Positions 1 to 64,000 of a stretch of 64,000 bases of DNA are shown here, one piece after another (the first letter of the stretch is position 1; the number at the start of each line of letters is the position of its first letter). Under the pieces are notes generated by a model. The model had not been told where the DNA came from. It searched no databases and saw only the letters and a program-made list of their open reading frames with translations. The position numbers were made by a program, and so were the translations under genes. This stretch comes from Halothermothrix sp. (GTDB taxonomy: Bacteria > Bacillota > Halanaerobiia > DY22613), in NCBI GenBank assembly GCA_016841825.1, contig JAENYK010000001.1:434001-498000 (forward strand), given 5' to 3'.

Positions 1-837
1 ATAAGCGATACCTTTTTCATTTAGAACATAGCCTAAAACATTTTCAGCAATATATTCCTCATTCTCTAGAAATTCCAGAATTTTTATTGAGTCGAAATAA
101 TCCTCTTTTTCAATCAATATATTTGCTTTATTCAGCAAACACATTAATTCCATTTCTTTAAGCTGATATTCTTTTGCCAGTCTTAACGCTTCATTAATAT
201 AACGTTCAGCTTCTTTCAATTCGTTATTAGTCTCTATCGAAAAGGTGACTTTATTTAATTCTTCCTTTATCTGTTCTAAATTATCATAGCCAATTTGTCT
301 AACCTTATTTTCGTAACTATTGATAATTAATGGATAGTTTATTTGACGGCTTTTATATAATAATGTAACTACAATATTTGCTGTCACTCTAATGACTCTT
401 GATATGTTGCTTAGTGAATTTTTCCCATTCTCATTAGCCTGTTCTATCTGCTTTTGACTTAGTTTCAGACAATCATGAAAAAATATCAATGCCTCATCAT
501 ATTCTCCAATACATTTTTTGGCAGTTCCCATTGCATAAGTCATTAAAGTCTCGAAATATATTTTCCCCTTTATTAATGAGCGACTTTCACAATAAAGCTT
601 ATTTAAAATCTCATGACCACTCATTCTATCCATTCCTAATCGGGATAAACCTCTGAGCAATTCGCTCTCAAAAATTGATAAAGGATCCTCTAAAATAGTC
701 TGTGCAATGTATTTAGCCTGAACTGCCAGATCATAAGCTTTCTCGTAATCAAGATCCCTATTCATTGCCTGCTTACATTTCTCTACACGTTCTTTAAATT
801 GGTCTTTCATATTCATCTTGACAATAGAATCAATCAT
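1..837 (-). CDS. TPR-like helical repeat protein, 3' part outside window
   Basis: This reading frame is open from an ATG at 837 to the window edge, giving 279 codons without a stop. The start has a good ribosome site (GGGGGTAGG) 3-12 bases upstream. The protein is almost entirely helical, with repeated Tyr/Ala/Leu-spaced segments such as DLDYEKAYDLAVQA, GEYDEALIFFHDCLKL and LKEAERYINEALRLAKEY, which are typical of tetratricopeptide repeats. No helix-turn-helix is visible at the N-terminus, so it is not an ordinary XRE-TPR regulator unless that domain lies elsewhere. A Rap-like or other TPR scaffold role is possible but is inference. A possible one-helix peptide gene lies just upstream on the same strand. 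Confidence 0.8.
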   Translation of the reverse strand, partial: MIDSIVKMNMKDQFKERVEKCKQAMNRDLDYEKAYDLAVQAKYIAQTILEDPLSIFESELLRGLSRLGMDRMSGHEILNKLYCESRSLIKGKIYFETLMTYAMGTAKKCIGEYDEALIFFHDCLKLSQKQIEQANENGKNSLSNISRVIRVTANIVVTLLYKSRQINYPLIINSYENKVRQIGYDNLEQIKEELNKVTFSIETNNELKEAERYINEALRLAKEYQLKEMELMCLLNKANILIEKEDYFDSIKILEFLENEEYIAENVLGYVLNEKGIAY

Positions 838-907
838 AAACCTACCCCCTATCTGCTATTTTAAATCTATTATAAGTATAAACGATATTCATATATTTTT
901 CAAGTAT

Positions 908-988
908 TTAGAATATAAAAAATAATTCCCCAAGTTTTAAATACAATGAAATGCCTACAACTACCATTACCACTCCAAAGGTTATCAT
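908..988 (-). CDS. Possible 26-residue single-helix membrane peptide
   Basis: An ATG at 988 follows AAGGAG by about nine bases and opens a 26-codon frame. The product starts MITFGVVMVVVGISLYLK and ends GELFFIF, so nearly all of it could form one membrane-spanning helix. It lies 70 bp upstream of the TPR gene on the same strand and could share its transcript. I do not recognise the family. A chance frame in AT-rich DNA is the main alternative. Confidence 0.35.
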   Translation of the reverse strand: MITFGVVMVVVGISLYLKLGELFFIF

Positions 989-1139
989 CCATTGATGCTC
1001 CTTGATGGATTGACAGTAGATCTTTTCAGAGTGGCTCTCAGAAGCTGTAATATATAATTAGAATTCATTTTTATTGAATTAATGATAATTATTCCCATTA
1101 ATTAACTGATTATTTTCATACTCGATGGTGAAAACTCTC

Positions 1140-1168
1140 TTGATTTATTGGCAATTATATGTTACTCT
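1140..1168 (+). promoter_or_regulatory. Possible promoter of the thiamin operon
   Basis: TTGATT at 1140-1145 is separated by 17 bp from TACTCT at 1163-1168, about 25 bp ahead of the TPP aptamer. The -10 is weak. The call rests mostly on position. Confidence 0.35.
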
Positions 1169-1191
1169 AATTAGGAACAAATAAATAGCTA

Positions 1192-1292
1192 TTAGCGCTA
1201 GGGGAGCTGGAGAGGCCAGCTGAGATAAAGATCCGCTCGAATCTTTGACCCTTTTTACCTGATCTGGATAATACCAGCGTAGGGAAGTGGTT
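1192..1292 (+). ncRNA. TPP riboswitch (THI element)
   Basis: The conserved THI-box core is clear: GGGG near 1201, CTGAGA near 1220, GACCC near 1248, and ACCTGATCTGGATAAT followed by CCAGCGTAGGGAAG up to about 1288. It sits directly upstream of a terminator hairpin and the thiW-thiE genes. Known behaviour of this class is that thiamin pyrophosphate binding favours termination and shuts off the operon. The order aptamer, terminator, first gene fits transcriptional attenuation here. Confidence 0.95.
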
Positions 1293-1326
1293 GTAATCAT
1301 GTACATTGTTTTCTGTGTATCTGATA

Positions 1327-1362
1327 GCACAATTCCGTCGTTGGGATTGTGCTTTTTATTTT
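1327..1362 (+). terminator. Riboswitch-controlled terminator
   Basis: GCACAATTCC pairs with GGGATTGTGC around a short loop, followed by a T-rich run to 1362. It lies between the TPP aptamer and thiW and is presumably the expression platform. Confidence 0.85.
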
Positions 1363-1428
1363 AAGCATAATCCCACCTATTGCTCATCCTCCCCTGGTGC
1401 TAAAATTTTTTTAGGAGGATGATTTTTT

Positions 1429-1929
1429 ATGCAAACCAAAAAACTAACTTTATCCGCTCTACTCATTGCTATCGGTACTCTGACAGGACACATAATCTAT
1501 ATTCCCGTGGGAATCTCCAAATGTTTTCCCATTCAACACACGATCAATCTGTTATCTGCTGTCCTTCTTGGCCCTGGTTATGCAGTAGCCAATGCTTTTT
1601 CCATCTCTTTACTGCGAAACATTCTCGGAACCGGCTCGCTTTTAGCTTTTCCCGGTAGTCTTTTTGGCGCTTTATTGGCAGGATTGATCTTTCGAAAGAC
1701 CACCAGCAAAAGTTTCGCTGCATTAGGGGAAATTTTGGGCACAGGAATTATCGGAGGAATCGCCTCCTACCCCATTGCCAAATATATCATCGGTAATGAA
1801 GTGGCCGTCTTCTTTTTTGTCATCCCTTTTCTGATCAGCACTCTTGGAGGAAGTTTGATCGGTTATCTGCTGCTTAAGTTGTTCGAACAGAATAAAATTA
1901 TAAAAATAGCCGGGAGGGTTATCAAATGA
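1429..1929 (+). CDS. thiW: ThiW, S component of an ECF transporter for a thiazole precursor
   Basis: A 166-residue, very hydrophobic protein with about five membrane segments. ThiW proteins are substrate-binding S components that use a shared ECF energizing module (not in this window) to import the thiazole moiety of thiamin. The N-terminal KKLTLSALLIAIG followed by a GHIIYIPVG segment is typical of small ECF S components. The start ATG follows AGGAGG at 1413-1418. It is the first gene after the TPP riboswitch and overlaps thiD by 4 bp, so the two are translationally coupled. Confidence 0.9.
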   Translation: MQTKKLTLSALLIAIGTLTGHIIYIPVGISKCFPIQHTINLLSAVLLGPGYAVANAFSISLLRNILGTGSLLAFPGSLFGALLAGLIFRKTTSKSFAALGEILGTGIIGGIASYPIAKYIIGNEVAVFFFVIPFLISTLGGSLIGYLLLKLFEQNKIIKIAGRVIK

Positions 1930-2732
1930 AAAAAGTTCTAACGATTGCAGGCTCTGACAGCAGTGGTGGTGCGGGAATTCAGGCAGACCTGAAAACATTC
2001 TCAGCCTACGGAGTTTATGGCATGAGTGTCATTACCGCTGTTACTGCCCAGAATACTCAGGGAGTTTTTGCGGTACAGGATATTACCCCGGAAGTCATTG
2101 TTCAACAGATAGATGCCATTTTTGATGATATTCAGGTGGATGCGGTAAAAATTGGAATGGTCTCGCAGATTCCAACGATTAATGTTATTGCTGATAAGAT
2201 AGAGCAATATCAGGTCAAAAATGTAGTTGTCGACCCGGTGATGGTCTCAAAAAGCGGCTATGACCTACTCCATGCAGAAGCAAAAGATGCTTTACTAAAC
2301 CGTCTTCTTCCTCTGGCTACAGTCGTAACCCCCAATATCCCGGAAGCCCAGATCATTGCTAATATGTCCATTAATAGTCTAGCAGAGATGGAACAGGCAG
2401 CCCAGATTATCCATGAACTGGGACCAAAATATGTTCTTTTAAAAGGTGGACACCTGGTGGATGATGCCACAGATATTTTCTTTGATGGCCAGGAGATCAA
2501 ATACTTCCAATCTGAAAGAATAAAGACCAAAAATACCCATGGTACTGGCTGTACACTGTCCTCAGCTATCGCCTCTGGTCTAGCCAAAGGTTGTATAGTT
2601 GAAGATGCGATTACCAGTGCCAAGGAATATATTACAATTGCCATCAAACACTCCCTTTCCATTGGAAAAGGGGTCGGTCCAACTCATCATTTTTACAAAT
2701 TATATGAAAAGGCAGGGATGTTAGATGAATAG
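1926..2732 (+). CDS. thiD: Hydroxymethylpyrimidine/phosphomethylpyrimidine kinase
   Basis: A 268-residue ribokinase-fold enzyme that phosphorylates 4-amino-5-hydroxymethyl-2-methylpyrimidine twice to give HMP pyrophosphate for thiamin phosphate synthesis. The N-terminal GSDSSGGAGIQADLKTF (residues about 8-24) and the C-terminal anion-hole motif HGTGCTLSSAIASG (near residue 205) are family signatures. Length is normal. It overlaps thiW by 4 bp and cytX by 8 bp, consistent with a tightly coupled cytosolic salvage operon. Confidence 0.96.
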   Translation: MKKVLTIAGSDSSGGAGIQADLKTFSAYGVYGMSVITAVTAQNTQGVFAVQDITPEVIVQQIDAIFDDIQVDAVKIGMVSQIPTINVIADKIEQYQVKNVVVDPVMVSKSGYDLLHAEAKDALLNRLLPLATVVTPNIPEAQIIANMSINSLAEMEQAAQIIHELGPKYVLLKGGHLVDDATDIFFDGQEIKYFQSERIKTKNTHGTGCTLSSAIASGLAKGCIVEDAITSAKEYITIAIKHSLSIGKGVGPTHHFYKLYEKAGMLDE

Positions 2733-3960
2733 TCAACCTGGAAACAACCTTACAATGCTCAGTTTCTTATTTCTCTGGTTCGGTGCAGCCATTTCCATTG
2801 CCGAGATTATGACAGGCGGTCTGCTGGCACCTCTCGGATTTACTAATGGATTATTGGTAATCATTATCGGTCATTTGATCGGTACAACTATTTTAATTCT
2901 GGGTGGAATTATTGGTTATAATGAAAAATTACCGGCCATTACTTCAACCAGAATGGCTTTTGGACAATGGGGAACATTTCTCTTTTCCCTACTCAATGTT
3001 TTACAGTTAATCGGCTGGACAGCCGTAATGATTATCTCTGGAGCCAGATCTGTTAATACAATTAGCAAAATTCTCTGGTCATTTGATAACCTATATCTAT
3101 GGAGTCTGGTCATTGGAGGCTTGATCTGTTTCTGGATCTATTTGGGGAATGCGGGTTTTAAAAAGATTAATATTATTGCTGTGTCTCTCCTGTTTGGGTT
3201 AACAATTCTACTAAGTCTGGTTATCTTTAAGAATAATCAATTGTTTACCAGAGAGATTACCGGTAATCTTCCCTTTGGTCTGGGAATTGAATTGAATGTG
3301 ATCATGCCTCTTTCCTGGCTGCCGTTAATTGCTGATTATACCCGCTTCGCCAGAAGCAAGTCAGGTGGTATCTGGGGAAGTTGGATTGGATATTTTAGCG
3401 GTAGTTGTTGGATGTATATCATCGGTCTTGGTGCAGCTATTGTTTCAGCTAATGCAGACCCTACCGGAATGATGTTGGCTGCCAATCTAGGTCTAACTGC
3501 CCTGGGAATACTCCTCCTCTCGACAGTGACTACCACTTTTCTGGATGCTTATTCAGCAGGAGTTACTTTTTTGAATATTACTCCCAGACTAAGTGAACGT
3601 AAAATGGCGATTATTATGGCTGTCATTGGAACTATAATCGCAATTATAGTTCCCATTGAACAGTATGAGAATTTTCTCTATGCTATTGGCTCGGTTTTCG
3701 CTCCCCTTTTTGCAGTGGTGATTGCCGATTACTTTATTTTGAAAAATCGTTCCATCGATCCAGATCTTCAGGTGAACTGGGGAGCTGTCGTAGTCTGGGT
3801 AGTTGGGATAGTTCTATATTACATCTTTATCAGATTTAATTTTATTCTGGGGGCTACTGTTCCAGTAATGATTCTTACTGGACTGATCTATACATTATTC
3901 TGGAGGTGGATTAAAAATTGGACATCTATCAAAAAATCGGAAATTTATATACAGAAGTAA
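2725..3960 (+). CDS. cytX: CytX, NCS1-family hydroxymethylpyrimidine transporter
   Basis: A 411-residue membrane protein with about 11-12 hydrophobic segments, of the nucleobase:cation symporter-1 family. The position between thiD and thiM under a TPP riboswitch identifies it as CytX, the predicted importer of hydroxymethylpyrimidine, rather than a cytosine or purine permease. Segments such as PLSWLPLIADYTRFAR and GSVFAPLFAVVIADYFIL match NCS1 proteins. The 3' end overlaps thiM by 43 bp. Confidence 0.9.
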   Translation: MNSQPGNNLTMLSFLFLWFGAAISIAEIMTGGLLAPLGFTNGLLVIIIGHLIGTTILILGGIIGYNEKLPAITSTRMAFGQWGTFLFSLLNVLQLIGWTAVMIISGARSVNTISKILWSFDNLYLWSLVIGGLICFWIYLGNAGFKKINIIAVSLLFGLTILLSLVIFKNNQLFTREITGNLPFGLGIELNVIMPLSWLPLIADYTRFARSKSGGIWGSWIGYFSGSCWMYIIGLGAAIVSANADPTGMMLAANLGLTALGILLLSTVTTTFLDAYSAGVTFLNITPRLSERKMAIIMAVIGTIIAIIVPIEQYENFLYAIGSVFAPLFAVVIADYFILKNRSIDPDLQVNWGAVVVWVVGIVLYYIFIRFNFILGATVPVMILTGLIYTLFWRWIKNWTSIKKSEIYIQK

Positions 3961-4730
3961 GAGAACATAACCCTCTGATCCATCATATCACCAACTATGT
4001 TACCGCAAATGAATGTGCCAATATTGTACTCGCTCTCGGAGGTTCACCTGTGATGGCAGATGATATTCACGAAGTTGCAGAGATGGTCTCCATCAGCTCT
4101 GCCCTGGTTCTTAATCTGGGTACTCTCAATTATGCTAACCTGGAGACGATGTTATTGGCAGGAGCAAAGGCAAACCACTTAAATATTCCGGTTATCCTCG
4201 ACCCTGTAGGTGTTGGTTCCACCAGTTTTCGAAATAAAGCTGCTCAGACTTTAGTAAAAAACATACAATTCGCAATAATTAGAGGTAATACATCTGAGAT
4301 TATGGCAGTGGCAGGAATAGAAGTACACACCCGGGGAGTAGATTCAACCCGAGAATTTGCTGAAGGTAAACGGGTGGCAATTAACCTGGCAAAAAGGCTC
4401 AAATCTGTTGTTGCAGTCACTGGTGCTAAAGATCTGATCACTGATGGCGAACATAGCCTGATCTGTGAAAATGGTCATCCTTTGCTCTCCAGGGTCACCG
4501 GAACAGGCTGTATGGTTTCTTCACTAGTTGGCGTATATGCCGGTATCAGTACAGATAAGCTCCTCGCGGCGACTGCCGGAATTGTCTCGATGGGTATCGC
4601 CGGAGAGAAAGCTTTTCAGCAGCTGCAGAGTACAGATCATCTGGGAACTTTCAGGATCAAGCTCTTTGATCAGATCGGTTCTTTGTCAACGGAAGATTTT
4701 ATAAAATGGGGGAGATTGAATGAACTATAA
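3918..4730 (+). CDS. thiM: Hydroxyethylthiazole kinase
   Basis: A 270-residue ribokinase-fold enzyme that phosphorylates 4-methyl-5-(2-hydroxyethyl)thiazole, the ring salvaged with help from ThiW. Key features are HHITNYVTANECAN near residues 22-35, ILDPVGVGSTSFR near 93, and the catalytic VTGTGCMVSSLVG near 193. The start is TTG at 3918 behind GGAGGTGG at 3903-3910. The upstream overlap with cytX suggests translational coupling. Confidence 0.95.
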   Translation: MDIYQKIGNLYTEVREHNPLIHHITNYVTANECANIVLALGGSPVMADDIHEVAEMVSISSALVLNLGTLNYANLETMLLAGAKANHLNIPVILDPVGVGSTSFRNKAAQTLVKNIQFAIIRGNTSEIMAVAGIEVHTRGVDSTREFAEGKRVAINLAKRLKSVVAVTGAKDLITDGEHSLICENGHPLLSRVTGTGCMVSSLVGVYAGISTDKLLAATAGIVSMGIAGEKAFQQLQSTDHLGTFRIKLFDQIGSLSTEDFIKWGRLNEL

Positions 4731-5346
4731 ACAGGATTACACTCTATATCTGGTCACTGATAGAAATATTCTGAAGAACAGAGACCTACTAACCTGTATA
4801 GAAAAAGCTATTCATGGTGGAGTCACCCTCGTACAATTAAGGGAAAAAAATATTTCCTCTCTTGAGTTTTTCGATCTAGCACAGCAGGTTAAAGAGCTTA
4901 CTGATCGATGTCAGATCCCATTGATTATCAACGACAGAGTGGATATTGCGCTAGCTGTCGATGCTGCGGGTGTTCACTTAGGTCAGGAAGATTTACCGAC
5001 AACGACCGCCCGAAAACTACTGGGATCTGAAAAACTATTGGGTATCTCCGCAGCTACATTAGAAGAAGCTCTATCTGCGGAAAGATCAGGGGCTGATTAT
5101 ATTGGTGTTGGGGCACTCTTCCCTACTACTACCAAATCTAACACCAGAAAAGTAACTCCTGATGAGCTGAGAAATATTAAGCAAAGAGTGAACATTCCAG
5201 TGGTCGCTATCGGTGGGATCAATCAAACTAATCTTCAGCAGATTGCTCATACTGGAATTGACGGCATTGCTGTCGTCTCAGCAATTTTAGGCAAAAGTGA
5301 TATTGAGAACTCAGCCAGGAAGTTATTGGAACTGTTACAGCAATAA
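4720..5346 (+). CDS. thiE: Thiamin-phosphate synthase
   Basis: A 208-residue TIM-barrel enzyme that joins HMP pyrophosphate and thiazole phosphate to give thiamin phosphate, the product of the upstream kinases. Diagnostic segments are LVQLREKN (near 37), PLIINDRVDIALAVDAAGVHLGQEDLP, and IGVGALFPTTTKS. The ATG follows GGGGGAG and overlaps thiM by 11 bp. It is the last gene of the operon, followed directly by a terminator. No thiazole or pyrimidine de novo genes accompany it, so the operon serves salvage. Confidence 0.96.
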   Translation: MNYKQDYTLYLVTDRNILKNRDLLTCIEKAIHGGVTLVQLREKNISSLEFFDLAQQVKELTDRCQIPLIINDRVDIALAVDAAGVHLGQEDLPTTTARKLLGSEKLLGISAATLEEALSAERSGADYIGVGALFPTTTKSNTRKVTPDELRNIKQRVNIPVVAIGGINQTNLQQIAHTGIDGIAVVSAILGKSDIENSARKLLELLQQ

Positions 5347-5349
5347 GCT

Positions 5350-5390
5350 AAGCCCCAGTTATCTCTTGAGGTAACTGGGGCTTATTCTTC
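5350..5390 (+). terminator. Terminator of the thiamin operon
   Basis: AAGCCCCAGTTA at 5350-5361 pairs perfectly with TAACTGGGGCTT at 5372-5383, followed by a moderately T-rich stretch. Confidence 0.85.
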
Positions 5391-5491
5391 CTTAGCTTAC
5401 TAACCGCCAAATACAATCACTCATACTCCTTGTTTATCTTCTTATTCCTAATAGGTAGCTACAGCATAATCAATGATAGAGGAAGAATAAT

Positions 5492-5505
5492 AATGTAATT
5501 ACATT
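5492..5505. repeat. 14-bp perfect palindrome upstream of the marR promoter
   Basis: AATGTAATTACATT is a perfect palindrome that shares GTAAT...ATTAC with the two downstream operator-like palindromes. It may be an auxiliary MarR site. Confidence 0.35.
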
Positions 5506-5551
5506 GGTTCAACTCACAGATATACAATTCGGAAAATTTTTTAAAACTCTC

Positions 5552-5610
5552 TTGACATAAACTCAATTATGTAATATATTACTTATATATAGGTAATATA
5601 TTACCTATAT
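5552..5610 (+). promoter_or_regulatory. marR promoter with two overlapping operator palindromes
   Basis: TTGACA at 5552-5557 and TATATT at 5575-5580 are 17 bp apart. GTAATATATTAC (5571-5582) covers the -10 box, and a perfect 24-bp palindrome at 5587-5610 containing GGTAATATATTACC follows at the likely transcription start. This layout predicts autorepression by the MarR protein encoded immediately downstream. Confidence 0.75.
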
Positions 5611-5645
5611 TGTTAACTCTTAAACTCATGAAAGGAGAACATACA

Positions 5646-6095
5646 TTGGATATTCTTGACAAGAAAAACTTTGTATTTGGCAGTATTTTTCTCCTGGCAA
5701 ATAAGCTCCAGGTTTTAGGGGATTCCCACCTGGCTGAAGATGATATGACTATCAAACAATGGTTTTTGACTTCGGCCATATTACAATTCGTAGGAGAATC
5801 TCCTACCTTGACCGAAGTAGCTAATTTGATGGGTAATTCTCATCAAAATGTAAAACAGCTTGCATTAAAACTCCAGGAGAAGGGTTTTTTGGTTTTAGAA
5901 AAAGATAAAAAAGATGGTAGAGTTCTAAGGCTAACAATAACGGAGAAAAATCATGTATTCTGGAAAGATAGGGAAGATAGGGATCAAACTTTTATTGACC
6001 AACTTTTTCGAGATTTAAGTTGCGACGAAATCAATGCTATATATACTGGATTTAATAACATGTTAGCTAACATTCACAGGATGAATAATAACTGA
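5646..6095 (+). CDS. MarR-family transcriptional regulator
   Basis: A 149-residue winged-helix regulator. The helix-turn-helix lies in PTLTEVANLMGNSHQNVKQL, followed by a wing with KDKKDGRVLRLTITEKN, the MarR hallmark. The TTG at 5646 is chosen as start because AAAGGAG lies eight bases upstream; an ATG at 5628 would lack a ribosome site. Palindromes in its promoter predict autoregulation. The next gene, 58 bp downstream in the same direction, is the likely co-regulated target. Confidence 0.88.
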   Translation: MDILDKKNFVFGSIFLLANKLQVLGDSHLAEDDMTIKQWFLTSAILQFVGESPTLTEVANLMGNSHQNVKQLALKLQEKGFLVLEKDKKDGRVLRLTITEKNHVFWKDREDRDQTFIDQLFRDLSCDEINAIYTGFNNMLANIHRMNNN

Positions 6096-6153
6096 CCCAT
6101 AGCAATATAGCGTTAATTTAAATAGAATACACATCTACAGGAGGTTACATTTC

Positions 6154-7005
6154 ATGATAAATAAGTATACGATAATAATATTTTTGGTAATCATAGGTTT
6201 TTCAACTCTACTTTATTACTCACATAAATTATATAGGGAATACAGATCAGATGCACTAACAGGTTTAGAACGAACAAAAAATCTTGACAATTCACTATTA
6301 TTGGACAAAGATATTGCACATCTACCAGAGCCAGTTCAAAAATATCTTCGCTATGTTGGAGTAGTAGGCAAACCAAAAGTTTTTAACCTCAAAGCCGTTA
6401 TTGATGGAAACATGAAAATGGATGATAAAAAAGAATGGTTTGATGTACAGGTAGAACAGTATAGTTTTTTCGATAAACTTACCCGTCTGTTTTTCATCCG
6501 GGCAAATATGTCCGGAATTCCTATTAGTGGACTACATTCTTATCAAGATGCAAAAGCAATTATGCTGATTAAGCTGGCAGGTCTAATTCCAGTAGTTGAT
6601 GGTAAAGGTCGCGAGATGAATCAGGGCGAGACAGTAACTGTGTTGAACGATATGTGCATTCTGGCACCAGCTACTCTTATTGATCCAAAAATTCAGTGGG
6701 AGCCGATTGATACATTATCTGCAAAAGCAATATTTACTGATCAGGAAATCACGGTATCTGCAAGGTTATACTTCAACGAAAAGGGTCAACTGATTAATTT
6801 TGTTTCAGATGATCGATTCTATTCACCAACCGGTAGAACTTTTGATAAGGTCAGGTGGTCAACACCCGTCTCAGATTATAAAAATATCAACGGTTTTAAC
6901 CTACCAACTTATGGTGAAGCGATCTGGAATTTTCCCGATGGAGATATGTCTTATGCCAGGTTTAATATAAGAAAGATTGAATATAATTGTAAAACATTGC
7001 AATAA
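6154..7005 (+). CDS. DUF6544/DUF6920-like membrane-anchored protein
   Basis: A 283-residue protein with one N-terminal membrane segment (about residues 5-22) and a soluble domain. The motif LPEPVQKYLRYVGVVGKPKV and the later W-rich LIDPKIQWEPID are, from memory, typical of a family of unknown function (DUF6544/DUF6920). It starts at ATG 6154 after an AGGAGG site and is followed by a terminator, so it probably forms a two-gene unit with marR. No enzymatic motif is recognisable. Confidence 0.75.
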   Translation: MINKYTIIIFLVIIGFSTLLYYSHKLYREYRSDALTGLERTKNLDNSLLLDKDIAHLPEPVQKYLRYVGVVGKPKVFNLKAVIDGNMKMDDKKEWFDVQVEQYSFFDKLTRLFFIRANMSGIPISGLHSYQDAKAIMLIKLAGLIPVVDGKGREMNQGETVTVLNDMCILAPATLIDPKIQWEPIDTLSAKAIFTDQEITVSARLYFNEKGQLINFVSDDRFYSPTGRTFDKVRWSTPVSDYKNINGFNLPTYGEAIWNFPDGDMSYARFNIRKIEYNCKTLQ

Positions 7006-7009
7006 AAAA

Positions 7010-7056
7010 GACTGTAATCGGTGTGTAAGCAGAGCACATCTATTACAGTCTCTTTA
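7010..7056 (+). terminator. Terminator after the marR unit
   Basis: GACTGTAAT (7010-7018) pairs with ATTACAGTC (7042-7050), followed by TCTTTATATTTT. The remaining DNA up to 7345 holds an isolated AAGGAGGTGA near 7191 but no convincing gene. Confidence 0.75.
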
Positions 7057-7345
7057 TATTTTAGCCTCCTCCCTTCGATTTTAATGGTACATAATCCTTT
7101 AATTGGACAGATTAATAAATGATCCAGAAAAATCACTTAATGAGCTCACAAAAATAATAATTAAGCACAATGGCCGTTTTCATTTATAAGGAGGTGATTG
7201 TTTTCTAAAGATCATTCAGTGAACGATTATTCTGACGATTATCAAAAGATTAGCGTTGGCGAGATATAGGAAGTGAGACAAATTTCAGATAACTTTTAAT
7301 CTTTTGGGTAATTCAATTCAAAACAAATTTTCAGGAGGTAGCAAA

Positions 7346-8278
7346 ATGAAAAAAATACTATCACTTGCCTTGATTTTACTGCTGAGTATTTCACTATTAG
7401 GGTGTGTAATTGAGAAAGAAGATACTCAGCCAGAACAGGAAGACCAAAATGCGGGGGAATTACAGCAGGCAGGTCCAGCTGATGAAGAGGCTGTGACAAA
7501 TTTGGTTGAAAATTTTGGTAAAAAACTCCAATTGGTCTCACTACAGGCACCGGAGGACACACTTAAAAAGAGTATGCAAGAGAATTACGGTGACTATGTA
7601 TCTCCAGAACTTCTTGAAAAGTGGATCAACGATCCGCTAAATGCTCCCGGCAGATTAACATCAAGTCCCTGGCCAGATCGGATAGAAATTCAAAATATTA
7701 ATAAACTCTCCGCAGATAGTTATGAAGTAAAAGGCAAAATAATTGAGATAACAAGTGAAGAGAAAACTAACGAAGGAGCTGCCACTAATCGTCCTATAAC
7801 TCTAGTAGTGAAGAAGACAGACGATAATTGGCTTATAAACAGTGTTACCCTCGGTGAATACGCTAAATCAGACTCAATAGTTTATAAAAACACCGAGTAT
7901 GGTTTTAATTTCTCCCTACCGGAAAGTTGGAAAGGTTTCACAATTATAACTGACAAATGGGAAGGGCAAGCTATAGAAGGGGAAGAAAGCGGTAAAGTTG
8001 TTGAAACTGGCCCACTTATCTCAATCAGACATCCCGAATGGACTCCTGAGAACCCGCGACAGGATATCCCGATCATGATATTTACTCATAATCAATGGAG
8101 TTCACTACAAGAAGAAGAATTTCACATTGGGGCTGCACCTATTGGACCTAGCGAACTGGGACGTAACAATAAATATGTTTTCGCCCTACCTGCACGGTAC
8201 AATTTTGCTTTTCCAACAGGTTATGAAGAAGTGGATAAGATTATCCAAAGTCACCCCCTTCACCCAATTGACGAATAA
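7346..8278 (+). CDS. Lipoprotein of unknown function with a PsbP-like C-terminal part
   Basis: A 310-residue protein with a lipoprotein signal peptide: MKKILSLALILLLSISLLGC, lipobox LLGC with Cys at 20. An acidic linker of Glu, Asp and Gln follows. A central alpha/beta stretch (about 50-170) is followed by a segment beginning YGFNFSLPESWKGF, which resembles the start of PsbP-like domains common in Bacillota lipoproteins. The ATG at 7346 follows AGGAGG; an upstream in-frame start would extend ahead of the signal peptide and is rejected. Monocistronic with its own terminator; function unknown. Confidence 0.8.
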   Translation: MKKILSLALILLLSISLLGCVIEKEDTQPEQEDQNAGELQQAGPADEEAVTNLVENFGKKLQLVSLQAPEDTLKKSMQENYGDYVSPELLEKWINDPLNAPGRLTSSPWPDRIEIQNINKLSADSYEVKGKIIEITSEEKTNEGAATNRPITLVVKKTDDNWLINSVTLGEYAKSDSIVYKNTEYGFNFSLPESWKGFTIITDKWEGQAIEGEESGKVVETGPLISIRHPEWTPENPRQDIPIMIFTHNQWSSLQEEEFHIGAAPIGPSELGRNNKYVFALPARYNFAFPTGYEEVDKIIQSHPLHPIDE

Positions 8279-8318
8279 CCATCAGGGTAATTAACAGCAG
8301 AAAAAGTCTACTAAATAA

Positions 8319-8360
8319 ATCCAGGTCGAATTATTGGAGATATAATCTGACCTGGATTTT
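8319..8360 (+). terminator. Terminator of the lipoprotein gene
   Basis: ATCCAGGTC (8319-8327) pairs with GACCTGGAT (8349-8357), followed by T residues. Confidence 0.8.
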
Positions 8361-8403
8361 ATATCATTTACAGTGCTATCTGAAAAAAATATTTAGATAT
8401 CCC

Positions 8404-8434
8404 TTGACATTAACCTTACGTAAAGGTATATAGT
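8404..8434 (+). promoter_or_regulatory. MerR-type promoter with 19-bp spacer and operator
   Basis: TTGACA (8404-8409) and TATAGT (8429-8434) are 19 bp apart, the over-long spacing typical of MerR-activated promoters. The spacer holds ACCTT-ACGTA-AAGGT (8413-8427), an inverted repeat of the type bound by MerR dimers. The site lies 22 bp ahead of the merR-family gene, so autoregulation is expected. Confidence 0.85.
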
Positions 8435-8456
8435 AAAACTATCAGGAGGTGAGAAC

Positions 8457-9227
8457 ATGGAATATACAGTGCAGAAGTTAGCTCAAATGGCAGGTGTCAG
8501 TTCTCGAACGCTGCGCTACTATGATGAAATTGAACTCCTTAAGCCGGCAAGGATCAATTCATCAGGTTATCGCATTTACGGACAAAAAGAGGTTGATCGA
8601 CTACAACAGATACTTTTTTATAGAGAATTAGGCGTGAGCCTGGATAAGATTAAAACCATTATAACAACGCCTACCTTTGATGAACTAAAAGCATTGCGAG
8701 AACACCGTGAGAAACTTCTTGAGAAAAAAGAGCAATTAGATTTATTGATTGCAAATGTCGATAAAACAATTGCCTCTAAAGAAAGGAGTATACCTATGAA
8801 TGATAAAGAGAAATTCGAAGGTTTCAAACAAAAAATGATTGAGGATAATGAAAAAAAATATGGCAAGGAAATTCGTGAAAAATATGGCGATGAGATTGTT
8901 GCCAAGTCTAATAACAAACTAAAAAATATAACTCAAGAAGAATATGATCAAGTCACTAACCTTGCAGATGAGGTTATGCAAACACTTCATGCAGCAATGC
9001 AAACCAATGATCCTTCAGGTGAAATAGCTCAAAAAGCAGCAGATCTACATCGTCAATGGTTAAGTTTTTATTGGGATCGCTACAGCAAAGAAGCCCATGC
9101 AGGTCTTGCTCAAATGTATGTAGACGACGAAAGATTTAAAGCATACTATGATAAACAACAACCAGGAACAGCAGAGTTTCTCAGAGATGCAATTCTTATT
9201 TATACGGGAATGCACAACGAGAACTAG
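8457..9227 (+). CDS. MerR-family regulator with TipAS ligand-binding domain
   Basis: A 256-residue activator. The MerR winged helix is at the N-terminus (YTVQKLAQMAGVSSRTLRYYDEIELLKP, then SGYRIYG), followed by a coiled coil (about 70-115). The C-terminal TipAS/antibiotic-recognition domain (about 120-256) contains the WLSFYW and FLRDAILIYTG segments typical of TipAL and Mta proteins. Relatives bind hydrophobic or thiopeptide drugs and activate their own promoter and efflux genes. An internal ATG at 8796 could give a free TipAS-like product, as in tipA, but I cannot show it is used. Terminated just downstream. Confidence 0.92.
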   Translation: MEYTVQKLAQMAGVSSRTLRYYDEIELLKPARINSSGYRIYGQKEVDRLQQILFYRELGVSLDKIKTIITTPTFDELKALREHREKLLEKKEQLDLLIANVDKTIASKERSIPMNDKEKFEGFKQKMIEDNEKKYGKEIREKYGDEIVAKSNNKLKNITQEEYDQVTNLADEVMQTLHAAMQTNDPSGEIAQKAADLHRQWLSFYWDRYSKEAHAGLAQMYVDDERFKAYYDKQQPGTAEFLRDAILIYTGMHNEN

Positions 9228-9237
9228 ACGTAAAATG

Positions 9238-9272
9238 AGAGCGATTGGTTAAACCCAATCGCTCTTATTTTA
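9238..9272 (+). terminator. Terminator of the merR/TipAS gene
   Basis: AGAGCGATTGG (9238-9248) pairs with CCAATCGCTCT (9255-9265), followed by TATTTTA. Confidence 0.85.
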
Positions 9273-9434
9273 TGTACGGAATAAGTTTCATTTTTGACTA
9301 TTATATAACACTGTAGCATAAACTCGTTTATCCTGAAGCAAAAATGGTCTCCTCATATTTTTTAATACTATACTTTTATTCTATTTTTAATAATAGTGCC
9401 TTTTTATTAATTTATTTTGTTATTATGGAATGTC

Positions 9435-9463
9435 TTGACATATAACCAAAGTTATGTTATTAT
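9435..9463 (+). promoter_or_regulatory. Strong promoter of the peptide/radical SAM cassette
   Basis: TTGACA (9435-9440), a 17-bp spacer and TATTAT (9458-9463) lie about 60 bp before the peptide gene. The spacer contains ATAAC-CAAA-GTTAT (9442-9455), a small inverted repeat that may be an operator. The preceding stretch from 9273 shows nothing else. Confidence 0.75.
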
Positions 9464-9525
9464 CGTAATATACAACATTAAGTCTTAATGTGGTACTAAT
9501 TACTAATTAAAGGAGGTGAAAAGCA

Positions 9526-9618
9526 ATGTTAGAACCTTTAAACATAATTTGGACAGACGGTGAAGTTGAAGAAGAAAATCCATGCCCATGTTGCGGTAGA
9601 TTATTCTACGGTATTTAA
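9526..9618 (+). CDS. Candidate RiPP precursor peptide, 30 residues with C-terminal CxCC
   Basis: A 30-codon gene with a very strong ribosome site (AGGAGGTGA) eight bases before its ATG. The product has an acidic leader-like N-terminal half (residues 9-19 WTDGEVEEENP) and ends CPCCGRLFYGI with cysteines at 20, 22 and 23. It has its own promoter and lies 57 bp ahead of a radical SAM/SPASM enzyme in the same direction. The short acidic leader, Cys-rich tail and maturase neighbour are the usual signs of a radical-SAM-modified peptide. I do not recognise a named precursor family. A small zinc-binding peptide is the alternative. Confidence 0.7.
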   Translation: MLEPLNIIWTDGEVEEENPCPCCGRLFYGI

Positions 9619-9626
9619 TCTGCGCT

Positions 9627-9655
9627 GAAGAGAGCCTATTTTGTAGGCTCTCTTC
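9627..9655 (+). terminator. Intercistronic hairpin between peptide and radical SAM genes
   Basis: GAAGAGAGCCTA (9627-9638) pairs perfectly with TAGGCTCTCTTC (9644-9655) around a five-base loop. There is no long T-run after it, so it is better read as a partial terminator or RNA-processing/stability element that keeps the peptide in excess over the enzyme. Confidence 0.7.
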
Positions 9656-9675
9656 CACTTAAGGAGGGACTGAGA

Positions 9676-11028
9676 TTGAAATTAATTAATCGAATGCGAG
9701 TTATTCCCGTTGAAGATGGTAAATATTTTATGCTAAATGGTCTAAATGGAGCCATTGATCTGCTTGATAATACAGGGTATCGAATCTATCAAAAATGGAA
9801 AGATCAGGCTGCAATAACTCCTGTTGGTCAAGAACAGACACTGTTTGAAGGACTACAGCAGCGTGGGTACCTGGTCGAAGATCAGAACGCAGAGCTGGAT
9901 CTTGAAAAAGAACTTTTTCAGCGATTAGAGCAAAAACACCAGCGACACCAAAAGATAATCGAACCATTAATAATTCTAACTTATGACTGTAACTTCCGCT
10001 GTCCTTACTGTTATGAGCAGACCTTGATGGATAAGGGTAAGGACTGGATGAATAAACAAATTACACCTGAGATGGTGCATTCTCTGATCAAACATTTTGA
10101 TAACTATAAGGTTGAGAGAATTACTCTGTTCGGCGGCGAACCCCTCTTACCAAGGAACAAAGAGACAGTAATTGAGTTTATTAAATACATCAAAGCTAAA
10201 AATCTTAAGTTGAATATCATTACCAACGGTTATTATTTAGAACATTACATTCCTCTACTGGTTGATGTAGATGTTCAAAAAATTCAAATTACTCTAGATG
10301 GTAATGAAGAACGCCATAACCAAACCCGCTACACTGCCGGTAAACAAGGTACATTCCACAAAATCTTAGAGAATGTAAAGCTGGCCCGGAAAGATAATCT
10401 CCCAATCTTCATTCGCTGTAATGTAGATATTGATGATCAAAATCAGGTTAATGATCTTTTGCAGACTTTTGATGAATATGGTTTACGCGACGACCCCGGA
10501 ATAGAATTATTTGTTGCTGCTTTACGGGAAGGGGAGCATCTTGAAGGCGATAACTGCAACATAATTCGAAAATATATCCAACAGATTGACAAAGCCATCG
10601 ATTACCCTAATTCGACAAAAGAGATGTTTGTCAAATTAAGCCATATTGCTACCAATTTTCTGGATAACACCAACTGGCATCCAAAGTACACATACTGCTT
10701 TGCCCATTCCAGTCTACAGGTATTTGACCCCTGGGGTTATATTTATCCGTGTTCTGTTCTCGTAGGACGCGAAAAAGACATCATCGGTACCTATGATGAA
10801 AACGGAGTTATTTTTAATGACCTATATACTAAATGGCACAATCGAACCGTGGCCAATATGGAAAAATGCCGGGATTGCGAAATGGCTCTCTTCTGTGGAG
10901 GAGGCTGCGCTGGTGAATCCAGTTATCAAAATAGAGACCTTTATGAACCTGACTGCTCTGATATGGAAGCTTATCTGAGCGAGTTATTGCCCTACTTGTA
11001 CGCTAGATATGTTAAAAAACAGGCATAA
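9676..11028 (+). CDS. Radical SAM/SPASM enzyme, candidate peptide maturase
   Basis: A 450-residue iron-sulfur enzyme. Residues 1-90 resemble the PqqD-like or RRE-like N-terminal regions of peptide maturases. The radical SAM cluster motif is C105-x3-C109-x2-C112 (CNFRCPYC), with the SAM-contacting GGEP at 153-156. The C-terminal SPASM domain has C341, then GYIYPC ending at C359, and C398-x2-C401-x5-C407-x3-C411-x15-C427, enough ligands for two auxiliary clusters. Start is TTG at 9676 after AAGGAGGG. Known SPASM maturases make thioether or carbon crosslinks in small peptides; the 30-residue peptide upstream is the obvious substrate. No peptidase or exporter is adjacent. Confidence 0.9.
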   Translation: MKLINRMRVIPVEDGKYFMLNGLNGAIDLLDNTGYRIYQKWKDQAAITPVGQEQTLFEGLQQRGYLVEDQNAELDLEKELFQRLEQKHQRHQKIIEPLIILTYDCNFRCPYCYEQTLMDKGKDWMNKQITPEMVHSLIKHFDNYKVERITLFGGEPLLPRNKETVIEFIKYIKAKNLKLNIITNGYYLEHYIPLLVDVDVQKIQITLDGNEERHNQTRYTAGKQGTFHKILENVKLARKDNLPIFIRCNVDIDDQNQVNDLLQTFDEYGLRDDPGIELFVAALREGEHLEGDNCNIIRKYIQQIDKAIDYPNSTKEMFVKLSHIATNFLDNTNWHPKYTYCFAHSSLQVFDPWGYIYPCSVLVGREKDIIGTYDENGVIFNDLYTKWHNRTVANMEKCRDCEMALFCGGGCAGESSYQNRDLYEPDCSDMEAYLSELLPYLYARYVKKQA

Positions 11029-11030
11029 TA

Positions 11031-11091
11031 AATAGGCTGATATTCAACCTTCAGAACTATAAAGTTGAATATCAGCCTATTGTTGTTTTTT
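11031..11091 (+). terminator. Strong terminator of the radical SAM cassette
   Basis: An 18-bp perfect stem (11031-11048 with 11064-11081, beginning AATAGGCTGAT) is followed by GTTGTTTTTT. The interval to 11279 contains no gene that I can support. Confidence 0.92.
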
Positions 11092-11279
11092 GGCGAAGGT
11101 AGACTCCCCCTCACTGCTATGGAACTGTCCATTAAATGTATCATTCTAGAACAAAGATAAAAAAGAAAGACATCTACTGAAAAATAGACACCTTTCTCTC
11201 TTATTGATGTAAAACCGTTAAGATTAATTTTGTTTTATCAACCCGAATTATTTATCAGATATTATTATACAAAAAATAA

Positions 11280-11957
11280 TCAATCTTTTGGATTTTTAAT
11301 AGCATCTAAAGCATTTTGATAAAATTTCCTTACAAATTTACCGAATATAGGAATCTGTTGATTCTTTAAATAAAGATAACCAATAATAGAAGAAAAAACT
11401 GCACCTATAGTATCGACTATCAGATCCCACATAGTATCTACCAATCCAGATTTCTGCATATTAAGTGCAAATATTGAGTCCATACTAAACTCATAAACTT
11501 CCCACAAAACACCCATTGTTACTGCGAAAGTAGCAGAAAAAAGTACCACAAAGAACGGACTTAGCATCACATTGACTTTTACATCTTTATTTAGCAAATA
11601 TATCAATAAAAATCCAATAAATCCAAGAATGACTCCCGAGAGAGTATGCAGCATAAGATCCCACCACCAAAATATGGTATAAAAATCCCGAAGATTACCC
11701 AGGTATAAGGCTGCAAAAATAAAAAGAAAGATAACAGTCTGAAAACTCCGGGGCAGATAGATATGGTTTTTTTGTGAAATTAAATAAGGGAGAAATGTCA
11801 GAGCAAGAGTAGTAATTGCTGTGAACATATTCAACCAATTTCCTTCAGTTAGATTACCGCCTATAGCAAAAACCAATAATATTCTAAAAATATTAGTAAA
11901 AACTCTATCCAAATTTACCTTTTTATTCTTCTCTTTAGGAATACCTAGTTCGCCCAC
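11280..11957 (-). CDS. DUF2238-like integral membrane protein
   Basis: A 225-residue protein with about six membrane segments. The motif WWWDLMLHTLSGVILG and the later DTMWDLIVDTIGAVFSSIIGYLY match, from memory, the DUF2238 family of unknown function. The GTG at 11957 sits seven bases behind a GGGGGG ribosome site; a TTG at 11960 is a possible alternative. It is the last gene of the TetR/ABC-2 unit, 35 bp after the second permease. Confidence 0.7.
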   Translation of the reverse strand: MGELGIPKEKNKKVNLDRVFTNIFRILLVFAIGGNLTEGNWLNMFTAITTLALTFLPYLISQKNHIYLPRSFQTVIFLFIFAALYLGNLRDFYTIFWWWDLMLHTLSGVILGFIGFLLIYLLNKDVKVNVMLSPFFVVLFSATFAVTMGVLWEVYEFSMDSIFALNMQKSGLVDTMWDLIVDTIGAVFSSIIGYLYLKNQQIPIFGKFVRKFYQNALDAIKNPKD

Positions 11958-11992
11958 CAATATTCCCCCCTCTATTCATATTTACATTAGCT

Positions 11993-12994
11993 TTACTCCA
12001 GGCCTTTTCTTATTCTGGGTGCCGCAATTAGATAGACAATTCCACATAACACTATAACAATACCTGTGTAACTGAGTATCTGCTGCCAGGTTGAAGTTTG
12101 CGATAATACTGCGTTATTTCCCTTATAAGCCCAATAAAAGGGACTCCAATAAAAGAATTTTTGCCACTTAGCTGATAATAACTCGATGGCTAAAACCGAT
12201 GCAAACAAAGGTAAAAAGAGTAATTTTATAATAGATACGGCACTGATAATATCATCACTACTAAGACCCTGGATAAATCCTACTAAAAGGCTTAACAAAC
12301 TTGCAGCAGATACTATAAGAAGTATTTGAAGCAGATTTACATCACCAAAACCACATATAAAAACCGTTGCTATCGTACCGAATATCGGTAATACCAAACC
12401 GAGTAAACTTTTCCCCAGAATAAAAGTATTTCTTGTCGTAGGTGTTACATTAATCGACCGAATAGTTCGATCTGCCTTTTCCTCAACAATGTTAAAAGCT
12501 ATTAGCATACCACCTAAAATAGAAATTAAAAGTAACACACCATTCACCAATGTTCTTTTTAATGGTGGTACCGTCTTGCCAAATTCGATGATTTCTGCAT
12601 TAGTATCTTCAACTTGAATATCCAATTCGTTTAACGAGTTAATAAGTTTTGCATAGTCTATTACGCCTTCAGGCTCATTTCCCTGAATCATGATATAATG
12701 CTTATCTCCTTCCGGCAAAATCCCAACTATATTATCTCTGGCTTCGACCCTCTTTTGCACACTCTCAACATCTTTAAAGAGTTCAACTTTTGCAAAACTT
12801 TTAAAGTACGCAATCTGTTCAGGGTTGTCTGCTTCCAACAGTGCCAGATTAATAGTAGTATCATTTATTCCGGGTGTGAATAGATTTATCGCAAATGCTA
12901 AAATCAATGGAACAACCAGGATATATAATGATATAAAAGTTCTCATGCTTACTTTAACATCTCTGGTAAAAATAGCCCAGATTCTTTTTAGCAT
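11993..12994 (-). CDS. ABC-2 type exporter permease
   Basis: A 333-residue permease: one N-terminal membrane segment (about 20-40), a large extracytoplasmic domain (about 45-155), then five segments in the C-terminal half. This is the YhgE/DrrB-like or NatB-like ABC-2 layout. The ATG at 12994 follows AAAGGAGGA; the frame is open back to a GTG at 13033, but that has no ribosome site. It pairs with the permease at 13132-14241 and the ATPase at 14243-15097 to make a heteromeric exporter of unknown substrate. Confidence 0.85.
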   Translation of the reverse strand: MLKRIWAIFTRDVKVSMRTFISLYILVVPLILAFAINLFTPGINDTTINLALLEADNPEQIAYFKSFAKVELFKDVESVQKRVEARDNIVGILPEGDKHYIMIQGNEPEGVIDYAKLINSLNELDIQVEDTNAEIIEFGKTVPPLKRTLVNGVLLLISILGGMLIAFNIVEEKADRTIRSINVTPTTRNTFILGKSLLGLVLPIFGTIATVFICGFGDVNLLQILLIVSAASLLSLLVGFIQGLSSDDIISAVSIIKLLFLPLFASVLAIELLSAKWQKFFYWSPFYWAYKGNNAVLSQTSTWQQILSYTGIVIVLCGIVYLIAAPRIRKGLE

Positions 12995-13059
12995 TATCCA
13001 TTCCTCCTTTCTATTATAACCAATTAACAGCACGCTGTTAATACCTCAAATTTAAATAT

Positions 13060-13105
13060 TTCAAAAAGGGATTTGTACTTCCACTGAAGTAAGTCTATAG
13101 AAGCC
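13060..13105 (-). repeat. Dispersed repeat, copy B
   Basis: On the minus strand this reads CTTCAGTGGAAGTACAAATC and continues into a C/T-rich arm and TGAA. It closely matches a segment at 29202-29251 and more loosely one at 30012-30055. It sits between the two permease genes. Confidence 0.45.
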
Positions 13106-13131
13106 GGGAGACTCTCCTTTCTGAAATGCAG

Positions 13132-14241
13132 TTAAACTGTTAAGGTTTTCTTATAACGTTTATTCGAAATTAAAAACAAAATTATCCCGGCTGCGAGAAA
13201 ACCAAATGAAAGCCATAAAACATAAGTTATATCTCCATTTTTTAACAGGATCTCTTTAAACCCTTCAAGCATTGGATAACTTGGAAGAATCTTTACCCAG
13301 AACGGATTCCAACCCGGAATAAAATACGCAATATTGGGAATAACCATGGCCATAAGAATCAAAAAAATACTTCCAAAAGATTGCAAAAAATCCTCATAAA
13401 AACTGGCCACCAAAAGCCCTAAAGTGGAGGATAAAAAAACTGTAGTTAGTAAGAATAATATTAACGCCCAATAATTTGGTTGTAATCCCATAATCGGAAG
13501 AACAACTATCAAGCTGGATATTATCCCCGTCAGCATAAGAACTCCCACTTTGCTCAGCAGATACTGCCAGACCGAAGCTGCTGATACTGCATAAGCTTTG
13601 ATAACACCTTCTTTTTTATCCAGGAAGATATATCCTGCTATCAGAAAAAGACCCAATAAGCTACCATTAAAAGTTAATACAGAAGGAAGGATGTTTTGCC
13701 TATCTGTAAGTTGTTCATAACTGGTAGATAACGGACGGACATCCTGTTCATCCAGGGTAGTCTGTAGAATATCCGAATTTTCAACGTGGATAATCGAAAA
13801 TAAATTTTTTAAACGCTGAGATTCATAACCCTGCAGGTAGTATTCATAGGCTAAATTATAACTATCATCTAATTTTATTATCGCACCTAATTGTTGCTTT
13901 TTATCGGCCAGTTTAATCACATCTTCTTTGTTGTCTACGAGATATATTTTTCGTGTATCACTTTCAAAAAATTGTACCTTAATGACTTCTCCATCGTTCT
14001 TAATTTCTATAAGCTCACTTTTCCCATCAAGATCATTATCTTCCATTCTCTGCAGGAATGATTCTTTAACCATTTGGGGTAAATTCAGATGAATATACTC
14101 AGACTGCTTACTGACAAATTTTTCAGGAACAGCAAATAGTAAGATAACCAGCAACAATACAGCCATAAATATTTCAATATAAATGTAAAACCCTCTAAAG
14201 GCAAGTTTAAGTTCTTTTATGAAACTATGCCATAATTTCAT
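13132..14241 (-). CDS. ABC-2 type exporter permease
   Basis: A 369-residue permease with the same architecture as its downstream neighbour: membrane segment at about 20-38, an extracytoplasmic domain to about 185, then five or six segments (for example GLFLIAGYIFLD and SILVVLPIMGL-like stretches). The ATG at 14241 overlaps the ATPase stop region behind GGGAGGGGG, so translation is coupled. It likely forms a heterodimer with the 11993-12994 protein. Confidence 0.85.
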   Translation of the reverse strand: MKLWHSFIKELKLAFRGFYIYIEIFMAVLLLVILLFAVPEKFVSKQSEYIHLNLPQMVKESFLQRMEDNDLDGKSELIEIKNDGEVIKVQFFESDTRKIYLVDNKEDVIKLADKKQQLGAIIKLDDSYNLAYEYYLQGYESQRLKNLFSIIHVENSDILQTTLDEQDVRPLSTSYEQLTDRQNILPSVLTFNGSLLGLFLIAGYIFLDKKEGVIKAYAVSAASVWQYLLSKVGVLMLTGIISSLIVVLPIMGLQPNYWALILFLLTTVFLSSTLGLLVASFYEDFLQSFGSIFLILMAMVIPNIAYFIPGWNPFWVKILPSYPMLEGFKEILLKNGDITYVLWLSFGFLAAGIILFLISNKRYKKTLTV

Positions 14242-14242
14242 T

Positions 14243-15097
14243 TTAAACGAGCCCCCTCCCAGTTACTTTTATAAATATTTCTTCCAGAGTAGCTTCTTTA
14301 GTATGCATTGTTTGTATTTCGTAATTTCCGATTATATCCTGGAGCCTCTTCTTATCTTTATCCAATACAGTAGAAAATTTTTCTCTAACACTCTTTCCAT
14401 TTTCGATGTACTCTACCTCAACAAGTTTCTCTCCATATTGTAGTTTGAGATTCCGGGGAGAATCAATCAGTTTAATCTCCCCATCAATAATAAAAGCCAC
14501 CCGATCACACAATTCCTCTGCGATAAACATATTATGAGTTGTCAAAAACACTGTAACTCCCTTTTTATTATCTCTCTTAATGATATCCTTAATCTCAGCG
14601 GCAATAGCAGGATCCAACCCGGTAGTAGGCTCATCTAAAAACCACAGTTCCGGGTTATTAAGCATCGATCTAGCAAAAGTCAATCGATGCTTCATTCCTT
14701 TAGAAAATTCTCCAGCCTGTATATCTCCTTTTCCTTCTAATCCTACTAATTTCAATAATTCCTTTGGTTCACGGGTTTCCACATCAAATAACTTTCGATA
14801 AAATTGTAGGTTTTCCTTCGCCGTTAATTTACTATATACATTGGACTGTTCAAAAGACATCCCAATTTTGTTAAACATCTCCGGAGAAGACCGTTTAACA
14901 TCATACCCTGCAACAGAAACCTCCCCTTGCTGCAATTGTAAGAGTCCAGTCAAAATTCCCTGTGTTGTAGACTTACCTGCTCCAGAAGGTCCAAGAAAAC
15001 CAAAGATCTCACCTTTTTGTACCTCAAAACTAACATTTTTCACAGCATACCTATCATCCTTATTGTAAGAATGATATAAGTTTTGTACAGTAATCAT
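14243..15097 (-). CDS. ABC transporter ATP-binding protein (ABC-2 exporter)
   Basis: A 284-residue ATPase with Walker A GPSGAGKST (near residue 36), Walker B LWFLDEPTTGLDP (near 150) and H-loop LTTHNM. The signature is FSKGMKHRL rather than LSGGQ, a variant common in CcmA/NatA-type exporters. The ATG at 15097 is preferred over 15103 because AGGAGG lies only one base before the latter. It drives the two permeases downstream. Confidence 0.92.
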   Translation of the reverse strand: MITVQNLYHSYNKDDRYAVKNVSFEVQKGEIFGFLGPSGAGKSTTQGILTGLLQLQQGEVSVAGYDVKRSSPEMFNKIGMSFEQSNVYSKLTAKENLQFYRKLFDVETREPKELLKLVGLEGKGDIQAGEFSKGMKHRLTFARSMLNNPELWFLDEPTTGLDPAIAAEIKDIIKRDNKKGVTVFLTTHNMFIAEELCDRVAFIIDGEIKLIDSPRNLKLQYGEKLVEVEYIENGKSVREKFSTVLDKDKKRLQDIIGNYEIQTMHTKEATLEEIFIKVTGRGLV

Positions 15098-15136
15098 AAA
15101 CATTCCTCCTAACCTTTAAATGTGTATTTCTCAGCT

Positions 15137-15754
15137 TTATTCTTTATAACACGCCTTCTTTAATACTTTAATATATTGCTCAAGCTCTTGTTCTATCTCC
15201 TTAAAATTAAATTCTTTGTCAAATTTTATTCGCTCTTTTACTAACCTTTCAACATATTTTTCAAATGTCCATTTAATAATCTCCATCACTATTTTGAAAT
15301 CTACATCTTCGCGGAACTTTGAAAAATCAATATTATGGGTATAGACTTGATCAATCAAATCATTTGACCGCTCTTCAACCCCCTCACGTAATTTAGCTAA
15401 TGTTCTCTCCTCAATCAAGATAGCAAGAAAATCATAAATATATGGATAATGAAAGGTTACCTCCCCTTTAATCAGCACAATTTGCTTCATTCGCTCAAAA
15501 AAATCCGCCACTTCCCAATCAAGATTTTCAGCAATAGCATCTGTAACTATTTGAATTGAAAATTTCTCTAATTTATGATACAATTCTTTTTTGCTTTTAA
15601 AATAATGAAATAACAGTCCTTTAGAGATATTAGCATTTTTTACGATAGTATTTGTTGATGCTTTATCAAATCTATTTTTACTAAATTCTTCAAGAGCACT
15701 ATTGATAATTCTATCCCTTTTTTCAGCATCAATATTCTGAAATAGTTCATTCAT
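15137..15754 (-). CDS. TetR-family repressor of the ABC-2 exporter operon
   Basis: A 205-residue TetR-type regulator. The helix-turn-helix is in residues about 12-58 (RDRIINSALEEF, then TNTIVKNANISKGLLFHYF). ATG follows GAGGTGAT. It is the first gene of the operon, 40 bp before the ATPase. Its promoter carries two 13-bp GACCA-N3-TGGTC palindromes, predicting autorepression. It is clearly similar to the TetR at 37236-37859, which has the same type of operators. Confidence 0.92.
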   Translation of the reverse strand: MNELFQNIDAEKRDRIINSALEEFSKNRFDKASTNTIVKNANISKGLLFHYFKSKKELYHKLEKFSIQIVTDAIAENLDWEVADFFERMKQIVLIKGEVTFHYPYIYDFLAILIEERTLAKLREGVEERSNDLIDQVYTHNIDFSKFREDVDFKIVMEIIKWTFEKYVERLVKERIKFDKEFNFKEIEQELEQYIKVLKKACYKE

Positions 15755-15788
15755 CGCTTTATCACCTCACAGCGGATTACAAATAACC

Positions 15789-15837
15789 GACCAACATGGT
15801 CAATCCCATTATATCATGAACCGACCAGCGTGGTCAA
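15789..15837 (-). promoter_or_regulatory. TetR promoter with paired GACCA-N3-TGGTC operators
   Basis: Minus-strand TTGACC (15832-15837) and TATAAT (15808-15813) are 18 bp apart. GACCAGCGTGGTC (15823-15835) overlaps the -35 and GACCAACATGGTC (15789-15801) lies just downstream of the -10, 34 bp centre to centre. The sequence from here to 16019 shows no gene. Confidence 0.85.
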
Positions 15838-16019
15838 TGGAAGAATAAAATTTTTTATCTTCTGACAAAATAATAAATTTCAAAGAACCTCAATTTGATA
15901 TAGCAGAATAATTTAAAAAATCTATGAATATCAAACTAAGGATAATTTTCTAGATTTATAAATGGAAAGGTTTTCTTGTCATAACATCACTGATACTGTT
16001 CTTAACTATTTAGTATAGT

Positions 16020-16757
16020 TTATCCAATCTTATCAAGAACCTCCCTTGCCTTCTTAATAAGGTCATAATCTGCTCTCTCTACCACAAATTCATTCGTAGA
16101 AGTATTCATTCTCTGAATACACTCCCGGTACTCCATCTGACTGCCAACATTAACCTTACCTGATAAATGGTACTGAGTACATCCGGTCAAGTTGTATATT
16201 TGTTCTATATTATCGACATTTACTCCACAGCCAGGCATAATAGTTATAGAATCGCCAAATTTTTGCTGGATATGTGCAATATACTCTACACCTGCCAGAG
16301 CATTTTCTCTTTGACCAGAGGTGAGAATCCTGCAAATTCCCATGTTAACCAGCTCAGAAATATCTTCCATTGGATTTTTTGCATCATCAAAAGCCCGATG
16401 AAGAACAACATCCAGAGGATTTGCAGCTTTGATCAATTCACGCATTCGTTCTAGATCTATCTTTCCATCAGGTAATAAGATACCGACAACAATACCGTCA
16501 AATTCCAGCTGTTTTGCGATAGCAATATCATTTTTCATAGTTTCAAACTCATTATCATCATATAAAAAATCTCCAGAACGGGGACGTATCATCGCAAAAA
16601 TTTCTATATCCTCAATCTCTTTTGCTTTTTTCATTAACCCATAGCTTGGTGTCAAACCGCCTATATTAAGTGCAGAACACAATTCTATCCTGTCTGCACC
16701 GGCATTTCTGGCTGTTACCATTGATGTATAGGAGTCCACACATACTTCTAAGATCAT
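16020..16757 (-). CDS. cutC: CutC family protein
   Basis: A 245-residue TIM-barrel protein of the CutC family, historically linked to copper homeostasis though its enzymatic role is unsettled. Signatures are LEVCVDSYTSMVTARNAGADRIELC-type N-terminus (positions 3-26), GGLTPSYGLM, IRPRSGDFLYDDNE, and HRAFDDAKNPME. Length is typical. It starts 3 bp after the M81 gene ends, so the two are one operon. Confidence 0.93.
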   Translation of the reverse strand: MILEVCVDSYTSMVTARNAGADRIELCSALNIGGLTPSYGLMKKAKEIEDIEIFAMIRPRSGDFLYDDNEFETMKNDIAIAKQLEFDGIVVGILLPDGKIDLERMRELIKAANPLDVVLHRAFDDAKNPMEDISELVNMGICRILTSGQRENALAGVEYIAHIQQKFGDSITIMPGCGVNVDNIEQIYNLTGCTQYHLSGKVNVGSQMEYRECIQRMNTSTNEFVVERADYDLIKKAREVLDKIG

Positions 16758-16760
16758 AGA

Positions 16761-18266
16761 CTATCCTTCCTTTTTCACTAAATTGTCTAAAGCATTATAT
16801 CTAAAATCTCCATCTAACGGAAATATTGGTCGCCTAACCTGTTTATACTCAAGGGTTTTTAAATCTTCATTTGTGTTACCTCTGGTAAGTGCCATGATAC
16901 TGCGCTTTGCTACCAGGCTGTGTTGATGGGTGAGATAACCCAGTTTACAGACAACTATCTCTCTATCTTCCGGATTTACTCCTAAATCTATAAACATTTC
17001 AGGTATTGTGTATCCAACGTGAGCTTCTGCAAGCACTAGATCTACTCCACAGCTATTAAATAATGTCAGGTCACTTTTGATCATTCCCCCCCTGGACCAA
17101 TCTTTAATATAGGCTTTTACTGTTCCGACTGCAGTAATTGGAGATGAGGTAACAGGATCAAATTTTGCTCCAAATGTAAGAGATATCTCTTCACCCACTC
17201 GCCCTTCGCATTGTTTTGTAGCTGTTGGGTCATAGATTCCCCCATATACTATCGGTTCTTTGAGCATATCAGTTCTCTGATCGGACATTATTAACTTCAA
17301 AAAATCAGTACAATCGGAAGCTGCACCGGCAGTTGGATTATCTCCCGAATCGGAGATGTAGATAGGTAATTTACCATCTTTTACTGCATCAAAAGCGATA
17401 TCCAGAGCTTCCTGTTGATGATAGGTCTCTGTTTGGAAGCAAAAGTCATCTTTTCTGGCCCAAATAAGCTCTGCCAATCTCACAGCCTCTCTTTCTGCTA
17501 ACTCAAGATCCCCATCTGTGACTACATAAACCGCAATAGAACTATCTTCATTATCTGCCCAGGGATAACCCATCAAATATGATGCAGCCAGGATTCCCTC
17601 TCTCTTTTCACACTCTCTGAGTGCATTTGTTAGTTCTATCATCGGCTCGACAGTGGTTGATGATTGTTCACCGGCAATTAGAATAGGAACTCTCACCCAT
17701 GCTGATTTTGCAGTTACCTTCTGCTCAAGGGCAGCTATTGTCATTCTTGCAGCATGTTCCCCAGTCTCAGAACAATCTGTATGGGGAGCACATTTATAGC
17801 CCACAAAGCCATCACAATTATTATGCATTCTGGTGGTCATAGTAGTATGCATATCGAGAGACGAAAAAATAGGAATGTCAGGAAAGATAGCTCTTAACTC
17901 TTCTAAAAAGTACCCTTCCGCTTCTCCCTGTTTTTTGACCCTCATCGATCCATGCAGTGAAAGGGTTATAGCATCAATTGGTGCTTCCTTCTGAGCGGCT
18001 CTGGCTCTTCTGATGATCTCATCTTTTATCCTGCTATAAAAATCATAATCAATCTCACCGTTAGGAACAGCTCTGGCAGATACTGTAGGAATTACTTCAT
18101 AACCTGCTCCCTGTAAAGTCTTAATGATTCCCGTTAAAGAATCATTATCCCGTAAATTATTAAAAATATCCTCCCCATAGATTACTTTAAAATCTTTTTC
18201 ACTGGTTATTATGGGGTTAAAAGAATTGGACTCATGATGCATAGCTGCAACCAATATTCTTTTCAT
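16761..18266 (-). CDS. M81 family metallopeptidase (MlrC-like)
   Basis: A 501-residue protein of the MlrC/M81 family. The N-terminal RILVAAMHHESNSFNP contains the HxxSNSF zinc-site motif; SLDMHTTMTTRMHNNCDGFVGYKCAPHTD (around residues 138-165) supplies further His/Asp ligands, and SDSGDNPTAGAASDCT is also conserved. MlrC was described for microcystin-fragment hydrolysis, but most relatives have unknown substrates. The ATG follows GGAGGGTG. The 210-bp region beyond its start shows no other gene. Confidence 0.9.
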   Translation of the reverse strand: MKRILVAAMHHESNSFNPIITSEKDFKVIYGEDIFNNLRDNDSLTGIIKTLQGAGYEVIPTVSARAVPNGEIDYDFYSRIKDEIIRRARAAQKEAPIDAITLSLHGSMRVKKQGEAEGYFLEELRAIFPDIPIFSSLDMHTTMTTRMHNNCDGFVGYKCAPHTDCSETGEHAARMTIAALEQKVTAKSAWVRVPILIAGEQSSTTVEPMIELTNALRECEKREGILAASYLMGYPWADNEDSSIAVYVVTDGDLELAEREAVRLAELIWARKDDFCFQTETYHQQEALDIAFDAVKDGKLPIYISDSGDNPTAGAASDCTDFLKLIMSDQRTDMLKEPIVYGGIYDPTATKQCEGRVGEEISLTFGAKFDPVTSSPITAVGTVKAYIKDWSRGGMIKSDLTLFNSCGVDLVLAEAHVGYTIPEMFIDLGVNPEDREIVVCKLGYLTHQHSLVAKRSIMALTRGNTNEDLKTLEYKQVRRPIFPLDGDFRYNALDNLVKKEG

Positions 18267-18479
18267 TGATCATTCACCCTCCATCCATGATAATTGTCAC
18301 TGACAAATGAGTTTTTAATTAGCCTTACTTTTATACAGACATACTCCTGAATTCAAAAAGATTATAATCGACTATATTCTCTAAAAGATCGGTAATACCT
18401 CTAAGCAGATTAAAAATCTGTATAAGAACTATCATTTAATTTACCATGTCCACTCATCTGCTTTCAACATCATGATAAG

Positions 18480-18575
18480 CTATGGTAACCAACACCTTTT
18501 CTCCCCCATTGTCGGAATCCAAACTTGAGTTCCTTCATTCGGTAATGGTATGTATATTCGTTCTTTATTGACCAT
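18480..18575 (-). CDS. Small 31-residue protein, possibly truncated relative of a "PLxEGTxVWxP" family
   Basis: An ATG at 18575 with GGAGGT seven bases upstream opens a 31-codon frame. The product contains YIPLPNEGTQVWIP, which resembles the start of a widespread small-protein family with (V/I)PLL-x-EGT-x-VWRPV; those proteins are normally about twice as long, so this may be a shortened copy. It follows the ABC permease gene by 128 bp. The longer frame back to 18704 lacks a ribosome site and is rejected. Confidence 0.5.
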   Translation of the reverse strand: MVNKERIYIPLPNEGTQVWIPTMGEKRCWLP

Positions 18576-18703
18576 AGTTATTACCTCCAACCCAACTAAG
18601 TTAAATATAACACATGAACCACATTCAAATTTGTAATATATTTTTTTACTTGTTCCCTGTCCCACCCATTTATACATTTCAAGATAGAGAACAACTAACC
18701 CCA

Positions 18704-19441
18704 TTAAGCAATGTCACCATTCATTTTCTGTCGAAAAGCAAAAATTGCAATCACTATGATAACAACCGCATATCCACATACCCACCAGAGGTGTGGTAAT
18801 ATTGCTGCATAGTCTCCAAAAATAGCAGCTCTACCCGCATCTACAGCATGGGCAAAGGGAAGGGCATAGGCGATCTCTTTGAACCAGCCTCCGATCAGAT
18901 TTAAGTCAAACCAGGTACCACTCAACCATGCACTCAGATTAGTCAACAGTGCTCCACAGATACCACTCACCTGTTTATCATTAAATACGCTGCCTGCTAA
19001 CAGTCCGATTCCTATAAATAGTAATGCTGTTGGGATCAGCACAATGATCGACAACAAAACATTGGCAGTAATCGGCAGTCCCAAAAAGAATGCAGCAACA
19101 AAGCTGACAGCAATTTGCAGAATCGCCATTGGTATCAAAGGAAGCGTATATCCCATGATGTAATCAGACGCAGAGAGTGGAGTTGTGAACAGGCGCATCA
19201 AAAATGAATTGCTTCTATCTTTCGCGATTAACATTCCAGAGAATAGAGAGACGAAAGAGAGACCAAAAACTGCTATTCCCGGAACCAGTTTATCGATAGC
19301 GAATATATCTACTGGAATATTTGCCTGAATGGCAGATAATAGTAATAACACAGCCAGTGGGAAACCAATACCAAAAGCCAGATTTAAAGGATCTCTGAGA
19401 ATCTCTTTACGATTTCGTGCAGCAAATGCTAATAATCTCAT
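18704..19441 (-). CDS. ABC-2 type exporter permease
   Basis: A 245-residue permease with six hydrophobic segments and no large extracytoplasmic loop, typical of short ABC-2 permeases of the NatB/DrrB class. It overlaps the upstream ATPase gene by 4 bp and would assemble with it as a homodimeric membrane part. Substrate unknown. Confidence 0.87.
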   Translation of the reverse strand: MRLLAFAARNRKEILRDPLNLAFGIGFPLAVLLLLSAIQANIPVDIFAIDKLVPGIAVFGLSFVSLFSGMLIAKDRSNSFLMRLFTTPLSASDYIMGYTLPLIPMAILQIAVSFVAAFFLGLPITANVLLSIIVLIPTALLFIGIGLLAGSVFNDKQVSGICGALLTNLSAWLSGTWFDLNLIGGWFKEIAYALPFAHAVDAGRAAIFGDYAAILPHLWWVCGYAVVIIVIAIFAFRQKMNGDIA

Positions 19442-20172
19442 CTTGCTCCCTCCTCATTTGTAGCCAGCAATACAAAGACCTCTTCTAATGTCGTTGTCTT
19501 CGTTTCAGCCATCAATCCTGCTGCCTTTCCAACTGCTTTTAATCTTCCATTGGCCATAATTCCTATTCTATCCGAAAGAGCTTCTGCTTCCTCCATATAA
19601 TGGGTCGTCAGAATGATCGTAATCTTCCCCTTTAATTTGGCAATAACAGTCCACAACTCCCGTCTTGCGATAACATCCAGTCCCAGAGTAGGTTCATCAA
19701 GAAAAAGTATCTGCGGATTTGAGATCAGAGCCATGGCAATACTGAGTCTTCTCTGCATCCCACCCGACAAAATTTTTGCTTTATCTCCGGATACTTCTGT
19801 AAGACTAAAAGTCCTGAGCATCTCCTCCACTTTGCTCCGTGCAGCTTTCCTGTCAAATCCATATACTTCAGCAATTAATTGCAGATTCTCCCGGACAGAT
19901 AAATTACGAGCCACAGCAGTCTCCTGGGGTGAGACATTAATCTTCTCTTTTACGGCATGCGGCTTAGAGATAATACTCGCTCCAAGCAAAGTCGCGTCAC
20001 CACTTGTCGGCTTACTAAGACAGGTCAACATCTTAATCGTTGTAGTTTTACCTGCACCATTCACCCCAAGCAGAGCAAATAGTTCCCCCTGTTCAATAGT
20101 GATGTTAAGAGAATCCACAGCAGTCTTATCTTTAAATCTCTTTGTCAAGTTCACTGTCTGAATAGCATTCAT
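19438..20172 (-). CDS. ABC transporter ATP-binding protein
   Basis: A 244-residue ATPase: Walker A GVNGAGKTT (near 36), a Q-loop region with VSPQETAVARNLSV, signature LSGGMQRRL, Walker B ILFLDEPTLGLD and the H-loop TTHYMEEAE. It overlaps the regulator upstream and the permease downstream by 4 bp each, so all three are translated together. Confidence 0.93.
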   Translation of the reverse strand: MNAIQTVNLTKRFKDKTAVDSLNITIEQGELFALLGVNGAGKTTTIKMLTCLSKPTSGDATLLGASIISKPHAVKEKINVSPQETAVARNLSVRENLQLIAEVYGFDRKAARSKVEEMLRTFSLTEVSGDKAKILSGGMQRRLSIAMALISNPQILFLDEPTLGLDVIARRELWTVIAKLKGKITIILTTHYMEEAEALSDRIGIMANGRLKAVGKAAGLMAETKTTTLEEVFVLLATNEEGAR

Positions 20173-20609
20173 TCGACTTCCCCCTTATTTTCTAGATGCT
20201 TTAATATCTCCTGAGCAAATAGTTCAAGAGACTCAGTTTTCATAATCGCAATTCCTCCCTCGTTCTCATCACCCAGAACCAGCAAACTTTCACCGGAACA
20301 TATATTAAGTACCTCTCTGGCTTTTTTGGGAATAACAATCTGTCCCCGTTCTCCAACCTTTACCACTCCAAAGATATGTTTCCCTTTCGGATGAATACCA
20401 GTATCCCCTTTATCATCTCGATAATTCACCAGGTCGTCCAATGTCACCCCATATAATTCTGCCAGAGCAATGCAATTATTAATATCCGGAACTGTCTCTC
20501 CATTCTCCCATTTCCCGACAGCTTGCCTCGAAACATTAAGCTTCTCCGCAACTGCTTCCTGGGTAAATTTATGACGTCTTCGCAAATTTTTCAGATTCTG
20601 ATTTATCAT
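20169..20609 (-). CDS. XRE helix-turn-helix plus SpoVT/AbrB hybrid regulator
   Basis: A 146-residue DNA-binding protein with two domains: an XRE helix-turn-helix (about 1-60; FTQEAVAEKLNVSRQAVGKWE) and an AbrB-type swapped-hairpin domain (about 80-125; VVKVGERGQIVIPKKAREVL). ATG at 20609 is chosen because AAAGGA lies about ten bases before it; a GTG at 20618 is too close to that site. It leads the ABC operon and probably regulates it. Confidence 0.9.
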   Translation of the reverse strand: MINQNLKNLRRRHKFTQEAVAEKLNVSRQAVGKWENGETVPDINNCIALAELYGVTLDDLVNYRDDKGDTGIHPKGKHIFGVVKVGERGQIVIPKKAREVLNICSGESLLVLGDENEGGIAIMKTESLELFAQEILKHLENKGEVE

Positions 20610-20855
20610 ACTTTTCACATCCTTTGTAACTATTATACCTTGATTTATTCAATAATCTACCACCGAAGGATAACAATTTGTGTTATCTCAAGTTTGCATT
20701 GTTCAGTTTCACATACAAAAAGATCTTCAATAAATGATCTCATTCACACTGTCATCAACCTATCCCTCAGACGATGGGAAACAAACTCCAGAGGATACTG
20801 TATATAAATATTACGAAATAATAGTTGATAAGTTTCCCCGAATTAAATTTCTATC

Positions 20856-21785
20856 CTACTCACCAGTTTTAACCGCCCTAAAAGATAAATAGCCATACTT
20901 TCTGTCTTTATACCTTTCAAAGACACCACCATCATAGACAATAATATATGCTTTATCTGAATCGGATTCACTTTGAACCCAGTAATAAATGATCCTGGAA
21001 TGGGAATCCCATATAGGCGTCTCTTTATCTGGTGTGATTTCATAATAAGCTTTTTCCGTTCCAGGGTCCCATCTACCACCAGCATTTTTATTATGTATCA
21101 TCATCGAGCGAACCGTTTCGTCCACTGTGGGTAACCGCCAAATATTTTGTTCCTCTTGCATCAGAGTCGTACCGTCTTCCGATAAATACTTGCACCGTTC
21201 CAATGCTTCATAGTATGATACACTACCGTCTGGCCATCCTGGCCCTCTTGGAGCCCACAGAAGACTAACACCATTCCCTTCGACCAACCGCATACCAAAA
21301 TCACCATCATTAACCCGTTGTGATAATTGATAGATCTTAATCGGCGTAACGATTAAAATAATAACTAATGGTAATATAATAATCAGACGATATGCCCATT
21401 TTCGCGGTTCAGGTCTTCCGTAAAAATACATCAAACCTAGACTGAGTATAGGTAGTACAATCAAAAGCCCAATTACGCTAAAGGAAGCTCCCCGGAAAAA
21501 CCAGGCCAAAAATATACCTAATCCGATGTGCAGACCCAGGCCAAACTTAGGTTTTTTTATGGAGAGCACAGCTAACATAATAAAAACGATGCTAAATAAG
21601 AGGTATTGCAAAAAAAGCATCGAAAGGTTTTCGATTAGAGACTCTGAATACCAGCCTTCATGAAAATTCTCGATAATACCCCAATATGTCCAGAAATTTG
21701 TAAAAAATACCGTGACAAGCACCGCCATCCAACCAACGAATATTCTCATTCTATTCCTTTGTTCCAGATTGCTTCCATTCAACAT
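20856..21785 (-). CDS. Polytopic membrane protein with extracytoplasmic DUF1566 (Lcl) domain
   Basis: A 309-residue protein. The N-terminal half has about five to six membrane segments (residues about 15-160). The C-terminal half (about 180-309) has the hallmarks of a DUF1566/Lcl C-type-lectin-like fold: SYYEALERCKYLSEDG, IWRLPTVDE, YYWVQSES and a final FRAV. Lcl-type domains bind surface glycans, so a sensory or adhesive role is possible but is inference. Start ATG 21785 follows AAGGAGGT. Upstream DNA to 22207 holds only the VanY terminator. Confidence 0.75.
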   Translation of the reverse strand: MLNGSNLEQRNRMRIFVGWMAVLVTVFFTNFWTYWGIIENFHEGWYSESLIENLSMLFLQYLLFSIVFIMLAVLSIKKPKFGLGLHIGLGIFLAWFFRGASFSVIGLLIVLPILSLGLMYFYGRPEPRKWAYRLIIILPLVIILIVTPIKIYQLSQRVNDGDFGMRLVEGNGVSLLWAPRGPGWPDGSVSYYEALERCKYLSEDGTTLMQEEQNIWRLPTVDETVRSMMIHNKNAGGRWDPGTEKAYYEITPDKETPIWDSHSRIIYYWVQSESDSDKAYIIVYDGGVFERYKDRKYGYLSFRAVKTGE

Positions 21786-22002
21786 TTTGTACCTCCTTCT
21801 GCTTCCCAAATTCTCCTTGTTATAGTATACAATTTACCAAAAAGATGTAATATCCTGCGAGAACAAACAATTGATCTAAATACCACTTATCGGAGAAATT
21901 TATTAGAAATACTCCATCTCAATTATAATAATTTTCCCACCATTTTAGCAATTTCTTACCTTTTATTTAGTTTATAATATTTAAACCACAAAGCAATAAA
22001 AA

Positions 22003-22050
22003 TTAGACTTCCTAAGTTCCTCTATATTTTGAGGGGTTTAGAAAGTCTAA
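22003..22050 (-). terminator. Terminator of the VanY-type gene
   Basis: TTAGACTT-CCTAAG-TTCCTC (22003-22022) pairs with its near-complement at 22031-22050; on the minus strand it is followed by TTTTTATTG. The rest of 21786-22207 shows nothing else. Confidence 0.75.
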
Positions 22051-22207
22051 CCAGGTAGTATTAGTTTCTTTTACAAATTATCGTTCGTTTATTATCTATA
22101 CAACTTTATCCAATAAACCAACTGGCAAAGCTATCTCCTTAATTTTAACCTATAATTAATTAAGGGTTATTCAAAAATTGGAATATCAGCCTCAATAAAA
22201 ATATACT

Positions 22208-23041
22208 TTATCTATTCGTCAGATATTCTTCAAGTGTAATACCATTGTTCATAATTTCCTGTGCAGCCTCTATTCCGACAAACCTGAAATGCCAGGGTTC
22301 ATAGGTGATTCCTGTTACGTCTATCTTATCTTCAGGATATCTAAGAATAAATCCATACTTAGCACAATTTTTAATCAACCATTTTATCTCCGGTGTCATA
22401 GCCTGTTGTTCGTCAAGAATTTGATAATTGAGAGAGACAATATCAACTGCTAATCCCAAATTATGTTCACTGGTTCCGGGATAAGCAACATGTTTTTTAG
22501 CTTCGCCTTCTGCCTCTTTTTGATCAAAACCATCAGCCAGACATTTAAATACTTTGTTATTATACAATGTTTTTTGCCTGTCTATTGACCTGTAAGCAGA
22601 ACAGACTACAGGAGAAAGACCTTGCGCTTTTGCATCATCAAGCATTGCTTTAAGATGATCAATTGCCCTTTCATCAAATTGCAGTCCATTTTTTAATTCC
22701 TTCAATTTAGGAAGATAGTTATTAGGCAGAGGGTTTTCTCCATTTACCAACCTCAACATCCAATCTTCGCTATCCCCTGGAGATAAATCTGTATAGGACT
22801 GCTCTTTTATCATAATTCTATCCCTCAATGCACCAGGCGAATCATGTTTCTGCAAAATTTCTTCTTCTTTGATCGGCATTTTTTTCATTCGATCACCTAT
22901 TGTATTAGCCAGAACCTGAATAGAAAACAATACAAGAACAAGTATCGCACACAGCTTAAGCAGTTGTAAAAATATTTTTGATTTCGACTTTTTTTTACTT
23001 ATCCCTTTATTATAAGAAGTAAACTTATTCTTTGTATTCAT
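22208..23041 (-). CDS. VanY-type D-alanyl-D-alanine carboxypeptidase (M15B)
   Basis: A 277-residue protein with an N-terminal membrane anchor (about 22-44) and an extracytoplasmic zinc peptidase domain. Visible motifs are SAYRSIDRQKTLYNN, SEHNLGLAVDIV (zinc His and Asp) and YEPWHFRFVG (second zinc His with catalytic Glu context), all M15B hallmarks. It trims terminal D-Ala from peptidoglycan stems. The ATG at 23041 follows AAAGGA; an in-frame extension to 23242 has no ribosome site. It is near, but separated by a terminator from, the two-component operon. Confidence 0.92.
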   Translation of the reverse strand: MNTKNKFTSYNKGISKKKSKSKIFLQLLKLCAILVLVLFSIQVLANTIGDRMKKMPIKEEEILQKHDSPGALRDRIMIKEQSYTDLSPGDSEDWMLRLVNGENPLPNNYLPKLKELKNGLQFDERAIDHLKAMLDDAKAQGLSPVVCSAYRSIDRQKTLYNNKVFKCLADGFDQKEAEGEAKKHVAYPGTSEHNLGLAVDIVSLNYQILDEQQAMTPEIKWLIKNCAKYGFILRYPEDKIDVTGITYEPWHFRFVGIEAAQEIMNNGITLEEYLTNR

Positions 23042-23251
23042 ATGAATCATCCTTTCTAAAACACCTATCGTCATTTCGCCAAAGAGAACCATTTTCCCAT
23101 CAAGCATGTAACTAATCTCACCTCTTAGATTATCGTAAATGCCCGGTGTATCAAACTTGTATCTCCAATGAATCAAAATTGCATAATATCTGATTAAATC
23201 ATAAAAAATATTTACCAATTTTCCTGATAAGAACATTTGCACGCAAAAATA

Positions 23252-23286
23252 CGCTTTGATTTAGATTGAGAAATCTATTCAAAGCG
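23252..23286 (-). terminator. Terminator of the two-component operon
   Basis: CGCTTTGATTTAGATT (23252-23267) pairs with AATCTATTCAAAGCG (23272-23286); the minus strand continues with TATTTTTGCG. Confidence 0.8.
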
Positions 23287-23365
23287 CATTCCACTCGATG
23301 CTCTATTTTCTTATAAATCGCTATTGTAGACTAGTTTTTAGAAACTCCTCTTGAACATATCCCAA

Positions 23366-24148
23366 TTATGGCGTGATAATAACATAGTTTTTTTCATAAA
23401 TCGCCACAAATTTTCCTATATACCCAAAACCATATCCATTTTCAAAAGAGTAAAATGTATAAGGCAAAGTATAACTCGCTTGTGTAATCTCAAAGTTATA
23501 AACAGTATAATCAGCGTAAGCAATCATAATATTTTCATCTTTTTCCCACAAAATGTTAGCTTCTGGCTGAAGCTCTACATTTTTAACATCAAGGCCAAGG
23601 TATTTTGCCCATACTTCAATGGCCTCCATATCTATGTTAAATGATTTATTCAACCTTGTCACGGCAAATTGTATAATTTTTCCCGTTTCATCATCCAGAT
23701 AGAAGTTTCCCGTTAAATTATCTTCTTGCCAGACTATATCCCAGAGAACTGCATTTACAGATGGTGCATCTTTCTGAACAAATAAGCTAACATCTACTTT
23801 GATCGCAGTTTTATCACTCTGTCCTATCTCGGGCAATACTCCAAGATTACTAAGTTTTGTGATCTCTTCAAAGAATTTGACACTAGCTGAGTTTAAATCA
23901 AAGTTCATACCCATTTCAAGAGGTACTCGATTCACACTTTTGGGATAATCCTTTAATAAGCCAATTTTTTTAATCATTGATGTATCTGGATCAGATATAA
24001 ATTCAGGTAATTTCAGAGTTTCAGTTTTGACCTTTTCAAGTATTTTTTTATCTGTATAGCCAATCATCCATTCAGGTAAAAAGATTCCCGTTGTAATAAA
24101 AATACACGTCAAGACGACTGTTAAGATATATTTAATCTGCACCTTCAT
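23366..24148 (-). CDS. Membrane-anchored extracytoplasmic protein of unknown function, third gene of a two-component operon
   Basis: A 260-residue protein with one N-terminal membrane segment (about 6-28) and a soluble outside domain rich in beta-type segments. I do not recognise a family. It begins 6 bp after the histidine kinase gene ends, so it is co-expressed with the sensor; such third genes often act as accessory sensors or targets. Its C-terminus is aromatic (YTFYSFENGYGFGYIGKF). Confidence 0.7.
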   Translation of the reverse strand: MKVQIKYILTVVLTCIFITTGIFLPEWMIGYTDKKILEKVKTETLKLPEFISDPDTSMIKKIGLLKDYPKSVNRVPLEMGMNFDLNSASVKFFEEITKLSNLGVLPEIGQSDKTAIKVDVSLFVQKDAPSVNAVLWDIVWQEDNLTGNFYLDDETGKIIQFAVTRLNKSFNIDMEAIEVWAKYLGLDVKNVELQPEANILWEKDENIMIAYADYTVYNFEITQASYTLPYTFYSFENGYGFGYIGKFVAIYEKNYVIITP

Positions 24149-24154
24149 AAATTC

Positions 24155-25567
24155 CTACCCCCTTAAATCCAGGTAAACGCGGGTTCCGTTACCTACCTGA
24201 GATTCAAATTTCATCTCCCCATCATGAATCTCAACTATTTCTTTGCATAAGGCTAGTCCAATACCTACACCGCCATCTTTGAGCCTGGATTTATCTACCA
24301 TATAAAATATCTCTGTAATTCTGGACAGTTCTTCTTTGGGAATTCCCTTTCCGTTATCTTCAACCACTATCACAAATCTATCCACAGATAGCCGCTTAGC
24401 TAGTAAACTAATTTTTCCGTTTTTAGATATTGCCTTTCTAGCATTATCCAGAAGATTAATAATCAGAGTTTTCATCAAGTCAGGTTCAACACGAACCTGA
24501 ATATCATCAGTAAAAATCTGTAGTACAATATTTCTATCGATAAGAGTTGGCCGCATAACACCTTCAACCTCATTAAATAGTTCTTTTATTCTAATTTGCC
24601 TCATCTCAAAATCATAATTTTGCACTACTAATAAATTAAGTAGTTTGTGCGAAATAGTTTCCAGGCGTTTTCCCTCATCAAAAATATAGTCAGCCGCCAA
24701 AACTCTGTTTACTTCAGACATCTGTTTTGAACGAAGCATATCAGCATATCCAATAATCGAAGTAAGAGGTGTTTTTATTTCGTGAGCAAAACTTCCGATA
24801 AAATCTCGCTGACTTATGGCTGTCGCTTCCAAATCTCGAATCTTTGTTTCAAGACTATCGGCCATTTTATTAAAATCTTCTGCTAATAATCCAATTTCAT
24901 CTTTTGACTGAACAACTACTCGATTATTATATTTCCCTGCAGCTATTTCCTTGGTTGTATTTGAAAGTTTTTTTAACGGTGAGATAGTCCAGACTGTCAT
25001 CAAAAAGACAAAGAATCCATTAATAACTAATATACAGAAAATCAATTTTCGATAAAAAGAAAAAAGATTCTGCCTATCGATAAAGATTGAGGATATATCG
25101 TGAATAGTTTCAATATATACCTTGTCATCGAGAGTTTGCAGAACTGATGCCGTCTGAATATAATACTGATCATTATATTTGCCTGGCTTATAGATCAAAG
25201 AATTGTCTTTAAGCTCTTGCAGCAAGAGCTCTTGCAACAAGCACTCATCAAAATTTACATCTTCACTTTGGGCAATTATCTCCCGATCCTTATTACAAAT
25301 TCTGATTGCCAATTTATCTTTGGTAAAGTAGGTTATGATAGAATCAGAAATATTTGTCATTGCTTGATCAACCTGATCTTCAGATGAAATAGTTGAAATT
25401 AATGCTCCGAAATAACTATGTAACATTTTGTTCTCTTCTAAGGCCGCACCACTCTCTCGATTAAAAGCAGAATGAAAAGCAACGGAAATCAAGAGATAAC
25501 CACCTATACTGAATGTAGATACCATAATTATCAGAGTACTGAGAAATATTTTCCAGGACAGTTTCAT
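24155..25567 (-). CDS. Sensor histidine kinase
   Basis: A 470-residue membrane kinase. Membrane segments at about 10-30 and 173-196 flank an outside sensor domain; a HAMP linker follows (about 197-245), then the dimerisation/phospho-acceptor motif FIGSFAHEIKTPLTS with His262 and an ATPase domain with N-box DNARKA, G1 VEDNGKGIP and G2 GGVGIGLAL. It overlaps the response regulator by 4 bp. The signal is unknown; nearby VanY suggests cell-wall stress, but this is inference. Confidence 0.95.
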   Translation of the reverse strand: MKLSWKIFLSTLIIMVSTFSIGGYLLISVAFHSAFNRESGAALEENKMLHSYFGALISTISSEDQVDQAMTNISDSIITYFTKDKLAIRICNKDREIIAQSEDVNFDECLLQELLLQELKDNSLIYKPGKYNDQYYIQTASVLQTLDDKVYIETIHDISSIFIDRQNLFSFYRKLIFCILVINGFFVFLMTVWTISPLKKLSNTTKEIAAGKYNNRVVVQSKDEIGLLAEDFNKMADSLETKIRDLEATAISQRDFIGSFAHEIKTPLTSIIGYADMLRSKQMSEVNRVLAADYIFDEGKRLETISHKLLNLLVVQNYDFEMRQIRIKELFNEVEGVMRPTLIDRNIVLQIFTDDIQVRVEPDLMKTLIINLLDNARKAISKNGKISLLAKRLSVDRFVIVVEDNGKGIPKEELSRITEIFYMVDKSRLKDGGVGIGLALCKEIVEIHDGEMKFESQVGNGTRVYLDLRG

Positions 25568-26223
25568 TGATCTATCTCCAATCTATAACCTACTTTATAT
25601 ACAGCTGTAATAAGCTGCTCCCATTCAAGCTTTTTTCGGAGACGTTGAACATGCAAGTCTACCGTTCTAGTGTCACCCATAAAATCTCCATCCCATATTT
25701 TTTCATATATCTTATCCCGAAAAAGTGCAATATTTTTATTATTAATAAAGAAAAGCAGAAGCTCATATTCCTTTTTTGTTAGAGAGATTTCTTTTCCCAA
25801 TTTTTTCACAGTTCTTGCACCTGTATCAATAGTTAATCCACCTATGTTAATTATCTGCTGATTAAGGTTATATCTTCTTAGAACAGTTTCCACTCGTGCC
25901 AAAAGTTCTATGATTTCAAAGGGTTTGACCAGATAATCATCTGCACCTAATTTTAATCCTCTCACCTTATCACTGATACTTGCTTTAGCTGTCAAAAATA
26001 TGACCGGAATACCCATCGGTTTCACATATTCCATAACTTCATATCCGTTTAGTTCTGGAAGCAGGATGTCTAGCAGAATCAAATCATATTTATTTTTATC
26101 AAGCATATTGATAGCAGTCATCCCATCGAAAGCACAATCACAAAAATATCCCGCTTCAAATAAGTTAATCCGAATTAAATCGGAAATGGGTTTTTCATCT
26201 TCCACAATAAAAATCTTAATCAT
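25564..26223 (-). CDS. OmpR-family response regulator
   Basis: A 219-residue regulator with a receiver domain (Asp8/9 pocket in VEDE, phospho-acceptor D52 in LILLDILLPELNG, Lys in FLTAKAS) and a winged-helix DNA-binding domain (about 125-219, with TRTVDLHVQRLRKKL). The second ATG of an ATGATG pair (26223) is chosen as better spaced from GAGGTGG. Direct repeats in its promoter suggest autoregulation. Confidence 0.95.
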   Translation of the reverse strand: MIKIFIVEDEKPISDLIRINLFEAGYFCDCAFDGMTAINMLDKNKYDLILLDILLPELNGYEVMEYVKPMGIPVIFLTAKASISDKVRGLKLGADDYLVKPFEIIELLARVETVLRRYNLNQQIINIGGLTIDTGARTVKKLGKEISLTKKEYELLLFFINNKNIALFRDKIYEKIWDGDFMGDTRTVDLHVQRLRKKLEWEQLITAVYKVGYRLEIDQ

Positions 26224-26242
26224 CATTACCACCTCTAAAACC

Positions 26243-26273
26243 ATTATACATCAAAGTTGTATACAAGTTGTAT
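26243..26273 (-). promoter_or_regulatory. Response-regulator promoter with direct repeats
   Basis: AAGTTGTAT occurs at 26254-26262 and again at 26265-26273, 11 bp apart, i.e. one helical turn. A minus-strand TATAAT at 26243-26248 lies directly downstream. Tandem repeats over the -35 position are the usual layout for OmpR-type activators. Confidence 0.7.
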
Positions 26274-26361
26274 CATTTTCATTTCATATTGACAGATTAT
26301 TAATGATATGATATATTTTTATCATAAAGAGTTAAATATATCACACATGGAGGTTTACGTG

Positions 26362-26703
26362 ATGAAACTAAACAAACTTGGTCTATTTTCTTTGCTTGCT
26401 TTAATAGGTATATTCGGCCTGACTACTTCAAACAAAGGTTTTCTTGGATTTTTTGGTTTTCTCGCCTATCTTCGTTACTTCTGGGTAATACCTGATGAGA
26501 TGTTCACCGAAATGTTACATAAAGCAGGTAGTGCTGGTTTTTTTAGTGGTATAGTCGTAACAGTATCAGCTATCGTTGTAACTATCCTTTTTACCGATGT
26601 TCTTACACCTGTTTTTGCGTTTGCCATTGGCTTTGTCGGTTCGATATTTGCTTTTACGATTACACTCGCAGTGCTGGAATATAGAGAACGCAGAGGGATG
26701 TGA
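26362..26703 (+). CDS. DUF3796 membrane protein
   Basis: A 113-residue membrane protein with three to four hydrophobic segments and the LGFFGFLAYLRYFW motif of DUF3796, a family of unknown function usually encoded beside a small XRE regulator, as here. Start ATG 26362 follows GGAGG by eight bases; an upstream in-frame start at 26308 lacks a site. The next gene begins 6 bp after its stop. Confidence 0.8.
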   Translation: MKLNKLGLFSLLALIGIFGLTTSNKGFLGFFGFLAYLRYFWVIPDEMFTEMLHKAGSAGFFSGIVVTVSAIVVTILFTDVLTPVFAFAIGFVGSIFAFTITLAVLEYRERRGM

Positions 26704-26709
26704 TAAGTA

Positions 26710-26910
26710 ATGTTGAAAACCAGACTCAAAGAATTTCGAGCCCGCCATAATTTAAAACAGGAGGAATTGGCACAACTGGTGGGTGTACGTCGGGAAACGA
26801 TTGGCAATCTTGAAAACGGTAGATACAATCCTTCCCTCAAACTGGCCCTGGATATTGCCCAAGTGTTTCAGACTACAGTAGAGGAATTGTTTGAATTTGT
26901 CGATCAATGA
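26710..26910 (+). CDS. Small XRE-family regulator
   Basis: A 66-residue single-domain Cro/CI helix-turn-helix protein ([21 protein letters not shown]-type first half, then [20 protein letters not shown]). It probably controls the preceding membrane-protein gene, forming a regulator/membrane-protein pair. Confidence 0.92.
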
Positions 26911-26985
26911 ACCACAGCAGATTAGCAAAATAATCTGACCAGAGAGGACTGATCTTTCTTTAACAACCATAAGGAGGCAAATAAA

Positions 26986-27369
26986 ATGACTAATCTTACA
27001 TTTACAATGGAGAACTATCTGGAAGCAATATATGAGCTGTCCCGGGATGGTAAAGGTGCGAGAGTGTCGGATATTGCCAAAAGAGTAGGGGTCACAAAGG
27101 CAAGCACCAACAGTGCCATGTCAACTCTTTCCGAAAAAGGACTTATTGTCACGGAAAAATATAAAGAAGTATTTCTCACTCCGGCCGGACTCAAACTGGC
27201 CAGGCTTACTTCAAATAAACATCAAGTTGTCCAGCAGTTTTTTACAGAGGTTCTAAAAATTGATACCAGAATTGCCGATGAAGATGCCTGTGCGATTGAG
27301 CATGTGATCAGCAGTGAATCAATTGAGGCAATGCAGCGATTCCTCAGTAATTATAAAGAAAGAAAATAA
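26986..27369 (+). CDS. DtxR/MntR-family metal-dependent regulator
   Basis: A 127-residue regulator: N-terminal winged helix (NYLEAIYELSRDGKGARVSDIAKRVGVTKAS, residues about 9-38) and a dimerisation/metal domain with DEDACAIEHVIS near 98-109, where Glu and His ligands are expected. It lacks the C-terminal SH3-like domain of long DtxR proteins, so it resembles MntR. Start follows AAGGAGG. No metal transporter is adjacent; the metal uptake operon lies over 30 kb away. Confidence 0.9.
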   Translation: MTNLTFTMENYLEAIYELSRDGKGARVSDIAKRVGVTKASTNSAMSTLSEKGLIVTEKYKEVFLTPAGLKLARLTSNKHQVVQQFFTEVLKIDTRIADEDACAIEHVISSESIEAMQRFLSNYKERK

Positions 27370-27441
27370 CTTCGTAGAAATCTGAAGAAAGGAAGTGCGA
27401 ATTTTCGGATGACAGCTGGCCCTTTTCCAGTTTATAAGTAA

Positions 27442-27511
27442 ACTGGGGAGGTATACTGGATCTATCAGTTTCTAATTATCTAGCATCAGATATGGGTATA
27501 CCTCCCCCAGT
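27442..27511. repeat. Inverted repeat between dtxR-type and MATE genes
   Basis: ACTGGGGAGGTATAC (27442-27456) is repeated inverted, with one extra C, at 27496-27511, around a 39-base loop. It lies between converging genes and has no T-run, so it may be a bidirectional transcript end or the remains of a small element. Confidence 0.4.
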
Positions 27512-27558
27512 GCTCAGCTACTTCAATTCAGCAAAACATCAAAGAGATGATAACTATC

Positions 27559-28953
27559 CTAAACCATTACTTCACCAAAGGTGCTATCATGCTTTTTGCG
27601 CAATAGAGAAAACTCCTTACGCACCATAAGCATCGTCCAGATCACAATTACCGCATCAATGGCGAAGGAACCGTAATAAATTCCCGCAACACCGATTATT
27701 CCCGGCAAAATAAGCATAACCGGTACATAGAACACAAGCTGCCGTGCAATACCGATCATAGCCGCTGGTTTGCCTTTGTCAACAGATGGGAATAGGGTCA
27801 TAGCCATAAAGATAAACGACAATACAGGCAAAATTGCCATATATACTCTGAAATACAGAAGTTCCGTATTGGTAAACACTGCATCTTTCATCATCAGCCC
27901 CAGGACAGATCCAGGTATCGCTATGGACAGAATCCAGAAGGGTAATGTTAATACCATGGCGGTTACAGCAAAGATTTTGTAGGAACTAATGACACGATCA
28001 TATTCTTTCGCACCATAATTAATGCCGATTACCGGTTGTAGAGCACGCATCAGACCAAATATAGGTGTAAGCAAGAAAGTAAATATCCGATAAACCACAC
28101 CATAGAAAGCCACATCTGCCACTGTACCGTACCTGGAGAGTGCATTAAAGACAAAGATCGCCTGTACAAGACTCATAATACTCATAATCAGCGATGACAT
28201 CCCCAACCGAAGAATAGACGTTCCGATCTCTTTATCCCAACGAATAGAGAAGATTTTGGATTTGAACGATGCATGACCTCTGCCAAAATAAATCCAACCA
28301 ACCAATGTGTAGACCAACATGCCAATGTTCGTCCCCCATGCTGCACCCTCTACTCCAAAATGAAAGATACCCATTAAAATATAATTCGCAATGGCGTTTA
28401 CCGCCAATCCAGAGCCCATCATGATGGCTGCCATTTTCATTCTACCTTCAGCACGGACAATCATATTGCCCGCCAATCCGTAGATCCAGAATAACGACCC
28501 TATAACGGTAATTCGAAAATAACTATCACCTAATAGCAATGCTTCTCCCTTGCCGCCCATCATTTGAATCAATTGTGATGAAAAAAGAAAACCCAAAATC
28601 ATATACAAAACTGTTACAACAAGGGATAAAATATTGACATTACCCATCAACCTATCCTGTGTTTCTTTATTCCTGGCACCTAAAGCAATACTCAATACGG
28701 CTCCCGCACCTGTCCCGATCAGAGAACCAAAGGCTACACTGATCTGCGACAGAGGGTATGCCACTGAGACCGCTGCCAGGGCAGTTTCTCCAACAAATCT
28801 CCCGACAAAAACCGCATCCAGAACAGAGTTCATGCCATAGAGTACCATCGCTATTACAGCAGGCCAGGATAAATTTATCATTACCTTCCATAGATTGCCG
28901 TTTAATATAAAATGTTTTTGTTTTTCCCTGTGTTCACTTAATGTGTCGTTCAT
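27559..28953 (-). CDS. MATE-family efflux transporter
   Basis: A 464-residue transporter with 12 membrane segments. Sequences such as SWPAVIAMVLYGMNSVLDAVF, GAGAVLSIALGARN and QPVIGINYGAKEYDRV are characteristic of MATE (NorM/DinF) antiporters that export drugs or metabolites using Na+ or H+. The ATG at 28953 follows AAGGGGG. A TetR gene lies 400 bp upstream in the same direction and may regulate it. Confidence 0.93.
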   Translation of the reverse strand: MNDTLSEHREKQKHFILNGNLWKVMINLSWPAVIAMVLYGMNSVLDAVFVGRFVGETALAAVSVAYPLSQISVAFGSLIGTGAGAVLSIALGARNKETQDRLMGNVNILSLVVTVLYMILGFLFSSQLIQMMGGKGEALLLGDSYFRITVIGSLFWIYGLAGNMIVRAEGRMKMAAIMMGSGLAVNAIANYILMGIFHFGVEGAAWGTNIGMLVYTLVGWIYFGRGHASFKSKIFSIRWDKEIGTSILRLGMSSLIMSIMSLVQAIFVFNALSRYGTVADVAFYGVVYRIFTFLLTPIFGLMRALQPVIGINYGAKEYDRVISSYKIFAVTAMVLTLPFWILSIAIPGSVLGLMMKDAVFTNTELLYFRVYMAILPVLSFIFMAMTLFPSVDKGKPAAMIGIARQLVFYVPVMLILPGIIGVAGIYYGSFAIDAVIVIWTMLMVRKEFSLLRKKHDSTFGEVMV

Positions 28954-29201
28954 GCAAATTCCCCCTTAGTCTGTAATATATATTAAAATCCCTGTCTATC
29001 CCTCCAAAACGAGCAGGCTAAAGATACGTTTTCTCCGCCATCCAACAGCCCAAACAACTCCACCCAACTACTATGAAATCAGAGTACAATATCCCTTAAA
29101 CCATCAGCTGGTCATGCATAAACCTCCTCTCCTCTTCAGTTTAACAACATTTCTTAAAAAAAAGTTTCCCGACCTCTATAGGTGAGAGCACAAATAACTA
29201 G

Positions 29202-29251
29202 ATATTGTCTATTTCAGTGGAGATACAAATCCCCCGCTGAAGTAGTTGAAC
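29202..29251 (+). repeat. Dispersed repeat, copy A
   Basis: TTCAGTGGAGATACAAATCC followed by a C-rich arm and GCTGAAGTAG. It is nearly identical over about 22 bp to the minus strand at 13060-13105. The surrounding intergenic DNA (28954-29352) contains no gene I can support. Confidence 0.45.
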
Positions 29252-29352
29252 TTAAAGTATTAATAGCTTGCCGCTAATGCAGCTTTAAGAGATACGAAAG
29301 AAATTTGAAAGTTAGGATACTCTAACAATATGTCGAAAATTTTTGAGGCTTT

Positions 29353-29964
29353 TCAGAGCCCCAAAATTTGTAACCATCCAGCTATATAAAATTCTTTCAA
29401 ACTACTGATATAACCTTTAGCTTTCTCCCTGGGCATATCGTGAGCCACCATTTCAAATACTCCGGAGAAAAACGCATTTGCCAGAATATGAATTAATTGT
29501 TCATCCACCTCATTTACCTGTTGCCCCGCCTGACGCATAGCGGCAATAAAACGGAGTGTAGCCTGTGTCTCGACCTCCACCATTTTATCTACATAAGCAG
29601 CATACTCCGTGCCGGCAGAACAGCAGACCAACAGTTTGAAAGCATCATAATGGCTATAAATATGTTCTACCATCCACGCCAAACTCTCATCGGAAGCCTG
29701 AACCATCTCTGTCCCCTGTTTCTCCACCGGACGCTCCGCAAACTCCTGCTGAGTCGATATATATTTATCCAGAAGCTCTTTAGCAGGCTGAGATACTAAC
29801 TCGTCAAATAAAGCCTTTTTATCGGGAAAGTAACCATAAATAGCTCCAGTGGTTACACCTGCTGCTTTTGCTATAGCACGTAAAGATGCGCCTTCGAAGC
29901 CTTTTTTCATAAACTCATCCCGTCCACTATTCAGTATATTTTGCAGCGTATCCTCAGTCATCAT
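29353..29964 (-). CDS. TetR-family regulator
   Basis: A 203-residue TetR protein with N-terminal helix-turn-helix (ASLRAIAKAAGVTTGAIYGYFPDK). ATG at 29964 follows AAAGGAGAG; the TTG at 29979 overlaps that site. Its promoter carries two overlapping TATAAC...GTTATA palindromes. The MATE pump gene downstream is the likely target besides itself. Confidence 0.9.
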   Translation of the reverse strand: MMTEDTLQNILNSGRDEFMKKGFEGASLRAIAKAAGVTTGAIYGYFPDKKALFDELVSQPAKELLDKYISTQQEFAERPVEKQGTEMVQASDESLAWMVEHIYSHYDAFKLLVCCSAGTEYAAYVDKMVEVETQATLRFIAAMRQAGQQVNEVDEQLIHILANAFFSGVFEMVAHDMPREKAKGYISSLKEFYIAGWLQILGL

Positions 29965-30011
29965 CTTCTCTCCTTTCAAAGTGAACTCGTTCGGCTAAAG
30001 CTGAACCTTGG

Positions 30012-30055
30012 GGCTTCAGATGGGGATTCAACCACACCTGAAGTAGAACAAGGCA
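30012..30055 (+). repeat. Dispersed repeat, copy C
   Basis: GGGGCTTCAGATGGGGATTC, then a short arm and CACACCTGAAGTAG. It is a more diverged version of the copies at 13060-13105 and 29202-29251, keeping the CTTCAG...CTGAAGTAG ends that can pair. Confidence 0.35.
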
Positions 30056-30091
30056 GTTCCCACTTATAGACGTAGGAGTCATAGACCTTAG

Positions 30092-30146
30092 ATATAACAT
30101 CGTTATATAACAATGTTATATTAACACATTGGTCTCCTTTTGTCAA
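30092..30146 (-). promoter_or_regulatory. TetR promoter and operators
   Basis: Minus-strand TTGACA (30141-30146), 17-bp spacer, TAATAT (30118-30123). Immediately downstream are two overlapping palindromes, TATAACAATGTTATA (30106-30120) and ATATAACATCGTTATAT (30092-30108), suiting binding of two TetR dimers. Confidence 0.75.
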
Positions 30147-30250
30147 TAAGTATGTGAATAATTATGGTTAACAATCGAAAATCCGCTAGCAATCTTATGG
30201 GGGTACTCTATTGATTACAAAGATGGTTTTTATTTCATTCTAAACTTGAA

Positions 30251-30273
30251 AACCTGCCACAAAAAGGCAGGTT
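30251..30273 (-). terminator. Terminator of the peptide-importer operon
   Basis: AACCTGCC (30251-30258) pairs with GGCAGGTT (30266-30273); the minus strand continues TTCAAG. Its position shows that transcription ends after the second permease, without ATPase genes. Confidence 0.7.
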
Positions 30274-30365
30274 TCGAACAGATAAGAGTCTATAATCTTA
30301 TGGATGCAGCTCAATTGAAGTAGAGACAACAGATTCTTTCTATTCCGTCCCAACTTTCAAGATTA

Positions 30366-31220
30366 CTATTCTTTCATTTTAGGATCAAGTGCATCACGAA
30401 GACCATCACCTAATAGGTTGAAAGCCAATACAGTTAAGAGAATAGCGATGCCGGGGAAAGTTGGTATCCACCAGGCCTGACGAATTACCGTACGCCCTTC
30501 ACTTAACATTCCACCCCAGGAAGGAGTAGGTGGTTGAACTCCAAGTCCTAAGAAACTCAAAGAGGACTCAGAGATAATAGCACCAGCAAGACCTAAAGTA
30601 GCCATAACGATTACAGGTGCCATAGCATTTGGTAGAATATGTTTAAAGATAATTTTGAAGTCAGATAGCCCCATCGCCCGAGCACCTTCAACAAATTCCA
30701 ACTCTTTTAAACGTAAGAACTCACCTCTAACCATTCGCGCATAACCTACCCACGAGACAAGCGCAATAGCCAGGATTACATTAAATAAACTTGCTCCTAA
30801 AACTGCGACTAAGGCAATCGCTAGCAGGATACTAGGAAATGCAAGGAGAATATCAACTAACCGCATAATAAATACGTCAATCCATTTACCAAAATATCCA
30901 GCAATCGCTCCTAAAAAGATGCCAATAGTCCCTGAAATACCTACAGCGATAATACCTACGAGAATTGAGATGCGACTTCCATAAATAATTCTTGCCAGGA
31001 CATCTCGGCCTAATTTGTCTGTTCCTAACCAGTGTGCACTACTAGGAGCATCTAATTTATTTTTTAAACTGATCTTTGTAGGTGAATATGGGCTAACAAC
31101 AGGAGCCAGAATCGCTAATAAAAATACGATAACAACGATATATAGTCCAATCATAGCACGTTTATTTTTTCTTAATCGCCGCCAGACTACGACCCATTGA
31201 TTTTCCGACTTTTTCTCCAT
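30366..31220 (-). CDS. Peptide/nickel-type ABC importer permease (DppC/OppC-like)
   Basis: A 284-residue permease with an N-terminal OppC_N-type segment (WRRLRKNKRAMIGLYIV) and the binding-protein-dependent permease domain, including the EAA motif region EFVEGARAMGLSDFKIIFKHILPN. ATG at 31220 follows AAAGGAGG; the longer frame into dppB has no suitable site. It pairs with the DppB-like permease upstream. Confidence 0.93.
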   Translation of the reverse strand: MEKKSENQWVVVWRRLRKNKRAMIGLYIVVIVFLLAILAPVVSPYSPTKISLKNKLDAPSSAHWLGTDKLGRDVLARIIYGSRISILVGIIAVGISGTIGIFLGAIAGYFGKWIDVFIMRLVDILLAFPSILLAIALVAVLGASLFNVILAIALVSWVGYARMVRGEFLRLKELEFVEGARAMGLSDFKIIFKHILPNAMAPVIVMATLGLAGAIISESSLSFLGLGVQPPTPSWGGMLSEGRTVIRQAWWIPTFPGIAILLTVLAFNLLGDGLRDALDPKMKE

Positions 31221-31245
31221 CTTCATACCTCCTTTTGGTTCAAGA

Positions 31246-32166
31246 CTATTCATAACGTATTCGTGGGTCAACTAGCGAGTATGTTAAATCAACCACAGTA
31301 TTAGCGATCAAAATGGATACTGCAATTATAAAAGTAATACCTTGAACCACCAAATAATCTCTTTTGAAAATTGAATCAACCATAAGTCGACCGATTCCTG
31401 GACGTGCAAAGATGGTCTCGGTGATAACTGCTCCTCCTAAAATAGAACCCAAACGTAAACCGATAACAGTAATTACTGGAATAAGAGCATTCCTTAAAGC
31501 ATGCTTATAGATTACTACTTTTTCAGAGAGTCCTTTTGCTCTGGCAGTTCTGATAAAATCTTTTCTGATAACTTCGAGCATACTTGAACGAACCAATCTC
31601 GTGGTCAATGCTGCTCCAGAAGTACCGAGAGTGATTGCGGGAAGTACCATATGTCTCCATGTTCCGACACCAGTAGCCGGAAGCCAGCCCAGATGCAAGG
31701 AGAATAAAAGGATTAACATCAGCGCGAGCCAGAAACTGGGCATTGAGACTCCTAAGAGAGCGCCAACCATTCCGAAATTATCAAGCCAGCTGTTTTGTTT
31801 GATAGCAGAGATAATGCCAACAGGGAACGCGATTATATAAGAGATTAACATACTAAGCAGACTTAAGCGAAATGTGTAGCCAATTCGTTGATTAATTAAT
31901 GTCATTACCGGTTCGCGATAAAATAAAGAGTTACCAAAGTCTCCGTGAACTGCACCAGTGATAAATCTAAAGTATTGGATGTAGAGAGGATCATTTAAAC
32001 CTAGAGCATCACGCATTCTGGTGACGTCGGCTGCTGGAGCATAATCACCTAACATAAGTTGAACAGGATCACCAGGAGTAAGATGCATCAAGGAAAAGAC
32101 AATCAATGATACTCCCAAAATTACAGGAATCATTTGCAAAAGCCTTTTTATTATATATTTAGTCAC
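31246..32166 (-). CDS. Peptide/nickel-type ABC importer permease (DppB/OppB-like)
   Basis: A 306-residue permease with six membrane segments. RLLQMIPVILGVSLIVFSLMHLTPGDP at the N-terminus (positions 8-34) and the EAA-loop DFIRTARAKGLSEKVVIYKHALRNALIPV are diagnostic. It lies 70 bp after the binding-protein gene, separated by a hairpin. Confidence 0.94.
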   Translation of the reverse strand: MTKYIIKRLLQMIPVILGVSLIVFSLMHLTPGDPVQLMLGDYAPAADVTRMRDALGLNDPLYIQYFRFITGAVHGDFGNSLFYREPVMTLINQRIGYTFRLSLLSMLISYIIAFPVGIISAIKQNSWLDNFGMVGALLGVSMPSFWLALMLILLFSLHLGWLPATGVGTWRHMVLPAITLGTSGAALTTRLVRSSMLEVIRKDFIRTARAKGLSEKVVIYKHALRNALIPVITVIGLRLGSILGGAVITETIFARPGIGRLMVDSIFKRDYLVVQGITFIIAVSILIANTVVDLTYSLVDPRIRYE

Positions 32167-32198
32167 AGTCGAATCACCTTTTCCTTTCTTAAAGAGGT

Positions 32199-32222
32199 AA
32201 GGGGAGAGATCTTCTCCCCCCT
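32199..32222 (-). terminator. Intercistronic hairpin between binding-protein and permease genes
   Basis: GGGGAGA (32201-32207) pairs with TCTCCCC (32213-32219), extended by flanking AAG/CTT. Such hairpins after binding-protein genes commonly stabilise the upstream message and lower permease expression. Confidence 0.6.
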
Positions 32223-32236
32223 TAATTTATTCTTTA

Positions 32237-33796
32237 CTAATTTTCTAGATAAACAGATTTCAGATTGGCCAAAATAGTTACAGGGTATGGAGCAGGTTCG
32301 AAACCCACAATACCTTTTCTATGTGCCGCTAAGTCAGCTTCAGAGTATAAGAAGATCATTGGACAATCATCAGTGATTAATTTGTAAGTGTCTTCAGTGT
32401 ACTGATCTCTTAATTCAGGATTCAGAGTTCTCCGACCTTTTTCAATCAGGATATCAACTGTTGGGTTAGAATAGTACATCCGGTTTGATCCCCCATTTGG
32501 AGGAGTCATTTCTGAATGGAAGAACCAGTATCCATCCGGGTCAATAATTCCCAACCAACCTAACAGGTAGATCTCTGCTCGACCTTGTTTAACATCATTG
32601 TAGAAAGTACCCCACTCAAGAAGTTGGATTTCTGCATTGATGTTAACCTGTGCTAACATTTCTTTCATGATCTGAGCTAACTCTTCACGACCACTACTGG
32701 TTTTGATGGTTACAGTTACGCCATTTGAATAACCAGCTTTAGCTAACAGTTCTTTTGCCTTTTCAAGATTGTATTCATATTTGTTAATATCAGGTGAGTT
32801 AGCCATTTCCTTAGCTAGATAGTGACCACCTGGCAATGGAACGTAAGTACGAACACCATTGAAGTAATCAGCAATAGAATCCTTATCTAATGCATAAGCG
32901 ATTGCTTGACGTAAGTATTTATTGTTAACTGGTTCATGAGTAACATTAAAACCAATATACTGATAGTTAGTACCAGAAGCAGAATCAAGGACTAAATTTT
33001 TATTATTTTCAATGTTAACGATGTCATCTTGAGTTACAGACATCAGAACATCAATACTACCAGTCTCTAATTCTATAACGCCAACAGAACTTTCTGGCAG
33101 TGGACGAAAGACTACTTTATCAATGTTTGGACGACCTTCAAAATAGTCATCGTTGGCAACAAGAACAGTTTGTTGCTCAACAAGACGACTTACAAATTTG
33201 AATGGGCCAGTTCCAATTGGATCATCAGTGAATTCTTTACCAGTTTTTTCAGCAATATGTTTGGGAACGATACCAAGATTCATATTTACTAAGAATGGAG
33301 CAAAAGGCTCTTTTAAAGTAAAGGAGATAGTATAGTCATCGATAATTTTGATACCGCTTACTTCTTTAGCTTTACCATTGATAAAATCATCAGCACCAAC
33401 AATCTGCGTGTAGTTACCAGCTTTAGGACTGGCATATTTAGGATCTAACATAGATTCATAAGTATATTTTACATCTGCAGCGGTTACTTCAGAACCATCA
33501 TGGAATTTGACGTCTTTTTTCAGATAGAAGATATACTCAGTTGATGTAGGGGTCTCCCAGGTTGCTAAATCTGGAACGAACTGAACATTTTTATCTAATT
33601 TAATCAGACCATTGAAGATCTGACTAGAAATATACATTCCAGAGGCAGTAGTTACATAACGAGGATCAAGACTCTGAGCATCAGAGGCAATCCCTACAGT
33701 AATTGTTCCACCTTTATGTACAGCGGCAAAACTCACTGCATTGATACTGAATACCAGCACAAGTGCAAGTACGATTAATAAGCTTTTTCTTTTCAT
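32237..33796 (-). CDS. Extracytoplasmic family-5 (Opp/Dpp/Nik) solute-binding protein
   Basis: A 519-residue binding protein. Residues 1-25 form a signal peptide ending in VSFAA with no lipobox Cys, unusual for monoderm Bacillota where these proteins are lipoproteins. The mature part has family-5 markers: IASDAQSLDPRYV, W-containing YIFYLKKDVKFHDGSEVTAADVKYT (positions about 90-115), RQAIAYALDKDSI and YSNPTVDILIEKGRRT. It would capture oligopeptides, nickel or another small ligand for the two permeases. ATG follows GGAGG. The upstream 430 bp shows no clear promoter. Confidence 0.93.
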   Translation of the reverse strand: MKRKSLLIVLALVLVFSINAVSFAAVHKGGTITVGIASDAQSLDPRYVTTASGMYISSQIFNGLIKLDKNVQFVPDLATWETPTSTEYIFYLKKDVKFHDGSEVTAADVKYTYESMLDPKYASPKAGNYTQIVGADDFINGKAKEVSGIKIIDDYTISFTLKEPFAPFLVNMNLGIVPKHIAEKTGKEFTDDPIGTGPFKFVSRLVEQQTVLVANDDYFEGRPNIDKVVFRPLPESSVGVIELETGSIDVLMSVTQDDIVNIENNKNLVLDSASGTNYQYIGFNVTHEPVNNKYLRQAIAYALDKDSIADYFNGVRTYVPLPGGHYLAKEMANSPDINKYEYNLEKAKELLAKAGYSNGVTVTIKTSSGREELAQIMKEMLAQVNINAEIQLLEWGTFYNDVKQGRAEIYLLGWLGIIDPDGYWFFHSEMTPPNGGSNRMYYSNPTVDILIEKGRRTLNPELRDQYTEDTYKLITDDCPMIFLYSEADLAAHRKGIVGFEPAPYPVTILANLKSVYLEN

Positions 33797-34226
33797 TTTT
33801 TTTCCTCCCTAACATTTATAATTTTCAAATAAATTAGTGACTCTTTTTCCCTCCCTTCAAAATTGTTAAGAATAAATTTCTTTATCTTAACGTTAGTTAA
33901 CCTGTTTATGTATAACTGAAGAGGAAGATTTTATTTGAAACTTTTAACCAATGACTCATTATCGAATGATTTCCCGTTCCTACGTAGAAAAATCGTCCTC
34001 CCTTTTGCATGCTTAGAAGTTTCCCTTATTCTATTACCATTTTTTTCACGTCCTTGATATTCATTTTTTTTAAATTTAAAATTTTCTCTCAATAATTTTA
34101 TTGGACATCAACAACAAAAATTCCTTCTTATTTAGCGAAATATAGTAAAAAAATTTTATTGATTCACGAAAATTAATCATCCTTATGAGATAAAATATCC
34201 ATTTTATTAGATGAGTGGCAAAGAAA

Positions 34227-34248
34227 AAAATGGCCAATTGGCCATTTT
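34227..34248. terminator. Perfect 22-bp palindrome, likely terminator of the MacB/FtsX operon
   Basis: AAAATGGCCAATTG continues symmetrically to TTTT at 34248, a GC-centred perfect palindrome flanked by A and T runs on either side, so it could end transcription in both directions. The rest of 33797-34226 shows nothing further that I can support. Confidence 0.65.
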
Positions 34249-34286
34249 ATATGTTACGGTCTTTCAGAGGAAATAACAGATTCTTT

Positions 34287-36542
34287 CTATTCAGTTCCTG
34301 CTTTCAGTGCTTCACTCATGGATACTGCATTCACCTTCTTTGCACATAACAGCTTGCTGAGCTGATAAGTTAACATAATGGCCACAAAGCAAACAACCAC
34401 ATAAAGCGGATTAATAATCGTTGGTAATACTAAATTTATCATCGCACCAAGATAACTGTACATTGCATCCATTGATGCTGCCATAATCGGAATGCTGATG
34501 ATAAATCCAGCCAGGATGACAAAAGTCGAGCTGTTTAATATTAGAGAGCGAATTTCGCGCCGTCTGTAGCCAAATATTTTAAAAAGCGAAATGGTATTTT
34601 TGTTCTCCTCAATAATCAATGAGGTTACAAGATAGATGATAATCAATCCCACAACACAGGCGATAAGGGTCATTGCCACCACCATGGAAACCATCGGACC
34701 CAGCAGTTCATCCATAGCGTTAGCTGTCTCGCTTAAGGACTTTGTTCCCGAGAGTTGCTCTTCGGGAATATCTAGCTTTCTTGTACTCCAAAGCCCTGCG
34801 TAACTATTTTCAGAAAATCCGAGCTGTGCGTTAAACTCATCGATAGGCATAAAGATAAATTGCCCGGCATAAGAATCGGCAACAGCGTCAATATGAAATG
34901 TATACAGCTTCCCATCCTGCTTATTTATCAAGCTTATACTATCGCCCGCTTTAATGCGCAGTCGATCCGCCAGAGGCTTTGTAATGTTAGTCTGGTTATT
35001 GGAAAGTGAACTGCCTGCACCATTTTCCAACGTCAAAATTGTCGAATCTGGCTCTACTCCAGTTATATAAAACTCAATTCCCTCATTATTTTCGGGATAA
35101 AACCTTCCTGCATTGAATATCTCAGCACCTTCTGGTGCCTTACCATGCTGTATCTCTTTAAAGGCATATTCGTACTCAAATTTGTAGGTCTCAGCAGTAC
35201 TGCTTTTGAATGCATAGTCCATAGAGTTCATTATTGTAAAACCAAAAAGCATGAGGACCGAAGCACTGGTAACACCTAAAAGTAGGAATAATATCCGGGA
35301 GATGCTTCTTAACTGCTCTCGCAGCTTAAATTTCGTACTAAACTTAAACCTTTCCAGTTTAAGAGTACGTTCTATGATATTCACTTTGGTTTTTTGCTTT
35401 TCACCTTTCATAAGCTCCGCAGGGGAGCGTCGTAATTGCGAACGTATAACAAGATAGCTGCTAATGCCCAAAAACAGTACAGGCATCAGTATTCCAATTA
35501 AAACATTCCAAATACTCAGTTCAATGTCAGTGACAGGAACATTGTAATATGAAACCATGGCCATAACCGATGGAGCAATGGACGGTAACGCCAACAAACT
35601 TCCTATCACTCCGCCTACCAGGGCGAGCAGCAGAGGAATAGTCATATAATGACGCATTAACTCACGCCGCCTATAACCTTGCGCGTAGAATGTTCCGATA
35701 ATCACTGATTCATGACTGATCATGCGCCATATCATAATTCCTATGATTAAGCAACACAGTAGAAACATTGCCGCTGGTATCGGTATGCTCATCGTTTTTA
35801 AGCCCGTTATAGAAGCCCAGGCCATTCTTGCACGTTTGTTGTTCATAATGTCAATCCACTCGGACTCTGTAATGCCTTCTTCATGCAAACGCTCCCGAAA
35901 CTCAGCTGCCTGCTGATTAATGCTCTGGGTTCGGTCATTAAATTTGACAGAATAAATACCGTTAACATTCTCTCTATCCACAAAATCTTCGCGGTTTATA
36001 ACACCTACACCAAAATTTTCAGGTGAAACCATGATATCATATACATTTTTTAATGGATAGATATAGTGGGGCAAGGACACAAAACCGACGACAGTGAAGG
36101 ATTTGCCCATCACTTCTATCTGACTTCCTACAGAATAGCCGTTCGCTTGTGCAAAAGCGGGATCAAGCAGTATTTGTCCAGAGCCAGAGAGTGCTTGCCC
36201 CTCAATGACGGCTGGAATGTTCAGTTTTTCAGTTTTACTGAGCAAACGCAGAGTAAGTGAATCGGATAGAGTGGCGTCGAAAGTCAAGGACTCTTCAATT
36301 ATCGCGTTCGTGGCTTCTTCTAATTCCGCACTATTCGTAATCGCCTTGTCAGTTCTAAAGGACAGATCTTCCTGTATATGCCCCTCTGTAAAGGTGGTAA
36401 CCAGAGTATCCAGGTTTTGCGAAATCCCTGCCGCTACAATAAATGTATAACTTCCAAGGATGATAAGAATAAGAACACCAAGATACCGCAATGTGTTTTC
36501 TTTCAATATCCGAAGAACTCTTTTGTTCAGTACCATCACCAT
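34287..36542 (-). CDS. FtsX-type ABC transporter permease (large, two-domain)
   Basis: A 751-residue permease with an N-terminal membrane segment (about 15-37), an outside domain to about 250, three segments (about 258-375), a second outside domain (about 430-625) and three last segments. Each half has an FtsX fold with the GTFYAQGYRRRELMRHY and KIFGYRRREIRSLILN couplings. This is the class used for lipoprotein, peptide or envelope functions (MacB/YtrF type) rather than bulk export. It overlaps the ATPase gene by 7 bp. Confidence 0.88.
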   Translation of the reverse strand: MVMVLNKRVLRILKENTLRYLGVLILIILGSYTFIVAAGISQNLDTLVTTFTEGHIQEDLSFRTDKAITNSAELEEATNAIIEESLTFDATLSDSLTLRLLSKTEKLNIPAVIEGQALSGSGQILLDPAFAQANGYSVGSQIEVMGKSFTVVGFVSLPHYIYPLKNVYDIMVSPENFGVGVINREDFVDRENVNGIYSVKFNDRTQSINQQAAEFRERLHEEGITESEWIDIMNNKRARMAWASITGLKTMSIPIPAAMFLLCCLIIGIMIWRMISHESVIIGTFYAQGYRRRELMRHYMTIPLLLALVGGVIGSLLALPSIAPSVMAMVSYYNVPVTDIELSIWNVLIGILMPVLFLGISSYLVIRSQLRRSPAELMKGEKQKTKVNIIERTLKLERFKFSTKFKLREQLRSISRILFLLLGVTSASVLMLFGFTIMNSMDYAFKSSTAETYKFEYEYAFKEIQHGKAPEGAEIFNAGRFYPENNEGIEFYITGVEPDSTILTLENGAGSSLSNNQTNITKPLADRLRIKAGDSISLINKQDGKLYTFHIDAVADSYAGQFIFMPIDEFNAQLGFSENSYAGLWSTRKLDIPEEQLSGTKSLSETANAMDELLGPMVSMVVAMTLIACVVGLIIIYLVTSLIIEENKNTISLFKIFGYRRREIRSLILNSSTFVILAGFIISIPIMAASMDAMYSYLGAMINLVLPTIINPLYVVVCFVAIMLTYQLSKLLCAKKVNAVSMSEALKAGTE

Positions 36543-37234
36543 TCAATCCTTTCTGCAGAAACAACCGTTTGATTAACTACTTCATCTACGATTTTCCCGC
36601 TTCTCAGCTTAAATACTCTGTTAGCCATAGCGGCAATCGCAGCATTGTGGGTAATCATCAGAATGGTTGTCCCGTATTTTTTATTCACCTGTTGTAGAAG
36701 ATGCAAAATGCTGCGGGATGTCTGATAATCAAGGGCACCTGTTGGCTCGTCACAAAGTAGCAGCTTCGGATTCTTAACAATCGCCCTGGCAATGGACACC
36801 CGCTGTTGCTCACCACCGCTCAACTCTCTGGGGAAACGGTGTTTTTTATCCTGCATCTCCACCGCCGTTAAGACTTCATCAATGTTTAAAGGCAATTTAC
36901 TGATGTTAGCAACGACTTCAATGTTTTCAGCGACTGTAAGATTGGGAACCAGGTTATAGAACTGAAAGACGAACCCTATCTCCCCACGCCTGTAATCTGT
37001 CAGTCTATCATCGTCCAAATTATTGATCTTCACTCCATCCACGGTGACATTGCCGCTGTCACCATGGTCAATGCCGCCAATAATATTCATCAACGTGGAC
37101 TTACCTGAGCCTGACGGGCCAAGAATAACACCGATCTCCCCCTTTTCCAATTTCATCCCAATTCCCTGCAAAACTTTCGTTATAACCGCACCCGATGTGT
37201 AACTTTTCTTCAAGTTTGAAATCTCAATAAACAT
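36536..37234 (-). CDS. ABC transporter ATP-binding protein (LolD/MacB type)
   Basis: A 232-residue ATPase with Walker A GPSGSGKST (near 39), signature LSGGEQQRVSIARA and Walker B LLLCDEPTGALD, typical of LolD/MacB/FtsE-like subunits that pair with FtsX-fold permeases. It starts one base after the TetR gene ends, so the three form one operon. Confidence 0.94.
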   Translation of the reverse strand: MFIEISNLKKSYTSGAVITKVLQGIGMKLEKGEIGVILGPSGSGKSTLMNIIGGIDHGDSGNVTVDGVKINNLDDDRLTDYRRGEIGFVFQFYNLVPNLTVAENIEVVANISKLPLNIDEVLTAVEMQDKKHRFPRELSGGEQQRVSIARAIVKNPKLLLCDEPTGALDYQTSRSILHLLQQVNKKYGTTILMITHNAAIAAMANRVFKLRSGKIVDEVVNQTVVSAERIEW

Positions 37235-37235
37235 A

Positions 37236-37859
37236 CTATTCTCCCTCCTCTTTATAAAAACAACGTTTCATTATGTCAAAATAATCATCCCATTCGTCGA
37301 ACACTTCCAGCCCAACATCTTCAAAAGAATCTACTTCATCTCTTTGCTGCTCAGCAAAACCCAATATCGTCCAATTAATGATATTGATCGTTTTTTGAAT
37401 ATCAATATCATCACGGAATTTTGTAAAATCTATATTTTGATAACCTCTCTCGAAACCACTTGCAATGATCTGTTCACCTATTTCTTTGATTTCAGATTTC
37501 ACTTCAGTAGCATCTTCATGGGCTACAGCTTTTAGAAAATTAAATGCCTCCGGAAACTTTTTATAGATCTTAAATTTAACTAATCCGATTGCTTTCATTC
37601 TTTTAAAAATATCTGTCTCATTCCAATCTACCTCAGCGTAAATTTGATCAATCACCTCAACCACATAGTCAAGCAAGAATAAATACAGTTCTTTTTTGTT
37701 GTTAAAATAATTGAATAGTGACCCTTTAGATATTTCTGCTTCTTTCACAATCTCATTGGTCGATGCCTTTTCATAACCATTACGGGCAAATTCTTTAAGA
37801 GCTGCATTAATAATACGTTCCCGTTTCTCTGGTTCTAAACTAAAAAATTTTGAATAAAT
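37236..37859 (-). CDS. TetR-family repressor of the MacB/FtsX operon, likely ATT start
   Basis: A TetR protein of 207 residues from the best-placed start. The helix-turn-helix region (KRERIINAALKEF, then TNEIVKEAEISKGSLFNYF) closely resembles that of the TetR at 15137-15754. GAGGTGAT is the natural ribosome site, but the codon that aligns with the paralogue's ATG is ATT (37859). The only standard in-frame start, GTG at 37868, lies inside that site. Translation may therefore be weak or use ATT. Operators upstream match the paralogue's. Confidence 0.88.
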   Translation of the reverse strand: MYSKFFSLEPEKRERIINAALKEFARNGYEKASTNEIVKEAEISKGSLFNYFNNKKELYLFLLDYVVEVIDQIYAEVDWNETDIFKRMKAIGLVKFKIYKKFPEAFNFLKAVAHEDATEVKSEIKEIGEQIIASGFERGYQNIDFTKFRDDIDIQKTINIINWTILGFAEQQRDEVDSFEDVGLEVFDEWDDYFDIMKRCFYKEEGE

Positions 37860-37899
37860 TATAATCACCTCATTTCTGTGTTAATGAAAATAGTTAGAT

Positions 37900-37947
37900 G
37901 ACCAATATGGTCATTTATATTATATACCAAATGACCAAGTTGGTCAA
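37900..37947 (-). promoter_or_regulatory. TetR promoter with paired GACCA-N3-TGGTC operators
   Basis: Minus-strand TTGACC (37942-37947), 17-bp spacer, TATAAT (37919-37924). GACCAAGTTGGTC (37933-37945) covers the -35 side and GACCAATATGGTC (37900-37912) lies downstream of the -10, 33 bp apart, the same arrangement as at 15789-15837. Confidence 0.87.
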
Positions 37948-37987
37948 GATTATTTTTACAAGGTTGTGAGTTAATCAGAACCATTAA

Positions 37988-38024
37988 AAAAAGTCCAGTT
38001 TTCAAAAAGAAAACTGGACTTTTT
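37988..38024 (-). terminator. Terminator of trmO
   Basis: A 16-bp perfect stem (AAAAAGTCCAGTTTTC with GAAAACTGGACTTTTT) around a five-A loop lies just after the trmO-like gene on the minus strand. Its A and T ends would allow action in both directions. Confidence 0.9.
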
Positions 38025-38055
38025 AAATGAGTTGGAACAAACTTCTATGTTAAAA

Positions 38056-38532
38056 CTAAAAATTAAAAACTGCACTCCAGTCAAACTCTCCGGATTCCTC
38101 CACAGTTTTAGGCCAATTAGAACACCATTCCGGTACTGACGGGTTTTCTACTCTATCAAGGCTGGGAGTGTACGGTTTAATGTCCAAAACAGGGGTTCCA
38201 TTCTCAGCATCGATATAGGCTAAACCAATCACCCCGTTTTGATAGTCAATGTAAGTAACATAGCTACAACTTATAGCAATAGGGTTTGGACGCTCTGGAG
38301 AACGGGTAGCAAAAGTCCCCAACAACTCGGGAGAATTTTTGTAAGGGCTCTTCTCAACAAGTTTTGAGCGAGAATTTGGATTATCGCATTTATCAAACCA
38401 CCAAAGCACATTGATATAGCTAAAATCCTCAAGATTTGTCAGCGCAGGGATATATTCTTTATCCAGCACTAATCTCATCCCCTCGTCATCAACAAAAATT
38501 TTCCCAATTGATTTCACAATAAACTGTTCCAT
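38056..38532 (-). CDS. trmO: TrmO (TsaA/YaeB) tRNA-Thr A37 methyltransferase
   Basis: A 158-residue protein of the TsaA-like/TrmO family, which uses SAM to N6-methylate t6A37 in some threonine tRNAs. Key features are FVDDEGMRLVL-type N-terminal strand, LGTFATRSPERPNPIAISC (the conserved ATRSPxRPNPI SAM-binding motif) and DIKPYTPSLD. Length is typical of the single-domain bacterial form. Confidence 0.92.
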   Translation of the reverse strand: MEQFIVKSIGKIFVDDEGMRLVLDKEYIPALTNLEDFSYINVLWWFDKCDNPNSRSKLVEKSPYKNSPELLGTFATRSPERPNPIAISCSYVTYIDYQNGVIGLAYIDAENGTPVLDIKPYTPSLDRVENPSVPEWCSNWPKTVEESGEFDWSAVFNF

Positions 38533-38720
38533 AAATAAATCTCCTTTTCTGTTTATTTACGGCGCCGTTATATTCAGTATATCATTGTGTTTTTTATACT
38601 TCAATCCTTTCTAAAAATAATTTTGGATCAAATTTCATATATTTTAGATGATCATATCTTGACAAGTGTGGTTAACTAATATCTGGGCAATCATGCTCAA
38701 CAATAGGGCTAACAAGGACT

Positions 38721-38862
38721 CACAAAAAGTACTGGAAAACCGACGAAATTATTGCCGACATTGGTTCAGGAGGTGGGTATTTTTCCTTTGAATTTGCATA
38801 AAAAGTTGGGAAAGGTGGCAAAGTGTTTGCGATAGACACGAAAGGCTGTTGCTCTCAAAATA
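38721..38862 (+). pseudogene. Remnant of a class I SAM methyltransferase gene
   Basis: In frame from 38724 the DNA encodes KYWKTDEIIADIGSGGGYF, continues to EFA, hits TAA at 38799, then reads KVGKGGKVFAIDTK. This is the SAM-binding motif I region and the next strand of a methyltransferase of the UbiE/ArsM type. Nothing before or after continues the gene. It is a decayed fragment only. Confidence 0.75.
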
Positions 38863-38894
38863 AAGAAAATAGGCTACCTCATTTTGAGACAGCC
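38844..38894. repeat. Imperfect inverted repeat after the methyltransferase remnant
   Basis: GGCTGT-TGCT-CTCAAAAT (38844-38861) is repeated inverted as ATTTTGAGACAGCC (38881-38894) apart from a four-base insert. It abruptly ends the remnant's homology and could mark an old insertion or deletion end. Confidence 0.4.
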
Positions 38895-38998
38895 CAAATA
38901 TCCAGTATCATGCCCCTGGAGCCCCTCATACTGTTAGGGATTGTGGTTTTTACATATTACGCAGTTATTTCCTCTACAATCGAAAAATCCGACTTACT

Positions 38999-39355
38999 TT
39001 ATTCTCCACACTCATCTGCATGCTGGTGTTCATGGCAAACAGAACCGGTTGATTTCAGTTTGCCCTGTAAATAGCTGTTAACCACCGTCTCAGCATCACC
39101 TGATGCTCCAGTAATAACCTCAATTCCTTTTGCATTGAAAATATCAACTGCACTACCACCCATACCACCAGAAACGATGACATTAACGCCTTTGTCATGT
39201 AGAAAAACTGGCAAAAATCCAGGTCTGTGTCCGGGATTTGGAATAAACTCCTTACCTGTGATCTGATTATTTTCTGCCTCAAAGATTGTAAAGCCCTCAC
39301 AATGACCAAAATGCTCCGTTACCATCTTACCTTCACTCGCGACTGCGATTTTCAT
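38999..39355 (-). CDS. NifX/NifB-type dinitrogenase iron-molybdenum cofactor domain protein
   Basis: A 118-residue stand-alone NifX-like domain (MKIAVASEGKMVTEHFGHCEG start, then GVNVIVSGGMGGSAVDIFNAKGIEV). The tail carries CHEHQHADECGE, a Cys/His metal-binding patch. Such proteins are common in anaerobes lacking nitrogenase and are thought to bind or carry iron-sulfur or metal clusters; the exact role is unknown. No nif genes are nearby. Confidence 0.9.
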   Translation of the reverse strand: MKIAVASEGKMVTEHFGHCEGFTIFEAENNQITGKEFIPNPGHRPGFLPVFLHDKGVNVIVSGGMGGSAVDIFNAKGIEVITGASGDAETVVNSYLQGKLKSTGSVCHEHQHADECGE

Positions 39356-39429
39356 AATAATTTTCTCCTTTCAGATTTTATTTATTGACAGCTTGACTTG
39401 ACACAGAACAAACTTTTGGAACTGTTTTT

Positions 39430-39650
39430 GCTGTAGTAGAAGCTTGAATGTTTTGTCTGTTCATACATGCATGGTTTCACCAATGGCTAAAAGTTATGAT
39501 TTACAGCATTTATCACCTGACATGAAAAACACGAACAAACGCGAAAAATTTGATTCAGACTTGTGATAACCATTATCTCATCTTCATATCTTGCGGAGCT
39601 TTTAAATTGACAGTTCACTTCATACACTGGAAGCAAAATGCTTTTTATTG
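39430..39650 (-). pseudogene. Remnant of an acyl-CoA thioesterase (4HBT/YbgC type) gene
   Basis: Minus-strand translation gives LLPVYEVNCQFKSSARYEDE and IMVITSL, then after a frameshift VFFMSGDKC, a TAA, LLAIGETMHV, a TGA and TDKTFKLL. These blocks, in this order, match hot-dog-fold thioesterases of the YbgC/FcbC type. The N-terminal third is missing. The 575-bp interval contains no other gene. Confidence 0.72.
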
Positions 39651-39930
39651 TGGGCTTATGCCCACAAATTAATTTTAGTACAGTTATGAGCATATGTCAA
39701 TAATTATATGCAAAATTAGACGGAAAATTATAAACTGCCTTGTTTCATATGGTCATAAAGCAAACAGATTTTCTTATTAACCTTATATACATGAAAAGAG
39801 AACGCTGCAAAAAGTGACATTCTCTCATCATTGTTCAGACTTCAAACTATGTAATATTGATATATCTGAACATTAATTTATGCAAGCTTAGATCAATAAA
39901 TTTATATCTGGTCTATACATTTAGCATCCA

Positions 39931-40608
39931 TCATGTATAAAAAGTTTGACCATTTTCCGCTCGCAAGGTTTTAATGGCCAGCACCAGCACCCAAAGCATG
40001 GAAGCATATATATTAATGCGCTCCTTAATTCCTAGCCACGGCGTAGGCAACTGTGCTGCAACCCGTGGAGCGTCCATGCCTGCTAAAACTCCAAATATAA
40101 TGAGGATTAAAATTGTCCCGATCGAATAGAGGCGAAACCACTTCCCGTGCAAAGTAGCCCCAAACCCTATGTACAACAGAATGAAGAGTACGATTACACC
40201 TGTGAAAGTTACGTGCATGGTGTCGCTTATTGTCTTTTCGGCTCCACGTAAGTGCATGGGGAAGAATAACAACGCCACACATCCCACGATCCCGTATCCA
40301 ATAAGTAGAAGTCCCGTAAAGTGCGCACGCTTTCGACTATCTGTTACCCAGATACCTGAGCCGAATGCTATTATAAGCACATTATACATGGTAAAAAGTG
40401 AGACGATGAGTGGCCTGGTCGAAGCTCCGATAGCTTGTAGCTCACTGACAGATTGAGAGATATAGCTATAGCCCTCGCACTGCATTGCTGCAAATATGTC
40501 AGCACCGACATAAAGCAACGATGAAAATATGCCACAGATAAGTAAGACCTTTTGTATTGACTTCAGTTCTGAGACCTTGCCATGCTGTGTTTTATCAATT
40601 TTATTCAT
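39931..40608 (-). CDS. DUF998 family membrane protein
   Basis: A 225-residue protein with six membrane segments, matching DUF998 (VLLICGIFSSLLYVGADIFA, YSYISQSVSELQAIGAS and PMHLRG). Function is unknown; relatives often neighbour TetR or MarR regulators. The ATG at 40608 follows GGAGG. Its promoter carries a strong palindrome although no regulator gene is adjacent. Confidence 0.82.
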   Translation of the reverse strand: MNKIDKTQHGKVSELKSIQKVLLICGIFSSLLYVGADIFAAMQCEGYSYISQSVSELQAIGASTRPLIVSLFTMYNVLIIAFGSGIWVTDSRKRAHFTGLLLIGYGIVGCVALLFFPMHLRGAEKTISDTMHVTFTGVIVLFILLYIGFGATLHGKWFRLYSIGTILILIIFGVLAGMDAPRVAAQLPTPWLGIKERINIYASMLWVLVLAIKTLRAENGQTFYT

Positions 40609-40713
40609 GTAGACACCTCCTTAAAGCACTGGTAGATTATTCTTTTTCTGAGTAATCCATTAAGCCTTTCATTATAAATTTCGCAAAGTATTCTAAAACA
40701 TGCTGGAAACTTA

Positions 40714-40772
40714 ATATGAATGAATATTTTTTTATTCATTCATATAATAACATTGATATATGTTTCTGTCAA
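40714..40772 (-). promoter_or_regulatory. Promoter and palindromic operator of the DUF998 gene
   Basis: Minus-strand TTGACA (40767-40772), 17-bp spacer, TATTAT (40744-40749). Directly downstream, ATATGAATGAATA (40714-40726) is repeated inverted at 40733-40745 around six T residues. The pattern suits a TetR-family operator, but the cognate gene is not in the window. Confidence 0.75.
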
Positions 40773-40829
40773 TACTTATTAGTGTTAAATTATTGTAAAT
40801 ATCGACATGAATATCTACTGATAAATAAT

Positions 40830-41147
40830 TGTGGTGGGTCGGGTTCCAGGAATGTTTATTTACCTATGACCATCGAAATCGGGTTTCAAACATTCTGACT
40901 ACCTACCTAAAAACAAACGAGCATCAATATCCGAAAATGATGCCCGTCTCCAATGCCTATATCACTAAACTACTTCTCTCACTCTCAACTACTTTTATAA
41001 AATATTCAAAGAATTCTTCCTAAGATTCTCACGTCTCAATGCTGCCTCAAAGAAACTAAGTTTATTGCCTATATCCTATCTTTTACCACCAAAAATCATA
41101 GGCATATATCTTCTTTTAAAGTAAGCTCTATCAGGGTATTAGTTTCC
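40830..41147. other. Intergenic stretch without a recognisable gene
   Basis: Neither strand shows a supported coding region. It borders the broken ugd remnant and may be decayed coding DNA, but I cannot identify a source. Confidence 0.3.
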
Positions 41148-41399
<252 letters not shown>

Positions 41400-41436
41400 G
41401 TTATACCACCTTTTGCCTTAGCACAAATACTATATA

Positions 41437-42624
41437 TTATAATTTTTTAATCACTTTCATTAAGCCTAATTTAATTGTTATCTTTTTCAAAATTGATTTT
41501 AAAAATTTTTTAGCCCTTATAGATAACTTATCAGTACAGTACATTTTTACTAATCTATCGAATGACAATGAACTTAAGTCTTTAAAAAATTTTTCTCTAT
41601 TCTTATTAGGCCTAGAAGACTTAATTGCTGCTGAATTGTACTTAACAGCTTCATTAATATCTACTTCTTGATATAACATACCGTCCTTTATTTCTTCAAA
41701 TAAGGTTTGACCAATTTCACTATTTATAAATACTAATGATGTTCCCTTGTCATCATCCATCTGAGGTAAAATATTTTGAATACCCCAAAAATCTGCAAGT
41801 GTAATATCGCTTTCTCTACTCAACGATTTAAATCTACAATCATAACAAGAAGGTCTTAAGCAAACATCTTTTAGGAAAGCTCTCATATATAGATCCTTGA
41901 ATAGGTTTTGACGATACTCTGTATCATTTTTGAATAAGAATGATACAGAGTATTGCTTCCAGCCTTCATCCTTTTGTCTGAAAGCAATTCTCTGTACTTG
42001 TGTCCCAGCTTTAGTTTCACGAAATTTTACATACCTACACCATACATCAGGTGACGGTACCCCGTGACAAATAATGTCTATAGTACATAGATTAATATAC
42101 GATATACTTAAATACGATTTTAATCCTGCAATCTGACAAGGTGTTCCTGTAAATAATACTATTCTCCCAGAATCCAAAAAAAACTTTGCTTGCTTATATG
42201 AATCTCCTATCTTGCTCTGTAAATATTTTGACCCCCTAAGTTGATTTAGTCCTTCTTTTGTTTCAACAAAGTTATGTTCTAATTCAAATCTTTCATTAAA
42301 TCTTGCCCCAAAAACAACTCCACCTTGATCAATCACTTTTCCTGCAATCAATGTGAATATACCACCTGACGAACTATCTAACCTAATGGTTTCATCATTG
42401 TTTATACATGAATACGCAATCGGATTATTCTCTACTTTTGTCTTATTGATTATCGGACATACATCAACACATTTATGGCATTTTATACATAAACTACAAT
42501 CAACTGTAGGGTATAAAAAACCTTCTTCATCTACTTCCATCGAAATACAATTTTTAGGGCATATGTTTGCGCATGCATGACACCCCATACAATCCTTCTT
42601 GTTTTTTAACTCTTTATCAATCAT
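41437..42624 (-). CDS. Coenzyme F420 hydrogenase/dehydrogenase beta-subunit family iron-sulfur protein
   Basis: A 395-residue protein with two [4Fe-4S] ferredoxin motifs (CMGCHACANICPKNC near residue 12 and CSLCIKCHKCVDVCP near 45) followed by FrhB_N and FrhB_C-type domains (GGIFTLIAGKVIDQGGVVFGA; FTGTPCQIAGLKSYL; CHGVPSPDVW). In polysaccharide loci this family sits beside pyruvyl transferases and is thought to act on the sugar product; the reaction is not established. The ATG at 42624 is preferred over 42639. Confidence 0.88.
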   Translation of the reverse strand: MIDKELKNKKDCMGCHACANICPKNCISMEVDEEGFLYPTVDCSLCIKCHKCVDVCPIINKTKVENNPIAYSCINNDETIRLDSSSGGIFTLIAGKVIDQGGVVFGARFNERFELEHNFVETKEGLNQLRGSKYLQSKIGDSYKQAKFFLDSGRIVLFTGTPCQIAGLKSYLSISYINLCTIDIICHGVPSPDVWCRYVKFRETKAGTQVQRIAFRQKDEGWKQYSVSFLFKNDTEYRQNLFKDLYMRAFLKDVCLRPSCYDCRFKSLSRESDITLADFWGIQNILPQMDDDKGTSLVFINSEIGQTLFEEIKDGMLYQEVDINEAVKYNSAAIKSSRPNKNREKFFKDLSSLSFDRLVKMYCTDKLSIRAKKFLKSILKKITIKLGLMKVIKKL

Positions 42625-42646
42625 CTCATAACCACCCATGTGCTAA

Positions 42647-44173
42647 TTATTTACTTACTATTCGTCCACTTAGTCTTCTTATAGGTTTTCCTATCAAATC
42701 TTTTTCATATTGATTCATTCCGATAACCCACATAGAAATACAAAATATAATCACATAAATAATTCCAAACCCTAAGAAGTAGAATAAGTTATTAAGATTA
42801 AAGAAACTATTAATCAATATACCAGTCAATACTGGCACTATCAATGCTGGCAAAAAGCTAATTATCTGTTTCCAAAAAAACTTCATATCTAAGCCCACTT
42901 TGACATGGTTATACCAATTCATAATCAATCCATTTCCGATTATAAGTGATGCAGCTGTGCCAATCGCCGCTCCTACACCACCAAACGTCTTTGCCAACGG
43001 AATAGTTAATGCCAAATTTCCTAATGCAATGAAAAAATAAACCCAAGATCTGAATTGATGCATATTTTTTGCACGTTGTATTTCTATACCAATGTTTTGA
43101 ATAAGTGGAATCGTAACAGGAATTATTAGCAATAGTGCTATAGGATATGAGTCATCATAATTACTTCCTGCCCATATATTAATGAATGGTCTTCCAAAGA
43201 AAACTAGTCCAGTTGAAATTAAAGAAAGTATGATAAACTGCACTCTACCAATTCTCGTAAACAACTTTGTTAATTCATCATTATTATCAAAATTTGAGAC
43301 TAATCTATGTACCCTTGGAATGAAGACACTAGATATTGCTGTAGCTATAGATAAATAATAAATATTTAACTGTGCAGCTAGTCCATATACTGCGACTGCA
43401 ATTGTTCCATGAAATCTGCCTAATATAAACTTGTCGACATTCCAATTTATTTGATCAATGACCAAATTTATAAAAATAAATGATGAAAAAACTGTCATTT
43501 CTCTCATTAATCCAAAATCAAAATTTTTGAAAGCAAATTTCATTTTAAGTTTTCTAATACAATAAGCTGCGTTAATTATCTCAATAGTTATATTAAAAAT
43601 AGTGATCGCAATAACCATTCCTACAGAACCATAGCCTAAAAGTAAAACCGGTAATACTACGAAAGGATTTACTACAGTTTTAAACATTTGAATTAATTTT
43701 TGAAACACAAACTTCTCATTTGCTGTAATATGAGAAGCAAAAACTATATTAGGGAAAGATACAGCCAAATTTATTACAAGAATCATCATCAATGTTTTTG
43801 CTTTTGATAATTCCACACTAGTCAACTCGGATCCAAAAATCATTTCAGTATTTATAGCTAATATTGTTCCAGCAATTACAGCTATCAACCCTATACCAGA
43901 GAAAATAATTAAAAACATACCATTCAAAGTAGCAATTTTTTCTTTATCTTCCTGAACCCTGTACCTAGAATAGTAGCGCATATAAGCACTGCCAAATCCA
44001 AATTTCAATATTCCCAAATAAGCAACAACGGATGCTACTAAATTATAAAGTCCATACTCACTTTGGCCTAGTAATCGTAGCATTAAAGGAGTGTATATAA
44101 TCGATACTAAGTACCCTAATCCCATAGATATATATGATAAGGCTGCTCCCGCCTTTAGTTGGTTTATTTTCAT
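42647..44173 (-). CDS. Wzx-type polysaccharide flippase
   Basis: A 508-residue membrane protein with 12-14 hydrophobic segments of the MOP/PST superfamily (INQLKAGAALSYISMGLGYLVSIIYTPLMLRLLG start). It would move lipid-linked repeat units across the membrane. Its position between the pyruvyl transferase and the iron-sulfur protein, in one strand with the polymerase, fits a Wzx/Wzy pathway. Confidence 0.9.
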   Translation of the reverse strand: MKINQLKAGAALSYISMGLGYLVSIIYTPLMLRLLGQSEYGLYNLVASVVAYLGILKFGFGSAYMRYYSRYRVQEDKEKIATLNGMFLIIFSGIGLIAVIAGTILAINTEMIFGSELTSVELSKAKTLMMILVINLAVSFPNIVFASHITANEKFVFQKLIQMFKTVVNPFVVLPVLLLGYGSVGMVIAITIFNITIEIINAAYCIRKLKMKFAFKNFDFGLMREMTVFSSFIFINLVIDQINWNVDKFILGRFHGTIAVAVYGLAAQLNIYYLSIATAISSVFIPRVHRLVSNFDNNDELTKLFTRIGRVQFIILSLISTGLVFFGRPFINIWAGSNYDDSYPIALLLIIPVTIPLIQNIGIEIQRAKNMHQFRSWVYFFIALGNLALTIPLAKTFGGVGAAIGTAASLIIGNGLIMNWYNHVKVGLDMKFFWKQIISFLPALIVPVLTGILINSFFNLNNLFYFLGFGIIYVIIFCISMWVIGMNQYEKDLIGKPIRRLSGRIVSK

Positions 44174-44179
44174 AATCGT

Positions 44180-45319
44180 TTATCCATCCTTAACATTTAA
44201 AGCTTTTCTCAAATAGTCTAAAGCTCTTTTTTTCTCAACACTCATAATATAAGGAACGTGTGAAAAATCGACATTAAATATATCATCCATGTCCTTTATG
44301 TTTTTTGCTTCCCTGGATTTCATTTGAAATAATCCCAATAATGTTTCTAACCTAGAGTACATTGATTGTGAATTGTTAACTCGTTTATATATTATGAAAG
44401 GAGTTTCCATAATAATTGAAAATACGACTCCATGAAACGAATCTGTACAAAAAATACTACTTGAATTTATATAATCTATAAATTCACTTGGCCCAGTTTG
44501 ATAAGATTCTTTGTCTTTTATATCACCTAGATTGATAATTTTTAAGTTATTTTTTCTTGCTATATGAGTTATTTGTTTTTTATACTCTTTTGGTATTCCG
44601 CCTATGAAATAAGTTAATAAATATTTGCCTTTCGGTTTATTTGGTGGCTCTTTTGCTATTTTAAGCCATTTTTCTTTCGCTAATAATAAAGTAGGGTCAA
44701 CGAGAACTTGCGCATCTCTACCAGTAAGTTCTTTAATAATTTTTGCTCCATCTTCCTCCCTTACAGATAAAGATTTCATAGAAGAAATCCAATTTGAATA
44801 ATTATCCGCAAGCTTACTTTCAATTTTAGATACACCAAAACTCGGAGAAAAAGCTATCCTTTTATGTGTTTCTGCAAAAGTCAAGAAATATATTGAGGAA
44901 TCTAATGTATTCACCGGGTTCCAAACTTGATCACTACCTGTAATAAAGTAATCATATCTATTTGACAAATCCTCTGGAATATTAATATCTGAAATAGCAA
45001 AGCTTGTCTCTTTGATGTAGTCCTCAGTGAATTTTTTAAATACTTTTGTCCTAACCAAAATACTTTCTTTATGAATATACCTATACCATTTTTTACCCAA
45101 TTTAGAAGTTAATTCATTCAAAGTAGCACCTCTTATCTTATTTATTTTAGATATATTTTCATTACTTCTTTTATTGAGATATATTTCTTTATTATTATTG
45201 ATAATAGTTTCGACTTCAAAGTTGAAATCTTTTATTATTTCTTGGGTAGCGTAATTTTGTAATCTATTTCCATAATTAAAATAACCATTTAATGTTAATA
45301 TTGCTACTTTAGATTTCAT
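44180..45319 (-). CDS. Polysaccharide pyruvyl transferase
   Basis: A 379-residue protein of the PS_pyruv_trans family: LTLNGYFNYGNRLQNYATQE at the N-terminus, FITGSDQVWNP in the middle, SVREEDGAKIIKEL, and DSFHGVVFSIIMETPF near residue 295. These enzymes add pyruvate ketals from phosphoenolpyruvate to sugars. It is full length, unlike the broken relative at 47828-48355. Confidence 0.92.
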   Translation of the reverse strand: MKSKVAILTLNGYFNYGNRLQNYATQEIIKDFNFEVETIINNNKEIYLNKRSNENISKINKIRGATLNELTSKLGKKWYRYIHKESILVRTKVFKKFTEDYIKETSFAISDINIPEDLSNRYDYFITGSDQVWNPVNTLDSSIYFLTFAETHKRIAFSPSFGVSKIESKLADNYSNWISSMKSLSVREEDGAKIIKELTGRDAQVLVDPTLLLAKEKWLKIAKEPPNKPKGKYLLTYFIGGIPKEYKKQITHIARKNNLKIINLGDIKDKESYQTGPSEFIDYINSSSIFCTDSFHGVVFSIIMETPFIIYKRVNNSQSMYSRLETLLGLFQMKSREAKNIKDMDDIFNVDFSHVPYIMSVEKKRALDYLRKALNVKDG

Positions 45320-45359
45320 AACATATCTTCTCCCTTTCTTCGTAAAATTTAATTATAAA

Positions 45360-46538
45360 TTAAGTAATACTACTTAAATAATCACTCGCTAATTTGTCAT
45401 TACAAAATTCATAAGTCATAGCAATAGCATTCTTCGCCATTTTTTCTTTTTCATTTATACTCAAATTAATCGCTTTTTCTAAAGTTACTCTTAAGTTATT
45501 TACATCATCAGGTATACATAAATAGCCATTCTCATCATTAATTATTACCCCGTCTATACCTTCTCCTTTAGACCCTATTGTGATACATCCCTTTCCCATG
45601 GCTTCAATATATACTAACCCAAATGTCTCAGGAGAACTAACCATAACAAATATATCAGATTGCTCCATTATAGTTAATACTTCTTCTCTCTTTTTTTCGC
45701 CTTTAAATTGTATACAGCTTTTACAATGAAGATGTTCAACTAAATTTTCAAGTGTTTGCCGTTCAGGGCCATCACCAATAATTTTTAAAACATAACCATT
45801 TTTATTTTCAATCTCCGAAAAGGCTTTAATTAAAATATCCACTTTTTTTAATTTTTTTAGGCTTGATGCAATCATTATAGTCTTATTAGTATTTAATAAT
45901 TTTTCTTTAAGTTTTTTCATATCAATGATTTCATTTTTGTCAATGCCAAAAAATATTTTTGAGTAATCACTTTCTTTTCTATCTCCGGTATATAGTTTCA
46001 AATAATTTTGCTCAACTTTATTTGATCTAAAAATAATTTTATCTATATCTTGTTCAATATCCATAAAAAATTTAAAATTTCTCTTTTTAGATAAATATCT
46101 AATATCAGAATTATGTAAACTAGCAACCAATAAGCTATTATTTTTTTTAGCAATTTCATGCCCAATATATATTGACGGATTTATAATATCACATATTATT
46201 ACATCGGGAGTAAACTGTTCATAAATATAATTCATTATTTTCTTAGCAATCATCTTTACATTTATATTTGTATAATTAATTCTTGGAATTTTTAATATAG
46301 GAATTCTTCTAACAAGCACACCTTCTATATTAAACTTTTCTTCAAATGCATGCATGTTCATAGTTTTTGACTTTTTAAACCAGTTAAATATCTTAGGATA
46401 ATATGGCCACAATCTTATAACTTGCACTTCATTGTTTTTAGCCCATTCCCTTGCAAAATAATGAACTACATATGTAGCTTCAATTTTTGATTGGTTTATA
46501 TACCCTGGATATTGTTGGGTTATTAATAATATCTTCAA
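45360..46538 (-). CDS. Glycosyltransferase, GT4 family
   Basis: A 392-residue GT-B enzyme. The C-terminal nucleotide-sugar domain has KIIGDGPERQTLENL, FVMVSSPETFGLVYIEAMGKGC and GEGIDGVIINDENGYL, the EX7E-type retaining-transferase region. TTG at 46538 is chosen because AAAGGA lies nine bases upstream, whereas the ATG two codons earlier sits against that site. Confidence 0.9.
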   Translation of the reverse strand: MKILLITQQYPGYINQSKIEATYVVHYFAREWAKNNEVQVIRLWPYYPKIFNWFKKSKTMNMHAFEEKFNIEGVLVRRIPILKIPRINYTNINVKMIAKKIMNYIYEQFTPDVIICDIINPSIYIGHEIAKKNNSLLVASLHNSDIRYLSKKRNFKFFMDIEQDIDKIIFRSNKVEQNYLKLYTGDRKESDYSKIFFGIDKNEIIDMKKLKEKLLNTNKTIMIASSLKKLKKVDILIKAFSEIENKNGYVLKIIGDGPERQTLENLVEHLHCKSCIQFKGEKKREEVLTIMEQSDIFVMVSSPETFGLVYIEAMGKGCITIGSKGEGIDGVIINDENGYLCIPDDVNNLRVTLEKAINLSINEKEKMAKNAIAMTYEFCNDKLASDYLSSIT

Positions 46539-46581
46539 AACAATCATTCCTTTCAAACATACTAGCATCATTATGCTATCG

Positions 46582-47835
46582 CTACCTTAATCTATCAGAA
46601 TGTCCCTTTAGACTACCTTGAAAATAGTAATTAGAATAAATAGAATACCCTATTATTATGAATGTTGTAATAGACAATTTAAAAATTTCTTGATAGTCAG
46701 CTACTAAACTTCCAAGTAACCATACTATTACAATAATGAATCCTAACAGCCCCACTTTATTACTAGATTTTATCATAATTAATGATTTAAATACATCAAG
46801 AATTAATTTTAAATAAATAAACAATCCGATAAATCCTGAGGATACAAAAATTTTAACAAATTGATTATCAAAAGTGCCTAAATTTCTTGTTGTATGGAAT
46901 CCCACCCCAAATAAGCTAGTTAAAAATTTACCATATGTGGATAACTCATACATACTAGATATTTGTGTCTTCCATATTTCCAATCTTGAATCCATAGCAT
47001 AAAAACTTATTTCTCTACTAATCTGAGACTGAATAAACAATAATAAAAGAAGTGCTCCTAAAAACGATAAAATAAAATACATTATTTGGTTAATTGACTT
47101 CTTTTTACTGCTTTTAAAAATAATTATGGCAACAGTTAAAACCAATAATAATATTCCTGTTCTAGATTGTGTATTGATAATAATGAAAGTTGACATTAAA
47201 ATGCTTAATACACTTATTACTTTCCGTTTCCTAATTTGTTGTATCATATTTGTCATAATAAGGATAACAGTATTTAAGAGAATTATTATCAATCCGAACA
47301 CATTAGGGTTACCAATTGTTCCTATAACCCTTTTACCAGTTGAATATATAAATTTACTTAAATACCGTTCTGCAGATTCTCCGGGTCTATAAAGATTATA
47401 TGACCATATCCTAAAACTTGTATTATTTATTTGTAAGTAGCCTATTATGAATTCTAGAACTAAAAAAAATATGCAAAGATATAAAAAAGATTTTAAAGAA
47501 ATTTTCTTGCTAAACCAGCCTCCAATTATTAATCCGATAAATGGATAAAATAATCGTAATGATGAAATAGCGATAGTTACCAGCCCACCATTGTTATTCA
47601 ATAATGAAAATATAAAACTCATTAAGATCATATAAATAGCAAAAAATAGAACAGTTCTAACTGGCTTTATTAATGGAACCTTTAATAGCGCATATAAACT
47701 CATCATCCCCAAAAATAATTGAGGTAAATAAATCAACGCATTATAAAAAAAGGAAGGATATAATAAAACAATACATAATATTATAAATACAATAAATTTA
47801 TTTTCTATTTTAATAGTATAGCTTAATTTATTCAC
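46582..47835 (-). CDS. O-antigen polymerase/ligase-like protein (Wzy)
   Basis: A 417-residue protein with about 10-12 membrane segments and a long central outside loop; the stretch RVIGTIGNPNVFGLIII and IINTQSRTGILLLVL are typical of O-antigen ligase/Wzy_C proteins. GTG at 47835 follows AAGGAGG. It overlaps the broken pyruvyl transferase gene slightly. Confidence 0.85.
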   Translation of the reverse strand: MNKLSYTIKIENKFIVFIILCIVLLYPSFFYNALIYLPQLFLGMMSLYALLKVPLIKPVRTVLFFAIYMILMSFIFSLLNNNGGLVTIAISSLRLFYPFIGLIIGGWFSKKISLKSFLYLCIFFLVLEFIIGYLQINNTSFRIWSYNLYRPGESAERYLSKFIYSTGKRVIGTIGNPNVFGLIIILLNTVILIMTNMIQQIRKRKVISVLSILMSTFIIINTQSRTGILLLVLTVAIIIFKSSKKKSINQIMYFILSFLGALLLLLFIQSQISREISFYAMDSRLEIWKTQISSMYELSTYGKFLTSLFGVGFHTTRNLGTFDNQFVKIFVSSGFIGLFIYLKLILDVFKSLIMIKSSNKVGLLGFIIVIVWLLGSLVADYQEIFKLSITTFIIIGYSIYSNYYFQGSLKGHSDRLR

Positions 47836-48355
47836 ATAATCCTCCTTCTTCCCTAATACCAACATATTTATTTTTTAAGTTATCAGGGATATTTGCTAAT
47901 CCAAAACTTGATGAGCATGAAACTCTTTGACTATCATTTTCGACAAAATCTAAAAGAAAGGAGAGGTCAGCACTATGATTCTTATAATTCCAAGCCTGGT
48001 CACTCCCAACAACAAATTTATCATATAATCCATTTAAACTTTTTGCTTCTTCACTACTAGTAAATTGTTTATTTGTACACACTAAATTTTTATTATAAAA
48101 ATCTAAGAACTTCTTTCTTCTGCTATTCATAAATAGAAAGCCCACAAAATACTTTGCAAATGAAACTAGCTTCTTTTCTTTAAGGTCTTTTTTGGCATGT
48201 TCAAACATGTTATATGCATTTTTTCGATATTCATTAACATAATCGATTATTTCACAATATACTCCCAAATCTTGAATTGCCTTTTGAGAAGAATATACTT
48301 GTAGAGCAGCCACATAATTTATGGCATTATGAAAGGTTAGCAATGCTATTTTCAC
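47828..48355 (-). pseudogene. Truncated polysaccharide pyruvyl transferase
   Basis: A 175-residue frame with the N-terminal half of the family: LTFHNAINYVAALQVYSSQK, FVVGSDQAWNYK and SCSSSFGLANIP. Then NKYVG jumps straight to IREEGG and stops, so the segment between the two and the whole C-terminal half (about 180 residues, with the SFHG motif) are missing. An internal deletion followed by frame loss is the simplest reading. It overlaps the upstream transferase by 4 bp. Confidence 0.8.
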
Positions 48356-49485
48356 GTCAGTTTCCTTTCTCTTTCTAATGATTTTTCATAGAATGATTCT
48401 AACTGAACAGTAATCCGTTCCCAGTCAAAATCACCACACTTTTTTATACAATTAGCAGAAATCGCTGAATAGTTGTTAATTACTTTTTTAATGCAATCTG
48501 CAATATATTCTGGATTTCTACTTGGAACTGAATATCCTACGTAGCCATCTAGATAGATACCGTCAAACCCTTGGCCTTTTGAATATATAACTGGTAATCC
48601 TTGTGTCATAGCTTCTGCATATACTCTGCCAAATGATTCGTGTATTGATGGCATAACATATATGTCGTTTTTCCTATATATGTTTAATAATTCATCTTTT
48701 GGAAGGTGATCAATTACATCAGTATAATCAGACTCAGTAATTTTTTGTTGAATTTTTTGATCTATCACTTGTCCAACAACTGTAAAACTTACTTGATATC
48801 CTTCTCGCTTTAATATATCTAACGCATTTATTGTGGTAGTGATGTTTTTATTTTTATTTATTTGTCCTACGTACAAGACATTAATTGCCCTATTCCCCTT
48901 AAATTCCCTGATTTGACTTTTATTCTCTAACCAAAACGATTCAAGTCCATTTCTAATAACCGAAGACTTATCACTGATAGAACTCTTTAGCTCATCTATA
49001 ACATACTTATTAATAAATTCATTTTTATACGGTTCTGATAAGAATAGTACACCTGCGGCTTCTTTTATTATCTTATTAGCAACATTTTTAAAAAAAGGAA
49101 TTTTTAAAAATACATTAATATCTGTATTTCGAACTGATACAATATATGAAACTCCAAACCTTTTCTTAAGATTATAGCAAACATATCCTCCATTGAATAG
49201 CGTATGCGAATGAACTATATCATACTTACTAACATCTTCGGATTCAACTAATGTATTATAAAATTTCCTTTGTTTATTAAAGTAAAAAAATCTGTCCCAC
49301 TTACCAAAACATTCTTTATGAATGACGGCATCATCCATAATTTTTTTGTATTTATCATCTATTTTTGAACCCTTGACTACCGCATTAAACGCTTTTACAT
49401 AATGGCCTAGATTTTTTAACCCGTCCATAGAATCTCTAAATATCATTGCCCTATGATAATAAGTGCATAAAAATAATATTCTCAT
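48352..49485 (-). CDS. Glycosyltransferase, GT4 family
   Basis: A 377-residue GT-B enzyme starting MRILFLCTYYHRAMIFRDSM, with the acceptor-side HSHTLFNGGY and the C-terminal YVMPSIHESFGRVYAEAMTQGLP signature. ATG 49485 follows TTGGAGG. It immediately follows the UDP-sugar dehydrogenase and precedes the broken pyruvyl transferase. Confidence 0.92.
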   Translation of the reverse strand: MRILFLCTYYHRAMIFRDSMDGLKNLGHYVKAFNAVVKGSKIDDKYKKIMDDAVIHKECFGKWDRFFYFNKQRKFYNTLVESEDVSKYDIVHSHTLFNGGYVCYNLKKRFGVSYIVSVRNTDINVFLKIPFFKNVANKIIKEAAGVLFLSEPYKNEFINKYVIDELKSSISDKSSVIRNGLESFWLENKSQIREFKGNRAINVLYVGQINKNKNITTTINALDILKREGYQVSFTVVGQVIDQKIQQKITESDYTDVIDHLPKDELLNIYRKNDIYVMPSIHESFGRVYAEAMTQGLPVIYSKGQGFDGIYLDGYVGYSVPSRNPEYIADCIKKVINNYSAISANCIKKCGDFDWERITVQLESFYEKSLERERKLT

Positions 49486-49486
49486 T

Positions 49487-50806
49487 TTATAACCTCCAAT
49501 AACTATAACCCTTTTCTTCAATCTCTTTTATATTGAGTATACTCTTTACATCAATTAGCACTTTGTCTTCGTTATGAAAATTGCCATACAAGGAATCTAG
49601 TTCTTCCCAACTCATTTGTTTAAAGATATCATGTGCTACTGCTAATACTAGACAATCAGCATTTTTGACTTCTTTGATATCAACCAAATCAATACCATAT
49701 TCATGCTTTGCCTCATCAGCATCAGCCTCAGGATCGACTACAATTGGTTCAATACCATACTCTCTAAGACTGTCAATAATATCTACAACTTTAGAATTTC
49801 TTGTGTCTGGTGTGTTTTCTTTAAAGGTTACTCCTAATATAACGACTTTAGCTTGTCTTACTACTTTATTTGCCAAGATGAGTTTTTTAATTATCGCATC
49901 AGCAACGAATTTACCCATACCGTCATTTATTTTTCTGCCTGATAGAATAATTTGACTGTGGTAACCAAGCTTCTCTGCTTCATAAACAAAGTAATATGGA
50001 TCAACCCCTATGCAATGACCTCCAACGAGTCCAGGAGTAAATCCAAGAGCATTCCATTTTGTATTCATCGCGTCAACAACTTCTTTAGTATTGATTCCCA
50101 TTCGATCAAACACCATTGCAAGTTCATTCATAAAAGCGATATTAATATCACGCTGACTATTCTCTACTACTTTAGCAGCTTCAGCAACCTTAATAGATCC
50201 AGCTTTATGAACGCCAACTTCAATCACCAACTCATAAACTTTCGCGATTTCATCAAGACTTTCTTCATCCATACCTGAGACGATCTTAATAATATTCTCA
50301 AGTCTATGTACCTTATCCCCTGGGTTAATTCTTTCTGGCGAGTATCCAATTTTGAAGTCTATACCGCATTTTAATCCAGATTCTTCTTCTAATATTGGAA
50401 TACAAATATCTTCAGTTACACCTGGGTATACTGTAGATTCATAAACTACAATAGAACCTTTAGTCAAATTACGACCAACTATTTTACTAGCACCCTCTAC
50501 TGGTGAAAGGTCTGGTGTTTTATCTGAATTGATTGGTGTTGGAACAGCCACAATATGAAACTTAGCTTTCTTCAGTCTAGTTTCATCTGACGTGAAATCT
50601 ACAGTTGTCTTCTTAATTTCATCATTACCTACTTCATTCGTTGGATCAATTCCAGACTTATATAAGTGTATTTTCTTTTCATTAAGATCAAAACCTATAA
50701 CATCAACCTTTTTAGCAAAAGCAACTGCTATCGGCATACCAACATAGCCAAGTCCAATAACTGAAATTTTCTCTTCTTTTTTTAAAATCTTCTCATATAA
50801 TTTCAC
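49487..50806 (-). CDS. UDP-hexose(amine) dehydrogenase (TviB/WbpO-like)
   Basis: A 439-residue NAD-dependent dehydrogenase: N-terminal Rossmann ISVIGLGYVGMPIAVAFA, central ESTVYPGVTED and YSPERINPGD, catalytic-cysteine motif GLVGGHCIGVDPYY, and C-terminal VVILGVTFKENTPDTRNSK. The family makes uronic acids, TviB/WbpO members from UDP-GlcNAc or UDP-GalNAc. GTG at 50806 is chosen from the nearby AAGGAG; the extra 14 codons upstream read the tail of a broken glycosyltransferase in another frame. Confidence 0.92.
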   Translation of the reverse strand: MKLYEKILKKEEKISVIGLGYVGMPIAVAFAKKVDVIGFDLNEKKIHLYKSGIDPTNEVGNDEIKKTTVDFTSDETRLKKAKFHIVAVPTPINSDKTPDLSPVEGASKIVGRNLTKGSIVVYESTVYPGVTEDICIPILEEESGLKCGIDFKIGYSPERINPGDKVHRLENIIKIVSGMDEESLDEIAKVYELVIEVGVHKAGSIKVAEAAKVVENSQRDINIAFMNELAMVFDRMGINTKEVVDAMNTKWNALGFTPGLVGGHCIGVDPYYFVYEAEKLGYHSQIILSGRKINDGMGKFVADAIIKKLILANKVVRQAKVVILGVTFKENTPDTRNSKVVDIIDSLREYGIEPIVVDPEADADEAKHEYGIDLVDIKEVKNADCLVLAVAHDIFKQMSWEELDSLYGNFHNEDKVLIDVKSILNIKEIEEKGYSYWRL

Positions 50807-50825
50807 AATGATTTGCGCTCCTTCT

Positions 50826-51379
50826 TTATACACTTTCGATAATTTCAATAAATTTAGTAATTATTTTTTAAAATCAAACTCATATGCGGCTTTTCTAGCA
50901 TTTTGCCCTGTTTGTTTGCCTTTTTCATCATCACTACATTACTTTAAGTATTGTTTTGCTACTTCTTCAGGACTTTTCGCGCAAAAGCACTGATACCAAA
51001 ATTGTATTTTTCTAATATGCAATATCCCATTGTATAAGCTTGTATTACACATCTACCGACAGCTAAATACTCAAAAAATTTATTTGGTTTGTATAACCAG
51101 AAAAGTATTTTCCGCATTCCTTTAAAAACCTATAATGATTTCTTATGTTGGGCACATGAGATACCAGTAAATCAAACTTTTCATCAATCAATTCATTTTT
51201 ATATGAGTTTAAAGTATAGACTTTCACCCCATCTAAAACATAGTGGGCTTGTGTTGCGAATGAGATTACCGAAACATCAATCCCATGATTCAAATACCAT
51301 TTATTCCGTGTATGAATATATTGTAATGATACGAACCCATCTGGCCTTGAATAATTGTTGCTAATACTAAAATCTTCAT
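50826..51379 (-). pseudogene. Broken glycosyltransferase (GT4) gene
   Basis: An ATG at 51379 starts MKILVLA, and after a frameshift the protein continues NNYSRPDGFVSLQYIHTRNK, then LNHGIDVSVISFATQA to FLKECGKYF: a normal GT4 N-terminus of about 100 residues. The DNA then jumps to NKFFEYLAVGR, YTMGYCILEKYNFGIS and, with more frameshifts, SPEEVAKQYLK and FDFKK to a stop at 50826: the C-terminal end. The middle (about 200 residues) is deleted. It is related to the intact transferase at 52653-53918. Confidence 0.85.
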
Positions 51380-51428
51380 TAACACACCTTCTTTAATAAT
51401 CTCATTTGTTAAAATAATATTTCTTACA

Positions 51429-52649
51429 TTATAATTTATACACACCAGCAAATTCACAAATATTCTTAGTATCTAAAATCAACTTATTTTTTACTCGATC
51501 AAGGTGGTTTTTAATATGATCATGCGCTATAATAATAACTAAAATCTCTATTTCATTTAAAAAATCTTCAAAATTCATGTATTGGTGATCTACAATTCTT
51601 TCTTTAATATATGGATCATATACTTTAACACCGAAAGCTAAATGCTCGTCCATCCTTTCAAGAAGTTGAAGTGTTGGGCTTTCTCTTGTATCATCAACAT
51701 TTTCTTTGTATGAAAGACCATAAATACCAATTCTAGAAATATCAGTAATGTTATGCTCTCTCATAATATCCCTAATTCTGCTTAATACATGAGTAGGCAT
51801 TGAATCATTAATTTTTCTTGCTGCCAGAATTAAGTTCGTGAGATCAGGATAGTCACCAACTAAAAACCAAGGATCAACCGAAATACAATGACCTCCAACC
51901 CCAGGACCCGGTTGCAGTATATTAACTCTTGGATGCTTATTAGCAATTCGGATTATTTCATAAACATCCATGTTGTCAGCTCTGCAAATTTTAGCTAATT
52001 CGTTCGCAAAAGCTATATTAACATCTCTAAATGTGTTCTCTACAACTTTTGACATTTCAGCACATCTGATATCCGTTACCACTATTTCAGATTTACAAAA
52101 GCTTGAATATAGATTTTTCACTCTTTCACCAATCTTAGGATCATCTGCCCCTACAGTTCTTGAATTATATTCCAATTCATAAATCATGTTACCAGGAATA
52201 ATACGTTCAGGTGCATGGACTAGATGAACATCTTTACCTATAATTACACCTCTTTTTTCAATTTCAGGTCTTACATACTTATCAATGGAACCAGGTGATA
52301 TTGTTGACTCAATGATCAACACCGCACCTTTTTCGCAAATATCAAGAACTTGATTGACAGCTAAAATCACATACTTGGGATCCAACTTTTTGCTAGCATT
52401 TATATAGGGTGTAGGAACTGCAATAATGTATGTGTCAGTCTTTTGATAATTGGTTGTGAATTTAATTCCATTATCTATCGCATCTTTAAACAAAGCTTCC
52501 AACCCTTCTTCTTCAAAAATGAGTATGCCTTTAGATAAAGAATCAACAAGTTTTTCATTCAAGTCTGTACCAATTACTTCAATTCCACTTTTAGCAAACA
52601 TGAGTGCTGTTGGTAACCCAATGTAACCTAATCCAATAACATTAATCAT
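51429..52649 (-). CDS. UDP-N-acetyl-D-mannosamine dehydrogenase-like protein (WecC type)
   Basis: A 406-residue dehydrogenase with VIGLGYIGLPTALMFAKSG, ESTISPGSIDKYV, catalytic GPGVGGHCISVDPWFLV and GIYGLSYKENVDDTRESP. These variants (ISVDPWF) mark the WecC subgroup that oxidises UDP-ManNAc to its uronic acid. No WecB epimerase is in the window. It is the second dehydrogenase of this locus. Confidence 0.88.
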   Translation of the reverse strand: MINVIGLGYIGLPTALMFAKSGIEVIGTDLNEKLVDSLSKGILIFEEEGLEALFKDAIDNGIKFTTNYQKTDTYIIAVPTPYINASKKLDPKYVILAVNQVLDICEKGAVLIIESTISPGSIDKYVRPEIEKRGVIIGKDVHLVHAPERIIPGNMIYELEYNSRTVGADDPKIGERVKNLYSSFCKSEIVVTDIRCAEMSKVVENTFRDVNIAFANELAKICRADNMDVYEIIRIANKHPRVNILQPGPGVGGHCISVDPWFLVGDYPDLTNLILAARKINDSMPTHVLSRIRDIMREHNITDISRIGIYGLSYKENVDDTRESPTLQLLERMDEHLAFGVKVYDPYIKERIVDHQYMNFEDFLNEIEILVIIIAHDHIKNHLDRVKNKLILDTKNICEFAGVYKL

Positions 52650-52652
52650 TTA

Positions 52653-53918
52653 TTATTCCTCCATAACTTTGTGGATTACACTTATCAATTTGCTTGTTAA
52701 CACCTTAAAATCAAAATCCTCTGCACCTTTTTTTGCGTTATCGCCCATTCGCTTATATTCTTTATCAGTCATATTTTTCACTTTAAGAATTGCACCAGCA
52801 AGATCTTGCGCTGATGCATTTTCCAACTCTAACCCACAGTTGTATTTTTCTAATATTGAATAACCCATTTTTACCGTCGAAATTACTGGCTTTCCAGAAG
52901 CCATATACTCAAATAATTTGTTTGAACTATTTCCCCGTGTCCAATTGTACTGGGTTTGGGAATAATTTAAAATATTTAAGGATGATTTACTTAAAATATA
53001 CGGAATATACTTTTTATTAACAAAGCCTTTCATTTTAACATTATCTATGTTCTCTTCAGCAACTCTTTGTTCTAATACTTTTCTTTGATTGCCATCGCCG
53101 TAAATTAGAAATTGAATATCCTGATGTTCCTTGAGTATTGTAGCTGCATCTAAGATATCCCCTACATTATTAACCGGCCTTATAGCCCCAACATAAATAA
53201 CATTAAATATACCGTTGTCTATATCCTCATCCTCTAGGGTCACAGTATTAATCAATTTGTTAAATGCTTCAATGTCTACTCCATTATTTATATAGTAAAC
53301 TTTTGATAAATCGATATCTCCACCTTGATTAGTATCCCATCTCCGTTCTTTAATATAATCTGAATCCCCTTCTTTAGTGAAGATCAATGCATTAGCCCTT
53401 TTATAAATCCAATGCTCACCAATTATGAGAATTTTACCAAGCAAACTATTCTCTTTTGCTTTATTGAACGCAAATATTGCTTCTGGCCAAAGGTCCCTAA
53501 TCTCACAAATGCACGGTACTCCAAACTTTTTTGCGATTTTAATACCAGCTACCATCGTAAGCGGATGTACACTTGAAGCCAGAATTACATCCGGTTTCCC
53601 ATTTAATTTTGCATACTCTTTAGCTACAGCAAAAAGTCCTCTATAAAAAGAAATCATATTAAGAATTCGCTTTTTACCATTCCCTTTATACTCAGGTGTA
53701 TTAACGAACACAAAAGGGATATTATTCACGGACTCTGCAGAATACTTATTTCCTTCAGTGTCTATATAATTATCTGAAAAATGATTTGTTGATGCACAAA
53801 ATATCGTAGGCTTGTATCCTTTTTTTATTAGATTTTCTGCAAACCAATAGTGTCTTCCAGCTTTATCAAAAAACATATTTGTCGCATAATGATTCCAAAT
53901 CCACATATTCTGTTTCAT
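52653..53918 (-). CDS. Glycosyltransferase, GT4 family (WbuB-like)
   Basis: A 421-residue GT-B enzyme starting MWIWNHYATNMFFDKAGRHY after a few residues, a beginning typical of WbuB-like transferases. CEIRDLWPEAI, VIYVGAIRPVNNVGDIL, FLIYGDGNQRKVLEQ and NKLFEYMASGKPVIST define both domains. It overlaps the acetyltransferase gene by 4 bp. Confidence 0.92.
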   Translation of the reverse strand: MKQNMWIWNHYATNMFFDKAGRHYWFAENLIKKGYKPTIFCASTNHFSDNYIDTEGNKYSAESVNNIPFVFVNTPEYKGNGKKRILNMISFYRGLFAVAKEYAKLNGKPDVILASSVHPLTMVAGIKIAKKFGVPCICEIRDLWPEAIFAFNKAKENSLLGKILIIGEHWIYKRANALIFTKEGDSDYIKERRWDTNQGGDIDLSKVYYINNGVDIEAFNKLINTVTLEDEDIDNGIFNVIYVGAIRPVNNVGDILDAATILKEHQDIQFLIYGDGNQRKVLEQRVAEENIDNVKMKGFVNKKYIPYILSKSSLNILNYSQTQYNWTRGNSSNKLFEYMASGKPVISTVKMGYSILEKYNCGLELENASAQDLAGAILKVKNMTDKEYKRMGDNAKKGAEDFDFKVLTSKLISVIHKVMEE

Positions 53919-54538
53919 TTATCTACTCTCCTCACCGGAACCCCAACATATATTCCTGGTTCAGTAATATCCTTAACAACCACAGCACCTGCACCTACTT
54001 TGCAACTACGGCAGATGTTGACATTGTTGCTTATAACACTTCCAATGCCAATCCAACTTCCCTTGCCAATTCTGACCGTTCCAGCCAAATTTGCACCAGG
54101 AGAGATGTGGACATAATCTTCAATCATATTGTCGTGGTCTAAGCTACAGCTTGTGTTTATAATGCAACCTTTACCTATCATACTTGCGCTGTTAATAACA
54201 ACTCCTGCCATCACAGCAGTACCAATACCAACCTCAACATCTGTTCCAATCACGGCACTTGGGTGGACCAAACTAGCAATAGACAGTCCTTCAGCTTCAA
54301 ACTCCTTTTGGATTTTCTCTCTTGTATCATTGTTTCCAATAGCAACAAATAAGTCTGCTTCATCTTTATATGTGAAAACATCAGAAGTTTTGCCAATGAC
54401 TTCTAACCCCATAGATGTATTAATAGATTCGTCATCATCGAGGAATGCGATGCTTTTCCACTTATTCATTTTTATTGCGATGTCAGCGACAACTTTTCCA
54501 TGTCCACTGGCACCTATGATTAAGAGTTTCTCTTTCAT
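53915..54538 (-). CDS. NeuD/PglD-type sugar O/N-acetyltransferase
   Basis: A 207-residue protein with an N-terminal Rossmann-like domain (LLIIGASGHGKVVADIAIKM) and a left-handed beta-helix of hexapeptide repeats (IGTDVEVGIGTAVMAGVVIN; CSLDHDNMIEDYVHISPGANLAG), with His in SLDHD as the expected catalytic base. PglD relatives acetylate the 4-amino group made by the PglE-like aminotransferase nearby. Confidence 0.92.
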   Translation of the reverse strand: MKEKLLIIGASGHGKVVADIAIKMNKWKSIAFLDDDESINTSMGLEVIGKTSDVFTYKDEADLFVAIGNNDTREKIQKEFEAEGLSIASLVHPSAVIGTDVEVGIGTAVMAGVVINSASMIGKGCIINTSCSLDHDNMIEDYVHISPGANLAGTVRIGKGSWIGIGSVISNNVNICRSCKVGAGAVVVKDITEPGIYVGVPVRRVDK

Positions 54539-54621
54539 GACGAGTACATTCCTCTCTAAAATAGTAATAATATGATTGATCTCAAACTATCAAAACTGTA
54601 TATGAAGCATTTATTTGAATA

Positions 54622-55323
54622 TTAATTATTTGATTTTTTTACTGAGCCCCTAAATGGATCCATCGTAAATGCTGTATCAGAACTAATTCCCTCTCTGACA
54701 AATACCTTTTTTATAGTACTAAAGATAATTTTCCAATCCCCAATAAAGCTCACATTATCTACATACTCAACATCAAGATTAAACTTATCTTCCCAACTGA
54801 TTGCATTACGCCCATTCACCTGGGCATGTCCAGATAGACCAGGTCTCACTTCGTGTCTTCTCTTTTGATGGTCACTATATAAAGGAAGATATTGAACAAG
54901 TAGAGGCCTCGGGCCAACAATGCTCATATCACCTTTCAGAATATTAAACAGCTCTGGCAGTTCATCAAGACTTGTAGATCTTAGCACTTTACCGAATTTT
55001 GTCAACCTGATACTGTCAGGCAACAATTCACCTTTTTCATCCTTTTCATTAGTCATAGTCCTAAACTTATACATGGTGAATATCTTTTCGTTCAACCCCG
55101 GTCTTTTTTGTTTGAACAGCACTGAACTACCAAGATTTATTCTTACAAGAATAGCTACGATTATAAGTACTGGACTTAAAACAATAATTGCTACCAAAGA
55201 TAAAATGACGTCCATTGGTCTTTTTATAAATCTTCTATATATGCCACCATTATATCGTGAGTTAATTTCAGTAGTATCAATCATATTTGAGATGGGCTTA
55301 TTCTCTTTACTACTTATAATCAT
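54622..55323 (-). CDS. Undecaprenyl-phosphate sugar phosphotransferase (initiating enzyme, PglC/WcaJ type)
   Basis: A 233-residue enzyme with one membrane helix (about 33-58) and the catalytic domain: [40 protein letters not shown] and [19 protein letters not shown]. It transfers the first sugar phosphate to undecaprenyl phosphate at the inner membrane. Its gene abuts the aminotransferase with no gap. Confidence 0.93.
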
Positions 55324-56436
55324 TTACCACAGCCCCTTTATAATTCTACAGATTCTTTCAAGATTCTCATCTGTCATCTTTGTATCACTTGGCAAGCACA
55401 CACCATTCTCAAATAGCTTCTCACTCACATCTCCACCAATATAATCATACTCAGCAAAGAATGGTTGCATGTGCATCGGCTTCCACACGGGTCTCGACTC
55501 AATATTCTCAGCTTCTAATTCTTCCATTATTTGAAGTGGCCTTACTGCTCCGCTCAATGTCATAACACTTAACCAGTAGTTCGGTTCATTCCAGTCATTG
55601 ATAGGCATAAAGTCTACACCCTCTAACTGACCCAACTCTCTTTTATAAAACTCAAAGATATGTTTTTTCTTTTCAACTCTCTGATCCAATACCTTTAACT
55701 GTCCTCTTCCAATCCCAGCAACGATATTGCTCATGCGATAATTGAAGCCTATTTCGCTATGCTGATAGTGCCTTGCTCGATCTCTGGCTTGAGTAGCCCA
55801 GAATCTAGTCTTAGCAATTTTTTCTTCATTATCTGAAACAAGCATGCCGCCACCTGAGGTGGTAATAATCTTATTGCCATTAAAACTAAATACACCAAAC
55901 TCACCAAAGGTTCCTGTGTGTTTACCTTTATAATAAGTTCCGAGGGATTCCGCAGCATCTTCTATAAGCGTAACGTTGTACTTGTCACAAAGTTCAACAA
56001 TTTTATCTATATCCGCTGAAAGACCATAGAGATGAACTACCAATACCGCCTTCACCCGATCGCCATATTTAACAAGAGCCTTTTCTAAGGCGGCTGGATC
56101 CATATTCCATGTAGCATAATCACTGTCTATAAAGACTGGGGTGGCTTTTTCATATATAATTGGATTAGCTGTAGCCGAAAAAGTCAATGATTGACAAAGA
56201 ACGATGTCCCCTTCTTTAACCCCTACAGATTTTAGAGCGAGATGAATTGCAGCAGTTCCAGTTGTTGTCGCTGAAGCTGCTTTTGCACCTACCTTCGCTG
56301 CTAATTCATTCTCAAAACCAGTCACATTTGGTCCCAAAGGTGCAACCCAGTTTGTATCAAATGCTTCCTTTATATACGCCATCTCATAACCCTCATCACT
56401 CATGTGAGGGGATGCCAACCAAATCTTTTCAGCCAT
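55324..56436 (-). CDS. DegT/DnrJ/EryC1-family aminotransferase (PglE-like)
   Basis: A 370-residue PLP enzyme making a 4-amino sugar nucleotide. The start IWLASPHMSDEGYEMAYIKEAF and WVAPLGPNV resemble PglE/WbpE; the PLP lysine is in FGVFSFNGNKIITTSGGG. ATG at 56436 follows AAGGAG. With PglC and PglD-like neighbours it suggests a bacillosamine-type residue; the needed 4,6-dehydratase is not in the window. Confidence 0.92.
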   Translation of the reverse strand: MAEKIWLASPHMSDEGYEMAYIKEAFDTNWVAPLGPNVTGFENELAAKVGAKAASATTTGTAAIHLALKSVGVKEGDIVLCQSLTFSATANPIIYEKATPVFIDSDYATWNMDPAALEKALVKYGDRVKAVLVVHLYGLSADIDKIVELCDKYNVTLIEDAAESLGTYYKGKHTGTFGEFGVFSFNGNKIITTSGGGMLVSDNEEKIAKTRFWATQARDRARHYQHSEIGFNYRMSNIVAGIGRGQLKVLDQRVEKKKHIFEFYKRELGQLEGVDFMPINDWNEPNYWLSVMTLSGAVRPLQIMEELEAENIESRPVWKPMHMQPFFAEYDYIGGDVSEKLFENGVCLPSDTKMTDENLERICRIIKGLW

Positions 56437-56544
56437 AGTGCAAAGCTCCTTTATTTTATATATTTTTGTATCTTCCATCGCAGGTCTTCCTTAATCAAGG
56501 TTATATAAAAAGGCTAAACTCATTGCCATACCCTTGTGATTTCA

Positions 56545-56634
56545 CTATAACTTCCTGATCAATATTGAAACCAAAACCAATAAAACTATCATGATCCACC
56601 AACGAACCTGGACTGCTGAGGCCGTATCTTTCAA
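56545..56634 (-). CDS. Possible 29-residue membrane peptide
   Basis: A TTG at 56634 opens a 29-codon frame (MKDTASAVQVRWW, then a hydrophobic IMIVLLVLVSILIRKL) between the regulator and aminotransferase genes. The ribosome site is weak. A second frame in the same DNA is also open, so chance cannot be excluded. Confidence 0.25.
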   Translation of the reverse strand: MKDTASAVQVRWWIMIVLLVLVSILIRKL

Positions 56635-56642
56635 AAAACCAC

Positions 56643-57209
56643 TTATAATCTTTCTATCAAATTCACAACTTTCATCCCAGTAAGTTCAACATATTCTTTC
56701 AGCACTCCTTCATCTACTGACATATGTAACAATACTGGCGAATCAAATTTCTGGGTATCAAGCCTTTTCTTCTTATCAATAATCTTAACCTTTGATTTAT
56801 TTTCCCTTGATTGAAATTCTTCCACTGCAATGCAAATTATTTCACCCATTTCGTCATCACAGATTAACACAAAGATAACATCATGTTCTTGACCTAATTC
56901 ATTTAAAACAGTCTTTATCGTTTCTTTCGTTTCATAAATCGCCCGATAATGTACTTTTAAGTATCTTATGGTTTTTTTAGCTTTTTCCATCATTCCAATC
57001 GGAGTCAACATATAGAGTACTTGCTTTTGAGACACCTGGTTCATCTTAATTAGACCTTCTTTGATCATTTTATTGATCAATACGTTGACTGTACTGACAG
57101 AAATCCCTAATTTCCTCGAAAGTTCGCGCTGCGTGACATTCTCATTTTCTACTATTTCTGACATAATTGTATATTCATTATCTGAAAAAATACTCTTACT
57201 CTCTTCCAA
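56643..57209 (-). CDS. Winged-helix regulator at the head of the polysaccharide locus
   Basis: A 188-residue protein with an N-terminal MarR-like winged helix (FSDNEYTIMSEIV, NVTQRELSRKLGISVSTVNVLINKM, then a wing LYMLTPIGMMEKAKKTI). The C-terminal part (about 100-188) is of unknown fold. TTG at 57209 follows GAGGAG; the frame to 57248 has no site. It is first after the promoter at 57288 and likely controls the locus. Confidence 0.8.
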   Translation of the reverse strand: MEESKSIFSDNEYTIMSEIVENENVTQRELSRKLGISVSTVNVLINKMIKEGLIKMNQVSQKQVLYMLTPIGMMEKAKKTIRYLKVHYRAIYETKETIKTVLNELGQEHDVIFVLICDDEMGEIICIAVEEFQSRENKSKVKIIDKKKRLDTQKFDSPVLLHMSVDEGVLKEYVELTGMKVVNLIERL

Positions 57210-57287
57210 TTTAATCTCCTCTCTCCAACTACTCGAAGCCAAAATCATTGATCACATAACACAGTTCGTAAATCGAACGCTAAAATT

Positions 57288-57316
57288 ATTATAATCCTTT
57301 TAAGTATACTTGTCAA
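57288..57316 (-). promoter_or_regulatory. Promoter of the polysaccharide locus regulator
   Basis: Minus-strand TTGACA (57311-57316), a 17-bp spacer and TATAAT (57288-57293): a consensus promoter about 80 bp before the regulator start. Confidence 0.85.
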
Positions 57317-57368
57317 GCAAAATAAACATAGGCAACACCTATCAATTTTTACTAGTAATACTTTCTAT

Positions 57369-57419
57369 AAAAAGTAGCATAATTCCTTCACACTGTGTGC
57401 AAAAATTATGCTACTTTTT
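57369..57419 (-). terminator. Terminator after the chromate transporter unit
   Basis: A perfect 16-bp stem, AAAAAGTAGCATAATT (57369-57384) with AATTATGCTACTTTTT (57404-57419); on the minus strand the T-run follows. It separates the chrA/DHHW region from the polysaccharide promoter. Confidence 0.9.
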
Positions 57420-57460
57420 GTCAGACGATTAAGTTTTCCAGTACCCTCGCCAAACCTGAA

Positions 57461-57697
57461 TCACCTTCTAAACAAAATTTGATCAGCTCCCTCCTGAATA
57501 TGAACCCAAAAGTTTCGAAAAGAGAACTGATCTGAAAAATATGATTCAACTTTAGTCTCATAGCTACCATCTATTACTCTTTCAAAATGGAAAACAGGCC
57601 ATTGTGCTAAATAACGTCGTTCCTCTTTCGAGAAAGTTTTATCCGGTAAGGCCAGATGAAAATATAATAAACCTAGCAAAATGCCATCCCCAAGCAA
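57461..57697 (-). pseudogene. Remnant of a DHHW-family exopolysaccharide protein
   Basis: A 78-codon frame reads LPDKTFSKEERRYLAQWPVF and later VESYFSDQFSFRNFWV, the start of DHHW-family extracytoplasmic proteins, which normally exceed 300 residues. The natural signal anchor is replaced by a frame running out of the chrA gene end, and the catalytic part is absent. It lies beside the polysaccharide locus, where such genes occur. Confidence 0.7.
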
Positions 57698-58236
57698 GCA
57701 GAAATAACAATTAACAAGATAGGAGAAGGACTCTTTTTAAAAATCTTCCTATGCAAGACTATTGCCAATGTAAGAATACCGAGAATAATTGCACCATGCC
57801 AGTCTATAGCAGAATGCAAAACGAGAGCGCCACTCATCATATTATCAAAAATAATAAATGCACCCGTTGCAATAATGATTCCGATAATTGCGGGTTTTAA
57901 TCCTTTTAGTATCGCCTGAATATTTTTGTTTTTCAAGAATCCCCTAAACACCGCCGTTACCAACAGAATAATGATAAAGGAAGGAAGTACTACGCCTACT
58001 GTAGCGAGAACTGCTCCCAAAAAGCCCCCCTGCTGATGTCCGACATAGGTGGCGAGATTGACCATGATAGGTCCAGGCGTCGTTTCGCTCACGGCAATAA
58101 AATAGATAAAAGTTTCCGGATCAACCCAGGAATGAGAGAGTACAACCTCCTGGATTAACGGAATTGCCCCATATGCACCACCGAAAGCAACACTACCGAT
58201 CTTAAGGAAGGCAAGAAACAACTCAAGATAAATCAT
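57673..58236 (-). CDS. chrA: Chromate transporter, second half protein
   Basis: A 187-residue single-domain CHR protein with five to six membrane segments: LFLAFLKIGSVAFGGAYGAIPLIQ and ETTPGPIMVNLATYVGHQQGG are signatures. It overlaps the first-half gene by 4 bp; such pairs assemble into a functional chromate/sulfate-type carrier. The last codons overlap the DHHW remnant. Confidence 0.92.
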   Translation of the reverse strand: MIYLELFLAFLKIGSVAFGGAYGAIPLIQEVVLSHSWVDPETFIYFIAVSETTPGPIMVNLATYVGHQQGGFLGAVLATVGVVLPSFIIILLVTAVFRGFLKNKNIQAILKGLKPAIIGIIIATGAFIIFDNMMSGALVLHSAIDWHGAIILGILTLAIVLHRKIFKKSPSPILLIVISACLGMAFC

Positions 58237-58838
58237 TGTGTGTCACCTCCTTGGTTTTTAGGAACTCCACCCTTACGAAACGACAAGAACCCAAGAGCTC
58301 CAGCGATCAATATCAGATAGAATGGTGAGAATTCTAATGCAAAGATATCAATGATGAGCATTGCTGCAAACCCGCATACTGCAAAAACCAAAGGTAACTT
58401 TTTACCTTGCTTTTTCATCTTCTTCCACATTCTTTTAAGCATTTTTATTCCCGCACTTAATATCAGAATACCGACAGCAACCTTGATACCCTTGAATGCA
58501 CTGGCAATGAGGGGAATTTCCATAAAATGACCAAGAAACATGGAAACGATGTACATAATCAAAAAAGCCGGAAAGACAATTCCAAAGGTGGCAATCAAAG
58601 AACCCCAAAAGCCCGCTTGTTTATAACCTACATAAGTAGCGGCATTGATGGCGATCGGTCCTGGTGTAGACTCGGCAACAGCAGTCACATCCATCATCTC
58701 GTCCGAGGTAATCCACTTCTTTTTCTCCACACACTCACTATCAATAAGTGCGATCATCGCATAACCACCGCCGAAAGTAAAAAAGCCTACTTTCATAAAG
58801 GTTAGCAACAGACTTAACATTATGTTCTTATTTTTCAA
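58233..58838 (-). CDS. chrA: Chromate transporter, first half protein
   Basis: A 201-residue CHR domain protein (TFMKVGFFTFGGGYAMIALID; ESTPGPIAINAATYVGYKQAG), the partner of the next gene. TTG at 58838 follows GAGGG at suitable spacing; the ATG at 58859 has no ribosome site but cannot be excluded. Upstream DNA to 59011 shows no gene. Confidence 0.9.
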   Translation of the reverse strand: MKNKNIMLSLLLTFMKVGFFTFGGGYAMIALIDSECVEKKKWITSDEMMDVTAVAESTPGPIAINAATYVGYKQAGFWGSLIATFGIVFPAFLIMYIVSMFLGHFMEIPLIASAFKGIKVAVGILILSAGIKMLKRMWKKMKKQGKKLPLVFAVCGFAAMLIIDIFALEFSPFYLILIAGALGFLSFRKGGVPKNQGGDTQ

Positions 58839-59011
58839 GATATCCCTCTTTTCCCACATGTGTTGAATTTACTATATTACAGTTAATTCAATTAAGGATT
58901 TGCTTAATTAGTGTGTCTGGTAAAGTGTGTTTAACTGCTGGAAAATCATTGTGCTTTTTTGATAAATGCATAACTTGTAAATGTGCAATTAAATTACTTC
59001 TTTCAGTTCTA

Positions 59012-59066
59012 ACAAAAAACAAAGCGATTATTCAATACACTGAAAGATAACCGCTTTGTTTTTTGT
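59012..59066 (-). terminator. Terminator after the small Cys/His protein gene
   Basis: ACAAAAAACAAAGCG (59012-59026) pairs with CGCTTTGTTTTTTGT (59052-59066). A and T runs on both sides would allow two-way action. Confidence 0.88.
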
Positions 59067-59071
59067 CGTTC

Positions 59072-59206
59072 TTACTCTTTCTCCGATTCGCAGGGATGCT
59101 CTTTCGTGCTGCCGTGACATTTTTTGATTAATTCTTCGCTGCATTTTCCGTCTGCAGGTCTCAGTTCAGGATGATCACATTTGTCATTCTTGATATTTTT
59201 ACACAT
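59072..59206 (-). CDS. Small Cys/His-rich protein, 44 residues
   Basis: ATG at 59206 with GGAGGT seven bases upstream, a consensus promoter before it and a terminator after it make this a real gene. The protein has Cys at 2, 10, 22, 30 and 39 and His at 12, 31 and 37, including KCDHPELRP, KKCHGS and KEHPC. The pattern suggests metal or iron-sulfur binding. I do not recognise a named family. It follows a metal-uptake operon but has its own promoter and operator-like palindrome. Confidence 0.82.
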   Translation of the reverse strand: MCKNIKNDKCDHPELRPADGKCSEELIKKCHGSTKEHPCESEKE

Positions 59207-59262
59207 GTCTTACACCTCCATTTTGTTATTTTAAATTGCCAGTAGGAAGATACATCCATAAT

Positions 59263-59315
59263 TTAATTTAGTTTTAACTTAATTAAATTATATATTCCTT
59301 ATTTGATTTTGTCAA
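59263..59315 (-). promoter_or_regulatory. Promoter with 24-bp operator-like palindrome
   Basis: Minus-strand TTGACA (59310-59315), 17-bp spacer, TATAAT (59287-59292). Directly downstream at 59263-59286 is a 24-bp palindrome of the form TTAATT-N-AGTT-NN-AACT-N-AATTAA. The shape and position suit a metal-dependent repressor (DtxR or Fur type), which is inference. Confidence 0.8.
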
Positions 59316-59339
59316 GATGCAACAGAAAAAATTTCTATT

Positions 59340-60347
59340 TTATTTGATATCATCTAGAAGCTGACCATTACGAAGAGCTTCTCTGTATTTTAGCAAAGCA
59401 TTGTCAATTTCAGTTAGCCGGAGCAACCCTTCTTTTTCATTGGGTGTCGTTTCAATAACCTTTTGGATACCACCATTTTTGATAACGATTCTTTTATTTC
59501 CCATTAAAGCCAGTAGGGGGTCATGTGTAGCAATGAGCACAATTTTATTTTGCCCTACCAAAAGCTCCAGTGCTTTTTTACGATGAATCCCGGCATTTTC
59601 AATTTCATCAATCAATACAATAGGAGATGTACTTAGAAAAGCAGTATCGGCCACCATAAGGGCTCTGGACTGTCCACCGCTTAAGGAAGTAAGGGGCGTA
59701 TTTAAGTCAAATCTTTCACCGGACAGCTCATTTGCATGAAATATGATTTGTCGTGTTTTATCTTCAATATCGTCAATCATTCTACTTTGTGCATGTAGTC
59801 TTATAAAATCTCCAACACAAATATCCATGACAAAATTTATATTCTGAGATAATTGAGCTACCAGCTTGTGTTCAACCGAAAAACGCCAATTTCGCGGTGG
59901 AACAGACCCATCGATTAATATTTGTCTTTTAGTTGGCGTATCCCTTTGCGTCATCCACTCGATATCGGCTAAAAGTCTGCTTTTGCCGGAACCTGTAGGA
60001 CCAACAATGCAGATTATTTCTCCTATGTTAATCTTCACCTCAATTTCTTCAAGCTTTTCATTTTTATCTCTGCCACCCAAAATAGTGATATCACGAATAC
60101 TGAAAGTACGTTCTTCTCTGATATCCTTCATACGACTCATAAAAGCACGAAACCGCTTAAGTAAATCTTCTTGATTCAGACCCATATCTTCCAAAAATAC
60201 ATAAGGGAGTGAAGTGATATAGTCTTTAACAGTATTATTTACGTCATCAATAGGCAAACCGTTAATATCGAAAAACTCCACGGAGTATGGGTATATACTT
60301 AACAAGTCTTCTATAGTCAAATTCTCCAATGAAACAGAATCCTTCAT
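59340..60347 (-). CDS. ABC ATPase with unusual N-terminal domain, metal-uptake operon
   Basis: A 335-residue protein. Residues about 1-75 form a small helical domain (LTIEDLLSIYPYSVEFFDINGL) reminiscent of DUF1858/ScdA-N-type domains. The ABC domain follows: Walker A GPTGSGKSR (about 115), signature LSGGQSRALMVADTAFL, Walker B IVLIDEIENAG, and H-loop IATHDP. The Walker B Glu is followed by IENAG rather than PTxGLD, unlike typical importers of the FecE/BtuD class. It follows the GTPase gene by 19 bp and presumably energises the FecCD-type permease, or acts in metal handling with the GTPase. Confidence 0.85.
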   Translation of the reverse strand: MKDSVSLENLTIEDLLSIYPYSVEFFDINGLPIDDVNNTVKDYITSLPYVFLEDMGLNQEDLLKRFRAFMSRMKDIREERTFSIRDITILGGRDKNEKLEEIEVKINIGEIICIVGPTGSGKSRLLADIEWMTQRDTPTKRQILIDGSVPPRNWRFSVEHKLVAQLSQNINFVMDICVGDFIRLHAQSRMIDDIEDKTRQIIFHANELSGERFDLNTPLTSLSGGQSRALMVADTAFLSTSPIVLIDEIENAGIHRKKALELLVGQNKIVLIATHDPLLALMGNKRIVIKNGGIQKVIETTPNEKEGLLRLTEIDNALLKYREALRNGQLLDDIK

Positions 60348-60366
60348 AAAATCACTTCCTTTTAGC

Positions 60367-61053
60367 CTAATCTAACTCCATCTTTCTTACATTCCCTTTT
60401 TGTTTATCCATTCCAATCTGCGTTTCACCAAGACAGTATGAACAAAGAGCAGATGGCATACTAATTCTCAGTTCCTTTCCTTTCAATGTTTCAACCTGGG
60501 TGGCATTCTCTATTAGTACCGCTAACTCACCAGCCCCTTGGCCTGTAATCCCGTTGACGTGTAAGATAATACCATCCGGATTGGCCTGCCTGATTTTTAA
60601 GGCAAATATCTCTCTTTCTGCCTGTGAGACAATATCCCCCTTTGTAATCACAACAATATCTGCCATTTTGAGCATAGGACCAATTTTTTTTGGCGTATTT
60701 ATGCCCATGAGGTTATCTATAACACATACGGCTGTACATCCTTTAATATGGGGTGAACAACGATTGCATAGTCCTGCACTTTCACTGATTAGAATATCAT
60801 AGAAGTGCCTGATACCCCAATTAAGACAATCATCGATGTTGCTAACAAAAAAATGGTCAGGGCACATACTACCTGACAGACCAACTCTGCTGTCAATATT
60901 CTGCGCATCATACAGTTTATCATCATCGGTTACTAAACAGTCAAATTTCAATACTCCAATTTTAAAATACTTGTCCTTTAGTTCCTCCATTGCTTTTAAA
61001 ATAACAGAAGTTTTTCCCGATGAAGGCGGTCCGGAAAACGTAATGAATTTCAT
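60367..61053 (-). CDS. HypB/UreG-like P-loop GTPase with extra cysteines
   Basis: A 228-residue GTPase with P-loop GPPSSGKTS (residues 8-16), a Walker B/G3-like ILISESAGLC, and a TKGD base-recognition motif (NKxD position). Cys pairs in ESAGLCNRCSPHIKGC and near the C-terminus in SALCSYCLG suggest metal binding. HypB/UreG/CobW relatives deliver nickel, cobalt or zinc to targets. Here it sits between permease and ATPase genes, an unusual position suggesting it handles the imported metal. Confidence 0.82.
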   Translation of the reverse strand: MKFITFSGPPSSGKTSVILKAMEELKDKYFKIGVLKFDCLVTDDDKLYDAQNIDSRVGLSGSMCPDHFFVSNIDDCLNWGIRHFYDILISESAGLCNRCSPHIKGCTAVCVIDNLMGINTPKKIGPMLKMADIVVITKGDIVSQAEREIFALKIRQANPDGIILHVNGITGQGAGELAVLIENATQVETLKGKELRISMPSALCSYCLGETQIGMDKQKGNVRKMELD

Positions 61054-61082
61054 GAAAACATCACCTTTCGAATCATAATATA

Positions 61083-62108
61083 TTAAAGCCTCTTTTCTTT
61101 TCCTTTCTTATACAAAAGCAATAGGAAAAAAGGTGCTCCCAATACCGATGTAATAATACCAACCGATAATTCAACCGGCTGAAAAATTATCCTTGCAACG
61201 GTATCGGATAAAATAAGCAAAATAGCTCCCAGTATTGCCGATAATGGTACTAGATATCGATAGTCGCTACCAATTAAAAGTCGTGCCGAATGGGGAGCAA
61301 TAAGACCAACAAAACCGATAGTTCCTGTCACGCTCACAGCACTGCCCGCCAATACCGCTGCCGTAAGCATAATGACAATCCTATATAAACGGATTGGTAG
61401 ACCGACACTGCTGGCAACTTCATCTCCTAATCCAAAAAGATTAACTTTCGGACTGATAAACAGGGCTACTGCCAAGGCAACAAGACTGTATGGCCAGATA
61501 GTATTCACTGCCATCCAGCTTCGGCCTGAAAGACTGCCAAGCAACCATGAATAGGTTACTTCCAATACATCACTGTTAATCATCATCAATGCGGAAGTTA
61601 CCGCATTTAGAAGGTTAGACACCGCAATACCAGCTAAAACGATATGAACAGTACTAGAACTTCCCGAAGTTGAAGAAAGTATATAAATCAACAGTGTCGC
61701 CAGCAAAGCACCAAAAAAAGCAGCAAATGGAATTGCTCCAATTTTTCCAGGCAATATGGTCATAATAATTACAGCGGCTAACCCGGCTCCTGCATTAACA
61801 CCAATAATATTTGGAGAAGCCATTGGATTACGTAAAATACCCTGCAACAAAACACCTGCAACAGCCAAATTCATTCCAACAAATACCCCTGTAAAAACTC
61901 TGGGCATTCGTACGTTGAAAATTATTTGATTGATCAGGCTTCCCCGCAGGTCACCTTTCAGCATACTAATTATTTCATGTACAGAAAATTGTATGGTACC
62001 AGTCACTGTGCTTAAGAAAACTATGAATACCAGAATGACCACCGCTATCAATATAACTGTTAATCGGTATGCTTTCAGATGAGTAGATTTTTTTTCAATT
62101 TTGTTCAA
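61083..62108 (-). CDS. FecCD-family ABC permease (iron-siderophore/cobalamin type)
   Basis: A 341-residue permease with about ten membrane segments: GVFVGMNLAVAGVLLQGILRNPMASPNIIGVNAGAGLAAV-type region (residues about 75-115), SVTGTIGFVGLIAPHSARLLIG, and a C-terminal GIITSVLGAPFFLLLL. These are BtuC/FecCD signatures. TTG at 62108 is chosen, with GAGGAGG upstream. Works with the binding protein at 62256-63242. Confidence 0.93.
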   Translation of the reverse strand: MNKIEKKSTHLKAYRLTVILIAVVILVFIVFLSTVTGTIQFSVHEIISMLKGDLRGSLINQIIFNVRMPRVFTGVFVGMNLAVAGVLLQGILRNPMASPNIIGVNAGAGLAAVIIMTILPGKIGAIPFAAFFGALLATLLIYILSSTSGSSSTVHIVLAGIAVSNLLNAVTSALMMINSDVLEVTYSWLLGSLSGRSWMAVNTIWPYSLVALAVALFISPKVNLFGLGDEVASSVGLPIRLYRIVIMLTAAVLAGSAVSVTGTIGFVGLIAPHSARLLIGSDYRYLVPLSAILGAILLILSDTVARIIFQPVELSVGIITSVLGAPFFLLLLYKKGKEKRL

Positions 62109-62201
62109 CAAATATACCTCCTCATCAAAGAACATTTTTGATGTCGTTGTTTAAATAGTAGAAAAATTTTGCTATGCAAACAACCTTAGCTTTTAAATAA
62201 T

Positions 62202-62236
62202 GTGGAACGAGAGGAAGTGCAGTCCCACCGTTCCAC
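62202..62236. terminator. Intercistronic hairpin between binding-protein and permease genes
   Basis: GTGGAACG (62202-62209) pairs with CGTTCCAC (62229-62236). On the minus strand no T-run follows, so it more likely protects the binding-protein message; on the plus strand a T-run follows but no gene precedes it. Confidence 0.55.
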
Positions 62237-62255
62237 AAATTTTTTTAAACGGTAT

Positions 62256-63242
62256 TTATTTTTGCGGCTGGCCAGTTTTCAATATTGCTTCCGCCGTTAC
62301 CTTAACCATCTCTTCAGGGGTTGATCTGTTCGGGTTAACAGAGAATGGCAAAATTAAAAGCCGATTTTTCTTAACGGCATCTAGACCAGCCCACTGAGGA
62401 TCGCTCTTGAATTTTTCTAAGATTGTTTTATTGTTTTCAGCATCTTTACTTGATGTCATGATAAAAACAAGGTCTGGATTGCTTGCCAAAATGGTTTCAA
62501 CATCAAACGGAACAAAAGAAGATTTTTTGGCGTTTGGTAAATTATCAGGAACAATATTATCAATTCCCAATAATTTAAGCATAGAACCGTAGGAAGAAGC
62601 GTTTTGCGCTGCAACAATGGCATCTCCATCCTGTATAACAATACCAGTTTTAATATCCGTTTCAGAGGCTATCTTCTCTTTAAACTCATCCGCAACCGTA
62701 AATACCGACTGCACATATTGTTCGGCTACATCTTCTTTACCCAGCAGTTTCCCAATGTATCCTGTCACTTCCACTACAGAAATATCCCCCACCTTATCCG
62801 GATCAAAATAATAAACCACCGCCCCCGTTTTTTCCAGTTCCTCCTCAAGCCCGGAATGGAATCTACTGCTAGCAATAATCAAATCGGGTTGAAGAACATA
62901 GACCGATTCAATATTTACGCTGGATGCAGTTCCGATAGAGGGCAAAGCCATACCTTCTTCTGTAACTTTATAGTCATTGACTTTTCCGACAGGAGTAATG
63001 TCAATATTGAAAAGCGCCTGCATAACAGCAGAAGTCAGTGCCAGAACTCTTTCGGGATTTTCCGGAATCGTTACCTCCCGTCCAAGCTCATCCTTAACCG
63101 TATTTTTTGTTTGCATATCCGCAGGTTGATCAGCGGACAGATTTGTAGACTGAACTTGAGAATCGCCGTTGCATCCGACAAGCCCAAGTGACAATACCAA
63201 AACTGTCACCAGGGCAACTACAACATTTTTATTCAGTATCAT
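62256..63242 (-). CDS. FepB/BtuF-type metal-complex binding lipoprotein
   Basis: A 328-residue lipoprotein: signal peptide with lipobox LVGC (Cys24), then a helical-backbone (class III) periplasmic-binding domain with VKDELGREVTIPENPERVLALTSA, QPDLIIASSRFHSGLEEEL and NPDLVFIMTSSKD. The family binds ferric siderophores, haem or corrinoids. ATG follows GAGGAGG. Ligand unknown. Confidence 0.93.
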   Translation of the reverse strand: MILNKNVVVALVTVLVLSLGLVGCNGDSQVQSTNLSADQPADMQTKNTVKDELGREVTIPENPERVLALTSAVMQALFNIDITPVGKVNDYKVTEEGMALPSIGTASSVNIESVYVLQPDLIIASSRFHSGLEEELEKTGAVVYYFDPDKVGDISVVEVTGYIGKLLGKEDVAEQYVQSVFTVADEFKEKIASETDIKTGIVIQDGDAIVAAQNASSYGSMLKLLGIDNIVPDNLPNAKKSSFVPFDVETILASNPDLVFIMTSSKDAENNKTILEKFKSDPQWAGLDAVKKNRLLILPFSVNPNRSTPEEMVKVTAEAILKTGQPQK

Positions 63243-63269
63243 TTTTATTCCTCCTCACATATGCATATT

Positions 63270-63866
63270 TTATTTTCTGATCTCAACCCATTTACCACTG
63301 CTTGTGTCTCCGTCTGTCATAATTCGATAATTAGATAGTCCGGATTTCTGCACCATAGCTTTAAATTCTTCAAGACTGGGCCTTTTCTCTTTTCTTTCAA
63401 TTTGCCCTTTTTTAAGAGTCTCCTGTAATCTGGCACGCATGGTTTCAGGAAGATACCTTCCCAGTCCGCCACCAACTACCGCAACACCCCCCGGCTTTAA
63501 AATCCTGTGAATTTCCGTCAGTCCTTTTTCCGGTTCTTTCCAGAACCAAATGGAACCTCTGCTCATGATAAAATTTGCGTAGTTATCCTCAAAAGGAAGA
63601 GCCTGAACATCAGCGTTAATAAATTCAGCTTCATTGTCCAAATCCAGCGAACCGAAAGTCTCCTTTGCTTGATCCAATGCTTCCTGGCTAATGTCAATAA
63701 AAACGATTTTCATATTGGTTATCTTTGCCATCTCCAAACCCAAAAAACCTGGGCCCACCCCAATATCTACAGCTATACCTTCATTAAGATTATAATCGTC
63801 TACAAATTGTTGAATCAACAAAGGATACATAGGTTGTAGTTTTGCAAAATTATTAGATTTAAGCAT
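63270..63866 (-). CDS. Class I SAM-dependent methyltransferase
   Basis: A 198-residue methyltransferase with SAM-binding motif I VDIGVGPGFLGLEMAK, acidic motif II IVFIDIS, ADVQALPFEDNYANFIMSRGS and LKPGGVAVVGGG. It overlaps the preceding 38-residue frame by one base and is 27 bp before the binding-protein gene. In such a context it may modify a metal-binding ligand, but this is unproven. Confidence 0.92.
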   Translation of the reverse strand: MLKSNNFAKLQPMYPLLIQQFVDDYNLNEGIAVDIGVGPGFLGLEMAKITNMKIVFIDISQEALDQAKETFGSLDLDNEAEFINADVQALPFEDNYANFIMSRGSIWFWKEPEKGLTEIHRILKPGGVAVVGGGLGRYLPETMRARLQETLKKGQIERKEKRPSLEEFKAMVQKSGLSNYRIMTDGDTSSGKWVEIRK

Positions 63867-63982
63867 TATTTCTCATCTCCTATCGTACTAGCAAATTTAT
63901 CAAACTCATAAACTTGCTTGATATAAGCTTCCCAACCCTGCCAGTTTGTCAACTGCTGGTTATATGCAATCGTATCAGACAT
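63866..63982 (-). CDS. Small 38-residue protein coupled to the methyltransferase
   Basis: ATG at 63982 with GGGAGG seven bases upstream; the TAA overlaps the methyltransferase ATG in a TAATG junction. The protein is MSDTIAYNQQLTNWQGWEAY followed by a helical, aromatic IKQVYEFDKFAS tail. I do not recognise it. The ribosome site and coupling make a real gene likely; it is the first gene of the operon visible here. Confidence 0.65.
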   Translation of the reverse strand: MSDTIAYNQQLTNWQGWEAYIKQVYEFDKFASTIGDEK

Positions 63983-64000
63983 TGAGATACCTCCCAGAGC

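Follow-up and report, generated by a model that had tools for sequence, protein, structure and literature searches.

A candidate two-gene RiPP system in Halothermothrix sp.: a 30-residue cysteine peptide and a radical SAM/SPASM enzyme

What is the role of a 30-codon reading frame with a cysteine-rich end that lies directly before the gene of a radical SAM/SPASM enzyme? Both genes are located in the window, the whole stretch of 64,000 nucleotides of Halothermothrix sp. DNA that was analysed (contig JAENYK010000001.1, positions 434,001 to 498,000). The initial annotation regarded them as a peptide and its modifying enzyme, and this is still the best reading. Judged from the sequences, the pair is very probably a two-gene RiPP system, with the 30-residue peptide as precursor and the adjacent enzyme as maturase. 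The evidence is a paralogous pair in the same genome, a peptide at 20 of 20 related loci and a distinct clade of the enzymes.

The gene pair and its enzyme

The features of the pair and of its neighbours are listed in the table.

Features of the peptide/enzyme pair and its neighbourhood (positions in the window)
Feature	Position	Strand	Remarks
MerR-TipAS regulator, upstream neighbour	8457-9227		Pfam TipAS 5.3e-40
Sigma-70-type promoter, TTGACA-17-TATTAT	9435-9463	+	11/12 consensus positions
Dyad ATAAC-CAAA-GTTAT in promoter spacer	9442-9455	+	
Ribosome-binding site of peptide gene, AAGGAGGTGA	9510-9519	+	
Candidate precursor peptide ORF, ATG start, 30 aa	9526-9618	+	
Putative leader, residues 1 to ~17, MLEPLNIIWTDGEVEEE	within 9526-9618	+	border inferred
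Putative Cys core, residues ~18-30, NPCPCCGRLFYGI	within 9526-9618	+	border inferred
Intercistronic hairpin, 13 pairs, without U tract	9627-9655	+	-21 kcal/mol, z -3.3
Candidate radical SAM/SPASM maturase gene, TTG start, 450 aa	9676-11028	+	
N-terminal domain, residues 1-92, predicted bbb-aaa fold, RRE-like	9676-9951	+	AlphaFold2, pLDDT >90
CNFRCPYC, SAM-binding [4Fe-4S] motif, C105-x3-C109-x2-C112	9988-10011	+	invariant in 20 homologues
SPASM domain, C341, C359, C398-x2-C401-x5-C407-x3-C411, C427	10696-10956	+	invariant in 20 homologues
End hairpin and U-rich tail, likely terminator	11031-11091	+	folding
Downstream neighbour, convergent gene without name	11280-11960		Pfam: no match

The consensus promoter of its own, the strong ribosome site and the strong terminator initially described for the pair were all recovered. 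The ribosome site of the enzyme gene is AAGGAGGGA. The end hairpin proper (11031-11081), 3' of the enzyme gene, has 18 pairs at -26.7 kcal/mol (z -5.7) and is followed by the U-rich tract. A simple terminator scan does not list it on the + strand, as a loop of 15 nt is longer than the scan allows. The hairpin between the two genes, an addition to the features first described, was not scored as a terminator by the simple scan.

The TipAS domain of the upstream MerR gene is an antibiotic-recognition domain. This gene has a MerR-type promoter of its own (promoter and gene together 8404-9227), with a 19-bp spacer and the dyad ACCTT-ACGTA-AAGGT (8413-8427). That the regulator senses the product was considered and rejected, since this dyad does not occur in the promoter of the pair and control is thus without evidence. 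Elsewhere in the window a TPP riboswitch (RF00059, 80.8 bits, 1190-1302, + strand) was identified, with thiamine-type genes downstream of it (3918-5346).

The peptide, MLEPLNIIWTDGEVEEENPCPCCGRLFYGI, has its cysteines at positions 20, 22 and 23; the reading frame and its cysteine tail are present as first reported, and a tandem core repeat is absent. At control loci, short ORFs with a ribosome site were found at about 0.65 per kb. Since such ORFs are common by chance, the peptide ORF alone proves nothing, and it is the paralogous pair and the related loci that lift it above chance. It had been placed outside the precursor classes that could be named, and in agreement with this none of the NCBIfam precursor models fits it at E values up to 1. 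The Pfam model zf-C2HC_2 gives a weak match (E 0.021), under the cut-off. Only one close homologue of the peptide was found, the peptide of the paralogous pair, and an orthologue of the exact window pair was not found in genomes, plasmids, phages or IMG/VR.

The enzyme matches Pfam Radical_SAM (4.5e-20). The CxxxCxxC motif and the full SPASM pattern attributed to its 450 residues are borne out, as all ten cluster cysteines (three radical SAM, seven SPASM) are present and invariant across an alignment of 20 homologues. In the motif and the SPASM domain, and in the consistent pairing with a short precursor gene (the paralogous pair and all related loci examined), it agrees with RiPP radical SAM/SPASM maturases as a broad kind. 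The AlphaFold2 model, calculated with the 20-homologue alignment as input, has a pLDDT of 85.6 and a pTM of 0.85. Its N-terminal domain of three strands and three helices, modelled at residues 7-92, is like the layout of an RRE leader-binding domain, and binding of a leader is predicted only. The closest solved structure is CteB (3.5e-33 by sequence, 1.4e-17 by fold), and TigE is second both ways. The enzyme touches 88 NCBIfam families, and no cut-off is reached among the best 25 of the 88. The scores are 153.4 of the required 600 bits for CefB (NF038107), 149.6 of 525 bits for TIGR04463, 133 of 340 bits for PapB (NF047865) and 113.8 of 425 bits for the SCIFF maturase (TIGR03974).

The paralogous pair and related loci

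The same 5.08-Mb genome encodes a paralogous enzyme, which is 35% identical to the window enzyme over the whole length. Its peptide, MFEPVNKKPMIENGVESDGCYACCRVYVGITPY, is encoded by a 33-codon ORF located one base past the enzyme stop, behind AAAGGAGGTGA. The gene order is reversed, with the peptide downstream of the enzyme in the paralogous pair and upstream in the window pair, and the two are therefore no simple duplication in which the DNA between the genes was preserved. Both peptides share M-x-EP-x-N, an acidic middle, a cysteine cluster and a G-I end; their global alignment was equalled or bettered by 3 of 3000 shuffles. The promoters of both pairs have TTGACA, ATAA and AAAGTTAT in common. 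This promoter-plus-spacer pattern, written from the two sites that it then found, has no third match in the genome, and a promoter pattern common to both pairs is suggestive only. A second radical SAM enzyme and an ABC exporter are located 2.4 kb beyond the paralogue's peptide (locus L010, 12335-15383). This second enzyme was rejected as an orthologue of those of the relatives, the matches being partial and only ~23-28% identical.

Searching the genome contigs with the single enzyme gave no confirmed relative. Relatives were obtained once the window enzyme had been aligned with the paralogue and the distant relative L009; with this alignment as query, the search recovered 18 relatives at ~30-35% identity, nearly all from Bacillota (L012-L029). 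The plasmid search for enzyme relatives gave none at 1e-30, and the phage and IMG/VR searches gave distant SPASM enzymes only. The related loci (L009, L012-L029) include Tissierella, Alkaliphilus, Anaerosalibacter and Defluviitaleaceae. At each of the 20 related enzyme loci examined, a short peptide with cysteine is encoded behind a ribosome site. Homologues consistently lacking the peptide, named at the outset as an argument against the pairing, were not encountered; the paralogue and every related locus examined carry one.

Stand-alone pairs are found in the window, in Alkaliphilus, Tissierella and relatives (MKMKPIIEASWNLQ...GPMIGIG..FCCAC), and in some Defluviitaleaceae, where the tails read ..WCCEW, ..QCCLDDWAW and ..WCCAGDQYL. 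The six CCAC peptides of the Tissierella/Alkaliphilus type have a largely fixed leader and tail and a linker that varies by whole codons, and a hairpin lies between peptide and enzyme in 6 of 6 CCAC relatives, mostly with a T run. The larger clusters are of two kinds. In one (L012, L014, L016, L025; partly L028, L029) the additional genes encode an ABC exporter, an M55 peptidase and another radical SAM enzyme; in the other (L021, L022) there is an S41 protease. M50 peptidases are also among the cluster genes of the relatives. Several relatives have two to four peptide genes, and L016 has four (MKSLNELIWN..C..C). The absence of an adjacent protease or exporter, noted initially for the window pair, thus holds for the stand-alone pairs but not for the many relatives with M55, M50 or S41 proteins and ABC exporters. 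Likewise, the description of the pair as minimal and undescribed stands in that no named class fits, whereas "minimal" applies to this sub-lineage only.

Most of the RiPP-like clusters with two radical SAM enzymes (L012, L014, L016, L025, L028, L029) have an M55 protein of the D-aminopeptidase family and an ABC exporter; no account of M55 beside radical SAM RiPP enzymes was found in the literature searched. The Defluviitaleaceae loci L021, L022 and L033 have long Cys/Gly/Pro-rich precursors starting with MKPIIETGW or MTPIITTEW. In L021 and L022 the S41-type protease gene is situated directly before the maturase gene, with an overlap of a few bases.

Conservation of C20, C22 and C23, proposed as a check, did not hold up. 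C-x-C-C is not kept, and relatives and paralogue show CYACC, CCAC, WCCEW and CGGG..C. The CC pair is conserved in the stand-alone pairs, and the most constant part of their tail is a cysteine, usually CC. The leaders of most relatives read [PS]-[IL]-[IN]-x-x-x-W, for example MEPIIDLIWSVEE, MKSLNELIWNNE and MKPIIETGW. EPLN-IIW of the window peptide fits this motif with one residue fewer; the paralogue is without the Trp. The first count of the motif is descriptive only, the motif having been written from the same loci. A leader profile was then made from the leaders of the relatives, with the window genome left out, and 701 held-out short ORFs were scanned with it; this test is the fairer of the two and its support is weaker. 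The top rank went to the peptide of L033, a true relative outside the training set; the window peptide came sixth (E 3.6) and that of the paralogue 29th. The link of the window leader to those of the relatives is thus supportive and not significant alone, and the tree carries the argument. In the tree of 37 sequences the window enzyme groups with its paralogue (98/97), and both fall with 14 relatives into a single clade (100/96). The TIGR04463/CefB-like enzymes (100/100) and the SCIFF-type maturase group (94/81) lie outside it. In a larger tree with very long outgroup branches, the whole group is unresolved as one clade (51/96).

Proposed mechanism and rival readings

The pair-family falls under no named database family searched and, by analogy, would work like a ranthipeptide or sactipeptide system. 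No description of the peptide/enzyme combination was found in the literature searched, which left out most subscription papers. The RRE-like domain would bind the N-terminal half of the precursor at the leader stretch MLEPLNIIWTDGE, and the Cys core would thereby be presented to the active site. The model for this is CteB, in which the CteA leader lies in the RRE as a beta strand (PMC8326336). SAM would be cleaved at the [4Fe-4S] cluster of C105, C109 and C112, giving a 5'-deoxyadenosyl radical that would take H from a residue of the Cys-rich tail. One or more of C20, C22 and C23, probably held at the SPASM auxiliary cluster, would join that carbon. The product would be a thioether cross-link (-2 Da per bond), with bond type, radical position and number of bonds all presumptive. 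One promoter would drive both genes, and owing to the intercistronic hairpin the precursor would probably be made in excess of the enzyme. The genes for removing the leader and for any export would lie in other parts of the genome. As neither a protease nor an exporter is encoded locally, the product may either depend on such distant genes or remain inside the cell.

The thioether is given an even chance. Thioethers are the bonds that SPASM maturases make in Cys peptides (review PMC8326336), and the best solved relative, the thioether synthase CteB, favours this bond as the most likely one. The tail also has Phe, Leu, Tyr and Ile next to its cysteines. These would suit a real pair whose modification, at F/Y/L/I or Pro, is an epimerisation, a desaturation, a cyclopropane or a C-C or C-O cross-link, with the cysteines serving another purpose. 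TigE, second best solved relative by sequence and by fold, is presumably a radical SAM enzyme of the poly-cyclopropylglycine peptide system, and is an example of a SPASM enzyme of similar shape with a different chemistry. However, in stand-alone pairs nothing in the tail is as constant as cysteine, usually as CC, and the best match by sequence and fold makes thioethers; a modification of another kind is the less probable reading.

Ahead of the enzyme gene, a stable hairpin follows closely on three Cys codons, as would be expected if the ORF were a regulatory leader peptide in which ribosomes stalling at these codons couple enzyme expression to the supply of cysteine. The paralogue's peptide gene lies downstream of its enzyme and cannot attenuate it, which excludes attenuation in that pair and largely refutes it here. 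The window hairpin, moreover, has no U tract and did not score as a terminator, and relatives keep the N-terminal peptide sequence and several have more than one peptide gene; the reading is very improbable. No more credit is due to a free-standing metal-binding mini-protein, with CPCCG resembling a zinc knuckle and the enzyme acting on another substrate. The weak zf-C2HC_2 match speaks for it, but the paralogue's peptide (CYACCR) and the tails of relatives lack CPxCG and yet keep the pairing, and no other substrate is encoded near the enzyme. A SCIFF-type ranthipeptide system is suggested by CteB as best solved relative and by the SCIFF-type maturases as neighbouring group in the smaller tree. 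It is extremely improbable, as the peptide has three cysteines in 30 residues and not six, the TIGR03974 cut-off is missed and the enzyme lies outside the SCIFF-type clade; the original statement that this is no six-cysteine SCIFF peptide is upheld. The SCIFF precursor model, searched against the own genome, matched no control, and this search therefore carries no weight for or against.

Wider meaning and comparison with known systems

Radical SAM/SPASM maturases that act on Cys-rich precursors offer much new cross-linking chemistry, and to our knowledge many lineages of these maturases have no characterised member. The result is a bounded family with an enzyme alignment and a leader motif. 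Two small two-gene systems in one genome, with no other local genes needed, make the chemistry directly testable by co-expression. The loci might, somewhat speculatively, form an undescribed Bacillota RiPP family, with the [PS]-[IL]-[IN]-x-x-x-W leader and a SPASM clade of its own, whose stand-alone lineages turn a C-terminal Cys-Cys motif into a conserved, non-antibiotic product and whose sister lineages acquired proteases and exporters and evolved varied cores that give secreted natural products. If so, the product of the stand-alone lineages would be a metal-binding or redox cofactor, or a signal. An intracellular role is possible, since pairs that lack protease and exporter have retained the CC tail in different genera.

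Several more apparent short-peptide/radical-SAM loci occur in the same genome (contigs C30, C21, C43, C14). These encode three MLD[QK]LW[ND]L peptides, two of them ending in YCCPV (L067, 2536-2902 and 4201-4293), five tandem MK[LM]LVLR..C..C..C peptides with ABC genes (L069, 6264-6894), four Pro-rich peptides of the MLNFNDLNPTIA type (L072, 7057-7713) and two of the F[ED]MKVD type (L073, 4479-4720). At L158, a TIGR04463-like maturase under the NCBIfam cut-off has four peptides in tandem beside it; these have M.W[VL]V.P leaders, share the core DAGCPWLCY and are a further family of Cys-rich precursors.

Among known systems, CteA/CteB and other SCIFF systems (TIGR03973/TIGR03974) likewise combine a short precursor containing cysteines with an adjacent radical SAM/SPASM enzyme that has an RRE at its N-terminus. 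Their precursors differ in having six cysteines in ~45 residues, against three in 30 here, and another leader, and the window maturase is far under their cut-off and in a separate clade. TIGR04463 and CefB give the window enzyme its highest NCBIfam scores (150 and 153 bits) and also have the precursor beside the enzyme, but their cut-offs of 525 and 600 bits are missed. Enzymes with 200-520 bits for these two models group in a clade of their own (100/100); the peptides beside them contain more cysteines than here and start with leaders of the type MNW.., MQMLVEG.. or MTYLIEG... The PapB family (NF047865) matches over the radical SAM and SPASM domains with 133 bits; its cut-off of 340 is not reached, and no NCBIfam precursor model fits the window peptide. 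TigE (structure 8vpo, Paramaledivibacter) is the second best solved relative with a full-length match, but is only 17% identical in the fold alignment, and the window peptide is without a tandem core repeat. The unnamed Bacillota clusters have the same enzyme clade and a short Cys-containing peptide, mostly with a P/S-[IL]-[IN]-x-x-x-W leader; the CCAC pairs among them also have a hairpin before the enzyme. They differ in their core sequences, and many have a second radical SAM enzyme, M55, M50 or S41 proteins and ABC exporters.
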